Below the pieces are notes generated by a model. The model searched no databases, was not told the DNA's origin, and saw only the letters and a program-made list of their open reading frames with translations. Of a DNA stretch of 41,498 nucleotides, positions 1 through 41,498 are shown piece by piece. Position numbers and translations under genes: made by a program. The stretch lies in the NCBI GenBank assembly GCA_938015925.1, contig CALLVY010000014.1, positions 1-41,498 on the forward strand. Direction: 5' to 3'. Each line of letters begins with the position of its first letter. The first letter of the stretch is position 1. The stretch comes from an uncultured Saprospiraceae bacterium. GTDB lineage: Bacteria > Bacteroidota > Bacteroidia > Chitinophagales > Saprospiraceae.

Positions 1-1019
1 ACTCCCCAAGTATAAGTTGCTCCTGGAAAATCCTCTACCGCTAAATCTATTGAACCAATAGTCCATTCATCATCGCAAATCAAATAGCTTTCAGTTGGTC
101 CCAAATCTATAATTTCCGATTCTATAATCGTACAGGTAACCGTCTCTGTAACCGTTGGACAAGGTCCATTCTCAACAGTATAGGTAAAAGTATAATCTCC
201 GGGTTCTGGTGCAGAAAAATTCGTACAAGTACTATTTGGGGAACTAAGGCTAAGATCTCCAATCGCTACTCCTGGCGGTGCTCCTACAATTGTCCAGGAA
301 GGAGTGCCACCACAACCTCCATTTCCACAGAGCCTGATATCTAACTCACAACTTGGGCAGCCTCCCTGTACTCCCGCGTTTAAAGAAGTATAAGATTCGA
401 TAAACTCAACAGTCGTCGTGGTTTCTTCCAGACAACCTCCAACATAAAAAGAGTAAGTAATGGTATTGGAACATCCACTATCATACCTAGGATCGTGAGT
501 AATTACATAAGCAGGTCCCGAAGGTGTTTGTATTTCTTCTACAGTGATAGCAATAGAAGCAGGGCTAATGCTCCACTCTGCAGTTACGCCAGGGTCTGGC
601 AAAGATCCAAAAAGGGTAATCGAGTTTTCACAGACAATCAGTGGGTGATTTTCTATCACGGGTGGGTTGACGATTTCGACAAAGCGAATGGATACAACAT
701 CCGTAGAAATCGAACCATCACTACAAACGACAGCTATCTCAAATTGATAGGTGCCTGGTGCAAATTCACCTCCGTCAGGAATCACTGGCGTCTGTAAGGT
801 ATTGGGGGAAACAATAGTCGTTGTCGTTGGATTATTAGGGCTTGCGATCCAGGTAACATCCAATGGTTGCTGGAAATTATCCCCTTCTATTCCAAATAGA
901 TTTAGGTCATCGCTTACACAAAGTTGCTGAAAAATACCTGCGTTGGCACTACAATTTCCTTGTGAAAATCCACTATAGGAAATTAGCAGTAGTAAGATAC
1001 TTAGTACGTTTACTTTCAT
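1..1019 (-). CDS. Secreted Ig/PKD-like multidomain protein, N-terminal fragment (runs off the window)
   Basis: An open frame runs without a stop from the ATG at 1019-1017 down to the left edge, giving about 339 residues; the gene is cut by the window, so its C-terminus is unknown. The first 20 residues (MKVNVLSILLLLISYSGFSQ) form a signal peptide with a lysine, a leucine/isoleucine core and an SFSQ cleavage region. The mature part begins with an NCSANAG motif and is rich in Thr, Ser, Pro, Gly and paired cysteines. Motifs such as APGTYQFEIAVVCSDG and PGDYTFTYTVENGPC are typical of Ig/PKD-like beta-sandwich repeats in exported Bacteroidota proteins. It lies 99 bp downstream of the lipoprotein gene on the same strand. 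By analogy with the right side of the window it may end in a T9SS sorting domain, but that part is not visible. Existence is secure; function is inferred only as surface or extracellular. Confidence 0.85.
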   Translation of the reverse strand, partial: MKVNVLSILLLLISYSGFSQGNCSANAGIFQQLCVSDDLNLFGIEGDNFQQPLDVTWIASPNNPTTTTIVSPNTLQTPVIPDGGEFAPGTYQFEIAVVCSDGSISTDVVSIRFVEIVNPPVIENHPLIVCENSITLFGSLPDPGVTAEWSISPASIAITVEEIQTPSGPAYVITHDPRYDSGCSNTITYSFYVGGCLEETTTTVEFIESYTSLNAGVQGGCPSCELDIRLCGNGGCGGTPSWTIVGAPPGVAIGDLSLSSPNSTCTNFSAPEPGDYTFTYTVENGPCPTVTETVTCTIIESEIIDLGPTESYLICDDEWTIGSIDLAVEDFPGATYTWG

Positions 1020-1118
1020 GATTTAAAGTTTTTAAGTTAAAAAAATGCTTCGTCAAATCGGTTTAATAAATCGCGTTTTGGGCTTCTTAATAGGCTCCAA
1101 AACAAAAACAATTTGCTA

Positions 1119-2120
1119 TTAACATTCCGTCATAAAATCGATACGAGTAGGCAAACAACCGACTTCATCCGTGTTGTGAGAAATCGAAAAAGAATAAGAA
1201 GTACATGGACTCAGGTTATTAAGTGCCAATGGGCTAGTCACTGGATTCAAATAGACTATTTCTCCCGTTTCATTATTTACCAAAAAGGCAGAAAAAGCAC
1301 CACAGACTTTTTTGTTGTGTCCGAAAGAAATTGAAGCACTCGTTTTAGTAATTGTTTTGACTTGTAAATAATCAACGGGGCGACAAGGGCCAGTACATTC
1401 GCGGCAAGGCTTACAGGAAGTCGTAAAAGCATTCAACTTAGGTAGGGAAGTACAAACATCTGTTACATGAGAAATACCAATATCATATGTGGTACAGGCT
1501 TGCAGATTTGTTAAAACCACAGGGCTCGATACAGGATCAATGACCATTGTTGGTCCACCTTCATTATTTTTGTAAAACAAGGAAAAAGTACCACACATCG
1601 GCTCATTAAATCCAAATTCCACGGATGTCGAGCAACCATTTATATTTTTAAAATTAATAAAGTCAGGTTGTTGACATGGGTTGGTACAAATACTACATCC
1701 TTCGCAAGGCGTTTTAAAAGTTTCGCTGATGTATTCAGGAGGGCAATTTTCTCCGACATGTGCTACCCTAATTTCAAACTTGGCACAAGAGGCTAATTCT
1801 TCTATAAAGAAAAAGTCTTCTTCTTGCACAAGAGTTGTATTTTCTCCTGTTTCCAAGTTGAATACTTCGGCGACATAAAACCCACATTCAGGAGGTGTGT
1901 TTTCAAAATCATATCCAAGTTCAATGGCTACAGAACAATCTTCTTGCACCTGAACATCCATAAAATCGGGGCTATTACAAGGGCAAAACCTTTCTTTACC
2001 CCGCAATTCCATTTTATCTATGGCTTCCTTTTCCAGGGCAATCATTTCCCGGTCTTTGGCACAGGAAAAAAGGAGTAAGAGAAAAAGTAAAGGACTTAGT
2101 CTTAACATAATTTTTCGCAT
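1119..2120 (-). CDS. Cysteine-rich lipoprotein with three fibronectin-III-like repeats
   Basis: I place the start at the ATG at 2120, giving 333 residues, because it puts a lipoprotein signal at the N-terminus: MRKIMLRL, a leucine-rich core and a lipobox ending LFSC with Cys20. The frame stays open upstream to 2381, but that extension has no signal and is read through a strong hairpin, so I reject it. A second ATG at 2108 is also possible. The mature protein has three repeats of about 90 residues (roughly 47-137, 146-236 and 246-333). Each has a CxxPD..(I/V) opening, a central CG(F/T/A)F-type strand, a loop of the type NL(S/Q)(P/A)CTSY, and a closing F.T.C strand. This matches the FN3 layout, with extra cysteines that could form one or two disulfides per repeat. 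Likely attached to the cell envelope, surface or periplasmic. No enzymatic motif is seen. It lies on the same strand as the sigma/anti-sigma pair. Confidence 0.82.
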   Translation of the reverse strand: MRKIMLRLSPLLFLLLLFSCAKDREMIALEKEAIDKMELRGKERFCPCNSPDFMDVQVQEDCSVAIELGYDFENTPPECGFYVAEVFNLETGENTTLVQEEDFFFIEELASCAKFEIRVAHVGENCPPEYISETFKTPCEGCSICTNPCQQPDFINFKNINGCSTSVEFGFNEPMCGTFSLFYKNNEGGPTMVIDPVSSPVVLTNLQACTTYDIGISHVTDVCTSLPKLNAFTTSCKPCRECTGPCRPVDYLQVKTITKTSASISFGHNKKVCGAFSAFLVNNETGEIVYLNPVTSPLALNNLSPCTSYSFSISHNTDEVGCLPTRIDFMTEC

Positions 2121-2470
2121 AATTTTCAATTTTATTCTGGTTAAAAAAATAAGCGCAAGAGCGACCATTGTCCTGCTCTTGCGACTTATCAATACTGACA
2201 AATAAATCATAGGAAAAGCCATAATAGGATAAGGGCTATCGGAGGATAGTCGTCCTAAAAGGCTTTTAAATTTTTTCAAGAATTTGTCAGTAATAGAAAT
2301 AAAACTATTCGAAAACAGATTTATATTTTTTGATGAGGCGAAGGGATTTAAGCAAGTGCCTAAAAGTAACACCCTATTCAATTAGTACCCTTCAAAAAAG
2401 AAAGGTAACCGAAAAGAGAAATATAATAGTAGAAATATTTTAATGGAGGAGTATCAAAAAAGAGGAATGG
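2121..2470 (-). other. 350-bp gap between anti-sigma and lipoprotein genes
   Basis: No convincing coding region. The frame that overlaps 2121-2381 on the minus strand is an upstream extension of the lipoprotein frame without a signal or ribosome site. The gap holds the terminator-like hairpin at 2141-2189 and a small hairpin (CTATC at 2236-2240, GATAG at 2245-2249). Any promoter for the lipoprotein gene must lie upstream of the terminator hairpin, in about 2190-2470; I cannot pick a clear Bacteroidota -33/-7 pair. Confidence 0.5.
2141..2189 (-). terminator. Intrinsic terminator hairpin just upstream of the lipoprotein start (possible attenuator)
   Basis: CGCAAGAGC (2154-2162) pairs with GCTCTTGCG (2175-2183), and ATAAG (2149-2153) pairs with CTTAT (2185-2189) across one bulged A. 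This makes 14 pairs around a 12-nt loop. Read on the minus strand the stem is followed directly by seven U residues (complement of 2142-2148), the classic intrinsic terminator form. Its 3' end is only about 20 bases before the lipoprotein ATG at 2120, leaving no room for a promoter in between. It either ends the sigma/anti-sigma transcript or controls read-through into the lipoprotein gene. Confidence 0.75.
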
Positions 2471-3232
2471 TTATAGAGTCTTCAACTGCTCCAATATTTT
2501 CTGGGCAGCTTCGCGCTTGGCGGCATTAGGAGAGTTGGCAAGGGTTTCTAAAAAGGGGATGGCTTTTGCACTTTGGTTCAATTGTAAATAAAATAGTGCG
2601 CTATACCAATGGGCGAGGTCTGATAAAAAAGGGTCTTTATCTTTGATGATTTTTTGGAGTGGCAGAAAAGCTTTTTCCTTTTCTCCAATTTCAAAACGAG
2701 AGATCGCCAGGGCTAGTATTTTTTGAGAATGCTCCCCTTCTTCTGAAATCAGTGCTTCCAAAATAGGTATAGCTTCTGCAAATCTTCGCTGCCGATAAAA
2801 CTTAGCGGCCTCTCCAATCCTTTTATCCTCTGTCTCATTACGCATAGCGAGCATGAGTTCATAGGGTTCATAATTTGTAGCAAAAATTTGCTGAGGTTCA
2901 TTGGCGGGAAGTGGCCAAGACCACCAGGCGACTAAGCCCAAGAATAGCAAAGAGGCGGCGGCAACAAAAGGACGCCAATCCATTTTTTTGACTTTTGTTT
3001 TTGGCCTTGGAGTGTTGATTACTTTTTGGTGAATCTCTTTCAATTCTGCTTTTAATTCAATGCGTCCCCCTTCCGTCATTCCACGAAGAATTCGTTCTTG
3101 CGAATGCAATGCTTCTGTCAAAGCAATATTTTGTTCCAACTCTTGTTGAAAAGCGATGACTTCTTTTTCTTCTAGGTGACCAAGAATGTAATCATCAATC
3201 TGTGCGAAAAATTGCTTTTTTTCTTTCATCAT
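2471..3232 (-). CDS. Anti-sigma-factor-like single-pass membrane protein with TPR-like tail
   Basis: 253 residues starting MMKEKKQFF; the first ATG directly follows the TAA of the sigma-factor gene, so the two are almost certainly translated together. Residues 12-45 (DDYILGHLEEKEVIAFQQ and following) match the N-terminal helical segment common to Bacteroidota anti-sigma factors (IxxYLxGxLSxEE..F type), without the zinc-binding His/Cys residues of the ZAS subgroup. One membrane helix lies at about 87-107 after a basic stretch and is Trp-rich. From about 139 to 250 the protein shows helix pairs with TPR-like residues (AAKFYRQRRFAEAIPILEAL, then AHWYSALFYLQLNQSAKAI). The expected topology is a cytoplasmic sigma-binding N-terminus and a periplasmic TPR region. 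Expected role: hold the neighbouring sigma factor until an envelope signal arrives. The role is inferred from sequence pattern and gene order. Confidence 0.8.
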   Translation of the reverse strand: MMKEKKQFFAQIDDYILGHLEEKEVIAFQQELEQNIALTEALHSQERILRGMTEGGRIELKAELKEIHQKVINTPRPKTKVKKMDWRPFVAAASLLFLGLVAWWSWPLPANEPQQIFATNYEPYELMLAMRNETEDKRIGEAAKFYRQRRFAEAIPILEALISEEGEHSQKILALAISRFEIGEKEKAFLPLQKIIKDKDPFLSDLAHWYSALFYLQLNQSAKAIPFLETLANSPNAAKREAAQKILEQLKTL

Positions 3233-3820
3233 TTATTCCCTGTAAAATGGTTTAAAATGGGGGATGCGATGTGCCAGTTCTTTTAATTTACCTAAGCAAC
3301 GATTTTTTTTATTCTTTGCCACCTGTTCATTGGCAAAACCCAAAGTCTTTGCAATTTCTTTCATCCGCTTGCGCTCATAATAGTAGAGCAAGAGTACTTT
3401 TTTGCAATCCTCTCCGATTTGATCCAAAAGCGAAGCCAGTTGTTTAGACTCTTCCTCTGTAATGATCAGGTCCAAAACCAAATCTTCCTTTTGTGGAAAA
3501 TCTTCTTCCTTCCCGTAGATTTCTCTTTGCGAAGAAGCCTTGCGTAAACGCTTAATCCAGATATTTTTGCAAATAGCAAATAAATAGGTACGGATGGAAC
3601 TTGTACCTTTAAAAGTCCCTTTGACCACCTGTTCATAAAAAGCCATCAAACCATCCTGAAAAATATCTTCCGCATCCTCCGGCTTTCCTTTGTTCTTTTT
3701 GATATAAGTCGAAATTGCTAAGAAGTTTTCTTGATAAATACTCGTAAGAGCTTTGTTTCTTACTTTTTTATCTAGTGAACTCAACATTTCCAGCAAATGA
3801 TTATCAGTAAATTCTGACAT
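3233..3820 (-). CDS. ECF-type RNA polymerase sigma-70 factor
   Basis: I use the ATG at 3820, giving 195 residues (MSEFTDNHLL). The frame is open to 3898, but the extra 26 residues lack family similarity. Region 2 is clear at about 45-95: PEDAEDIFQDGLMAFYEQ, then a TYLFAICKNIWIKRLRK stretch, the core-binding and -10 recognition part. Region 4 is at about 130-182: LLDQIGEDCKKVLLLYYY, MKEIAKTLGFANEQVAKNKK and CLGKLKEL, a helix-turn-helix for the -35 element. There is no region 1 or 3, and the length is normal for the ECF group. It directs RNA polymerase to a small regulon. The gene is divergent from the T9SS cargo gene at 4182 and is followed with no spacer by its probable anti-sigma factor. The regulon is unknown; the flanking secreted-protein and CHAT genes are candidates by position only. 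Confidence 0.93.
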   Translation of the reverse strand: MSEFTDNHLLEMLSSLDKKVRNKALTSIYQENFLAISTYIKKNKGKPEDAEDIFQDGLMAFYEQVVKGTFKGTSSIRTYLFAICKNIWIKRLRKASSQREIYGKEEDFPQKEDLVLDLIITEEESKQLASLLDQIGEDCKKVLLLYYYERKRMKEIAKTLGFANEQVAKNKKNRCLGKLKELAHRIPHFKPFYRE

Positions 3821-4181
3821 AGAGATCAATTGGTTAGTACCTATTTTTTGTAAAAGGTAATCATTAGAAGTGCTAAAAATAAAAACTCTACCGCACAATT
3901 CACTTAATTTATAAGTATTTGCGCCTTTCTTATTTTTATTTTTTAAATTTAATCTGCAAGTCCCATTTTTTTTAATTTTTCATTGGTTACCTTTTTAACC
4001 CCTAAGGTACTAACAGTTTAAAGCCTTTTTCTAGCTTTTAACTCCTTCTCTATTTAAAGTGACAATTGACTTTTTCTGTATTACAGTCAGCAAAAGGTTA
4101 AAATTACAAAACTGATATCCAATCTGCTCTACATTTAGCAGCGATTGGTTTTTTTTACAAACCACTTAAAAGTAAATAACC
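3821..4181. promoter_or_regulatory. Divergent intergenic region between the sigma factor and T9SS cargo genes
   Basis: 361 bp, very AT-rich, no coding region. It must hold the promoters for both the minus-strand sigma/anti-sigma genes and the plus-strand cargo gene. A short perfect palindrome CTGTA-T-TACAG lies at 4076-4086, about 96 bp before the cargo ATG, and a second inverted repeat (GGTTA / TAACC with a 6-nt spacer) lies near 3985-4000. Either could be an operator. I see no confident Bacteroidota TTTG / TAnnTTTG promoter, consistent with possible use of an alternative sigma factor. Confidence 0.45.
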
Positions 4182-5237
4182 ATGAAAGTTAAAGACCTTT
4201 CTCTCTTTTCTGTTTTATTGATGTTTTTATTTGTCTTGGGTATGGCGGTGGAAGCACAAGCTCAGCCTCCGAGTCAAGGAACAGCTTGTTCAGGGGTATC
4301 TCGACAATCTACTGTTTTCAAACTGTGTGATTCTGGAACTAGTTATAGTGGTAGACCTGCTACAGGTTGTCCTGATGAAACTATTGCAGTAGTTTTTGAA
4401 TCTCAGTATTGCACAACTCCAATGATACCACTTGCTGTTTATTGCGTAAATCTAGAGCAATATATTGATTACTCCGGTGGTAAGAAACCATTGGTCTGGC
4501 CTACTGATCTTGATCCAGTTCATTTACAATATCAAGATGTGAATGGATCGGGAATAGTAACCCCTGCGATTACGTCTTGGGAATCCCTGGGTGATTATGA
4601 TATTCATGGTGTCTCTTATTCTGTATATAAAGGGGAAGTGATGATTCCTTTATCAAATTTAATGAATATTAATATTTGCTCCAAAGACCCTAATCAGCAA
4701 ACCCTTTTTAATCTATCTGTTGAATTAGTAACATTTGATGAAAATGGAAATTTGGGAACTTTCCCCCTTTCCGATTATGGAGGTCCCGATGATATTTTCA
4801 GTTGTAAGGTCTTTACAGAAAATTGTAATTTATGCTCAGATGCGGGATCAGACTGCACTCCACGCCCTCCCATTGATTCTCTATCAATCTGCTTTGATTG
4901 TAGTGATTGTGAAGTACCCAACCCTGAACAACCTAACGATCCCGAGGGGCGAGCTGATAATCGAATGGCTAGCACGTTTAATGCGAATCAAGTTAGTATC
5001 AATCCCAATCCATTCTCTGATTTTCTGGAATATAAATATACTTCAAAATCAGAGGAACAGATCACCGTTAACCTAGTTTCGATAGACGGCAGCTTAGTTT
5101 TACAAGAAATCAAAAAAGTAGGTATCGGAGAAAACAACTTCATCCTGGACACTAGCCATTTAGTTCAAGGACTTTATTTTCTACAAATCAATAGTGGTTC
5201 TGACCGAATCCTACAACGCTTAACAAAAATGGATTAA
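4182..5237 (+). CDS. Secreted protein with type IX secretion C-terminal sorting domain
   Basis: 351 residues. The N-terminus MKVKDLSLFSVLLMFLFVLG followed by MAVEAQAQ is a clear signal peptide with cleavage near residue 28. The last 80 residues (about 272-351) start with INPNPF and contain VNLVSIDGSLV, a GLYFLQI strand and a final LTKMD. This matches the T9SS type A sorting domain (Por secretion / TIGR04183 type), which is removed or used for surface anchoring after export. The central part (about 30-210) has several cysteines and no domain I recognise. Residues about 213-258 form a Cys- and acid-rich linker with CSDAGSDC and CFDCSDCEVP. The gene is the first on the plus strand after the divergent sigma-factor region and is closed by a strong terminator. 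The substrate or partner is unknown. Export by T9SS is well supported. Confidence 0.9.
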   Translation: MKVKDLSLFSVLLMFLFVLGMAVEAQAQPPSQGTACSGVSRQSTVFKLCDSGTSYSGRPATGCPDETIAVVFESQYCTTPMIPLAVYCVNLEQYIDYSGGKKPLVWPTDLDPVHLQYQDVNGSGIVTPAITSWESLGDYDIHGVSYSVYKGEVMIPLSNLMNINICSKDPNQQTLFNLSVELVTFDENGNLGTFPLSDYGGPDDIFSCKVFTENCNLCSDAGSDCTPRPPIDSLSICFDCSDCEVPNPEQPNDPEGRADNRMASTFNANQVSINPNPFSDFLEYKYTSKSEEQITVNLVSIDGSLVLQEIKKVGIGENNFILDTSHLVQGLYFLQINSGSDRILQRLTKMD

Positions 5238-5252
5238 ACCAACTACCTTGAT

Positions 5253-5286
5253 AAAAAAAGAGGAATGATTCTATTCCTCTTTTTTT
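5253..5286 (+). terminator. Intrinsic terminator after the T9SS cargo gene
   Basis: Perfect 14-bp stem, AAAAAAAGAGGAAT (5253-5266) with its complement at 5273-5286 ending in seven T, and a 6-nt loop. It lies 15 bp after the stop at 5237. The A-run on the 5' side makes it bidirectional in form, but only the plus-strand gene ends here. The CHAT gene that starts at 5372 therefore probably has its own promoter in the ~85 bp that follow. Confidence 0.88.
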
Positions 5287-5371
5287 ATCTTCGTTTTTCA
5301 ATAAACCTAAATTGGTAGAAGGAAGCCAAAGGTTTACAAAGTAATTAAGATAACTTTTCTTGTTATTTACT

Positions 5372-8260
5372 ATGAGAACAATTGCTTTTAATTTATTAAT
5401 TTTCTCTGTTTTTCTTCCCCTCCTTATTTATGGGCAAGATTCATTGTCTACTAAAATCGACTTCGTTGGTAAGGCAGAGCATTTATTTTATACAAATCTC
5501 GACAGTTCGATTTATTACTTCCAAAAAGGTTTGGATTATTATCCGGGCATTGAAGATTGGGAAAATTACGTCGCCTGCCACAATGCACTGACTTCTGCTT
5601 TTGGACAAAAAGGAAATATCAATCAAAGTTATGCGCATGCATTAATAGCCTTTGCTTCGGCAGAAAAACATCTAGACAAAAACAACAACACGGCCTATGG
5701 GAGTGCGCTAAACAACCTCGCTATTTTCAATCGACGAAAAGGCGATTATGAAAAGGCCATGCCATTATACAAAAGTGCTTTAGAAATTGAACGAACCTCT
5801 GAATCTGGAAAACTGGCTGATGAACTGGCCATTCTCAAAAACCTAGGTAGTCTTTTTTTTGAAACTGGAGATTATTCGGAGAGTAAGAAATATTATTCTC
5901 AGGCAATCAACAAAGGTTTAGAGCACCTGGAAACGTCTGATCCTATGATCACTTCCAGTTATTTGGAATTGGCTGAACTTTACAATACCATTGGACAAAG
6001 AGATACCGCTTATATTTTGTACCAAAAAGTCTTACAAGAAATAACTCAACACTCTTTGAATGATATACGTACCAAGAATCGAATGGTAACGATCCATTTA
6101 AATCTTGGTGATTTTTTCTGGCAACAAAAGAAAGAGGAATTATCAAAAAAACACATTCATAAAGCCTTGCGATTTTCTCAAAAACACCTGAACAAAGCCC
6201 CATTAGATGCTTATCTACTTTTGGGAAAATGGGCCAAGCATCAAAAAAAATTCGACTTAGCCATTCAACACTTTGAGCAAGCGCTACTAATCAATCAAAA
6301 GAAGAACAAAACCCTTGGTAAATCTACAGAGACGGGTATGATTTATTATCAGCTAGCCAGTACTTATTTTGAACAAGGAGATTTAAAAAATAGTCTACAA
6401 CATTTTCAAAACAGTTTAGCGCAATATTCCAAGAAATTTTCTCCAGCCAATGACTTTCAAAACCCTGCGCTTTCTGATCTACCAAACGATCAATATATTC
6501 TAAAAACATTCCTTGGTAAAGCCAATACCCTGTTCCAAATTTATCATCGTGATAAAAACATTGAAACACTACTCGCCGCCAAAGAAACCTACCAATTAAC
6601 CATTCAATTACTCAACAAATTGCGGCAAAGTTATCATGGTATAGGTTCAAAAGAAATCCTGGCAGAAAATGTCTTGCCTATTTTTGAAGGCGCCTTACAA
6701 TGTTATTTTGAACTACAAAAAACACAAGCCAGTGAATCGCTTATCAACGAAGCTTTTCAAATCGCCGAAAACAGTAAAGCCATTCTCCTTCTGGAATCCA
6801 TTAATGAGAATTCTGCTTTGGGAATTGCAGGTATTTCTGACCAATTATTAGAGGAAGAAAAAAGTTTAAAAGGACAAATCATCTACCATCAAAAACAATT
6901 GATCTCGACCCCCGACACGGCTCACGAAAAAATCCAAACGCTGGAAAAAGGACTTTTTGAATTAGAGCAAAAACACCAAGAGCTTCTACTGCATTTTGAA
7001 GAAAACTATCCCAATTATCATCAATTAAAATACAACACCTCCATCGTCCATATTGAGGAGATCAGAAAAAAATTAAAACCCAATGAAAGTGCTTTGGTAG
7101 AATATTTTGTAGGAGAAAAAAACCTGTACATCTTTTGTATCACGACCCAAACAGCTCATTTTATTCAACTCGACAAAACACCGGATTTGAATCAAAAGGT
7201 AGAAGACATTCGAAATTTATTGATTCATCCTCCTGCTATCAAAACGGCGGAAAAAGATTTTGAGCAATTTACGCAATCTGCTCACGCCCTTTATCAACAA
7301 CTGATTGCTCCGACCAGACTGGAGGAAAGCATTTACCAAATCATCATCGTACCAGATGATCTACTGGCATATATTCCTTTCGAAATCTTGCTCTCTAAAT
7401 TACCAAAGAATCAAAACATTGATTATCTGCCCAACAATCTTTCCTATTTGCTCAATGACTTCCAAATAAGCTATAATTATTCCGCCACTCTTTTTGCCCG
7501 AGAAAATAGCAACACCCAACAAGCCAAGCATGATTTCATCGGTTTTGCACCAAGTTTCGGAGAACCCAAAAATGCAAATGCGTCAAGAAATTCCTTTCGA
7601 AACTGTACCCAGGAGGATTTGTATCCTTTGATTTGCAATAAGGAAGAAGTCGAACAAATCAGTAAAATTTTCAATGGGGCTGCCATCACTGGTTCGCAGG
7701 CCAATAAGGCCCTATTTGCGGAAAGCATTCAAGATTATCGAATTGCTCATTTTGCCACCCATTCTTGCCTCGACGACCAAAACCCCATGCTCAATAAGAT
7801 CTTCCTTGCCGATGGCTACCTTTCCAATTTTGACTTATATAACCTGGAACTCCAAACCGAACTAGCCGTACTCAGCGCCTGTAATACCGGCAGTGGTCAG
7901 CTTCGCCGTGGAGAAGGCGTCATGAGCTTGTCCAGAGGTTTTATGCATGCAGGCTGTCCGAGTGTATTGATGAGTTTGTGGTCGGTAGAAGATTGTACGA
8001 CTTCTGCGATTATGAACAAGTACTACCAAGGCATCAAAGCAGGGCAAACCAAGGATTTCGCTCTACAAGAATCCAAAAAATTCTATTTACAAGAGGCCAC
8101 CAAACTGGCTTCTCATCCCTTTTATTGGGCTCCTTTTGTACAATTTGGAAAAATAGAAGCCATGGATTTTCAAAGTACCTGGTTGCCAGAAAATCTTGCT
8201 TTTGGAGCCTTCGCTTTTGGAGCCTTTTTGTTGGCGCTTGTTTATTGGAGGCGGCATTAA
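5372..8260 (+). CDS. Exported TPR-CHAT (caspase-like) protein with C-terminal membrane anchor
   Basis: 962 residues from the ATG at 5372; an in-frame TTG at 5360 would only add four residues before the signal. MRTIAFNLLIFSVFLPLLIY followed by GQ is a signal peptide. Helix-pair repeats of TPR type fill about 75-355 (for example ALNNLAIFNRRKGDYEKAMP, LGSLFFETGDYSESKKYYSQ, YYQLASTYFEQGDLKNSLQH). A charged helical stretch follows at about 480-555, then the CHAT domain at about 563-930. Both catalytic motifs are intact: HFATHS with His797 and LSACNTG with Cys837, 40 residues apart as in the family. After WAPFVQFGK comes a hydrophobic helix at about 940-958 and a WRRH tail. Signal peptide plus C-terminal helix with a basic tail predicts the TPR and CHAT parts in the periplasm, held in the inner membrane. 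CHAT proteins are caspase/separase-related cysteine peptidases; the target here is unknown. Neighbouring sigma/anti-sigma and T9SS genes suggest an envelope-signalling context. Confidence 0.92.
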   Translation: MRTIAFNLLIFSVFLPLLIYGQDSLSTKIDFVGKAEHLFYTNLDSSIYYFQKGLDYYPGIEDWENYVACHNALTSAFGQKGNINQSYAHALIAFASAEKHLDKNNNTAYGSALNNLAIFNRRKGDYEKAMPLYKSALEIERTSESGKLADELAILKNLGSLFFETGDYSESKKYYSQAINKGLEHLETSDPMITSSYLELAELYNTIGQRDTAYILYQKVLQEITQHSLNDIRTKNRMVTIHLNLGDFFWQQKKEELSKKHIHKALRFSQKHLNKAPLDAYLLLGKWAKHQKKFDLAIQHFEQALLINQKKNKTLGKSTETGMIYYQLASTYFEQGDLKNSLQHFQNSLAQYSKKFSPANDFQNPALSDLPNDQYILKTFLGKANTLFQIYHRDKNIETLLAAKETYQLTIQLLNKLRQSYHGIGSKEILAENVLPIFEGALQCYFELQKTQASESLINEAFQIAENSKAILLLESINENSALGIAGISDQLLEEEKSLKGQIIYHQKQLISTPDTAHEKIQTLEKGLFELEQKHQELLLHFEENYPNYHQLKYNTSIVHIEEIRKKLKPNESALVEYFVGEKNLYIFCITTQTAHFIQLDKTPDLNQKVEDIRNLLIHPPAIKTAEKDFEQFTQSAHALYQQLIAPTRLEESIYQIIIVPDDLLAYIPFEILLSKLPKNQNIDYLPNNLSYLLNDFQISYNYSATLFARENSNTQQAKHDFIGFAPSFGEPKNANASRNSFRNCTQEDLYPLICNKEEVEQISKIFNGAAITGSQANKALFAESIQDYRIAHFATHSCLDDQNPMLNKIFLADGYLSNFDLYNLELQTELAVLSACNTGSGQLRRGEGVMSLSRGFMHAGCPSVLMSLWSVEDCTTSAIMNKYYQGIKAGQTKDFALQESKKFYLQEATKLASHPFYWAPFVQFGKIEAMDFQSTWLPENLAFGAFAFGAFLLALVYWRRH

Positions 8261-8275
8261 AACAGATTCAGAACA

Positions 8276-8306
8276 CCCCGGTTGCGGCTCGAAGCAGCGA
8301 CCGGGG
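8276..8306 (+). terminator. GC-rich hairpin after the CHAT gene (first of a related pair)
   Basis: CCCCGGTTGC (8276-8285) pairs with GCGACCGGGG (8297-8306), ten pairs with one G-T; inside, GCT/AGC can add three more. It is followed by TTTCC rather than a long U-run, so termination efficiency is uncertain. It lies 15 bp beyond the CHAT stop codon. Confidence 0.6.
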
Positions 8307-8343
8307 TTTCCATGAAAAGAATGCAAAAAAAATCAAAAAAAAT

Positions 8344-8378
8344 CAGATTGCGGCTTCAAGCTGTGACCTGGATTTTTC
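8344..8378 (+). terminator. Second, degenerate hairpin with T-run after the CHAT gene
   Basis: The sequence 8346-8371 resembles the first hairpin (GATTGCGGCT versus GGTTGCGGCT, then AGC and GACC in the same places) but with weaker outer pairing. It is followed by a run of five T. The pair looks like a duplicated terminator element that has diverged. Confidence 0.5.
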
Positions 8379-8615
8379 GATGGTAAATGAGAGCTACACT
8401 AATGCTAAAATTGGACAAAATATCCTTCCTCAAAATATTCTTTTTCCAGCCATTTCTGGCCTAATTCTTGGCCATCCATTCTCTTAAAAATTAATCAAAA
8501 AAAAGGACTTCCCCATGAACTAAAAGCTCCGCTTTTGCGTACTAGTAGTTTCCAATTTGAAACGCTGCATTAAGCAAACAAATAAAACATTATTTATACT
8601 TTACAATTCTCACTT

Positions 8616-9242
8616 ATGGAACTCTTTGTATCAGTACTCGCCGCCTTATTTTCTGTAGTTAATCCTATGGGAGCCGTTCCTGTATTTTTGGCCATGACAC
8701 CAGAGCATACCAAAAAGGAACGTCAGAAAACAGCTTTACACACCAGTATCTATTTTATCTTGATCTTGCTGTCTTTCTTTATGGCAGGAACCTATATTCT
8801 CGACTTTTTTGGGATCAGTCTCAATGCGATGCGGATCGCCGGAGGTATGGTCATTCTTAGTTCTGGCTATTCCTTGCTCAATGGGAAATTTGCAGAAAGT
8901 CGCACCATCAATCAAAAGGTAAGAGATGAAGCCTTGGAAAAGGAAGATATCTCTTTTGCGCCGATGGCGATGCCGATGCTCTCCGGGCCGGGTTCTATCT
9001 CTTTACTGATCAGTCTTTATGCCGAGCACAACAACTGGGAAAGTCGAGCGATTATTGCTGGAGTGGTCGTCGCAACGGGTTTGATCATCTATTCTATCTT
9101 GCGATCTTCTCCTTATTTATTTAAACTAATGGGGGTTGCGGGAATTAAAGCCCTTTCCAGGGTGATGGGCTTTTTGGTAATGGCTATTGGGGTGCAATAT
9201 ATCATTGCCGGGATTGTGGCTTTGGTACAATCGGTCGCTTAA
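8616..9242 (+). CDS. MarC-family integral membrane protein
   Basis: 208 residues, within the usual length of the family, with six predicted membrane helices. Typical motifs are visible: a first helix with the FSVVNPMGAVPVFLAMTP signature, RIAGGMVILSSGYSLL in the third helix, and MAMPMLSGPGSISLL in the loop and helix after the hydrophilic centre (the family's repeated PLxxGPG-like motif). MarC proteins are inner-membrane proteins of unknown transport function. The old link of the E. coli gene to multiple antibiotic resistance was not confirmed, so I make no substrate claim. The gene stands alone on the plus strand, with a gap before it and a strong bidirectional terminator after it. The family assignment is secure; the physiological role is not known. 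Confidence 0.93.
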   Translation: MELFVSVLAALFSVVNPMGAVPVFLAMTPEHTKKERQKTALHTSIYFILILLSFFMAGTYILDFFGISLNAMRIAGGMVILSSGYSLLNGKFAESRTINQKVRDEALEKEDISFAPMAMPMLSGPGSISLLISLYAEHNNWESRAIIAGVVVATGLIIYSILRSSPYLFKLMGVAGIKALSRVMGFLVMAIGVQYIIAGIVALVQSVA

Positions 9243-9251
9243 GAGGAAAGG

Positions 9252-9288
9252 AAATCCATGCGGTGGCTCTGAGCTGCCGCATGGATTT
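9252..9288. terminator. Bidirectional terminator between convergent genes
   Basis: Perfect 12-bp stem AAATCCATGCGG (9252-9263) with CCGCATGGATTT (9277-9288). The inner bases GGCT/AGCT extend it with wobbles to a 3-nt loop. It sits between the MarC-family gene (stop 9242, plus) and the zinc-ribbon gene (stop 9300, minus) and can serve both. The inner GGCTCTGAGC core recalls the hairpins after the CHAT gene. Confidence 0.85.
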
Positions 9289-9299
9289 AGACTTGGTTT

Positions 9300-9593
9300 T
9301 TAATTCGCTTTTGAGGAAACGATCTTATGCTTGCCTTCACATTTTGAACAAAGTAAAATATCTCCATCTTTTTTCAATTTGATGCCTGTGATATTCTTTT
9401 CGACAAATTCCTGGACAAAAGCTTTTTTACTTTGATTATCAGGATTAGGATGACTAGCAGTATATTCCTGGTATTCCCCTGCGTATTCTTGTTTTCCCCA
9501 ACAGTTGGGGCAAACATTCATTTCTAATAATTCTTGTTCAGACAAGTCTATGCTATTTTCATTGGTTCCGAATATTTTTTTGAATAGTCCCAT
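9300..9593 (-). CDS. Small zinc-ribbon-like protein of unknown function
   Basis: 97 residues starting MGLFKKIFGT. Two CxxC knuckles are visible, CPNC at residues 28-31 and CSKC at 82-85, spaced as in a two-knuckle zinc ribbon with a long insert containing a helix (KKAFVQEFVEK) and a short beta segment. The N-terminal helix is basic and hydrophobic but is not a signal peptide, so it is probably cytoplasmic. It lies 35 bp downstream of selO on the same strand, so the two are probably co-transcribed. I do not recognise a named family. It may bind zinc and have a structural or redox role; this is inference from the cysteines and position only. Confidence 0.8.
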   Translation of the reverse strand: MGLFKKIFGTNENSIDLSEQELLEMNVCPNCWGKQEYAGEYQEYTASHPNPDNQSKKAFVQEFVEKNITGIKLKKDGDILLCSKCEGKHKIVSSKAN

Positions 9594-9628
9594 TGGTTTT
9601 TATTTTAGGGTTATTGAAATTTATTTTT

Positions 9629-11212
9629 CTAAGAGCTACAAGACAGCATCGAGCAGCCCACTTTATCTCTCGCCCATTCGGGCCGTTTGGCAAACCATTT
9701 TTCCTGGTCTACTTGCTCCGCATAAGGTTCTTTTATCAACTGATACAATTCTTCTATCAAAGCATAATCACCTTTGTCTGCTGCGTCTATGGCCATTTGA
9801 GCCATATAGTTTCGAAGGACGTATTTAGGGTTTACGGCGTTCATATTTTTTTGGCGATCTTCCTCTGATACAATCTCCGCTTGTAGATAGTCCAGATAAA
9901 TTTGAAACCAAGCCGTCCACTCTTCCAAAACATTTCCCTGCAAATCTTCTGCTTGGTAAAAAGCAGGTTTGATTTTAGCAATGGCTTCTGCTGGTTGATC
10001 CGATTTGGAAATGGTGGATAATAATCTAAAAAATATCGTCATATCCGTTTCGGTCAAAGACAAGGTCGTTTCCAAGGTGGCCCACAAACCAGGGTTCACA
10101 TTTTCTTCCTGCAAACCTAATTTTGATTTCATCATTTCGCCATAAGCTTTTTCAAAAGTAGGTCGAAACCTTTCCAAAGCTTCCTCTAAAGGTTTGGCTT
10201 CGCCAACTAATAAAAACAGAGCATTGGCCAACTGATATAAATTCCAATGTGCGACTCCTGGTTGATTGCCAAAACGATACCGCGCATTTTGGCGATCCGT
10301 AGTATTGGGCGTCCAATTTTCATCATAGCCTTCCAACCAGCCATAAGGCCCATAATCAATGGTCAAACCAAGGATGGAAAGATTGTCTGTATTCATCACG
10401 CCGTGAACAAAACCTACGCGCTGCCAGGCAAGGACCATTTCTAAAGTTCGATCCAAAACCTGATTGAAAAATTCCAGGTAAGCATTGGGCGTTCCTAGTT
10501 CAATCGTTGGATAAAAATGTCGGATGGTATAGTCCGCTAGTTTTTTCAAATTGTCTGTATCCTTTCTGCTCGCAAAAATTTGAAAGTTTCCAAAGCGAAC
10601 AAAGGATGGAGCCACTCTACAAACGATGGCCCCTTTTTCATAAGCCGAATTGCCATCGTACATCATATCTCTCAAGACCTCATCGCCAGACAAACTTAGC
10701 GACAAAGAACGCGTAGTCGGAACGCCCAAATGAAACATGGCTTCGCTACACAAATGTTCTCGAATAGAAGACCGCAATACGGCCAATCCATCTGCCGTTC
10801 GGGAGTAAGGGGTTTCCCCTGCGCCTTTGAGCTGTAGTGCCCAGCGTTTTTGATGGTGTTCCACTTCCATTAGATTGATGGCTCGGCCATCACCGAGTTG
10901 TCCAGCCCAATGGCCAAATTGATGACCTCCATAGCACATCGCAAAAGGAGCTGTTCCTTCCATCACTTTTGCACCAGAAAAAAGATCAATAAATTCTTGG
11001 GACGCTAAATCTTCTTCAGAAAACCCCAAGGTCTCCGCCATCTCCTTAGAAACGTGAACCAAGCTTGGATTCGACGGAATTCTGGGAGTCACAAAAGAAT
11101 AGCAAGCTTCAAAAACTTGTCGCCGCGTATTGTTTTTATTGGGATCCGCAGGTAATTCCTTATTGAAAGTATCTTGTATATTGAGTTTTATCATGTTCTG
11201 TTGGTTTATCAT
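9629..11212 (-). CDS. selO: SelO-family protein adenylyltransferase (YdiU/UPF0061)
   Basis: 527 residues. I choose the ATG at 11212 because it has AGGA five bases upstream; an in-frame ATG at 11194 lacks this. SelO is a pseudokinase-fold enzyme that transfers AMP from ATP to Ser, Thr or Tyr of target proteins in the redox stress response. Family hallmarks are all present: CYGGHQFGHWAGQLGDGRA at about 93-111; LQLKGAGETPYSR with the nucleotide-contacting Lys129; LRSSIREHL near 147; and GFVHGVMNTDN with catalytic-region Asp276, then DYGP with metal-binding Asp286. The C-terminus ends in CSS (Cys525), the position that is selenocysteine in animal SelO. The E. coli enzyme is shorter, about 480 residues. 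As I recall the E. coli protein, its activation-loop cysteine forms a disulfide with the C-terminal one; here that loop reads NWTPNTTD with no cysteine. The gene probably heads a two-gene unit with the zinc-ribbon protein. Confidence 0.96.
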   Translation of the reverse strand: MINQQNMIKLNIQDTFNKELPADPNKNNTRRQVFEACYSFVTPRIPSNPSLVHVSKEMAETLGFSEEDLASQEFIDLFSGAKVMEGTAPFAMCYGGHQFGHWAGQLGDGRAINLMEVEHHQKRWALQLKGAGETPYSRTADGLAVLRSSIREHLCSEAMFHLGVPTTRSLSLSLSGDEVLRDMMYDGNSAYEKGAIVCRVAPSFVRFGNFQIFASRKDTDNLKKLADYTIRHFYPTIELGTPNAYLEFFNQVLDRTLEMVLAWQRVGFVHGVMNTDNLSILGLTIDYGPYGWLEGYDENWTPNTTDRQNARYRFGNQPGVAHWNLYQLANALFLLVGEAKPLEEALERFRPTFEKAYGEMMKSKLGLQEENVNPGLWATLETTLSLTETDMTIFFRLLSTISKSDQPAEAIAKIKPAFYQAEDLQGNVLEEWTAWFQIYLDYLQAEIVSEEDRQKNMNAVNPKYVLRNYMAQMAIDAADKGDYALIEELYQLIKEPYAEQVDQEKWFAKRPEWARDKVGCSMLSCSS

Positions 11213-11712
11213 TTTTTCCTAGAAAAGGGATTTCCCATTCTATTCGTTAAAACAGGTAAACATTAGTGGCCTTACTTTCGTATGATCTAATAGCGATTTT
11301 TTCATCGGATCAAAAAGAATCAGGAAAAGCGATCTCTGTGGATTGCATTACAAATATAGGACAATAAAAAGGTAAAATAGTCAATGATTTTTCCCGACTC
11401 TTTGTCTATTCTTCCCAGAAGGTTTTTTTTTAGGGTTCTCTGACTAATTCCGTGTATGAGTCAACCAAAAAGGAGAATTGAATGTCCTCCCGTCCGCTTC
11501 CGCGCTTCTCTCATTTCAAGTGCTACCGCACTTGACCCTTTGGGAACATTCGTTTATAGTCGCTTGTTTCGACAAACTCAATACAGGTTTTTGTTCTTCT
11601 TTTTGGTTGACCATGGGATTTGTCCAAGAACGTTTTTTATTTTTAGAGTACATTAAAAAAAACACTAAATGCCTTTTGAATTCGTTGGGTAAATAATTAA
11701 AACACCAATTCG
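11213..11712. other. 500-bp divergent intergenic region (selO / 2H-like gene)
   Basis: No gene I can support; plus-strand frames near 11456-11696 cross a hairpin and have no family features. It holds a perfect 8-bp hairpin at 11516-11535. A small TTGT-TTCG-ACAA hairpin lies at 11564-11575, and a weak GTTCTT/AAGAAC pair (11593-11598 with 11626-11631) is followed by a T-rich run. The stretch 11556-11590 (TTTCGACAAACTCAATACAG) resembles the dispersed palindromic intergenic repeats common in Bacteroidota, which is inference. Promoters for selO (minus) and the gene at 11713 (plus) must lie here but are not clear. Confidence 0.5.
11516..11535. repeat. Perfect inverted repeat (8-bp stem, 4-nt loop)
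   Basis: TCAAGTGC (11516-11523), TACC, GCACTTGA (11528-11535). There is no T-run directly after it on either strand, so it is not a normal terminator. Possibly part of a dispersed intergenic palindrome or a structured leader for a neighbouring gene. Confidence 0.7.
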
Positions 11713-12471
11713 ATGAAACAGTTGTCCCTAGTAGCCCTTTATGGTCAGAAATCAAATACTGTAAAAAACTTAATCCTTCCCATTTGGAAGGAGATTGAAA
11801 AATCAAGTTTGAACAGCGTTTTCAAAAGGTATACTCTTAATCAAATACACAGTACCATCATTGGAATGGAAAAGATCATTGGCTATCAAAAATCTTACAA
11901 TGCCAATCATTGGGAGAAAAAAGGAAAAAGAAAGCTAATGAAATTTGAAAAATTATATGACAATATCAATCCTCATTTACCCTTAAACATACAATTTGGT
12001 GGGTTTGAGAAATACAATACTGATTTTATTAGTTTTGAAAAATTTCCATTTGAAAGATCCTTTCAAATTAATTTTGCCTTCAATAAAGTGATCCTTATCG
12101 GCTGGCCTCTGAAAAAGGATAAAAAAACGGTACATTCCAAACTATTAAAACTTCGCGATGATTTGTTTGCAAAAAATAACATCCGACATAAATACGATGG
12201 TGATAATGATTTTTACTTGGTTATCGGAGAGCTACAAAACTTGCATTTGCTTAAAGAAAAAGAATGGATCCAATTAAAAAAAGCAGCCAAGCAATTGGAA
12301 CATAAAATCAGAAAAAAAATTTCAAAAAAGGCTCAAATTATAAAAGTCAAAAAAAAGAATCTATTTTATGTCCAATACCAAAAAGAAACTTTAGAGTTGG
12401 CCAGCAGCAATGCTTTTAACTTTAAGGAAGTAAAAAACGATTCTGCAAAATTAGAGGGTTTATACTTCTAG
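11713..12471 (+). CDS. Lysine-rich hypothetical protein, weakly 2H-phosphoesterase-like
   Basis: 252 residues starting MKQLSLVALYGQKS; no signal peptide or membrane helix. A QIHSTIIGME segment (His46) looks like the first HxT motif of the 2H phosphoesterase / RNA-ligase-like fold. The downstream segment that would hold the second motif reads DNDFYLVIGEL (about 164-174), with no His and no Thr/Ser at the expected place. So if the fold is right, the protein is probably inactive as a cyclic phosphodiesterase. The last third is strongly basic (KKAAKQLEHKIRKKISKKAQ), which would suit nucleic-acid contact. It lies 23 bp before the AsmA-like gene on the same strand, so they may be co-transcribed, though no functional link is evident. 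The gene is well supported; the function is not known. Confidence 0.75.
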   Translation: MKQLSLVALYGQKSNTVKNLILPIWKEIEKSSLNSVFKRYTLNQIHSTIIGMEKIIGYQKSYNANHWEKKGKRKLMKFEKLYDNINPHLPLNIQFGGFEKYNTDFISFEKFPFERSFQINFAFNKVILIGWPLKKDKKTVHSKLLKLRDDLFAKNNIRHKYDGDNDFYLVIGELQNLHLLKEKEWIQLKKAAKQLEHKIRKKISKKAQIIKVKKKNLFYVQYQKETLELASSNAFNFKEVKNDSAKLEGLYF

Positions 12472-12494
12472 GATCGAAAAAAAAATAGTTTAGC

Positions 12495-15400
12495 TTGACG
12501 ATAGAAAAACCGAAAAAGAAAAAGAAGCAGCCTTTATGGAAAGTAGCCAAAATTAGTTTTTGGCTCTTGCTCCTTTTGGCCTTTCTTCTGGTTCTCTTCG
12601 TTTTTGGTACCAATCTTTATTTACAATCCAACAAACAGAAAATCTTTGCAGAAGTAAGCTGGCTCAATCAGGGCAGTCTTTCTTTTGATCGGGCTTACAT
12701 TAGTCTGTATAAAAACTTCCCCAATGCTTCTATTGTATTAAAAAATGTACAGCTCGTCGATTCGATGTATACGGAGCATCAGCGACCGGTATTGGTAGCG
12801 GAAGAAATCGTTGCCAAAATATCGCTTCAGGATTGGAGAGCTAAGCGTTTTACTTTACAAGATTTCACTTTTAAGGGAGGAAGTTTTAATTGGCATAAAG
12901 ACAGCCTTGGCTATAGTAATTTGCAAAGTCTTTTTACAAAAAAAGAAGAACAGGAAGCGACTTCCTGGCTAGATCAAATCCAAGTCAAAAAAGAGCAAAT
13001 CCAAATCCACCTGATTGATTTTTCCATCCATGTCGTAGATATCCTAAAAACCAGAGACCTCCAAGCTAGCGTTCGAGATTTAAAAGCAGACTTACATTTT
13101 GGAGAAAACAAGCTACAGGCTACGGTCGATTTAGACTTACAAGTTTCCAAATTAATTTTCCAACAAAAAGCAGGTTCCTTTCTGGACAATGCCCGCCTGA
13201 GTGGACTACTCAACATCGAACTCGATCAAGATTGGATCACGATCGCTCCTTGCCAATTGCAAGTCAACGATCAACAGTTTTTATTCGACGGACAGATTGC
13301 CAGAGACCCCAAGGCCATTTCTATATTGAATTTAAAAAACAAACAGACTCACCTAAAAAGGGTGCTTTCGCTTTTACCAAAAAAAATAAGAAAAGTCATC
13401 CAGCCCTACGAAGTCAAAGGCGTTTTTTATTCCAACACCAAAATACATTTGACGCCAGGCATCCCGGCTCAGGTGGAAGTACAATTTAAATTAGCCAATA
13501 ATGATTTAATCATTCAGGGCATCCCTTTTCAAAAAGCACAATTATCAGGAAAATTTATCAACCGATCCGCTTTTTACAAAATAACGAGGAGAAGAGAAAA
13601 AGGGACGGTCCGCTTAGAACTAAAAGATTTACAAACCCAATATGGCTTATTCCAACTCGCCTCCGAAGATATTTTAATTACTTCCAATCCAATCGACAAA
13701 GCTCAAATCCAATCCAGCGTATACGTAGGTGGCCCCGCTTCTTCCATCAGCCAATGGTATCAAAATGATAAATTCTTCTTCGAAGAAGGAGTCTTTACCC
13801 TAAACGCTGATGTACAAGGCCCACTCCATGACATCAATCAACTGCTGATAGAAAGCACCGCTGATCTTTCACTCAAAGACCTCTCTATTTTGTACCAACC
13901 GGCAGAAGTCTCCATCCCCATTGAATCTTTGGAATTGGTAAAAAAATCGGGCGATGCAAAATTTACGATTCTCTCTACGACCTTATCCAAAAACTATGAT
14001 TATCGCATGGATGGAGGGTTGAAAAATCTAGCGGCTCTATTGGTTAGTTTCTCCAAAGAATCGGCGAGTAGCAATGTGGCGCTGGAAGCGAAACGATTAT
14101 CCTGGGAAGATTTCATCAGCGTATTTAGCAAACCTCCTGCACTAAAAGCTTCGCTCTTAAAAAATGAAAGAGCCATTAAGCAAACGATGAAAAAAACCAT
14201 TCGGGGGATTTATAATAAATTCCAACCGAGCCTTTCTATCGCCGTTGATACTTTTGAATATTTTGATCGCATGGAATTTTTCGATATCAAAACAGGGGTT
14301 CATTTTGAAAACGAAAACTTATTGGTATTGGAACAAACGCATTTTGACTTAGCGCAAGGAAGCGTCGATTTCAATGCTCGCCTGGACATCAGTCATCCGA
14401 ATGAAACCAATTTCAACATTGAACTACAGGCTCAAAACATCAACTTAGCAGAAGTATTGCCCGCCTTTGATTTTTTCAATATTGGACTCCTTGCCGAATA
14501 CGATAATCTCCCAAACGACTTCAATCTAGATATCCGGATGACTGGAGTGATTGATGATGTAAAAGGTTTATTGCCTAATAGTTCGAAAGGAATCATCCAA
14601 TTTAAAAGTGAGCACCACGACAACATCGTTGGTACCGTTAGCTTTAAACCCTTTCAACAATCGACCACTGCGGAAGAGATGCAAACTCGCATTGACTTAA
14701 AAGGAAGTCCTCACCTCTTCAATGATTTCTTTAAAAATGATAAATTCTTTTTTCAGGATACGGGAAAATTCAATGCTCAGTTTAATTACATCGGTAGTGT
14801 TTCTTCTTTCGATCATTTGCTCGACGAATCGAAAATTGATTTTACGATGGTCGATGCTGCGGTTTATTACAAAGAGGTAGACATTGTTTTTCCACTCGAT
14901 AATGTGGAGGTTTATTTGCAGCAGGATACGATCAATTATAATTTGTACATGACTTCTGAGTTGCTAGAACGCGAACTGCTCATCACCGGAGACATTAATA
15001 ATGTATCGGAATTATTGATTGGAAATACGGGAAAAATTTTGTCGAGCAAAGTAAAAGCCTATAGTCCGATCATCAACCTTGAAGATGCGATTCAAATATT
15101 CGAAACACCGCCAGATTCCAGCCAGGTAAAAGAACAACAGATTGACACCAAGATGAAAAAGCTCATCGGGTCTTTGCTCAATCGTTTTCATCCCAGCATC
15201 CAGGTGGATTTGGATACGATGGTTATTAATGACAAAATTCAGTTGACCGATTTGACGACGGGTTGTCGATTGCAAGATTCTACGCTGCTTATTTTGGAGC
15301 AAACAGATTTTAATTTTGGAGATAGTAAAATTGGATTAAACGCCATTTTAGATCTAGGACTATTGAATGAAGAACCTTTTGAAAGCCACATCACTACGGA

Positions 15401-16046
15401 GAATTTGGATCTTGCAAATGCCTTGTATAGTTTTGATTATTTCGGTATCAATAGTTTGAAAAATGCGGAACAAGTAGATGGGACCATCTCTTTTGATTTG
15501 GATTTTTCAGGAAGCTTGGTAGATCTGAAATTGTTGGAAGAAAAAACAAAAGCCCAACTTAATTTCAATTTACAAAACCTCAAACTACGGGGAATTAAAG
15601 AGATCACTAAAATCGCCAAGAAGCTAAAAGTCAAACGTTTTTTCCATCAACTTGAATTTGCACCGATCAGTAATCAGGTGACCGTATCGGGCAGTAAAAT
15701 TAATATTCCTCAGATGGAGATACAATCGACTGATCTCAATTTATTTGTAGAAGGTTATGTCAATGATGCCAATCATACCAGTATCTGGTTATCTATTCCG
15801 GTAGATAATATTTTACGAATGGGCCAGGAAACGGTTCCTGAAAAACGCGGTTATGCCGCTACCAAAGGAAAAATATACGTTGAAATTTTTACTCGTAAAA
15901 ATGGGAAGGTTCGAACCAAAGTAAGATTGAGGAAAAAGAAATTCTATAAGCAAGGAGGAAATCTGGAACAATACAAACTGGATAAAAAAGCGCATCGCGC
16001 TATTCGCAAGATGGCAAAGGCCAACAAGAAAAACTCAACAGAATAA
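12495..16046 (+). CDS. AsmA-family inner-membrane-anchored protein with internal duplication (TTG start)
   Basis: 1183 residues. The start must be the TTG at 12495: an in-frame TAG lies at 12486, no ATG or GTG lies between, and the next in-frame ATG (about residue 91) would remove the membrane helix. N-terminal layout: a basic stretch (MTIEKPKKKKKQPLWK), a membrane helix at about 20-42, then a long beta-rich periplasmic part beginning with SWLNQGSLSFDRAYISLYKN, typical of the AsmA/TamB-like family that spans or lines the envelope and affects lipid and outer-membrane homeostasis. The C-terminus is very basic (residues about 1125-1180). Two units of about 320 residues look homologous: both begin with NDKFFF (about 423 and 747) and later share a (F/H)PS(L/I).(I/V)..DT pattern and an LxLEQTxF motif. 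It is closed by a strong terminator. Family placement is by overall pattern, so the exact subfamily is open. Confidence 0.85.
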   Translation: MTIEKPKKKKKQPLWKVAKISFWLLLLLAFLLVLFVFGTNLYLQSNKQKIFAEVSWLNQGSLSFDRAYISLYKNFPNASIVLKNVQLVDSMYTEHQRPVLVAEEIVAKISLQDWRAKRFTLQDFTFKGGSFNWHKDSLGYSNLQSLFTKKEEQEATSWLDQIQVKKEQIQIHLIDFSIHVVDILKTRDLQASVRDLKADLHFGENKLQATVDLDLQVSKLIFQQKAGSFLDNARLSGLLNIELDQDWITIAPCQLQVNDQQFLFDGQIARDPKAISILNLKNKQTHLKRVLSLLPKKIRKVIQPYEVKGVFYSNTKIHLTPGIPAQVEVQFKLANNDLIIQGIPFQKAQLSGKFINRSAFYKITRRREKGTVRLELKDLQTQYGLFQLASEDILITSNPIDKAQIQSSVYVGGPASSISQWYQNDKFFFEEGVFTLNADVQGPLHDINQLLIESTADLSLKDLSILYQPAEVSIPIESLELVKKSGDAKFTILSTTLSKNYDYRMDGGLKNLAALLVSFSKESASSNVALEAKRLSWEDFISVFSKPPALKASLLKNERAIKQTMKKTIRGIYNKFQPSLSIAVDTFEYFDRMEFFDIKTGVHFENENLLVLEQTHFDLAQGSVDFNARLDISHPNETNFNIELQAQNINLAEVLPAFDFFNIGLLAEYDNLPNDFNLDIRMTGVIDDVKGLLPNSSKGIIQFKSEHHDNIVGTVSFKPFQQSTTAEEMQTRIDLKGSPHLFNDFFKNDKFFFQDTGKFNAQFNYIGSVSSFDHLLDESKIDFTMVDAAVYYKEVDIVFPLDNVEVYLQQDTINYNLYMTSELLERELLITGDINNVSELLIGNTGKILSSKVKAYSPIINLEDAIQIFETPPDSSQVKEQQIDTKMKKLIGSLLNRFHPSIQVDLDTMVINDKIQLTDLTTGCRLQDSTLLILEQTDFNFGDSKIGLNAILDLGLLNEEPFESHITTENLDLANALYSFDYFGINSLKNAEQVDGTISFDLDFSGSLVDLKLLEEKTKAQLNFNLQNLKLRGIKEITKIAKKLKVKRFFHQLEFAPISNQVTVSGSKINIPQMEIQSTDLNLFVEGYVNDANHTSIWLSIPVDNILRMGQETVPEKRGYAATKGKIYVEIFTRKNGKVRTKVRLRKKKFYKQGGNLEQYKLDKKAHRAIRKMAKANKKNSTE

Positions 16047-16114
16047 ACAGCTATTCCTACTTGATTTTTTCTTCTGACAAAAGTAAACGGAGATCATCTT
16101 TTTTTATAAAAAAC

Positions 16115-16149
16115 AGAAGAGGTCACTTGAAATTCAAGTGACCTCTTCT
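16115..16149. terminator. Long perfect inverted repeat, bidirectional terminator
   Basis: AGAAGAGGTCACTTGAA (16115-16131) and its exact complement (16133-16149) are separated by one base, so 15 bp can pair with a 5-nt loop. It lies between the convergent AsmA-like gene (stop 16046) and the 2507-residue adhesin gene (stop 16196). Read on the minus strand it is followed by a run of six U, so it mainly ends the adhesin transcript. Confidence 0.9.
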
Positions 16150-16195
16150 TCTATCTAAATCTTTTGAAAATTTCCTGATTTAAAATCAGCTTCCA

Positions 16196-19100
16196 TTATC
16201 TCAATAAGGTAACATCTCCTTTGTAAATTTCTATTCTACCATCTGTAAATTCAATTTCTGCAAAATAGACAAATACGCCAGGGTTTAACAGTTGGCCACC
16301 AAGTGTTCCATCCCAACCAAAACGAGTATCCCCCGGTTGGAAATCAGCAGCTTGATAAACAATCTCTCCCCAACGATCAGCGACAACAAACTGGTTCACT
16401 TTTTCTACACCCGTTCCGCCGTAGATCATAAATTTATCATTCGCCTCACTTCCACCTACCGCTGGAGAAAATCCAGAAGGAATATACACCAAACGATCTT
16501 TATTCACCCGAATTAAAATCTCATCTAAAGCTTGGCAACCTTTATCACTTTCAATAAAAACACTGTAGGTTGAAGTATAAGTTGGTGTTATCCATTGTCC
16601 GTTACAAGTTTCGCATTCGAGATCGTCAAGTCCTTGGATCCAGTATAAGGTATCGAGGCTATTGCTATTGCTTTGTGCCAAAAGGAATACACTGTCTCCT
16701 AGTTGGATCGTAATATCTCCTCCTAAATCTACCGCCAATTCTGTCGGTTGATTGACCGAGACCACTTCTGAAGCTTCACAGCCATTGGCATCTTGCACGA
16801 CTACTTCATAGTTTCCAGAAGCCAAGCCAGTGAAATCTCCTTGTCCAAATGGAGAGCCATCCAGAGAGTATAAGTAGGGTCCAGAACCACCAAGTGGCGA
16901 AAGAACCGTTATTGCTCCATCATCATCACCATTACAAGTAACAGGAGTGGCATCCGCTGCAAATTGGATCGGATCAGGGCCTGTCATAATGAAGGCTTCT
17001 TCTTCTGTACAACCCATATTATCCGTCACGGTTACCGTATAAGGTCCACCAATTCCCAAATCACTAAGCGTACCAGTCGTGGTTCCATCTTGCCATTCGT
17101 AAGTATATGGAGCACCATTTCCACTAGTACCTTGTACGGTAATTTCTCCATCTGTGAGATTAGCACAAGAAACATTAAAGCCGGAATAATCGGTGATCGC
17201 TTCCGTACGAACAATCACCGCTGGCGGAGCCATTACAACAGAAGTCAATTCTTGAGGACAGCCATTAGCATCTGTTACCGTTACGATATAAGTATTAGGA
17301 GGAAGTCCAGTTAGATCTTCCATTCCGTCATACTGACTATCACTCCACTCAAACATATAAGCTCCAGTACCACCGGTTGCGGTGATATCAATTGTTCCAT
17401 CGTCTGAATTACTACATCTGGTATCGGTCTCTGTTGAAGAGAGTACTAATAAAGTAGGTTCATCAATAGTAGCAGAAGCTTCTGCGGTACATCCGTTTGC
17501 ATCGGTAACGACTACCGAATAATCATCTGGTAATAAGTTATCTGGACTTTGCATCATAGAACCATTAGACCATAAGTAACTATAGCCCGCTGTTCCTCCT
17601 GCGATATCCAGCGTTATCGTTCCATCACTTCCTCCATTACAAAGCACATCTTCTGTATCTAGAACGCTTGCGACCAATAAGTCTGGTTGGGTAATCATTA
17701 CGGAAGCAACGGCAGTACAACTTTCAGAGTCTGTTACCGTGACTTGATAAGTATTCAAAGCCGCTAGTCCCATTGGATTTCCAGTATCTCCAATAGTCAA
17801 ATCATCCCAAGTATAATTGACCATACCATTCGCTCCATTTACAGTGACTAATGCACTACCTGTTCCACCAAAGCATAAAGCTGGTGTTTCGGAGATCGTT
17901 ACGGTTGGTGGAGTTGGTACACCCACTGGAATTCCAGTAGCATTTGTCGTACATCCATTGTCATCCGTTACGAGTAAATCATATAGTCCAGGTTCAAGTC
18001 CAGACAAGTCTTCTAGGTTAGAAGTAAAAGGACTCGTTGTGCTGGTCCAACTATAAGTATAAGGTAGTGTACCTCCCATGAAATTCACATCAATACTACC
18101 ATCATTTTCCAGACAAGAAGCAGCTGTAAATACAATTCCATTCTCCACCAAGATGTCTGGCTCCTCTACAATAATAGAAGGAATTGGGAAAATACATCCA
18201 TCGCTATCTCTCACCACTACACTATAATTTCCACCATCTAAACCAGAAACCATATTGGTATTTCCTGCTCCTGGAATATTCCAGATGTAAGTATAAGGGC
18301 CATTACCTCCGCTAGCTACTAGCGAAATAGAACCATCGCCCTCATTATTACAGGTAACATCAACCGTTGTAGGAACCACTGCTAGTGCACCTGGCTCTGT
18401 GATTGGAATTTGGATCGTCGCGGTACAGCTATTAGCATCTGTCACGACTACATCTACCAAACCGGGTGACAAGACATTGACTTGATCCTGATCAGTATCA
18501 CTATTACTCCAGAGGTAAGTATAAGGAAAAGTTCCTCCTTCTACACTGATATAAGCACTACCATTTGTTTGACCACAAGTAGCTGCAAATACACTATCTA
18601 CTGCGATTGCCAAAGCGAGTGGTTCGTTGACCATAACGCTGCCAGTCGTACTACAATTATTAGCATCCGTAATGGTCAAATCATAAGTCCCGGCAGGCAA
18701 GCCAGTCAGGTCTTCCATTCCATTATAAATCGGATCATTCCACGCAAATCCGTAAGGAGCAGTTCCTCCTGAGAAGTCTACACTTACAGTACCATCCATG
18801 CCTCCATTACATCTCACATCTACGGCAGTAATCATATCTAGTACAGGGCCATTTGGTGTGATCAGTGTAAAAGTAGTATCCTTGGTACATCCCAAAGCAT
18901 CCGTAATTGTTACCGTATGAATTCCTGCTCCAAGACCAGAAGGATTGGAAACCGGACCAGCTCCGCCAGTCCATGCAAAAGTATAGCCACCGTTTCCTCC
19001 CATAGGAGTCACGCTGATACTTCCGTTATTCATATTACAATCTGGATTAGAAGTCGTCGCCGTCAGGGTAATTACGGTAGGCTCTTGGATTAGTATTCCA

Positions 19101-22100
19101 CTTTGAACTGCGGAACAACCATTATTATCTGTAATCGTAACTGCATAAGTCCCAGCAGCCAAACCAGTTGGATTAGGAGAATTAGGAGCAGCAGGATTCC
19201 AAACATAATCATAAGGAGCAACTCCACCTGTAACATTCAAACTAATGCTTCCTGTTAGAGCGCCATTACAATCTACATCGGTTACATTATCAATCATTAC
19301 ACTTAATGCTGTAGGTTCGCCAATTATAAAGTTTTCGACAGCGGTACAACCATTATCATCGGTAATCGTTACCGAACAAGGTCCGGCAGGACAATCAGGA
19401 ATAATTGGTCCATTCGTTTGGCCAGTACACCATAGGAAAGTATAAGGTCCGGTTCCGCCAGTTATTACTGCTTCCGCAATTCCTGTATTGTCACCATTAC
19501 AAAGCGCATCAGTAGTATTAACTGTTACCGTTAATGGTGGAGGAGAAACAACCGCTACACTACTTGTGAAACTACAGTTATTGGCATCCGTCAAAGTCAA
19601 ATCATAAGTACCTGCTGGTACATTTATTGGATCTTCAATTCCGTCAAAATCGGTTCCTGTCCAATCATAAGTAAAAGGAGTTTGTCCTCCGGTAAAGTCA
19701 AGATTGATTGTTCCAGTACTATCACCAAAGCATAAAGTATTGGTAGCAGTCAAACTATTTAAAACTGGACCATCTGGGGTAGTGATCGTGATCGTGGTAT
19801 CTTTAGAACACATGTTCGCATCGGTAATCGTTACCGTATAACTTCCAGCAGAAAGATTCATTGGATTGTTATTTGGATCAGCTCCACCATCCCATGCATA
19901 ACTATAAGGTCCTGTTCCACCAGTTACGAAAATAGAGATACTTCCATCCATTAAACCACAAGAAGCGGCAATGACCTGAACAGAAGGAATACTCATAGAA
20001 TCTGGTTCGACAATGTTGACACTGGCCTGAACAGAACAGTTGAGATTATCGGTTACCGTAACGATATAAGAACCTGGACCTACACCAGAGATATCTTCAT
20101 TATTTCCAAAGGCTGGATCACTCCAGGTATAAGTAAAAGGCATCGTTCCTCCCACAACTACAACATCAATATCTGAGTTGACATCTCCATAACAATCGAG
20201 TGGAGTTGCCGTAGCCGTAGCAGACAAACCACCAGGGATATTTACAGTTGTTGTAAAAGTAGCGGTACAACCATTGTCATCCGTAACGACTACAGTATAA
20301 GAACCACCCGCAAGACTTGTTGGATCTTGATCTGTTGAGCCTCCTGGAGTCCATAAATAATTATAACCCGTTGGCCCCGGAGTACCTCCAGTTACATCAA
20401 TATCAATACTTCCATCATTCGAAGTACAAGAAGCATCCACAACTGCAATCTCTGTAATATTCAAAGCCGCAGCAGGTCCTGTTAAAGTAGTAAAAGCAAC
20501 CGCTGTACAAGTAGCACCATCGGTTACAGTGACGGTATAAGTACCCGCAGGCAAGCCATTTACGGTTGCAGTAGTAGCTCCACCAGGACTCCATAGATAC
20601 GTATAAATTCCATTTCCTCCCATGGCCTGAACGGTTACATTCCCAGTAGAATCTCCAAAACAAGCAATGTCTTGAGAACTAGAAACTGCCGCAGTAAGAA
20701 GATCAGGTTCACCAACAACAATATTGTTGACCACGATGGTACAATTGTTAGCATCGGTGACGGTTACAGAATAAGTATCCGCAGGGATACCAATGGCGGT
20801 AGCCATAGTCGAAACATTAGGATTCCAAGTATAAGTAAGTAGTCCAGAACCAGTGGCTGTTATCGTTGCAGAACCTGTTGATTCTCCATTACATCCAGCA
20901 TCAGTAGTCGTAGCACTTGCAGTCATTGCTGCGGGTTGGCTAATATTTATTCCAGTAAGTTGTGCGGTACAATTATTGGCATCCGTAACGATTACAGAAT
21001 AAGGACCAGCAGCTAAACCTGTAGCGGTCGGGCCAGTCTGAGCAGGTGTCGTATTCCAAAGATAAGTATAGGGCATTGTTCCACCACTTGGCATAGCAGT
21101 AGCAGTACCCGTTGCCTCTCCATTACACAATACATCTACTTGTGTGCTAGTAATGGTAATTGGGCTCGGTTCGCCTACATTAATATTGTCGATAACTTGT
21201 GTACAGTTATTATTATCAGTAATGGTTACTGAATACAATCCAGCAACTAAATTGATTGCTGTATCCATGGTTTGTCCTCCAGGATTCCAAAGGTAAGTAT
21301 AGCCCGGGACACCACCGGCAGGATTTACATAAGCAGATCCAGAAGCTTCGCCATCACAAGCTGCGGGACGAGCTACTGCTGTAAAAGCAAGTGCTGGTGG
21401 TTCGTTGATTGTCACCGTTTCTACATCGGTACAACCAGCAGCATCTGTGACGGTTACCATATAGATATCCGCAGCAAGATTCGAAGCCGTAGCCGTCGTT
21501 TGTCCTGCGGCATTGGCACTCCATTCATAAGAATAACCAGGTGTTCCGGCAGTTCCCGAAACTGTAGCACTTCCTGTTGAAGCACCATTACATAGTACAT
21601 CTACTGTATTATCTATACTTAGGCCAACCGGAGTCGAACTTGTAACTTCTACCGAATCAACAACTTCACAGCCATTGACACCAGAAACCGTTACAAAATA
21701 CCAACCCGCATTCAGGCCTGTTGCCGTAGCGCTTGTTTGTCCAGAAGGATTCCACAAATAATCATAAGGAGCTCCTCCTCCTCCCATCGCCGTCACAGTA
21801 GCCGTTCCAGTCGGTGGACCAGAACAAGGCGCAACGGTTGAGGAAGTGGAAGTCGTTGGAAAATCTGTCGTTTCAATAACTTCTACAGAGTCCACTGCCA
21901 TACAGCCATTGGAGCTCGTAACCGTTACATAATACCAACCAACAGGAAGCCCCGTAGCCGTAGCTGTTGTTTGTGCAGAAGGATCCCATAAATAACCATA
22001 AGGTCCACCACCTCCGCCAGAAGCCACCACGGTAGCGGTTCCAGTTGGAGTACCAGAACAAGAAGTAACAGTGGAAGAAGTCGAAGTAGTTGGCAGATCA

Positions 22101-23719
22101 GTTGTTTGATTAACCAAAACAGAATCAACGGTGGAACAACCCGTAGCACTAGTGACCGTCACATAATACCATCCGGCATTAAGGCCAGTAGCAGTAGCCG
22201 TTGTTTGTGCAGAAGGATCCCATAAATAACCATAAGGTCCACCACCTCCGCCGGAGGCCACCACGGTAGCCGTTCCAGTTGGCGCTCCAGAACAAGGAGC
22301 GTCCGTTGAGGAAATACTAGTTGCTGGAAAATCAGCACTTTCTGTAACCGTTACTGGCATTGCCATAGCGGTACATTCCAGTCCATCAGGAGTCGTTAGA
22401 GTAACCTCTAATTCATAAGTTCCGGGACCATCGACTAATAAAATATTTTGATCAAAAATCCCATTGGATACCGAACCGTCAATGGTACTCCACATATAAG
22501 TCCAGATATAATTTCCAGGATTGGGATTATTAGAAGTATTGGCAAAAAGGATGGTAGTAGGGTTGGCACAATCTAAAGAAAGATCCCCTGAAATATTGGC
22601 CATTGGGTTGAGGATTTCTAAGGTTAGAAATACCGTACTATCACAACCATCGGCATTGGGAGTAGATACAGGAATAGGAATTCCGTTTAAGGGATTACAG
22701 TAAGATTGTCCATCAACAACCACACATCCTCCTACACAAACGGTAGCCTCTAACTGCGAACTCGTGTTGAGTAATTCCGTGATGTTTAGTTCTATGATAC
22801 TATCACATCCTTGCGGTGACATTAGATTAACCATATAAGGACTTCCCGCTGCGGAGTAAAAGGTACCATTATAATCAACCCCTCCCGCATTTTCACAATA
22901 AGATAGTGGAGCCGGATCTACAGGCATCACAGGAGTTATCGAAAAGGTGGTACACAGCGAATTACCCGTAGCAGGATTACAATCATTGGCAGCTTCTACA
23001 CAAACCGTAGCAGAAGTAGCACCAGCCCAATCAGTAACCGTAATCATGTTATCGTTTTGTACAAAAACGACAGATGGTGGCGTGATTGTCCAGACATATA
23101 CATTGGAATTGGTAACTGGCGGAATAGAGAATATATTATATCCATTAGCCTGAGTAAGCGGAGTTGTACAAGGAGCAGTAGATCCTGTAGGCGCTGTAGC
23201 CATTCCTGGAGGTGGAGAAATGGTTGATCCTTGATCTACTGTAATATTATAATCACAAACGGATCCACCACAACCATCAATAAAGATATAATACACCTGT
23301 CCAACCACAAAACTACCTGAAGACAAGGTAAAAGGATTGCTTTGGCAAACCCCTTGGCAGGTTATGGCATTGGTAAAAGTACAATCAGAATAAATTCCTG
23401 CTTGTACTCCGGTGTTGATACCGTTTGGCGTTTGAATGGTATCGCAATTGGATGGAGTGATGGTAATTGAGATATTCGCAGAACCAGCCGCAAAAGCTAT
23501 CCAATGGATATTATTGGGTACTCCGTTACCATTACATAAAGGGCTTGGGCCAGCGGCGCCGCCACTTGGTAAAGTGGAACAAAAATTATCTACTTCTCCA
23601 TTACAGAAGAAAGTGGCAGAACTACAAGTGGAACCAGGTGGTGCTGGAAAGTTGCATTGTGCGTAAATCGAAAGAGAGCACAGCAATGCTATGCAGGTAA
23701 TTGTAAGTTTCCTAATCAT
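16196..23719 (-). CDS. Giant secreted protein with 24 SprB repeats and gliding-motility C-terminal domain
   Basis: I use the ATG at 23719, giving 2507 residues, because MIRKLTITCIALLCSLSIYA is a clean signal peptide; the open frame reaches back to 23764 without adding family sequence. Order: signal; an N-terminal domain at about 22-185 starting FPAPPGSTC; a PKD-like domain (VYVWTITPPSVVFVQ); two or three GCDS-type units at about 270-390; then 24 SprB repeats at about 470-2326, average 77 residues. Each repeat has C(N/F)G..(T/D)G, a GG..PY.Y.W strand, a GL.AG.Y.VTVTD hairpin and a final NGC. After these come the VDLGGDITIQLGD domain and a CHU_C / gliding-motility-associated domain (about 2410-2507: VYIPSGFSP, DRWGE, GWDGT, VYFAEIEF), which is a T9SS type B export signal. 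SprB repeats are named after the Flavobacterium gliding adhesin. It is a probable surface adhesin; the ligand is unknown. First and second SprB repeats are recent copies. Confidence 0.95.
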   Translation of the reverse strand: MIRKLTITCIALLCSLSIYAQCNFPAPPGSTCSSATFFCNGEVDNFCSTLPSGGAAGPSPLCNGNGVPNNIHWIAFAAGSANISITITPSNCDTIQTPNGINTGVQAGIYSDCTFTNAITCQGVCQSNPFTLSSGSFVVGQVYYIFIDGCGGSVCDYNITVDQGSTISPPPGMATAPTGSTAPCTTPLTQANGYNIFSIPPVTNSNVYVWTITPPSVVFVQNDNMITVTDWAGATSATVCVEAANDCNPATGNSLCTTFSITPVMPVDPAPLSYCENAGGVDYNGTFYSAAGSPYMVNLMSPQGCDSIIELNITELLNTSSQLEATVCVGGCVVVDGQSYCNPLNGIPIPVSTPNADGCDSTVFLTLEILNPMANISGDLSLDCANPTTILFANTSNNPNPGNYIWTYMWSTIDGSVSNGIFDQNILLVDGPGTYELEVTLTTPDGLECTAMAMPVTVTESADFPATSISSTDAPCSGAPTGTATVVASGGGGGPYGYLWDPSAQTTATATGLNAGWYYVTVTSATGCSTVDSVLVNQTTDLPTTSTSSTVTSCSGTPTGTATVVASGGGGGPYGYLWDPSAQTTATATGLPVGWYYVTVTSSNGCMAVDSVEVIETTDFPTTSTSSTVAPCSGPPTGTATVTAMGGGGAPYDYLWNPSGQTSATATGLNAGWYFVTVSGVNGCEVVDSVEVTSSTPVGLSIDNTVDVLCNGASTGSATVSGTAGTPGYSYEWSANAAGQTTATASNLAADIYMVTVTDAAGCTDVETVTINEPPALAFTAVARPAACDGEASGSAYVNPAGGVPGYTYLWNPGGQTMDTAINLVAGLYSVTITDNNNCTQVIDNINVGEPSPITITSTQVDVLCNGEATGTATAMPSGGTMPYTYLWNTTPAQTGPTATGLAAGPYSVIVTDANNCTAQLTGINISQPAAMTASATTTDAGCNGESTGSATITATGSGLLTYTWNPNVSTMATAIGIPADTYSVTVTDANNCTIVVNNIVVGEPDLLTAAVSSSQDIACFGDSTGNVTVQAMGGNGIYTYLWSPGGATTATVNGLPAGTYTVTVTDGATCTAVAFTTLTGPAAALNITEIAVVDASCTSNDGSIDIDVTGGTPGPTGYNYLWTPGGSTDQDPTSLAGGSYTVVVTDDNGCTATFTTTVNIPGGLSATATATPLDCYGDVNSDIDVVVVGGTMPFTYTWSDPAFGNNEDISGVGPGSYIVTVTDNLNCSVQASVNIVEPDSMSIPSVQVIAASCGLMDGSISIFVTGGTGPYSYAWDGGADPNNNPMNLSAGSYTVTITDANMCSKDTTITITTPDGPVLNSLTATNTLCFGDSTGTINLDFTGGQTPFTYDWTGTDFDGIEDPINVPAGTYDLTLTDANNCSFTSSVAVVSPPPLTVTVNTTDALCNGDNTGIAEAVITGGTGPYTFLWCTGQTNGPIIPDCPAGPCSVTITDDNGCTAVENFIIGEPTALSVMIDNVTDVDCNGALTGSISLNVTGGVAPYDYVWNPAAPNSPNPTGLAAGTYAVTITDNNGCSAVQSGILIQEPTVITLTATTSNPDCNMNNGSISVTPMGGNGGYTFAWTGGAGPVSNPSGLGAGIHTVTITDALGCTKDTTFTLITPNGPVLDMITAVDVRCNGGMDGTVSVDFSGGTAPYGFAWNDPIYNGMEDLTGLPAGTYDLTITDANNCSTTGSVMVNEPLALAIAVDSVFAATCGQTNGSAYISVEGGTFPYTYLWSNSDTDQDQVNVLSPGLVDVVVTDANSCTATIQIPITEPGALAVVPTTVDVTCNNEGDGSISLVASGGNGPYTYIWNIPGAGNTNMVSGLDGGNYSVVVRDSDGCIFPIPSIIVEEPDILVENGIVFTAASCLENDGSIDVNFMGGTLPYTYSWTSTTSPFTSNLEDLSGLEPGLYDLLVTDDNGCTTNATGIPVGVPTPPTVTISETPALCFGGTGSALVTVNGANGMVNYTWDDLTIGDTGNPMGLAALNTYQVTVTDSESCTAVASVMITQPDLLVASVLDTEDVLCNGGSDGTITLDIAGGTAGYSYLWSNGSMMQSPDNLLPDDYSVVVTDANGCTAEASATIDEPTLLVLSSTETDTRCSNSDDGTIDITATGGTGAYMFEWSDSQYDGMEDLTGLPPNTYIVTVTDANGCPQELTSVVMAPPAVIVRTEAITDYSGFNVSCANLTDGEITVQGTSGNGAPYTYEWQDGTTTGTLSDLGIGGPYTVTVTDNMGCTEEEAFIMTGPDPIQFAADATPVTCNGDDDGAITVLSPLGGSGPYLYSLDGSPFGQGDFTGLASGNYEVVVQDANGCEASEVVSVNQPTELAVDLGGDITIQLGDSVFLLAQSNSNSLDTLYWIQGLDDLECETCNGQWITPTYTSTYSVFIESDKGCQALDEILIRVNKDRLVYIPSGFSPAVGGSEANDKFMIYGGTGVEKVNQFVVADRWGEIVYQAADFQPGDTRFGWDGTLGGQLLNPGVFVYFAEIEFTDGRIEIYKGDVTLLR
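16740..22310 (-). repeat. Array of 24 SprB-type coding repeats
   Basis: Counted by eye from the repeating C(N/F/S)G ... VTVTD..(N/G)GC pattern; spacing is about 230 bp (77 codons). Each unit has one cysteine near its start and one near its end, so a disulfide per unit is likely. Sequence divergence between most units shows an old array; the first two are nearly identical over 82 bp. Confidence 0.88.
21967..22282 (-). repeat. Recent tandem duplication of one SprB unit
   Basis: The 82 bases at 21967-22048 and 22201-22282 differ at only three positions, 234 bp (78 codons) apart, in frame. The next unit (near 21727) is clearly more diverged. This is a direct, recent duplication at the N-terminal end of the SprB array. 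Confidence 0.9.
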
Positions 23720-24003
23720 CTTGGGCGGAGTGTTTTGGTTAAAAATAGACCCTTTTTCTCCCAAATATAAAAATCTACCTTTTTAAAAAAAGGAGTTTTG
23801 GGAGTTTAATTGGAAAAGCAAGGCTTTTCTTGTAAGTAAATTTGTGATTCGTTGGAACATGCGGAGGGAAGGAACAGCCTCAAGTTAATACTTTAATAGC
23901 AAAAGTGCAAAAAAAAGCCATCTCTTCCGCTAAAATGGAAAGAGATGGCTAATAGTCGAATACACTATAAATTTTAGAAAACCCTTTTTGGCTTTTTATT
24001 TTT
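23720..24003 (-). other. Gap between two adhesin genes
   Basis: 284 bp. It contains the terminator of the 1867-residue adhesin gene (23908-23950). It also holds a small perfect hairpin GAAAAGC-AAG-GCTTTTC (23813-23829) and the upstream region of the 2507-residue adhesin. No gene is seen. Confidence 0.5.
23908..23950 (-). terminator. Intrinsic terminator of the 1867-residue adhesin gene
   Basis: AGCCATCTCTT-CC (23916-23928) pairs with GG-A-AAGAGATGGCT (23937-23950) with one bulged base. On the minus strand the stem is followed by a run of at least seven U (complement of 23909-23915). It lies about 53 bp beyond the stop at 24004. Confidence 0.88.
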
Positions 24004-27000
24004 TTACCAGCGAAGCAGATTTACAGAACCTTTAAACAGCTCTCTACTTCCATCAACAAACTCAATCTCAGTAAAATAGGTATATACGCCTGATGGCATT
24101 TGTCTGCCTTTGAATTTTCCATTCCATCCTTCTTCTTCATTATTCAATTCCAATTCGTCATTTGAATAAAGTACTTCTCCCCATCTGGAAAAAACCTGAA
24201 TCGTATGAATTTTTGTCACTGAGCTTCCTCCATATACAGTAAAGAAGTCATTATTGCCATCACCGTTTGGAGAAAAGGCATTCGGAATATAAACCTGAGG
24301 ATTATTATCGATAAAAATCCGAATATCATCTTCGCTCTTACAGCCCGCGTCATTACTCACTGCGATACTATATCGGGTAGAGAGGAAGGGTTTAACATTT
24401 TGTACCATACAATTGGTGCAATCCATTAATTCTTCTGGTGTCCAAAGGATAGAATCAATTGGAAGATTGGCAAATGCAATCAAATCGATGCTATCTCCAA
24501 GATCCAAGGTGACATCGTCTCCAAGGTCTACAATCAATTTTTCAGGTTCTGGTACTTCTACCATTTGAGTACCTGTACATCCATTGGCATCGGTGATAAT
24601 TACGGTATATTCCCCACCTTCTAAGTTGTAGAAAATTTCATCTGGATATTCCGTCACTAAGTTTTCTATTCCAAAACTATATTCTCCCGTTCCTCCTCTT
24701 ACCGAACTTAGTTCAATCATTCCATCTGCATCTCCATGACAAGTGGTCGTGATTCCTTCAATATCTGCTGAAATTGAATCTGGCTGACTCAAGAAGAAGG
24801 AATCAATACGAGTACAAGCATTGGCATCCGTCATGGTCACGGTATAGGTTCCTGTTGGCAAACCACTAATATCTGTTCCAGTGTTTCCAGTATCCCAATT
24901 AAAAACAAAAGGTGCTAATCCATTAACATTATTGACACTCAAGCTACCATCTGCTTCTCCTGGACAACTGATGTTTTCTTCTATCGAAATCTCTGCTCGG
25001 ATATCCGGTGTACAACTACAATATTCTGTCGCGGTAAGCGTCACTGGCGGACAACCACTACCATCGCTAATTTCAAAAAGATAAGGCAATCCACTAATCA
25101 TCGGTTCACTTACAAAAGAATTTCCGGTGAGTGTTCCAGGATTTCCGTTTACCACATAGTTGGCAGGATCTCCCCCACTAATCGTAAAGGACACAACAAA
25201 GAAGGCACCCAAATTATCACAGACGATGGCAAAGTCATTGATCTCTGGTACATCAATTACCGGAATGGTAATCTGTGAAGTAGTCGGATCAATAGTACTC
25301 GCACAGCGCGAAGAAGTCGACGATTCTGAACCGACTAAAGAATAAGTGGTATTCACCGTTGGAGAGACCATAATGACATCGCCATTACTCATCCCGGTAG
25401 CGGTAAAATTATTGGTTCCATCTGACCAGATCACATCATATTCTCCTGGATCCGCAAAATTAAATACGATTGGAGTACTATCGCCTTCACATAAAGTAGT
25501 AGCTCCTGTAATCCAAGCTTCTGTAATCGGATCAAATCGAACCGGTTGTCCTTCTGAGATAGAAAGACATCGATCCAAAGAAATATCTGTTACTGGAAAA
25601 CCCAGTCCATCATCATTAGAAACGATTGCTGATACATAATAGGTCGTTCCTAAAACCAAGCTTGCATCATATGCAAATTCAGGAATGCTGTTCCTCAACA
25701 TAATTGCGCCAGGTGTAGTCGCTCCTCCATCATGTAGAATAAATCCTAAGACATCATCTCCATCTAAAACATGATCAGCCGCATGGTCAAAACTTACTGT
25801 TTCTCCTTCACAAGCTTCCTTCAAAGCAGCACTCATCGTTCCCGCATAAGAAGTACATGGACATTCATAAGTTCCGGTCACCATTCTTGGATCACAATTA
25901 TTAGCATCTAATATTTCGAAGGAATAATTTGTTCCATTGACCAACCAATCACTTGTAAAGACATTGGTCACGGCATCCAAATTTCCTGGTGTTCCATTTA
26001 CAATATAAGAAGAAGGGTCTCCTCCACTTAAAACAAAACTTACTCTAAACTGAGTATTAATCGCATCGCATTCATAAGCTACAGGTGAGGCTTGAGGGCC
26101 ATCATTTACGGTTATTACCGCAGTGCCATTCACGGTCCCTGCACAGGCAGCGCTAGTCTGGTCTACGATAGACACAATGGTATAAGTCGTTGTACTTGCC
26201 GGACCAACATCAAAGGTATCTCCATCATTGACATTCGTCAAATTTAGATTTTGTATGCCATCGGAATAGACAATATTAAATGGGCCCACTCCTCCAGTAA
26301 TCGAAATGGTCAGGGTTGCCAGATCGTCTGTACAAATGTCGGTCGTTCCAGAGATTGTTGCATCTGCAGCTTCCAAAAACCGAACGGGTGTACCTTCTGC
26401 AATATCAAAACAGGTATGTAAAACATCTACACCTCCTGAGCCATTATCCGGCCCTACTATGGAAGAAACATAATACGTTGTATTAGCAGTCATTCCTGTT
26501 TGGAAAGTAAAACTTGGTGTATTGGATTGGGCAAACACCGTCCCCAATATCGCTCCTATATTATCATGTAAAACATACTGCACAAGGTGTCCGGTTTCTA
26601 ATACAACACCCGTGGCTACCGGTACAGTGAGTGTTTCGTTTTGACAAACTTCTACTAAGGTATTATCCATCGTACCAGCATCGTCTATACAATTACAATC
26701 TTGAGAACCACTGACCACAATTGAAGGACAACCGCTCGCATCACTAATGGTAAAACTATAATTCGTACCTGCCGTAATTTCATCACTGACAAATTGATTT
26801 CCAGTAAGGGTACCTGTCCCACCATTTACAACATAGCTTGCAGGAGTACCTCCGCTTATTTCAAAACTTACGGTATACCCGGAGAAACTACTATTACAAG
26901 TCTCACTAATATTTTGAGTTGTCAATGGACTATTGACATTGATCGCTGCGCTGCCACTGACTGTTCCTTCACAACCTAAGGCATCTTCAACAGATACTAA

Positions 27001-29607
27001 GGTATAGGTTGTGGTAGAACCTGGACTAACCGAGAAAGTTGATCCATTGGTCAAACCATTTAAGGAACCACCCGAATGAACGATATTGAAAGGTCCGTTG
27101 CCGGTAAAATTAAAAGTTAGTAGCGTAGAGCTTCCAGAACAAATGTCTGCATTTCCTGAGATAGTCGCCGTAGGTAATGGATTGGCGGTAACGGAAATTG
27201 GAGCAGTGTTTAAGACTCCTGTACAGGGGCCCGCATCACTAACTGAAACAAGAGTAAAAGTAGTATTAGCATTTATACTTACGGTTTCTTCGTGTGTATT
27301 TAGAATGATGTTATTGATGGTTATATCTGCTGTGCCATTATTATAAACAATTTCAAAAGGTGGAGTTCCCACCAAGGTAAAGGTCAAATCAATATCTTCT
27401 CCAGTACAAACACTGGAAGGTGCGCTAAAGCTTACTTCTGGTAAAGGAAGCGTAACTATATTTATTGGAACAATCGTGGGACAACCATTATTGGTTACGA
27501 TCCTCATAAAAGCGGAAGTTTGTACGACGGTGTTGCTCATTGGTAAAAAACCAGACAAGGCTAAAGCAAAGGAAGTGTGAAAAGTTTTGGAGGCGATAAC
27601 AGTATTATTGGCATCCGTAAAACTAATCGTATCTAAGTCGATGCTTTCTCCCAAACAAATCGTAGGAACATGATCGAGACTAATATCTGCGGCCAAGAAA
27701 ATTTGCACGTTTACGGGTGCAACATCAAAACATCCCGTAGGCCTTTCATAACGCACCCAATAAACACCTCCTGTACTGACCACCGGAGAAGCCAATGGAT
27801 TTATTTTATTAACGGCATTCATACTATCTGTATAGTAAAACAAACCAGATGGCGAACCAGTCCCATTCATTTCATTAATCAACAAACTGGATAAATCTAC
27901 CGTATTCGGAGCACATCTAACTGCAGGTGGGTTGATAAAAATCTGTGGATCTTCAATGGTAACAACTACAGAAGTATGGTCAAAACAATCTGGCCCTGAA
28001 TCCATTCTCACCCAGTAAGTACCACCAGTAGAAACGATAGGACTCGACAAGGTTGGAGTACCAGCCAAGGCATGAGCCTCCGTTGCATAATAGGTAACGG
28101 GGCCACCCACAAAGGCGCCATTAGAAATAGGAATGGTACTCAAATTTATCGTGGCAGGAGCACATACCGCTCCCGGATTATTCATACTAATATCTGGTTT
28201 TGGGATGGTACTGATCGTAATACAGCTTGGCATTCCTGGTCCACAAGCATTCGTTGCGACAACACAAATATCTCCTCCAGTCGACGACCAATCTACCTCA
28301 ATGGAAGTTCCTATATTGCTACCTGAAATAGTAGCTCCTCCCGTGACTGTCCAACTATAAACAACACCTCCAATCGGACTATCAATACTATAAGTAACTC
28401 CTGTAGACCCTTCACAAACGGTAGTAGTACCATCAATTGTGGCTTGTCCAGGAACGGCAATATCTACATGAACATCTACCGTATGAATAGGATCATCTGC
28501 TCCAGTAATGGTGACCGAATAAGTTGTCGGAACCGTAGGACTAGCGATTGGATTTTGAATCGTTGGATCATCGAGGGAGCCGGCAGGCGACCAATTATAA
28601 GAGAAAGGACCTGCACCAATTACATTGGCCATCAACTGAGTTGATTGTCCCGCACAAATGGTGTCATCACTTACGGTTACTTCTGTGGTTTGTATTCCGC
28701 TAATCACTCGAATGGTATAATCACAAAGATCTCCTCCCCAGCCATCGACCATCAAATAATAAATTTCTCCGGGAGTAAGATTCGTAGCGGTTACCAACCC
28801 AAAGCTATCTACTCCAGGATTCCAACAATTAGATTTTATAGAAAAATTAGTACAATCGCTTGTTTCTAAAATAGCGACTTGAATTCCATTTCCAAATATA
28901 CAATTAGCGGAAGCCACTTCTAAAGTAACCTCTTCACTTCCTGCTACAAAACCTACCCAAGAGTTATTATCTAGGAAGGCACAAAATTCAGCAATAGAAC
29001 CGGGAACATCATTATAGCCAATGGTACTTCCACAATAGCCATCCAATCCATCGGAAAGGATCGTAGCATCACAACAAGTATTTCCTGGTGGTGCAAAAGT
29101 AGAACAAGCCGCAGCTCCCACTGGCACCTCTGGATAAGTCGAATAGGCACAAAGGTCAAAAGTTCCATTATTGGAATTGCCATTGTCCCATACCCTCAAC
29201 CAAAAAGTTTCTCCAGCATTTTCAAAGGTACAACCATCTTCCACTCGGATCGACAGTGTACCATCGCCCATATCATCGCAGCTAACGAGGTTCAAACTCC
29301 CGCAAGCGCCAGAATAAACGGCCATCGCTCCATCTACCATAGTTCCCATGGTAGCATCGAGGACTACGTGATATCCATTATTAGGTAAGGTAAAACTAAA
29401 CCAGACGTCTCCACCAGAGTAAGCGCCACATCCAGGATTGATAACTCCGCTGGAATTGGTTGCAGCCGCATTGGTGTACGTCGTAGTGATACAGGATGTC
29501 ATGGCATCCAGTTGAATTGCATTGCATGGGTCGTCGTTGGCAGGTGCCGCAAATAGGTTCCACCCTATCAACAGAAGTAAGGCCAAGAGGATTGGTCTCT
29601 TAATCAT
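24004..29607 (-). CDS. Giant secreted protein with Ig/PKD-like repeats, two SprB repeats and gliding-motility C-terminal domain
   Basis: 1867 residues from the ATG at 29607; MIKRPILLALLLLIGWNLFA is the signal peptide. Domains in order: an NDDPCNA domain at about 22-165 with the GGDVWFSFTLP motif (pre-peptidase-C-like jelly roll); a second domain at about 170-310 starting FAPPGNTC that is clearly paralogous to the N-terminal domain of the 2507-residue neighbour; Ig/PKD-like repeats at about 310-900; two tandem units of about 280 residues (about 972-1249 and 1249-1530); two SprB repeats (about 1545-1689); a DLGDDVTLDLGD domain; and the CHU_C / gliding-motility domain (about 1770-1867: VYIPNAFSPNGDGNNDFF, FSRWGE, GWNGK, VYTYFTEIEF). 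Exported by the Sec system, then T9SS. Probable surface adhesin or scaffold; the ligand is unknown. It has its own terminator and a 287-bp upstream gap, so it is probably transcribed alone. Confidence 0.95.
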   Translation of the reverse strand: MIKRPILLALLLLIGWNLFAAPANDDPCNAIQLDAMTSCITTTYTNAAATNSSGVINPGCGAYSGGDVWFSFTLPNNGYHVVLDATMGTMVDGAMAVYSGACGSLNLVSCDDMGDGTLSIRVEDGCTFENAGETFWLRVWDNGNSNNGTFDLCAYSTYPEVPVGAAACSTFAPPGNTCCDATILSDGLDGYCGSTIGYNDVPGSIAEFCAFLDNNSWVGFVAGSEEVTLEVASANCIFGNGIQVAILETSDCTNFSIKSNCWNPGVDSFGLVTATNLTPGEIYYLMVDGWGGDLCDYTIRVISGIQTTEVTVSDDTICAGQSTQLMANVIGAGPFSYNWSPAGSLDDPTIQNPIASPTVPTTYSVTITGADDPIHTVDVHVDIAVPGQATIDGTTTVCEGSTGVTYSIDSPIGGVVYSWTVTGGATISGSNIGTSIEVDWSSTGGDICVVATNACGPGMPSCITISTIPKPDISMNNPGAVCAPATINLSTIPISNGAFVGGPVTYYATEAHALAGTPTLSSPIVSTGGTYWVRMDSGPDCFDHTSVVVTIEDPQIFINPPAVRCAPNTVDLSSLLINEMNGTGSPSGLFYYTDSMNAVNKINPLASPVVSTGGVYWVRYERPTGCFDVAPVNVQIFLAADISLDHVPTICLGESIDLDTISFTDANNTVIASKTFHTSFALALSGFLPMSNTVVQTSAFMRIVTNNGCPTIVPINIVTLPLPEVSFSAPSSVCTGEDIDLTFTLVGTPPFEIVYNNGTADITINNIILNTHEETVSINANTTFTLVSVSDAGPCTGVLNTAPISVTANPLPTATISGNADICSGSSTLLTFNFTGNGPFNIVHSGGSLNGLTNGSTFSVSPGSTTTYTLVSVEDALGCEGTVSGSAAINVNSPLTTQNISETCNSSFSGYTVSFEISGGTPASYVVNGGTGTLTGNQFVSDEITAGTNYSFTISDASGCPSIVVSGSQDCNCIDDAGTMDNTLVEVCQNETLTVPVATGVVLETGHLVQYVLHDNIGAILGTVFAQSNTPSFTFQTGMTANTTYYVSSIVGPDNGSGGVDVLHTCFDIAEGTPVRFLEAADATISGTTDICTDDLATLTISITGGVGPFNIVYSDGIQNLNLTNVNDGDTFDVGPASTTTYTIVSIVDQTSAACAGTVNGTAVITVNDGPQASPVAYECDAINTQFRVSFVLSGGDPSSYIVNGTPGNLDAVTNVFTSDWLVNGTNYSFEILDANNCDPRMVTGTYECPCTSYAGTMSAALKEACEGETVSFDHAADHVLDGDDVLGFILHDGGATTPGAIMLRNSIPEFAYDASLVLGTTYYVSAIVSNDDGLGFPVTDISLDRCLSISEGQPVRFDPITEAWITGATTLCEGDSTPIVFNFADPGEYDVIWSDGTNNFTATGMSNGDVIMVSPTVNTTYSLVGSESSTSSRCASTIDPTTSQITIPVIDVPEINDFAIVCDNLGAFFVVSFTISGGDPANYVVNGNPGTLTGNSFVSEPMISGLPYLFEISDGSGCPPVTLTATEYCSCTPDIRAEISIEENISCPGEADGSLSVNNVNGLAPFVFNWDTGNTGTDISGLPTGTYTVTMTDANACTRIDSFFLSQPDSISADIEGITTTCHGDADGMIELSSVRGGTGEYSFGIENLVTEYPDEIFYNLEGGEYTVIITDANGCTGTQMVEVPEPEKLIVDLGDDVTLDLGDSIDLIAFANLPIDSILWTPEELMDCTNCMVQNVKPFLSTRYSIAVSNDAGCKSEDDIRIFIDNNPQVYIPNAFSPNGDGNNDFFTVYGGSSVTKIHTIQVFSRWGEVLYSNDELELNNEEEGWNGKFKGRQMPSGVYTYFTEIEFVDGSRELFKGSVNLLRW

Positions 29608-29894
29608 CGTTAATGAATTTCTAAGGTTCTCTACTTTGTTTTTTTACGTGTGGGGGCCTCAAGTTTTCTCTGGACTTGAGCGGGGGTATGGAAATAGGTT
29701 TCCAAGATACCAGGGGAATCTAATGCCTTGCGGCAAAAATCAGTTGGGAGATGTTCAGGGGGGAGGGATTAAATTGTGCTTTTACACATATAGGTTCCTG
29801 CAAAAGCTTTGCCATTTTATCAATTAAGGAAAAGAAAAAGAAGGGAGAAAAGAAGAAAAAAAATACTTATTTATTAACTGCTAATTGCTAGTAG
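29608..29894 (-). other. Upstream region of the 1867-residue adhesin, with a leader hairpin
   Basis: 287 bp with no gene. It contains a 7-bp perfect hairpin (CTCAAGT at 29658-29664, ACTTGAG at 29674-29680) flanked on both sides by runs of five G. It lies about 50 bp before the ATG at 29607, so it would sit in the 5' leader. A further G-rich stretch lies near 29757-29768. Confidence 0.5.
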
Positions 29895-29898
29895 TTAA
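29874..29898 (-). terminator. Weak hairpin overlapping the stop codon of the 3773-residue adhesin
   Basis: TTAACT-G-CTA (29874-29883) pairs with TAG-T-AGTTAA (29889-29898), including one G-T pair, with a 5-nt loop. The TAA stop (29897-29895) is inside the stem. The run of eight U follows about nine bases later on the minus strand, so the terminator function is only possible. Confidence 0.35.
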
Positions 29899-32800
29899 CG
29901 CATTAAAGTTATAGAACCTTTGAAAATTTTAATATCGCCGTTTAGGAGTTTGACCTTAGCAAAATAGACAAAAACTGCAGGATTCATTGGCTTACCTTTT
30001 AGTCGGCCATCCCATCCATTGCCGGGGTCACCAGGCATAAAATTACTTTGTTCATGAACCACCTCTCCCCATCGATCAAAGATCAAAAAGGACTCTATTT
30101 CTTCCACTGCGGAGGAGGTGAAAATTTCAAGAAAATCATTGGTACCATCTCCATCCGGAGAAAAGGCAGACGGTACAAATACCAAGTTTCCTTCTTCCAC
30201 AAAAACAGTTTTTTGGTCTTCTGCCACACAGCCATTTTCATCTTCTATTTTTATGCTAAAGGTGGAAGTTCGGTAAGGTTTTACGATTTGAGAATAGCAG
30301 GAATCACATGCCAAAAACGAATTTTCTTCCCATACAAAATCAAAGAAGGGATTGCCAGGCACCTGTGGATCTAAATCGACCTCCTCCCCTAGTTGTATCA
30401 ATTCATCTTCTCCCAAGTCCACCAAAAGTGGCAAAGGATCGAGCAAATTAAACAAGGTGTCTAACTCACATCCTTCCGCATCCTGAATGCTAATCGTATA
30501 GCTTCCTGCCGACAATTCTGGAAACTCTGACCAAGAAACATAAGCGGCATCATTGATCGAATAAAGATAAGGACCTACTCCGCCCACTACCGTATCGATC
30601 AGGATGATTCCTTCAGAATCTCCATAGCAAAGCGGAGCTTGCAAATCAACAAAGGCGGCACTTGGCCCATCGTTTCCTTGTAAGACTTCAACTTCATCTT
30701 CACTTTGACAGCCATTATTTTCGTTAAGTACTTGCAAGGTATAAATTCCGGCTTCATTGATTTCTGGAGTCAAACTATTGGCTCCATTTAAAAGCCCTGC
30801 TCCAAGCCATTGATAAGTATAATCTGTTCCAAAAGAAGAACCTATTCCATTCAGAAATAAACTCAACATATGGCAATCCAATAAACCACCTTCGCCTGCT
30901 TCTGCTAATGGAAATTCAAAATCCGCAGTAACGACTACCGAAGCGGAATCTCGGCAACCATTATTGGCATTTTCTATCCATAGCAAATAAGTACCTGCTT
31001 GATCTATCTCTGGAAACGGAGTCGTCGCACCGGAAATAATAGCCGGGCCATTCGAAGTCCATTCTAAGTTATAATCAGGGCCCGTATCTGAGCCAGAAGC
31101 ATCTAGAAAAACTGTATCCTGGTAGCAATTGAGCATCGTGGGAGGAAGGATATTTACTAGCGGAATTTGATTGTCTAATAGAATCTCAAACTCCGTGGAA
31201 TCCACACAGCCATTTACTGCATTGGTCGTAATCAAGGTATAAATCCCGGGCTCACTGATTTCAGGATTTACTTCTGTAGAAATGGAAGTATTTCCAAACA
31301 ACCAATTGAAATAAAGACTATCCAAAGACATCGAACCAGTACCATCCAGTACAATACTAGTCTGCGAACAAGTAATGCTTTGCCCGCCAATAAGATCAAC
31401 CACCGCTACGGGACTAATCGTATCTATCCTCACCAAAACCGAATCTATTGAACTACAGGTATTGCCAGGATTGGTGACTTGTAAAAAATAATATCCTACC
31501 GTATCTGCCCAAAAAGTATCAGTACTCGCTAAAGGAATATTTAATCCATTCGTCCACAGGTATTCCAAATCAGGGTCACCTATAGAAGCACTTCCATCCA
31601 ATAAAGTTTCAAAAGAATCACAATCCAAATCAGCTGCCAATCCAGCTTCTGCTACAGGTACATTGGGTTCTTCAATGACCACTACCATCAAACTATCTTT
31701 ACAAGTATTGGCCGCTGTAACCACCAAAGTATAAGTTCCTTCTGCTAAGACCAAAGGGTTCGGCAAGTTGGATGAAAAACTATTGGGGCCCGTCCATAAA
31801 AAGACATCTCCCGGATTGGTAGAACTCGCAGCAAGGAAAGCTTCTCCAGTATTACAATCTAAAGTATCTCCACTTCCTTGAAAATTGGGAAGTATAGTAT
31901 CCAGCACAACCTGAACGGTGGAAAGCGCTTTACATCCATTGGTGGCTTCTACCGTCAATTGATAATCTCCCATTTCTCCTACCAATGGATTTTGCTGCAT
32001 GGAACTAAAACCACCAGGGCCCGTCCAAAGATAAGTAACCACTGGTGTTGGCGAATTGCCTAAAAGTTGAATCGTATCTATGGTACAATTGAGCGTATCT
32101 CCTATCGCCGTGATTCCTGGTACGGTCGCATCTTGGATAATATTGATGGTATCAGAATCGGTACATTGATTGGCGCCGGTAACAAAGAGAATATATTCTC
32201 CAGGATTATCAATGACTGGATTTTGCACATTGGAGGTAAAGCCTAGTGGCCCGGTCCAGAAATAAGTCGCCGTCGAAACAGAGGCATTTCCCGAAAGGGT
32301 AATTTGCAAACTATCACAATCTAAAGTACCTCCAATCGCCAAGGCTTGCGGAGCAATCTGGTCTTCGACGACCAAGGTCGAATCTTGGCTCGTACAGGCA
32401 TTTGCTGCGGTAATCGTCAGGTAATAAAGACCACCTGTTTGGGTGAATGGATTTTGTACGTTTGTTGGATTAAATGGAGCTGGGCCCGTCCAGGAAAAAG
32501 AAACATCGGGTGTCGATGAATTGCCAAATAGTTGAATGGAATCTGGATCGCAAATTAAGGTATCTCCAATCAATGAAATATCTGGAGACATTTTATCCTC
32601 AATAACAATAATGGAATCTACGGAAGTACAAGCATTGGCCCCGGTGACAGTTAAAAAATATTCTCCGGGAATATTGATCAACGGAAATTGGTCGGTACTT
32701 GGTAAAAAAGGACTTGGACCTTCCCAGAGGTAATTAACTCCTGTGGCTATTGCACTCGCCTGTAGCGTAAATGGTCCGGCAGTACAATTGAGGGTATCGG

Positions 32801-35800
32801 CCATTGCGATAGCTCCTGGTTCTAAAATATTTTCTGCGACAATTGTACTATCCTTAGACCTACAATGATTGGCGCCAATCACTTCTAATACATAAAGTCC
32901 CGATTCACTGACGATTGGATTTTGTTCATTATAAATAATAGCCCCCGGACTCGTCCAATTATAATCCAGCACCGCTCCCACCGCATTTCCAAACAACTGC
33001 ACCAAAGTATCTCCACAAGTTAAAGTATCTCCCAAGGCCATTGCCATAGGACTCAAGGTATCCATCGGTACAAAGAAAGTATCTTTCGCTTCACAAGCTT
33101 GTGCATTTAAAACGGTGAGAATATAAGTTCCAAAAGTGTCTACGACAATAGCCGTATCCATTAACGAAAAGCCATTTGGTCCTTCCCAGGAAAAAGTCAA
33201 TCCCGGACTTAGAGAAATTCCTTCTAAGGTAACCGTCGTATCCTGACAATTTAAAGTATCTCCTAAGATTGCTACTGCTGGCAAAATTCGGTTATCAATG
33301 ACTTGTACGGTATCCATTGAAGTACAGCCATTCAATCCGGTTACGGTTAAGATATAAGTACCCAAACCTGGCACTGTTGGACTTTGTTCCATGGAGGTAA
33401 AACTTCCCAGATCTTGCCAAGCATAAGTCACATCAGCGCTAGGCGAAAATCCAATCACTTGTAAAGAGTCCGTCGTACACTCCAAAGAATCTCCAATCGC
33501 GGTGGCACCTGGCGGTGCGATCTCTGCGATTACTTCAAAAACACTTTCGGAGGTACAAACATTGGCGCCGGTAACCGTGAGCGTATAAGTTCCAGGTGTA
33601 TTCACAAAAGGATTGGTCTCAGCAGAAACAAAAGAACTTGGTCCCACCCAAGAAAAGGCAATGCCTGTATTGGTATTTCCAAACAACTGAATACTGTCTT
33701 GCAAACAATTCAAAGTATCTCCTAAAATACTGGCTCCTGGAACTCCTATATCAGGAATAACAAAAGTCGTATCAGTAGAAGTACAAGCATTTTCTCCGGT
33801 GACTACCAGGATATAAGTTCCACTTTGCATCACCAAAGGATTGGCAATACTATCTTCAAATACTGATGGACCTTCCCATTGGAAGTCAATTCCACTCGTC
33901 GTACTTCCCATTAGGATCACTCCTGTCCCAGAACAATCGAGGGTATCTCCAATCGCCAAAGCACCAGGAGAAAGCGTATCCACTACGACTTCTACCGTAT
34001 CGAAAGATTCACATTCGGCGGGACTGATCACATTTAAAATATAAGTACCTCCTTCTGTTACAAAAGGATTTTGTTCCATGGAAGAAAAAGCCGCAGGGCC
34101 TTCCCAGGAATAAGTAACTGTCGTTGCAGCAGGAGAAGATCCTAGTAATTGAATACTATCTTTTAAGCAATTGATGGTATCACCGATAGCTAGCGCACCG
34201 GGAAGAACAATTTCATTTATGACCTGAGTAGTGTCGGTAGCGGTACAGCCATTGGCACCGCTTACGGTAAGTACGTATTCTCCGGTATCCATTACGATTG
34301 GGCTTTGTGCCAATACAGAAAAAAGATGGGGCCCCGTCCAGGAAAATAGTTGTCCAAGACTATCTGTGCTACCGATAACTTGCAAAATAGAATCCTTACA
34401 AGTCAAGGTATCGCCAATGGCAATTGCCAAAGGACTTATCGTATCTCGCAAGACGGTAAAACTTTCTCGAGAAGTACAGCCATTCCCACCAGTGGTCGTC
34501 AAGGTGTAAACGCCCGGTCGAGTTACCTCTGGGTTTTGATCGTTGGAGACAAATAGCAAGGGCCCTACCCAAGCATAGCTCGCAGGATTATTATTGACAC
34601 TTCCGAAAAGTTGAACGGTATCTCTGAGACAAGTCAGGGTATCTCCGGTGATCATGGCACCGGGCAAATTTATATCTTCGACGACTAAAGCCGTATCACT
34701 CGCCTGGCATCCATTGGTTCCCGTTACGGTAAAAGTATAAACCCCATCAAGCGTTACATTTGGATTAGACAAACTAGAAGTAAAACCTCCTGGCCCTTCC
34801 CACCCAATACTATCAATCATTCCCGTAGCATTTCCATTTAGCAGCACTCCTCCTCCCAAACATCCCAGCACTCCTCCACTCGCTGTGGCTCCTGGAGTAA
34901 TCGTATCTATCGCTATCACGATGGTATCGAAAGCTTCACAACCATTGGGTGCCAATACCGCCAAGATATATTCTCCCGCTTGATCCGTTGTTGGATTTTG
35001 TTGGGCAGAAGTAAAAAACGGATCGGCAGTCCAGGAATAAGTAACGCCAGGCGTGCTAGAAATCCCTTGGAGTTGAATGGTATCTTGATTGCAATTGAGG
35101 GTATCTCCTAGTGCAGAAACATCGGGGAGTTCATAACTTTCTTCTACTTGAACGGTAGCCGTTTGGGTACAGAAATTTTCTCCAACTACCGAGAGCGTAT
35201 AACTAGTAGCCGTAAACACAAAAGGATTCGGACTTGTTGGATCAGAGACGCCAGGACTCGTCCAATTATAAGAGTTAAGTGGTACAGAAGATGTTGTAAA
35301 AATCTGTACCGAATCTTTTAGACAATCTAAGGTATCTGCTACAAAAGTTAAAAGCGGAGAAATGGTATCTTGGATAACATCAATCGTTTGTTGAGATTCA
35401 CAACCATTCGGTCCGGTAACGAAGAGTACGTATTCTCCCGGAATACTTGTAAAAGGATTTTGAATGGTTTCGAAAAAAGGAGGAGGTCCCACCCAAGTAT
35501 AGGAAACGCCAGTAGTTAGAGAACTACCCATCAATTGCACACTATCTATTCCACAAAAAAGCGTATCCACAGAAGTCATCGCACCTGGCAAGCTACTATC
35601 TTCAATTACCATTACCGAATCCATGGAGACACAAGCATTCGCTGCGGTGACGGTCAAAATATATTCCCCAATTTCATTTACAATCGGGTTCTGATCTGTT
35701 TTAACAAAGGTACCCGGTCCATCCCAGGAATAGATTACTCCTGGTGTTGGAGAATTTCCCAAAAGTTGAGCAGAAGCATTGACTCCACAACCGAGGGTAT

Positions 35801-38800
35801 CTCCTATCGCCATTGCTCCTGGAGGAATGGTATCTAGCAAGACTTCAATTGTATCGCTACTTTCACAGCCATTGAGTGCTTCTACTTTTAATATATAGAT
35901 TCCTCCCGAATAGACAATAGGGTTTTGGTCGAACAAAGAAACAGTGGCAGGCGTCACCCAGGAATACGTTACATTCGTCGTGGTAGAATTTCCAAAAAGT
36001 TGCACACTATCTTGTAAGCAATTAATGGTATCATTGACCAAAGCGGAGACATCTGGGAAAGTGACATTACTCACCACCTCTACGGTATCTTGAGCAGTAC
36101 AGCCATTACTAGCCATCACCGTCAGGTAATACGTGCCTTCCTGATCTACTTCTGGAAAGGGTAAAGGAGAAGAAAAAACACCGGGGCCGGTCCAAGAATA
36201 AGTGACTCCGGGTGTAGCAGAATTTCCAAACAAACTAATCGTATCGCGATCACAAGACAGGGTATCTCCCAATGCAAGGATATCTGGAATTTCAAAATCT
36301 TCTGCGATCCAGATCGTATCTCTTGATTCACAGAAATTAGTTCCGGTGACGGTCAGGATGTATTGTCCGGCACTATCTATCATTGGATTTTGGAGTAGTG
36401 AAGAAAAGATACCGGGGCCCGTCCAGGAATAAGAGACTCCTGCGGTCGGGGAAGTTCCAAAAAGTTGAATGGTATCATTGAAACAGGTCAGCGTATCTCC
36501 CATTGCCAGCGCACCAGGTGCTCCTATATTTTCTTTTACTAGCGTTGTATCAAATCCAATACAGCCATTACTCGCTTCAACGGTGAGTAAATAAATCCCC
36601 GTGGAAAATACCGTTGGATTTTGTACGCTATCGAGGAAAGGGCCGGGGCCGGTCCAGGTGTAACTTACATTAGACATAGAAGAATTTCCAATCAATTGAA
36701 GACCAGCGCCACTACAATCCAAAGTTCCTCCGGTAGCGATAACGACAGGAGACAAAGTATCTAGTTCGACCCTAACCTGGTCAAAGGAAGGACAACCATT
36801 CGGAGCGGTTACCGTCAAGAAATAATCTCCCCCTTCTGTGACCAAAGGATTTTGATCCACCGAAGAAAAAGTACCAGGGCCGGTCCAGGAAAAGGACACG
36901 CCTGGGGTTGGAGAATTTCCAAAAATAGTGATGGTGTCTGCATTACAATTGAGTGTATCCGGGCTACTGGCAAAAGCCATTGGTAAAACAATATTGGAGA
37001 TGATATTAATCGTATCCGTTGAAGTACAACCATTCAATCCAGTTACCGTCAAAATATATTCACCTGCTTGATCGATTAAAGGGTTTTGATCTGTTGGTGA
37101 AGAAATAAGCCCTGGCCCTTCCCATAAAAAATCAATACCTAGACTGGAGCTATTTCCAAAAAGTGGAATGGTGTCATTCGTACAGGTTAAGCTATCTCCT
37201 AGTGCGATTGCTCCTGGTTCTATTTTATCTTCTAAAACCTGAACGGTATCCAAAGAGATACATCCATTCGCTCCGGTAACTTCCAAAATATATTCTCCGG
37301 GCTCTCCTACTTTTGGGTTTGGAATATTCGCTACAAAAAGCCCTGTCTTTGTCCATTTATAATCAAGCATGCCTCCGCTAATCGAACTTCCCATCAATTG
37401 AACGGAATCCGTTCTACAATCTATTGTTCCACCGACACCAATAGCGCCTGGCTCTATTTTATTTTCAAAAACAAAAGCGGTATCCATCGCAGTACAACCA
37501 TTAGCAGCGGTGAGCGTCAAAATATAGGTTCCTGGATTTTTTACAAAAGGCTCTAAAACATTGGTAGCAAAAACCGGAGGGCCAGTCCAGGAAGGACTTA
37601 CATTCGGAGTGCTCGTTAGAACTTGTAATGGAATACTGTCTTTTGAACAAGTAAGGGTATCTCCAACAACTGCAATATCCGGCACAGTAAAATCAACATC
37701 AACCAATACAGAGGTTCTTGATTCACAACCATTAGGTCCTGTAGCAATTAAGTCATAAAGTCCGGGAATCTGTGTCGTTGGATTTTGGATACTCGTAGGC
37801 ACAAAAGGAGCTGGGCCCGTCCAGAAAAAAGTAACTCCTGGAATTGGAGAACCACCTAATAGTTGCGCAATGCTATCCTGACAAGTGATCGTATCGCCTT
37901 GGGCATAAACTCCAGGCTCTGTGAGGTATTCAAAAACGGTGGCGGTGTCTACTGATTGACAACCATTGGCGCCTGTGATGTATAAAACATAATCGCCGCT
38001 ATCAGAGACAAAAGGATTTCGTTCGGTGCTGTTAAACGAATTTGGCCCAAGCCATAAATAGTCCACTAAAAAAGTAGGCGAATTTGCAAAAATCTGAACA
38101 GAGTCTGGATCACAAAGCAAGGTATCTCCGATGGCAAAAGCTCCTGGCTTTAAAGTATCTCTGGAAACAAAAATACTATCGCTTGTGGTACAATTATTAG
38201 CAGCAGTTACCGTCAGGTAAAATTGACCATCTTCATTAATTCTTGGATTAGGACTTCCCGTATCAAAAGTACCAGGGCCCGTCCAGGAATAAATCAAATT
38301 AGGATCCGTAGTAATGCTCATTAAATCAATCGCTAAAGAATCGCAATTGAGTGTTCCACCAAGAAGACTAAGTATTGGGGCTAAGGTGTCGATTAAGACT
38401 TCGGTCGTATAAGTTTCGGTACAAGCATTTTCTCCAGTAACCGTTAAGCTATAAATCCCTGGCATCGTAACCAATAGATTCGGCAGCATCGATGAAACTC
38501 CGGGCCCTTGCCAATTGTAGATTAAATTGGGATCTAAACTGGTCGCCGAAATCTGCGCGTTTTGATCTCCACAAAAAAGCGTATCTCCTGCCACCATGGC
38601 TGCGGGAGTAATGGTATCTATGGGCACATTGACTATTGTATCGGCGGCACAACCATTAGCGGTCGTTACGACCAATTGATAAGCTCCGGGATCAAATGCA
38701 TTGAGGTTTTGGGTCGCAACGGTTCCGAGGAAAGGCCCCGTCCATTCGTAGCTTTGAATTTGCCCAGTCGCTGAAGCAGTGATCGGTACGGTGAAAGTAG

Positions 38801-41216
38801 CGCAGTCAAAAGTATCGGTGACTTGAATAGAAATTTCCGGGATAAAAACATTTTCGGTTATCGTAAGGCTGGAAGTATCTTTACATCTATTGGGGCCGGT
38901 AGTGATTAAGGTATATACCCCAGGAAGGCTCACTACAGGATTTTGAATAGTTGTATTAAAAATACCAGGCCCATCCCAGGCAAAATCTAATCCGCCAGCT
39001 AGTGTAATGACATTTAAAACAACAGTAGTATCGGTACAACTCAAAGAATCATTGAAGGTAAAAACTTGTGGTGGGTCTATGCTTCCTCCTACTCCTACAA
39101 AATTACTAACCGTGCAAGACGTTCCACTTAAGGTATCGGTGACGATTAGTTGATAGGTTCCGGGTAAGGTCACAAAGGTAACAGATGAATCGGGAGAACT
39201 AGAAAATGCTATTCCGCCATTATCTAGATCAATCCATTCAAAAACCAAATTCATTCCATTAGAGTTGGAAGCATCGAGGCGAATCGTATCATTTTCACAA
39301 GACAATAAATCTACGGGTTCAATGATGGCCGTTGGAGACAAAACGACCAACTCTAAAATGACCATACTATCGCAGTCTTGACTAGAAGTTAGATTGACAA
39401 TATACCTATCTGTTTCATTAAATTCTTCTGTTCCAATAGTGACTACCTCGCCTTGACAAATGACTGTATCTAAGTTTACAATAATAGGATCAAGCACCGT
39501 CAAATCGACCTGTACCAGACTATCGCATTCCTCCACTGAACGAAGAACAATATCATAAACACCAGTGCTGGTCAGTTCCGTTGTCCCTATTCGATATTCA
39601 TCGCCCAAACAAATCGTATCTACGATATTCGTAATAATCGAATCTAGGACGACCAAGCTGAGTTGAAGAATACTATCGCAACCATTATCCGCAGTAAAAA
39701 CAAGATCATAAACTCCTGTACTATCCAAAACGTCGCTACCAAAAACTAAAGTGCTTCCTGCACACAAAGTATCTCTGGCAAAAGTAAAAATGGGATCAAT
39801 TACTTCTAGTCGCAAATTGATCGTCGTGTCACAAGAAATCAATGGGTTGGCAAGAATCGTGTACTCTCCGGTAGTTTTAAAAACCTGACCTTTTATCACA
39901 ATAGAATCTCCCGCACAAATAGTATCCCGTCGTCCTACAATTGGACTCGCATCTACGGCTAATCGCAGATGAATAACACTATCACAGAAAGGAGCTTGGG
40001 TCGAACTCAAGGTCACTTCATATTGCCCTTCCATATCAAAGCAAAAAGTATCGATGCAATATTCTTCTCCCGTACAAATGGTCTCGATCAAATCTATTCT
40101 AATTTCATCTAAAACCTGCACGTTTAAAATCTGTGCACTGCCACAAGGGCCACCGGTAGAAAAGCCAAAATAATACTGTCCTGTGGTATCAAAACTTTGT
40201 CCATTAAAAATCAGGGTATCTCCAAAGCAAATGGTATCCGCAAAAAAGGTAGTATCAATATCCTGGATGAGTACGTCGATGCAATCCGCGGTGAGTGCCC
40301 CACAAAAAGGAGGCAAAATACTTTCCAAATCATTCCGAAGATCGCTAAGCGTCAGGCTTCCATTGGCACTTGGTATTTCCAAACTATCTTCCAGCAAATA
40401 AGACAACCCACAAACCGTATAAGTCCCTGCACCAAAATTCGATAAGTCGGGCACGGTATCATAGTTTAGCACCGTATCATTTTCTCCAATAACAAAAGTA
40501 TATCCATAGAGCAAAGTATCAGGTGGACTGTTGACTCCATAATCAGGTTCTAAATCCATTTCCAAAATAGCATCGCCCGGACAAGCCACGATATCAGGAT
40601 AAGCGGCAAGGCTTCCCGTATCCGCTTCGCAGAGAAAACAATCTAGTCCATCATCATCGCAGAATATGACTTGAAAATCTTGAATGAAGGCGACATTAAA
40701 TGGATTGGTATTATTGACGGATAAAGTCCAGGTGCCATCTACGGTACCCGTATTAAAATCTTCGAGGCAACCTGAGAAAGGGTGATAGGAACCATTGTAA
40801 AAACTACCGATGGAAATGGGTTGGGTGCTATTGTTCCACACGGGATTCAAACCGGCATCGGGCTCGGGGATTTCTCCACATTGGATAAACAATAATTCCC
40901 AGGTTAGAGAGCCAGAGAAAAAGCCGCCGGGGCCAGGTGGGCCTATGATGGTTACTTGTTGACCGCCGGGTGAAGTAAGGATCATTTCTAAAGTCCAAAT
41001 ATGATCTGGCGCAAATTCGATGTATACGCCACAAACCCCTTGACCGGGATCACTTAGATCATTGATGGTCGCGCCGGAGGCTTCAAATTCCAAGTCGGTC
41101 GTGACGCCAGCATTTGCAATTCTTGGACAATTCGTACACTCACAACTTTGACCAAAGGTAAAGTTGGGAAGCAGCATAAATAAAAGAAGCAACAAAGGGC
41201 TTACAATTCGTGTCAC
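29895..41216 (-). CDS. Very large secreted protein with about 37 Ig/PKD-like repeats and gliding-motility C-terminal domain
   Basis: 3773 residues. The start is GTG at 41216; the only nearby ATG (codon 14) falls inside the hydrophobic core of the signal peptide TRIVSPLLLLLFMLLPNFTF. Residues about 24-195 resemble a proprotein-convertase P-domain (HIWTLEMILTSPGG, then GTWTLSVNN). About 325-640 contains six units of about 56 residues with DTIC.GD and CDS(I/L/M) motifs. About 635-3510 is an array of about 37 Ig/PKD-like repeats of 70-80 residues, consensus GDTL.C..DS(I/V)QL.G.S followed by YSWTGP, QNP, Y.LTVTG.NGC. One SprB repeat, a DLGEDELIQLGEEVD domain and a CHU_C / gliding-motility domain (about 3680-3773, with FVPSAFSPDGDGTNDFLEIF, DRWGE and GWDGR) finish it. 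Expected to be a long fibre-like T9SS-exported surface protein. Binding partner unknown. No frameshift is seen across 11 kb. Confidence 0.95.
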   Translation of the reverse strand: MTRIVSPLLLLLFMLLPNFTFGQSCECTNCPRIANAGVTTDLEFEASGATINDLSDPGQGVCGVYIEFAPDHIWTLEMILTSPGGQQVTIIGPPGPGGFFSGSLTWELLFIQCGEIPEPDAGLNPVWNNSTQPISIGSFYNGSYHPFSGCLEDFNTGTVDGTWTLSVNNTNPFNVAFIQDFQVIFCDDDGLDCFLCEADTGSLAAYPDIVACPGDAILEMDLEPDYGVNSPPDTLLYGYTFVIGENDTVLNYDTVPDLSNFGAGTYTVCGLSYLLEDSLEIPSANGSLTLSDLRNDLESILPPFCGALTADCIDVLIQDIDTTFFADTICFGDTLIFNGQSFDTTGQYYFGFSTGGPCGSAQILNVQVLDEIRIDLIETICTGEEYCIDTFCFDMEGQYEVTLSSTQAPFCDSVIHLRLAVDASPIVGRRDTICAGDSIVIKGQVFKTTGEYTILANPLISCDTTINLRLEVIDPIFTFARDTLCAGSTLVFGSDVLDSTGVYDLVFTADNGCDSILQLSLVVLDSIITNIVDTICLGDEYRIGTTELTSTGVYDIVLRSVEECDSLVQVDLTVLDPIIVNLDTVICQGEVVTIGTEEFNETDRYIVNLTSSQDCDSMVILELVVLSPTAIIEPVDLLSCENDTIRLDASNSNGMNLVFEWIDLDNGGIAFSSSPDSSVTFVTLPGTYQLIVTDTLSGTSCTVSNFVGVGGSIDPPQVFTFNDSLSCTDTTVVLNVITLAGGLDFAWDGPGIFNTTIQNPVVSLPGVYTLITTGPNRCKDTSSLTITENVFIPEISIQVTDTFDCATFTVPITASATGQIQSYEWTGPFLGTVATQNLNAFDPGAYQLVVTTANGCAADTIVNVPIDTITPAAMVAGDTLFCGDQNAQISATSLDPNLIYNWQGPGVSSMLPNLLVTMPGIYSLTVTGENACTETYTTEVLIDTLAPILSLLGGTLNCDSLAIDLMSITTDPNLIYSWTGPGTFDTGSPNPRINEDGQFYLTVTAANNCTTSDSIFVSRDTLKPGAFAIGDTLLCDPDSVQIFANSPTFLVDYLWLGPNSFNSTERNPFVSDSGDYVLYITGANGCQSVDTATVFEYLTEPGVYAQGDTITCQDSIAQLLGGSPIPGVTFFWTGPAPFVPTSIQNPTTQIPGLYDLIATGPNGCESRTSVLVDVDFTVPDIAVVGDTLTCSKDSIPLQVLTSTPNVSPSWTGPPVFATNVLEPFVKNPGTYILTLTAANGCTAMDTAFVFENKIEPGAIGVGGTIDCRTDSVQLMGSSISGGMLDYKWTKTGLFVANIPNPKVGEPGEYILEVTGANGCISLDTVQVLEDKIEPGAIALGDSLTCTNDTIPLFGNSSSLGIDFLWEGPGLISSPTDQNPLIDQAGEYILTVTGLNGCTSTDTINIISNIVLPMAFASSPDTLNCNADTITIFGNSPTPGVSFSWTGPGTFSSVDQNPLVTEGGDYFLTVTAPNGCPSFDQVRVELDTLSPVVIATGGTLDCSGAGLQLIGNSSMSNVSYTWTGPGPFLDSVQNPTVFSTGIYLLTVEASNGCIGFDTTLVKENIGAPGALAMGDTLTCFNDTIQLFGTSPTAGVSYSWTGPGIFSSLLQNPMIDSAGQYILTVTGTNFCESRDTIWIAEDFEIPDILALGDTLSCDRDTISLFGNSATPGVTYSWTGPGVFSSPLPFPEVDQEGTYYLTVMASNGCTAQDTVEVVSNVTFPDVSALVNDTINCLQDSVQLFGNSTTTNVTYSWVTPATVSLFDQNPIVYSGGIYILKVEALNGCESSDTIEVLLDTIPPGAMAIGDTLGCGVNASAQLLGNSPTPGVIYSWDGPGTFVKTDQNPIVNEIGEYILTVTAANACVSMDSVMVIEDSSLPGAMTSVDTLFCGIDSVQLMGSSLTTGVSYTWVGPPPFFETIQNPFTSIPGEYVLFVTGPNGCESQQTIDVIQDTISPLLTFVADTLDCLKDSVQIFTTSSVPLNSYNWTSPGVSDPTSPNPFVFTATSYTLSVVGENFCTQTATVQVEESYELPDVSALGDTLNCNQDTIQLQGISSTPGVTYSWTADPFFTSAQQNPTTDQAGEYILAVLAPNGCEAFDTIVIAIDTITPGATASGGVLGCLGGGVLLNGNATGMIDSIGWEGPGGFTSSLSNPNVTLDGVYTFTVTGTNGCQASDTALVVEDINLPGAMITGDTLTCLRDTVQLFGSVNNNPASYAWVGPLLFVSNDQNPEVTRPGVYTLTTTGGNGCTSRESFTVLRDTISPLAIAIGDTLTCKDSILQVIGSTDSLGQLFSWTGPHLFSVLAQSPIVMDTGEYVLTVSGANGCTATDTTQVINEIVLPGALAIGDTINCLKDSIQLLGSSPAATTVTYSWEGPAAFSSMEQNPFVTEGGTYILNVISPAECESFDTVEVVVDTLSPGALAIGDTLDCSGTGVILMGSTTSGIDFQWEGPSVFEDSIANPLVMQSGTYILVVTGENACTSTDTTFVIPDIGVPGASILGDTLNCLQDSIQLFGNTNTGIAFSWVGPSSFVSAETNPFVNTPGTYTLTVTGANVCTSESVFEVIAEIAPPGATAIGDSLECTTDSLQVIGFSPSADVTYAWQDLGSFTSMEQSPTVPGLGTYILTVTGLNGCTSMDTVQVIDNRILPAVAILGDTLNCQDTTVTLEGISLSPGLTFSWEGPNGFSLMDTAIVVDTFGTYILTVLNAQACEAKDTFFVPMDTLSPMAMALGDTLTCGDTLVQLFGNAVGAVLDYNWTSPGAIIYNEQNPIVSESGLYVLEVIGANHCRSKDSTIVAENILEPGAIAMADTLNCTAGPFTLQASAIATGVNYLWEGPSPFLPSTDQFPLINIPGEYFLTVTGANACTSVDSIIVIEDKMSPDISLIGDTLICDPDSIQLFGNSSTPDVSFSWTGPAPFNPTNVQNPFTQTGGLYYLTITAANACTSQDSTLVVEDQIAPQALAIGGTLDCDSLQITLSGNASVSTATYFWTGPLGFTSNVQNPVIDNPGEYILFVTGANQCTDSDTINIIQDATVPGITAIGDTLNCTIDTIQLLGNSPTPVVTYLWTGPGGFSSMQQNPLVGEMGDYQLTVEATNGCKALSTVQVVLDTILPNFQGSGDTLDCNTGEAFLAASSTNPGDVFLWTGPNSFSSNLPNPLVLAEGTYTLVVTAANTCKDSLMVVVIEEPNVPVAEAGLAADLDCDSFETLLDGSASIGDPDLEYLWTNGLNIPLASTDTFWADTVGYYFLQVTNPGNTCSSIDSVLVRIDTISPVAVVDLIGGQSITCSQTSIVLDGTGSMSLDSLYFNWLFGNTSISTEVNPEISEPGIYTLITTNAVNGCVDSTEFEILLDNQIPLVNILPPTMLNCYQDTVFLDASGSDTGPDYNLEWTSNGPAIISGATTPFPEIDQAGTYLLWIENANNGCRDSASVVVTADFEFPLAEAGEGGLLDCHMLSLFLNGIGSSFGTDYTYQWLGAGLLNGANSLTPEINEAGIYTLQVLNENNGCQSEDEVEVLQGNDGPSAAFVDLQAPLCYGDSEGIILIDTVVGGVGPYLYSINDAAYVSWSEFPELSAGSYTISIQDAEGCELDTLFNLLDPLPLLVDLGEDELIQLGEEVDLDPQVPGNPFFDFVWEENSFLACDSCYSQIVKPYRTSTFSIKIEDENGCVAEDQKTVFVEEGNLVFVPSAFSPDGDGTNDFLEIFTSSAVEEIESFLIFDRWGEVVHEQSNFMPGDPGNGWDGRLKGKPMNPAVFVYFAKVKLLNGDIKIFKGSITLMR
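30680..39325 (-). repeat. Array of about 37 Ig/PKD-like coding repeats
   Basis: Counted by eye from the repeating (G)DTL.C start of each unit; usual spacing is about 231 bp (77 codons). Nearly every unit has a Cys after the DTL motif and another in the N(G)C motif at its end, suggesting one disulfide per domain. The last four units (near 30680-31650) are longer and more diverged, with LDGS/DASGS motifs. The DNA of the units is diverged, so the array is old or under diversifying drift. Confidence 0.85.
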
Positions 41217-41498
41217 AATAACTTGCTTTAAATACAGTAGACTTTATTCGAAATGATATTGTATGGCTAAAAAATTGTCTTTTTTCCGCACTCTGCTTGC
41301 TGCCCTTCCGTGGTCACGGTTCCTTCACTTTGAGTATTGTCATACTCAACCCAGTGAGATCGTTCACTCATTCGCCTTAATAGCCCGGCTATTAGGCTGT
41401 GGGCGTTCATTGATTGCAGAAAAAATCCTGCATTTTTATCTCATAAAACCATTTTCGAATAAAGTCTAGTCTATTAGGGTTTATTACAAATGTGGATC
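41217..41498 (-). promoter_or_regulatory. Upstream region of the 3773-residue adhesin with a cluster of perfect hairpins
   Basis: 282 bp to the right edge; I support no gene here (the plus-strand frame 41263-41469 crosses all the hairpins and has no family features). Hairpins in order: CCGTG-GT-CACGG (41308-41319); TTGAGTAT-TGTC-ATACTCAA (41330-41349); AGTGAG-ATCG-TTCACT (41353-41368, one G-T); GCC-T-TAATAGC...GCTATTA-GGC (41374-41397, one bulged T); and TGCAG-N8-CTGCA (41415-41432) followed by five T. This is either a structured leader or RNA, or a compound intergenic repeat. The adhesin promoter should also be in this region but is not clear. Confidence 0.6.

Follow-up and report, generated by a model that had tools for sequence, protein, structure and literature searches.

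Gene Content of the Locus

The window, i.e., the whole 41,498-nucleotide stretch that was analysed, belongs to a 7.5 Mb genome assembly comprising 905 contigs and 78% complete, so that the regulon counts given below are minima. The initial annotation had described a sigma factor, an anti-sigma-like protein, a T9SS cargo and a TPR-CHAT protein in this region, and all four genes were found where it had placed them. The features of the locus are as follows:

1119..2120 (-): lipoprotein-like gene, probably a third target, weakly matching fn3 and preceded by the same promoter motif
2383..2410 (-): promoter-like site GGTTACC-N15-GTACTA, ahead of the lipoprotein-like gene that follows the anti-sigma gene
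2471..3232 (-): gene of the anti-sigma-like protein, 253 aa, one transmembrane segment (TM)
2825..2872 (-): anti-sigma linker, candidate cleavage region, residues 121-136 with the near-invariant Arg131 (codon 2840-2842)
3233..3820 (-): gene of the ECF sigma factor, 195 aa when read from ATG 3820; the ORF reaches back to TTG 3898
3835..3862 (-): promoter-like site before sigma, GATTACC-N15-GTACTA, ending about 15 nt ahead of the ATG
3985..4012 (+): promoter-like site before the cargo-CHAT unit, GGTTACC-N15-GTACTA
4182..5237 (+): exported T9SS type A cargo, 351 aa, Por_Secre_tail
5250..5289 (+): terminator-like hairpin in the gap separating cargo from CHAT, 18 pairs followed by a T-rich tail
5372..8260 (+): exported TPR-CHAT protein with a C-terminal TM anchor, ATG 5372; the ORF runs from TTG 5360
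7760..7882 (+): CHAT catalytic pair, His801 (7760-7762) and Cys841 (7880-7882) in 966-residue numbering

The gene set is repeated as paralogous modules within the host genome.

Sigma Factor and Anti-Sigma-Like Protein

The sigma factor matches the sigma70-ECF model TIGR02937 with 84.5 bits (cut-off 42.9), which assigns it to the ECF group; Sigma70_r2 scores above its Pfam cut-off and r4_2 slightly under. Translation had initially been taken to start at TTG 3898, but ATG 3820 is the likely start, since the match to sigma profile A1 begins there and the promoter-like site lies at 3835-3862. An ordinary FecI/FecR pair was rejected: TIGR02985 gave 75.9 bits against a cut-off of 126.4, and the anti-sigma protein has no FecR match.

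Both the predicted topology of the adjacent protein and the position of its gene beside sigma fit the membrane anti-sigma class. TM prediction places a single TM at residues 90-108, and the AlphaFold2 (AF2) model (mean pLDDT 89.0) has the TM helix at 87-105; in the model, the N-terminal helices span residues 2-73, the linker 121-136 is non-helical, and TPR-like helices occupy residues 137-251. The TPR tail scores just under the Pfam cut-offs (TPR_6, 23.4 versus 26.3 bits), and a 31-row profile of the anti-sigma matches solved TPR proteins in a PDB sequence search. The match to HMM NF052375 is weak (26.4 bits, cut-off 100). One TM was predicted in 81 of the 83 module anti-sigmas.

Arg131 is conserved at or above 90% in the anti-sigma profile A5, which was constructed from anti-sigmas encoded close to CHAT genes, and arginine occupies this position in 69/79 module anti-sigmas. 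A strict pattern around it fits only 35/80 anti-sigmas (0.8 expected in shuffles); therefore, only the arginine itself is offered as general. The linker carrying Arg131 could be the cleavage site. Among the 10 modules lacking the arginine, no CHAT residue clearly co-varies with its loss.

TPR-CHAT Protein, Cargo and Lipoprotein-Like Gene

The CHAT domain (PF12770) was identified with an E-value of 2.1e-51 and 175.5 bits (cut-off 24), together with TPRs, and His801 and Cys841 are each kept in 78 of 79 module CHATs. On the basis of this domain and the His/Cys pair, the protein is predicted to be a CHAT peptidase. The initial annotation was correct in calling the pair intact; its numbering, His797/Cys837, counts from ATG 5372, and the 966-residue ORF gives the positions used here. 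An N-terminal hydrophobic signal and a C-terminal TM are predicted. Among the module CHATs a crude test finds a signal in 75/79, and a C-terminal TM is present in 64/79; CHATs without sigma nearby have the same topology, with a signal in 34/37.

The AF2 model of the CHAT protein (pLDDT 88.9) matched Csx29 (8eey_B) in Foldseek with an E-value of 3.9e-16 and a TMq of 0.43, and structural alignment of the two gave a Z-score of 30.6 and an rmsd of 10.4 over 636 aligned residues. The predicted protease fold is Csx29/separase-like. DdvA of Myxococcus, a transmembrane anti-sigma factor, is not known to have a CHAT link. DdvA structures (PDB 8rw5, 8rot) also aligned with the TPR-CHAT model, at low TM-scores of 0.24 and 0.26; it was the CHAT protein that gave these alignments, and not the module anti-sigma protein.

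The cargo carries Por_Secre_tail (PF18962, 41.7 bits, cut-off 27, E-value 1.5e-10) and matches TIGR04183 (34.5, cut-off 23), and an N-terminal hydrophobic stretch completes the features of a T9SS type A cargo. With signal and tail removed, it belongs to one group that comprises 20/31 cargo-slot proteins, and Por_Secre_tail occurs in all 10 of the sampled cargo-slot proteins of divergent modules. Nevertheless, an invariant role for the cargo as partner was rejected, because in 15 of 38 divergent modules, including the 8 from Aquimarina without exception, no gene of at least 120 aa separates sigma from CHAT; a cargo encoded elsewhere is possible. For the same reason, it is less probable that the core function is to cleave the cargo.

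The hairpin at 5250-5289 has a folding energy of -21.6 kcal/mol (z -6.6), and its identification rests on this value, since a general terminator scan found no excess over shuffles (6 versus 6.6). As this strong hairpin parts cargo from CHAT, the latter may be transcribed here only by read-through. The lipoprotein-like gene has an fn3 match under the cut-off (E-value 1.6e-4), and its ATG at 2120 is followed by a lipoprotein-type signal.

Conservation of the Module

Across the genomes of the host and 29 relatives, a module-type sigma lies within 8 kb of 71 of the 150 CHAT matches listed, compared with 4.1 expected; the count rests on 150 matches listed for CHAT and sigma each, and 8 of the 71 come from the host genome. 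Conversely, 24 of the best 30 sigma matches are near a CHAT. A module-type sigma is present at 39/79 named loci, many of which are cut by contig ends. The search was extended to anti-sigmas in another 98 genomes from the phylum, where 31 of 40 full-length matches have a CHAT domain no more than 9 kb away. At most 27 candidates were scored per genome, making the matches minima, and the 48 non-host rows used include all 40 of those listed that cover at least 165 model positions. The initial annotation would have been contradicted by CHAT homologues that never neighbour the sigma/anti-sigma pair; the reverse was found, with strong, phylum-wide linkage. CHATs without such a partner nearby are also numerous (79/150 among the matches listed and 54/87 in the phylum sample); CHAT proteins therefore have other roles too, and contig ends account for only part of these cases.

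The core of the module is sigma, anti-sigma and CHAT. Most convergent modules have the anti-sigma gene and the CHAT gene tail to tail. Layout counts do not measure prevalence, since the modules of genomes G005, G015, G017, G028 and G001 were chosen for sigma near CHAT. The module set contains duplicates (L061 is identical in sequence to L203, and L072 and L077 are nearly identical), which were removed for the counts of TTACCTT (36 modules) and kept for those of intergenic genes and topology (38 and 79).

Distances between CHATs and between anti-sigmas are correlated within genomes (pooled r 0.45, reached in 0/2000 permutations); taken singly, three of the five genomes show no significant correlation (G005, r 0.26; G015, 0.11; G028, -0.01). 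At one CHAT-less anti-sigma locus (G095 L209), exported caspases (C14) stand in CHAT's place; of the 9 CHAT-less loci in the phylum sample, 8 were inspected and 7 of these have no caspase-like gene. C14 genes near sigma and CHAT were also seen at G000:C106, G018:C92 and G016:C2, an observation that is suggestive only.

A Shared Promoter Motif

Three sites in the 7.5 Mb genome match the ECF-like motif TTACCTTT-N12-GTACTA exactly, and all of them belong to this locus, where they precede sigma, the cargo-CHAT unit and the lipoprotein-like gene. Of the eight one-mismatch copies, three are in other modules. The one-mismatch site C617 is inside a coding ORF and was taken as chance. With up to one mismatch the genome has 11 matches versus 10 for the reversed control, a control count that pools exact and mismatched sites, and with up to two mismatches GGTTACC-N15-GTACTA has 90 matches versus 362 for the reversed pattern. 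It is therefore the placement of the copies, not their number, that carries the evidence.

The shorter element TTACCTT precedes both sigma and the CHAT unit in 14 of 36 non-redundant divergent modules; 10 of these are outside the host genome, in which the motif was originally found. It precedes the CHAT unit in 24/36. Among 622 control ORFs the corresponding numbers are 31 and 64, rates that are high owing to the inclusion of cargo genes among the controls. The paired promoter test was passed at 0.05 by 5/38 divergent modules (1.9 expected). In the modules of the relatives alone the motif was weak, TTACCTTT giving p 0.04 for sigma and p 0.18 for CHAT units. For the CHAT units of the host genome alone, the looser k-mer test was not significant (p 0.18). 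The case for a shared promoter is based on the TTACCTT counts and on the placement of the exact copies.

A promoter shared across all module layouts was rejected: TTACCTT was found before 0/30 convergent and 0/14 same-strand CHAT units, and the paired test yielded nothing in convergent or same-strand modules. For the divergent modules, the best reading is that CHAT is expressed under the module sigma, and the common promoter sites suggest one self-regulating circuit. Several paralogous modules have their own -10 sequence, and could operate as parallel channels in one cell.

Proposed Mechanism and Alternatives

A circuit of sigma, anti-sigma and CHAT is well supported. The analysis supports the gene set, predicted topology, conserved linkage, shared promoter sites of divergent modules and Csx29/separase-like fold; sigma binding, the direction of signalling, the anti-sigma as substrate, the cleavage position and the trigger are inferred. 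The preferred interpretation, to which we assign a probability of about 0.5, is a CRISPR-free envelope relay in which the CHAT protease acts on its anti-sigma partner and thereby releases sigma.

At rest, the membrane anti-sigma would hold the ECF sigma factor, with its TPR tail in the periplasm, and the exported and anchored TPR-CHAT protease would face the same compartment as this tail. The TPR superhelix of CHAT could read a signal, perhaps the module's T9SS cargo or another envelope product, that activates the His/Cys site. The anti-sigma would then be cut in the short linker outside the membrane and, following further degradation, sigma would be set free. Free sigma would transcribe its own operon from TTACCTTT-type promoters, making the response self-amplifying, as well as the cargo-CHAT unit in divergent modules and, at this locus, one further exported gene. 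Cleavage of the anti-sigma tail by CHAT is plausible by analogy, given the fold and precedent of Csx29/Csx30 and the conserved arginine of the linker.

Alternatively, CHAT could, like the surface cargo, be an output of the circuit, trimming the cargo or other envelope or foreign proteins, with sigma freed by another site-1 protease or by a signal-induced change in the TPR tail. ECF sigma factors often drive exported proteins, and a gene under sigma control can equally be an output; CHAT has the promoter motif of sigma in many divergent modules, where the cargo also recurs, as shown by the Por_Secre_tail and grouping results above. However, the divergent modules with no gene between sigma and CHAT do not fit this explanation, and a pure output leaves unexplained why convergent modules keep CHAT beside the anti-sigma with no common promoter motif (0/30). 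We consider it rather unlikely.

Still less probable is a negative feedback role, in which CHAT, made after the release of sigma, would remove the signal protein or another activator and so reset the circuit. The apparent status of CHAT as a sigma target in divergent modules agrees with this, and weak read-through expression behind the hairpin would suit a late brake, but its nearest structural relative activates a sigma factor by cutting the inhibitor of that factor (PMC10028731). Finally, the genes could be mere neighbours with no direct mechanistic link, carried together because these large genomes have expanded families of TPR-CHAT, ECF and cargo proteins alike (profile searches of the host gave 17 CHAT and 43 sigma matches, and in the multi-genome counts about half of the CHATs are elsewhere), but the 71 linked matches against 4.1 expected, the linkage across the phylum and the promoter sharing within modules bring this very improbable explanation close to refutation.

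These genomes encode many TPR-CHAT proteins, most of which have no assigned target. The conserved gene pair and the promoter motif make them testable signalling proteases with a likely substrate. If the proposed relay is correct, bacterial enzymes of the separase/caspase type would be tied to transmembrane control of transcription beyond CRISPR, and Bacteroidota would have a whole family of channels sensing the envelope in parallel; it would also hint at the origin of the CRISPR Csx29 relay. A wider generalisation is possible, though on balance doubtful: Bacteroidota would possess a CRISPR-free periplasmic counterpart of Csx29/Csx30/CASP-sigma, in which separase-fold proteases cut membrane anti-sigmas by a conserved arginine outside the membrane, the richest genomes having as many as about a dozen parallel channels, of which some use a -10 of their own and some read out a dedicated T9SS surface protein, and the CRISPR system would be one soluble offshoot of a broader family of protease-to-sigma signalling.

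Comparison with Known Systems

In site-1/site-2 proteolysis, the anti-sigma factor sits in the membrane, extends into the periplasm and is cut outside the membrane, and the site-1 protease DegS is a PDZ serine protease. The action of DegS/RseP on RseA is named as an example of anti-sigma proteolysis in PMC10028731. The module resembles this system in having a membrane anti-sigma with a periplasmic part, from which sigma would be released by a cut outside the membrane; in contrast to DegS/RseP, its candidate site-1 protease is a CHAT protein of separase/caspase fold, encoded with its target.

The PorA-PorXY-SigP pathway of Porphyromonas, in which a T9SS C-terminal-domain protein signals to a self-regulating ECF sigma factor, likewise combines a T9SS protein with an ECF sigma that regulates its own gene, according to the accessible part of PMC7712824. 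However, it uses a two-component system, and that part of the paper describes no CHAT protease or one-pass TPR anti-sigma.

The initial annotation regarded the locus as an undescribed system, which is only partly right. For ECF54, PMC8999054 mentions CHAT proteins as conserved in the gene context and a proposed proteolytic control that involves no anti-sigma factor; in the module, by contrast, a putative anti-sigma-like gene abuts sigma. Moreover, a TPR-CHAT protease relieving inhibition of an ECF sigma factor has been published for type III-E CRISPR, where Csx30, an inhibitor of sigma, is cut by Csx29 within a flexible loop (PMC10028731).

Membership in type III-E CRISPR CASP, which has a Cas7-11 effector and a CRISPR array with the protease, was rejected. 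No Cas protein was found among the 13 window proteins scanned with the PADLOC models, where the only matches, Cas8b (E-value 0.006) and a TPR match, are both on the repeats of the CHAT protein, and the window contains no CRISPR-like repeats (direct repeats of at least 22 bases within 120 bases). A defence system was also rejected, PADLOC giving nothing convincing for the 13 proteins. Csx30 is absent from the best 60 of 170 PDB sequence matches of the anti-sigma profile, a list filled by TPR proteins, and its fold is absent from the 50 listed fold matches of the anti-sigma, which are likewise filled by TPR proteins, do not reach an E-value of 0.001 and are uninformative either way.

Craspase (Cas7-11/Csx29, Csx30 and CASP-sigma; PMC10028731) resembles the module in that one locus encodes a TPR-CHAT protease, a partner that inhibits sigma (putative in the module) and an ECF sigma factor, with predicted sigma sites in the promoters of that locus. 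In the module, unlike in Craspase, the protease carries both a signal peptide and a membrane anchor, the candidate inhibitor spans the membrane once and ends in a TPR tail, and the gene set occurs in many copies per genome.

The module in the window

The four genes singled out by the initial annotation, encoding a sigma factor, an anti-sigma-like protein, a cargo and a TPR-CHAT protein, were found in the arrangement described there:

3820 (ATG) to 3233, minus strand: ECF sigma factor
3232 to 2471, minus strand: anti-sigma-like protein, immediately 3' of the ECF sigma gene
4182-5237, divergent from the sigma/anti-sigma pair: T9SS type A cargo
5250-5289, plus strand: strong terminator-like hairpin (18 pairs) separating the cargo and CHAT genes
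5372 (ATG) to 8260, divergent from the sigma/anti-sigma pair: TPR-CHAT protein with a predicted signal peptide and C-terminal membrane anchor

The CHAT catalytic pair is intact, as annotated; numbered His797/Cys837 from the ATG, it is His801/Cys841 in the numbering of the whole ORF. Since a strong hairpin separates the two genes, CHAT expression may be weak and depend on read-through; similar terminator-like hairpins were detected in 6 of 22 modules with a gene upstream of CHAT, and their presence in the window and several other modules suggests unequal expression of cargo and protease. Elsewhere in the window (16196-41216, minus strand) are three giant ORFs of 2522, 1867 and 3773 aa with SprB repeats and PKD/Ig-like domains, two of them with a CHU_C T9SS signal; they are predicted to be large surface proteins.

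Paralogous modules in the same genome

The sigma/anti-sigma/CHAT set is a repeated module in this genome, in which 17 CHAT matches were found. Module-type sigma and anti-sigma genes occur near CHAT at loci L015 and L016, and twice in a stretch of about 15 kb on the single contig of L010. More divergent sigma/anti-sigma genes are present at L012, L013 and L021, the anti-sigma gene of L021 being assigned by position only. At L019 the sigma gene is at the contig start and the anti-sigma gene beyond the contig; L020 has both genes, its anti-sigma gene being cut in the stretch used but whole in a separate anti-sigma profile search. No module-type sigma gene was found on five contigs with an exported-type CHAT, all shorter than 10 kb (L009, L011, L014, L017 and L018), of which L011 has an incomplete CHAT gene. 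The 7.8 kb contig of L021 (G000:C106) carries, besides sigma, anti-sigma and CHAT, two weak caspase (C14) matches.

The nearest paralogue of the window CHAT, at L014, is 45-46% identical, and its gene begins close to the contig end. Its sigma/anti-sigma partner is probably on contig C688 (locus L163), since the same promoter variant is found on both. In this presumed sister module, an 852-residue exported protein with its own promoter copy is encoded 3' of the anti-sigma gene (L163:1654-4646, minus strand); a promoter copy before the gene in this position is common to L163 and the window, where the gene is lipoprotein-like.

Linkage and co-inheritance

In this genome and 29 related ones, a listed module-type sigma gene was located within 8 kb of 71 of the 150 CHAT matches listed, against 4.1 expected under uniform placement, and CHAT lies near 24 of the 30 best sigma matches but near 3 of the 30 that form the weakest bin. 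The 79 loci collected by CHAT similarity search (the named loci) belong, by their titles, nearly all to Bacteroidota (Saprospirales, Aquimarina, Bacteroidales, Prolixibacter and Cytophagales), with two from other phyla; a module-type sigma gene is present in 39 of them, many of the 79 being cut by contig ends, and one of the 39 is a KSB1 locus. Among 98 other genomes of the phylum, a CHAT domain was found within 9 kb of 31 of 40 full-length anti-sigma matches (18 genomes), and an anti-sigma match of this kind near 33 of 87 CHAT matches. At L209:2-7855 (G095:C116) a sigma/anti-sigma pair lacks CHAT, and its divergent neighbours encode DUF4384 proteins, a Trypsin_2 protein and exported caspases of the Peptidase_C14 family. 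Genome G095 has three C14 matches at E 1e-10, all of them in a stretch of about 10 kb.

Pairwise distances within genomes were correlated for CHAT/anti-sigma (pooled r 0.45), CHAT/sigma (0.51) and sigma/anti-sigma (0.59), none of 2000 permutations being as high for any pair. For CHAT/anti-sigma, r was 0.92 in the genome of the window and 0.66 in G017, and was not significant in G005 (0.26), G015 (0.11) and G028 (-0.01).

Module layouts and the cargo slot

The 83 collected modules comprise 38 divergent, 30 convergent (anti-sigma and CHAT tail to tail in most) and 15 one-strand layouts. Of the 38 divergent modules, 15, including all eight of Aquimarina, have sigma and CHAT with no gene of at least 120 aa between them. 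A T9SS tail was found in 10 of 10 sampled cargo-slot genes, and 31 cargo-slot proteins, taken without signal and tail, fell into one group of 20, a second of 7, and 4 alone. Therefore, the constant core is sigma, anti-sigma and CHAT.

Individual cargo slots vary. In L183 the slot gene is lipoprotein-like and encodes a thiol-activated cytolysin domain (5147-6973, plus strand; PF01289, E 3.4e-36), and L063 encodes, on the sigma strand between sigma and CHAT, a 1516-residue protein that carries a cohesin domain and, marginally under the cut-off, a T9SS tail (2130-6680, minus strand). A tandem pair of similar cargo genes occupies a single module in L016 (4062-6149, plus strand), and two cargo-slot genes also occur in L055, L056, L072, L077 and L095.

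Promoter motif

GGTTACC-N15-GTACTA has two exact copies in the 7.5 Mb genome, both in the window, and four with one mismatch, one of them about 15 nt upstream of the sigma ATG. The pattern TTACCTTT-N12-GTACTA has three exact genome copies, upstream of the sigma gene, the cargo-CHAT genes and the lipoprotein-like gene; the window sites match by construction, since the pattern was derived from them. Of eight copies with one mismatch, three are in other modules (C688, C772 and C845). With up to one mismatch, 11 matches compare with 10 for the reversed control pattern; what counts is the triple within 1.7 kb, the lack of any further exact copy, and the matches in paralogous modules. The TTACCTTT element recurs at equal spacing with a module-specific -10 element: GTACTA in the window, GAATA in L016 and ACATA in L010.

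Independently of the window pattern, the k-mers AAGGTAAC/GTTACCTT and TTACCTTT were, unprompted, among the most enriched in the named loci. There, TTACCTT was found ahead of the sigma ORF in 13 of 40 cases and ahead of CHATs with sigma in 11 of 45 (p 2e-7 and 3e-5), versus 1 of 45 CHATs without sigma, 3 of 44 ORFs for anti-sigma and 40 of the 792 remaining ORFs. Among 36 non-redundant divergent modules it stands before the CHAT unit (CHAT, with cargo where present) in 24, and 14 have it ahead of sigma as well as the CHAT unit (4 from this genome, 10 elsewhere); in the 30 convergent modules it precedes no CHAT unit and two sigma genes. Relatives' modules alone gave weak enrichment, and de novo k-mers did not recover the motif from them. 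A paired promoter test against swapped modules, weakened because these also carry the motif, gave 5 of 38 at 0.05 (1.9 expected).

Topology and predicted structures

A single transmembrane segment was predicted in the anti-sigma protein of 81 of 83 modules, and among 79 module CHATs a crude hydrophobicity test gave a signal in 75 and a C-terminal transmembrane segment in 64. On these counts, the protease and the tail of the anti-sigma protein most likely face the same compartment, the periplasm. CHATs of named loci without a sigma gene have a similar topology (signal in 34 of 37), so export alone is no mark of the module.

The top Foldseek match of the TPR-CHAT model (pLDDT 88.9) was Csx29 of the type III-E CRISPR effector Craspase, in the Csx30-bound complex (E 3.9e-16), followed by other Craspase and separase chains. 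VIA-align gave Z 30.6 for Csx29 (636 residues, 10.4 A rmsd) and up to 26.9 for separase. Since TPR-only proteins scored equally high over the TPR half, the match through the CHAT half is the one that matters. The anti-sigma model (pLDDT 89.0) has an N-terminal helical domain and a transmembrane helix, which a short linker connects to TPR-like helices. Arg131 in the linker is one of seven near-invariant positions in a 31-row alignment, and 69 of the 79 anti-sigmas from modules have the linker arginine. Separase cuts after arginine; we propose Arg131 as a candidate cleavage mark. For Csx29, the available part of PMC10028731 stresses the size of the flexible loop in Csx30 over single residues.

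Proposed mechanism and comparison with known systems

We favour a reading in which the CHAT protein would act as a site-1 protease cutting the anti-sigma factor, with positive feedback in divergent modules. In the CASP relay, a TPR-CHAT enzyme can relieve ECF sigma inhibition by cutting the sigma inhibitor (PMC10028731, available part), and it is this precedent, together with the same three roles in the Bacteroidota module, that speaks for the proposal. The main rival is that CHAT is an output of the sigma factor. The shared promoter is expected under both; however, convergent modules and those without a cargo-slot gene retain CHAT along with the anti-sigma gene, which tips the balance to CHAT as a site-1 protease.

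Among the matches listed from a partial full-text collection, prior reports comprised only the CRISPR relay and structure papers and an ECF54 remark, the rest dealing with different sigma systems or with unrelated topics. The T9SS cargo may serve as a signal or as an output; for the former, the available part of PMC7712824 offers a known parallel in Porphyromonas, where a T9SS-tail protein feeds an ECF pathway. Compared with the CASP relay, the difference is that in the Bacteroidota module the roles have moved to the envelope.
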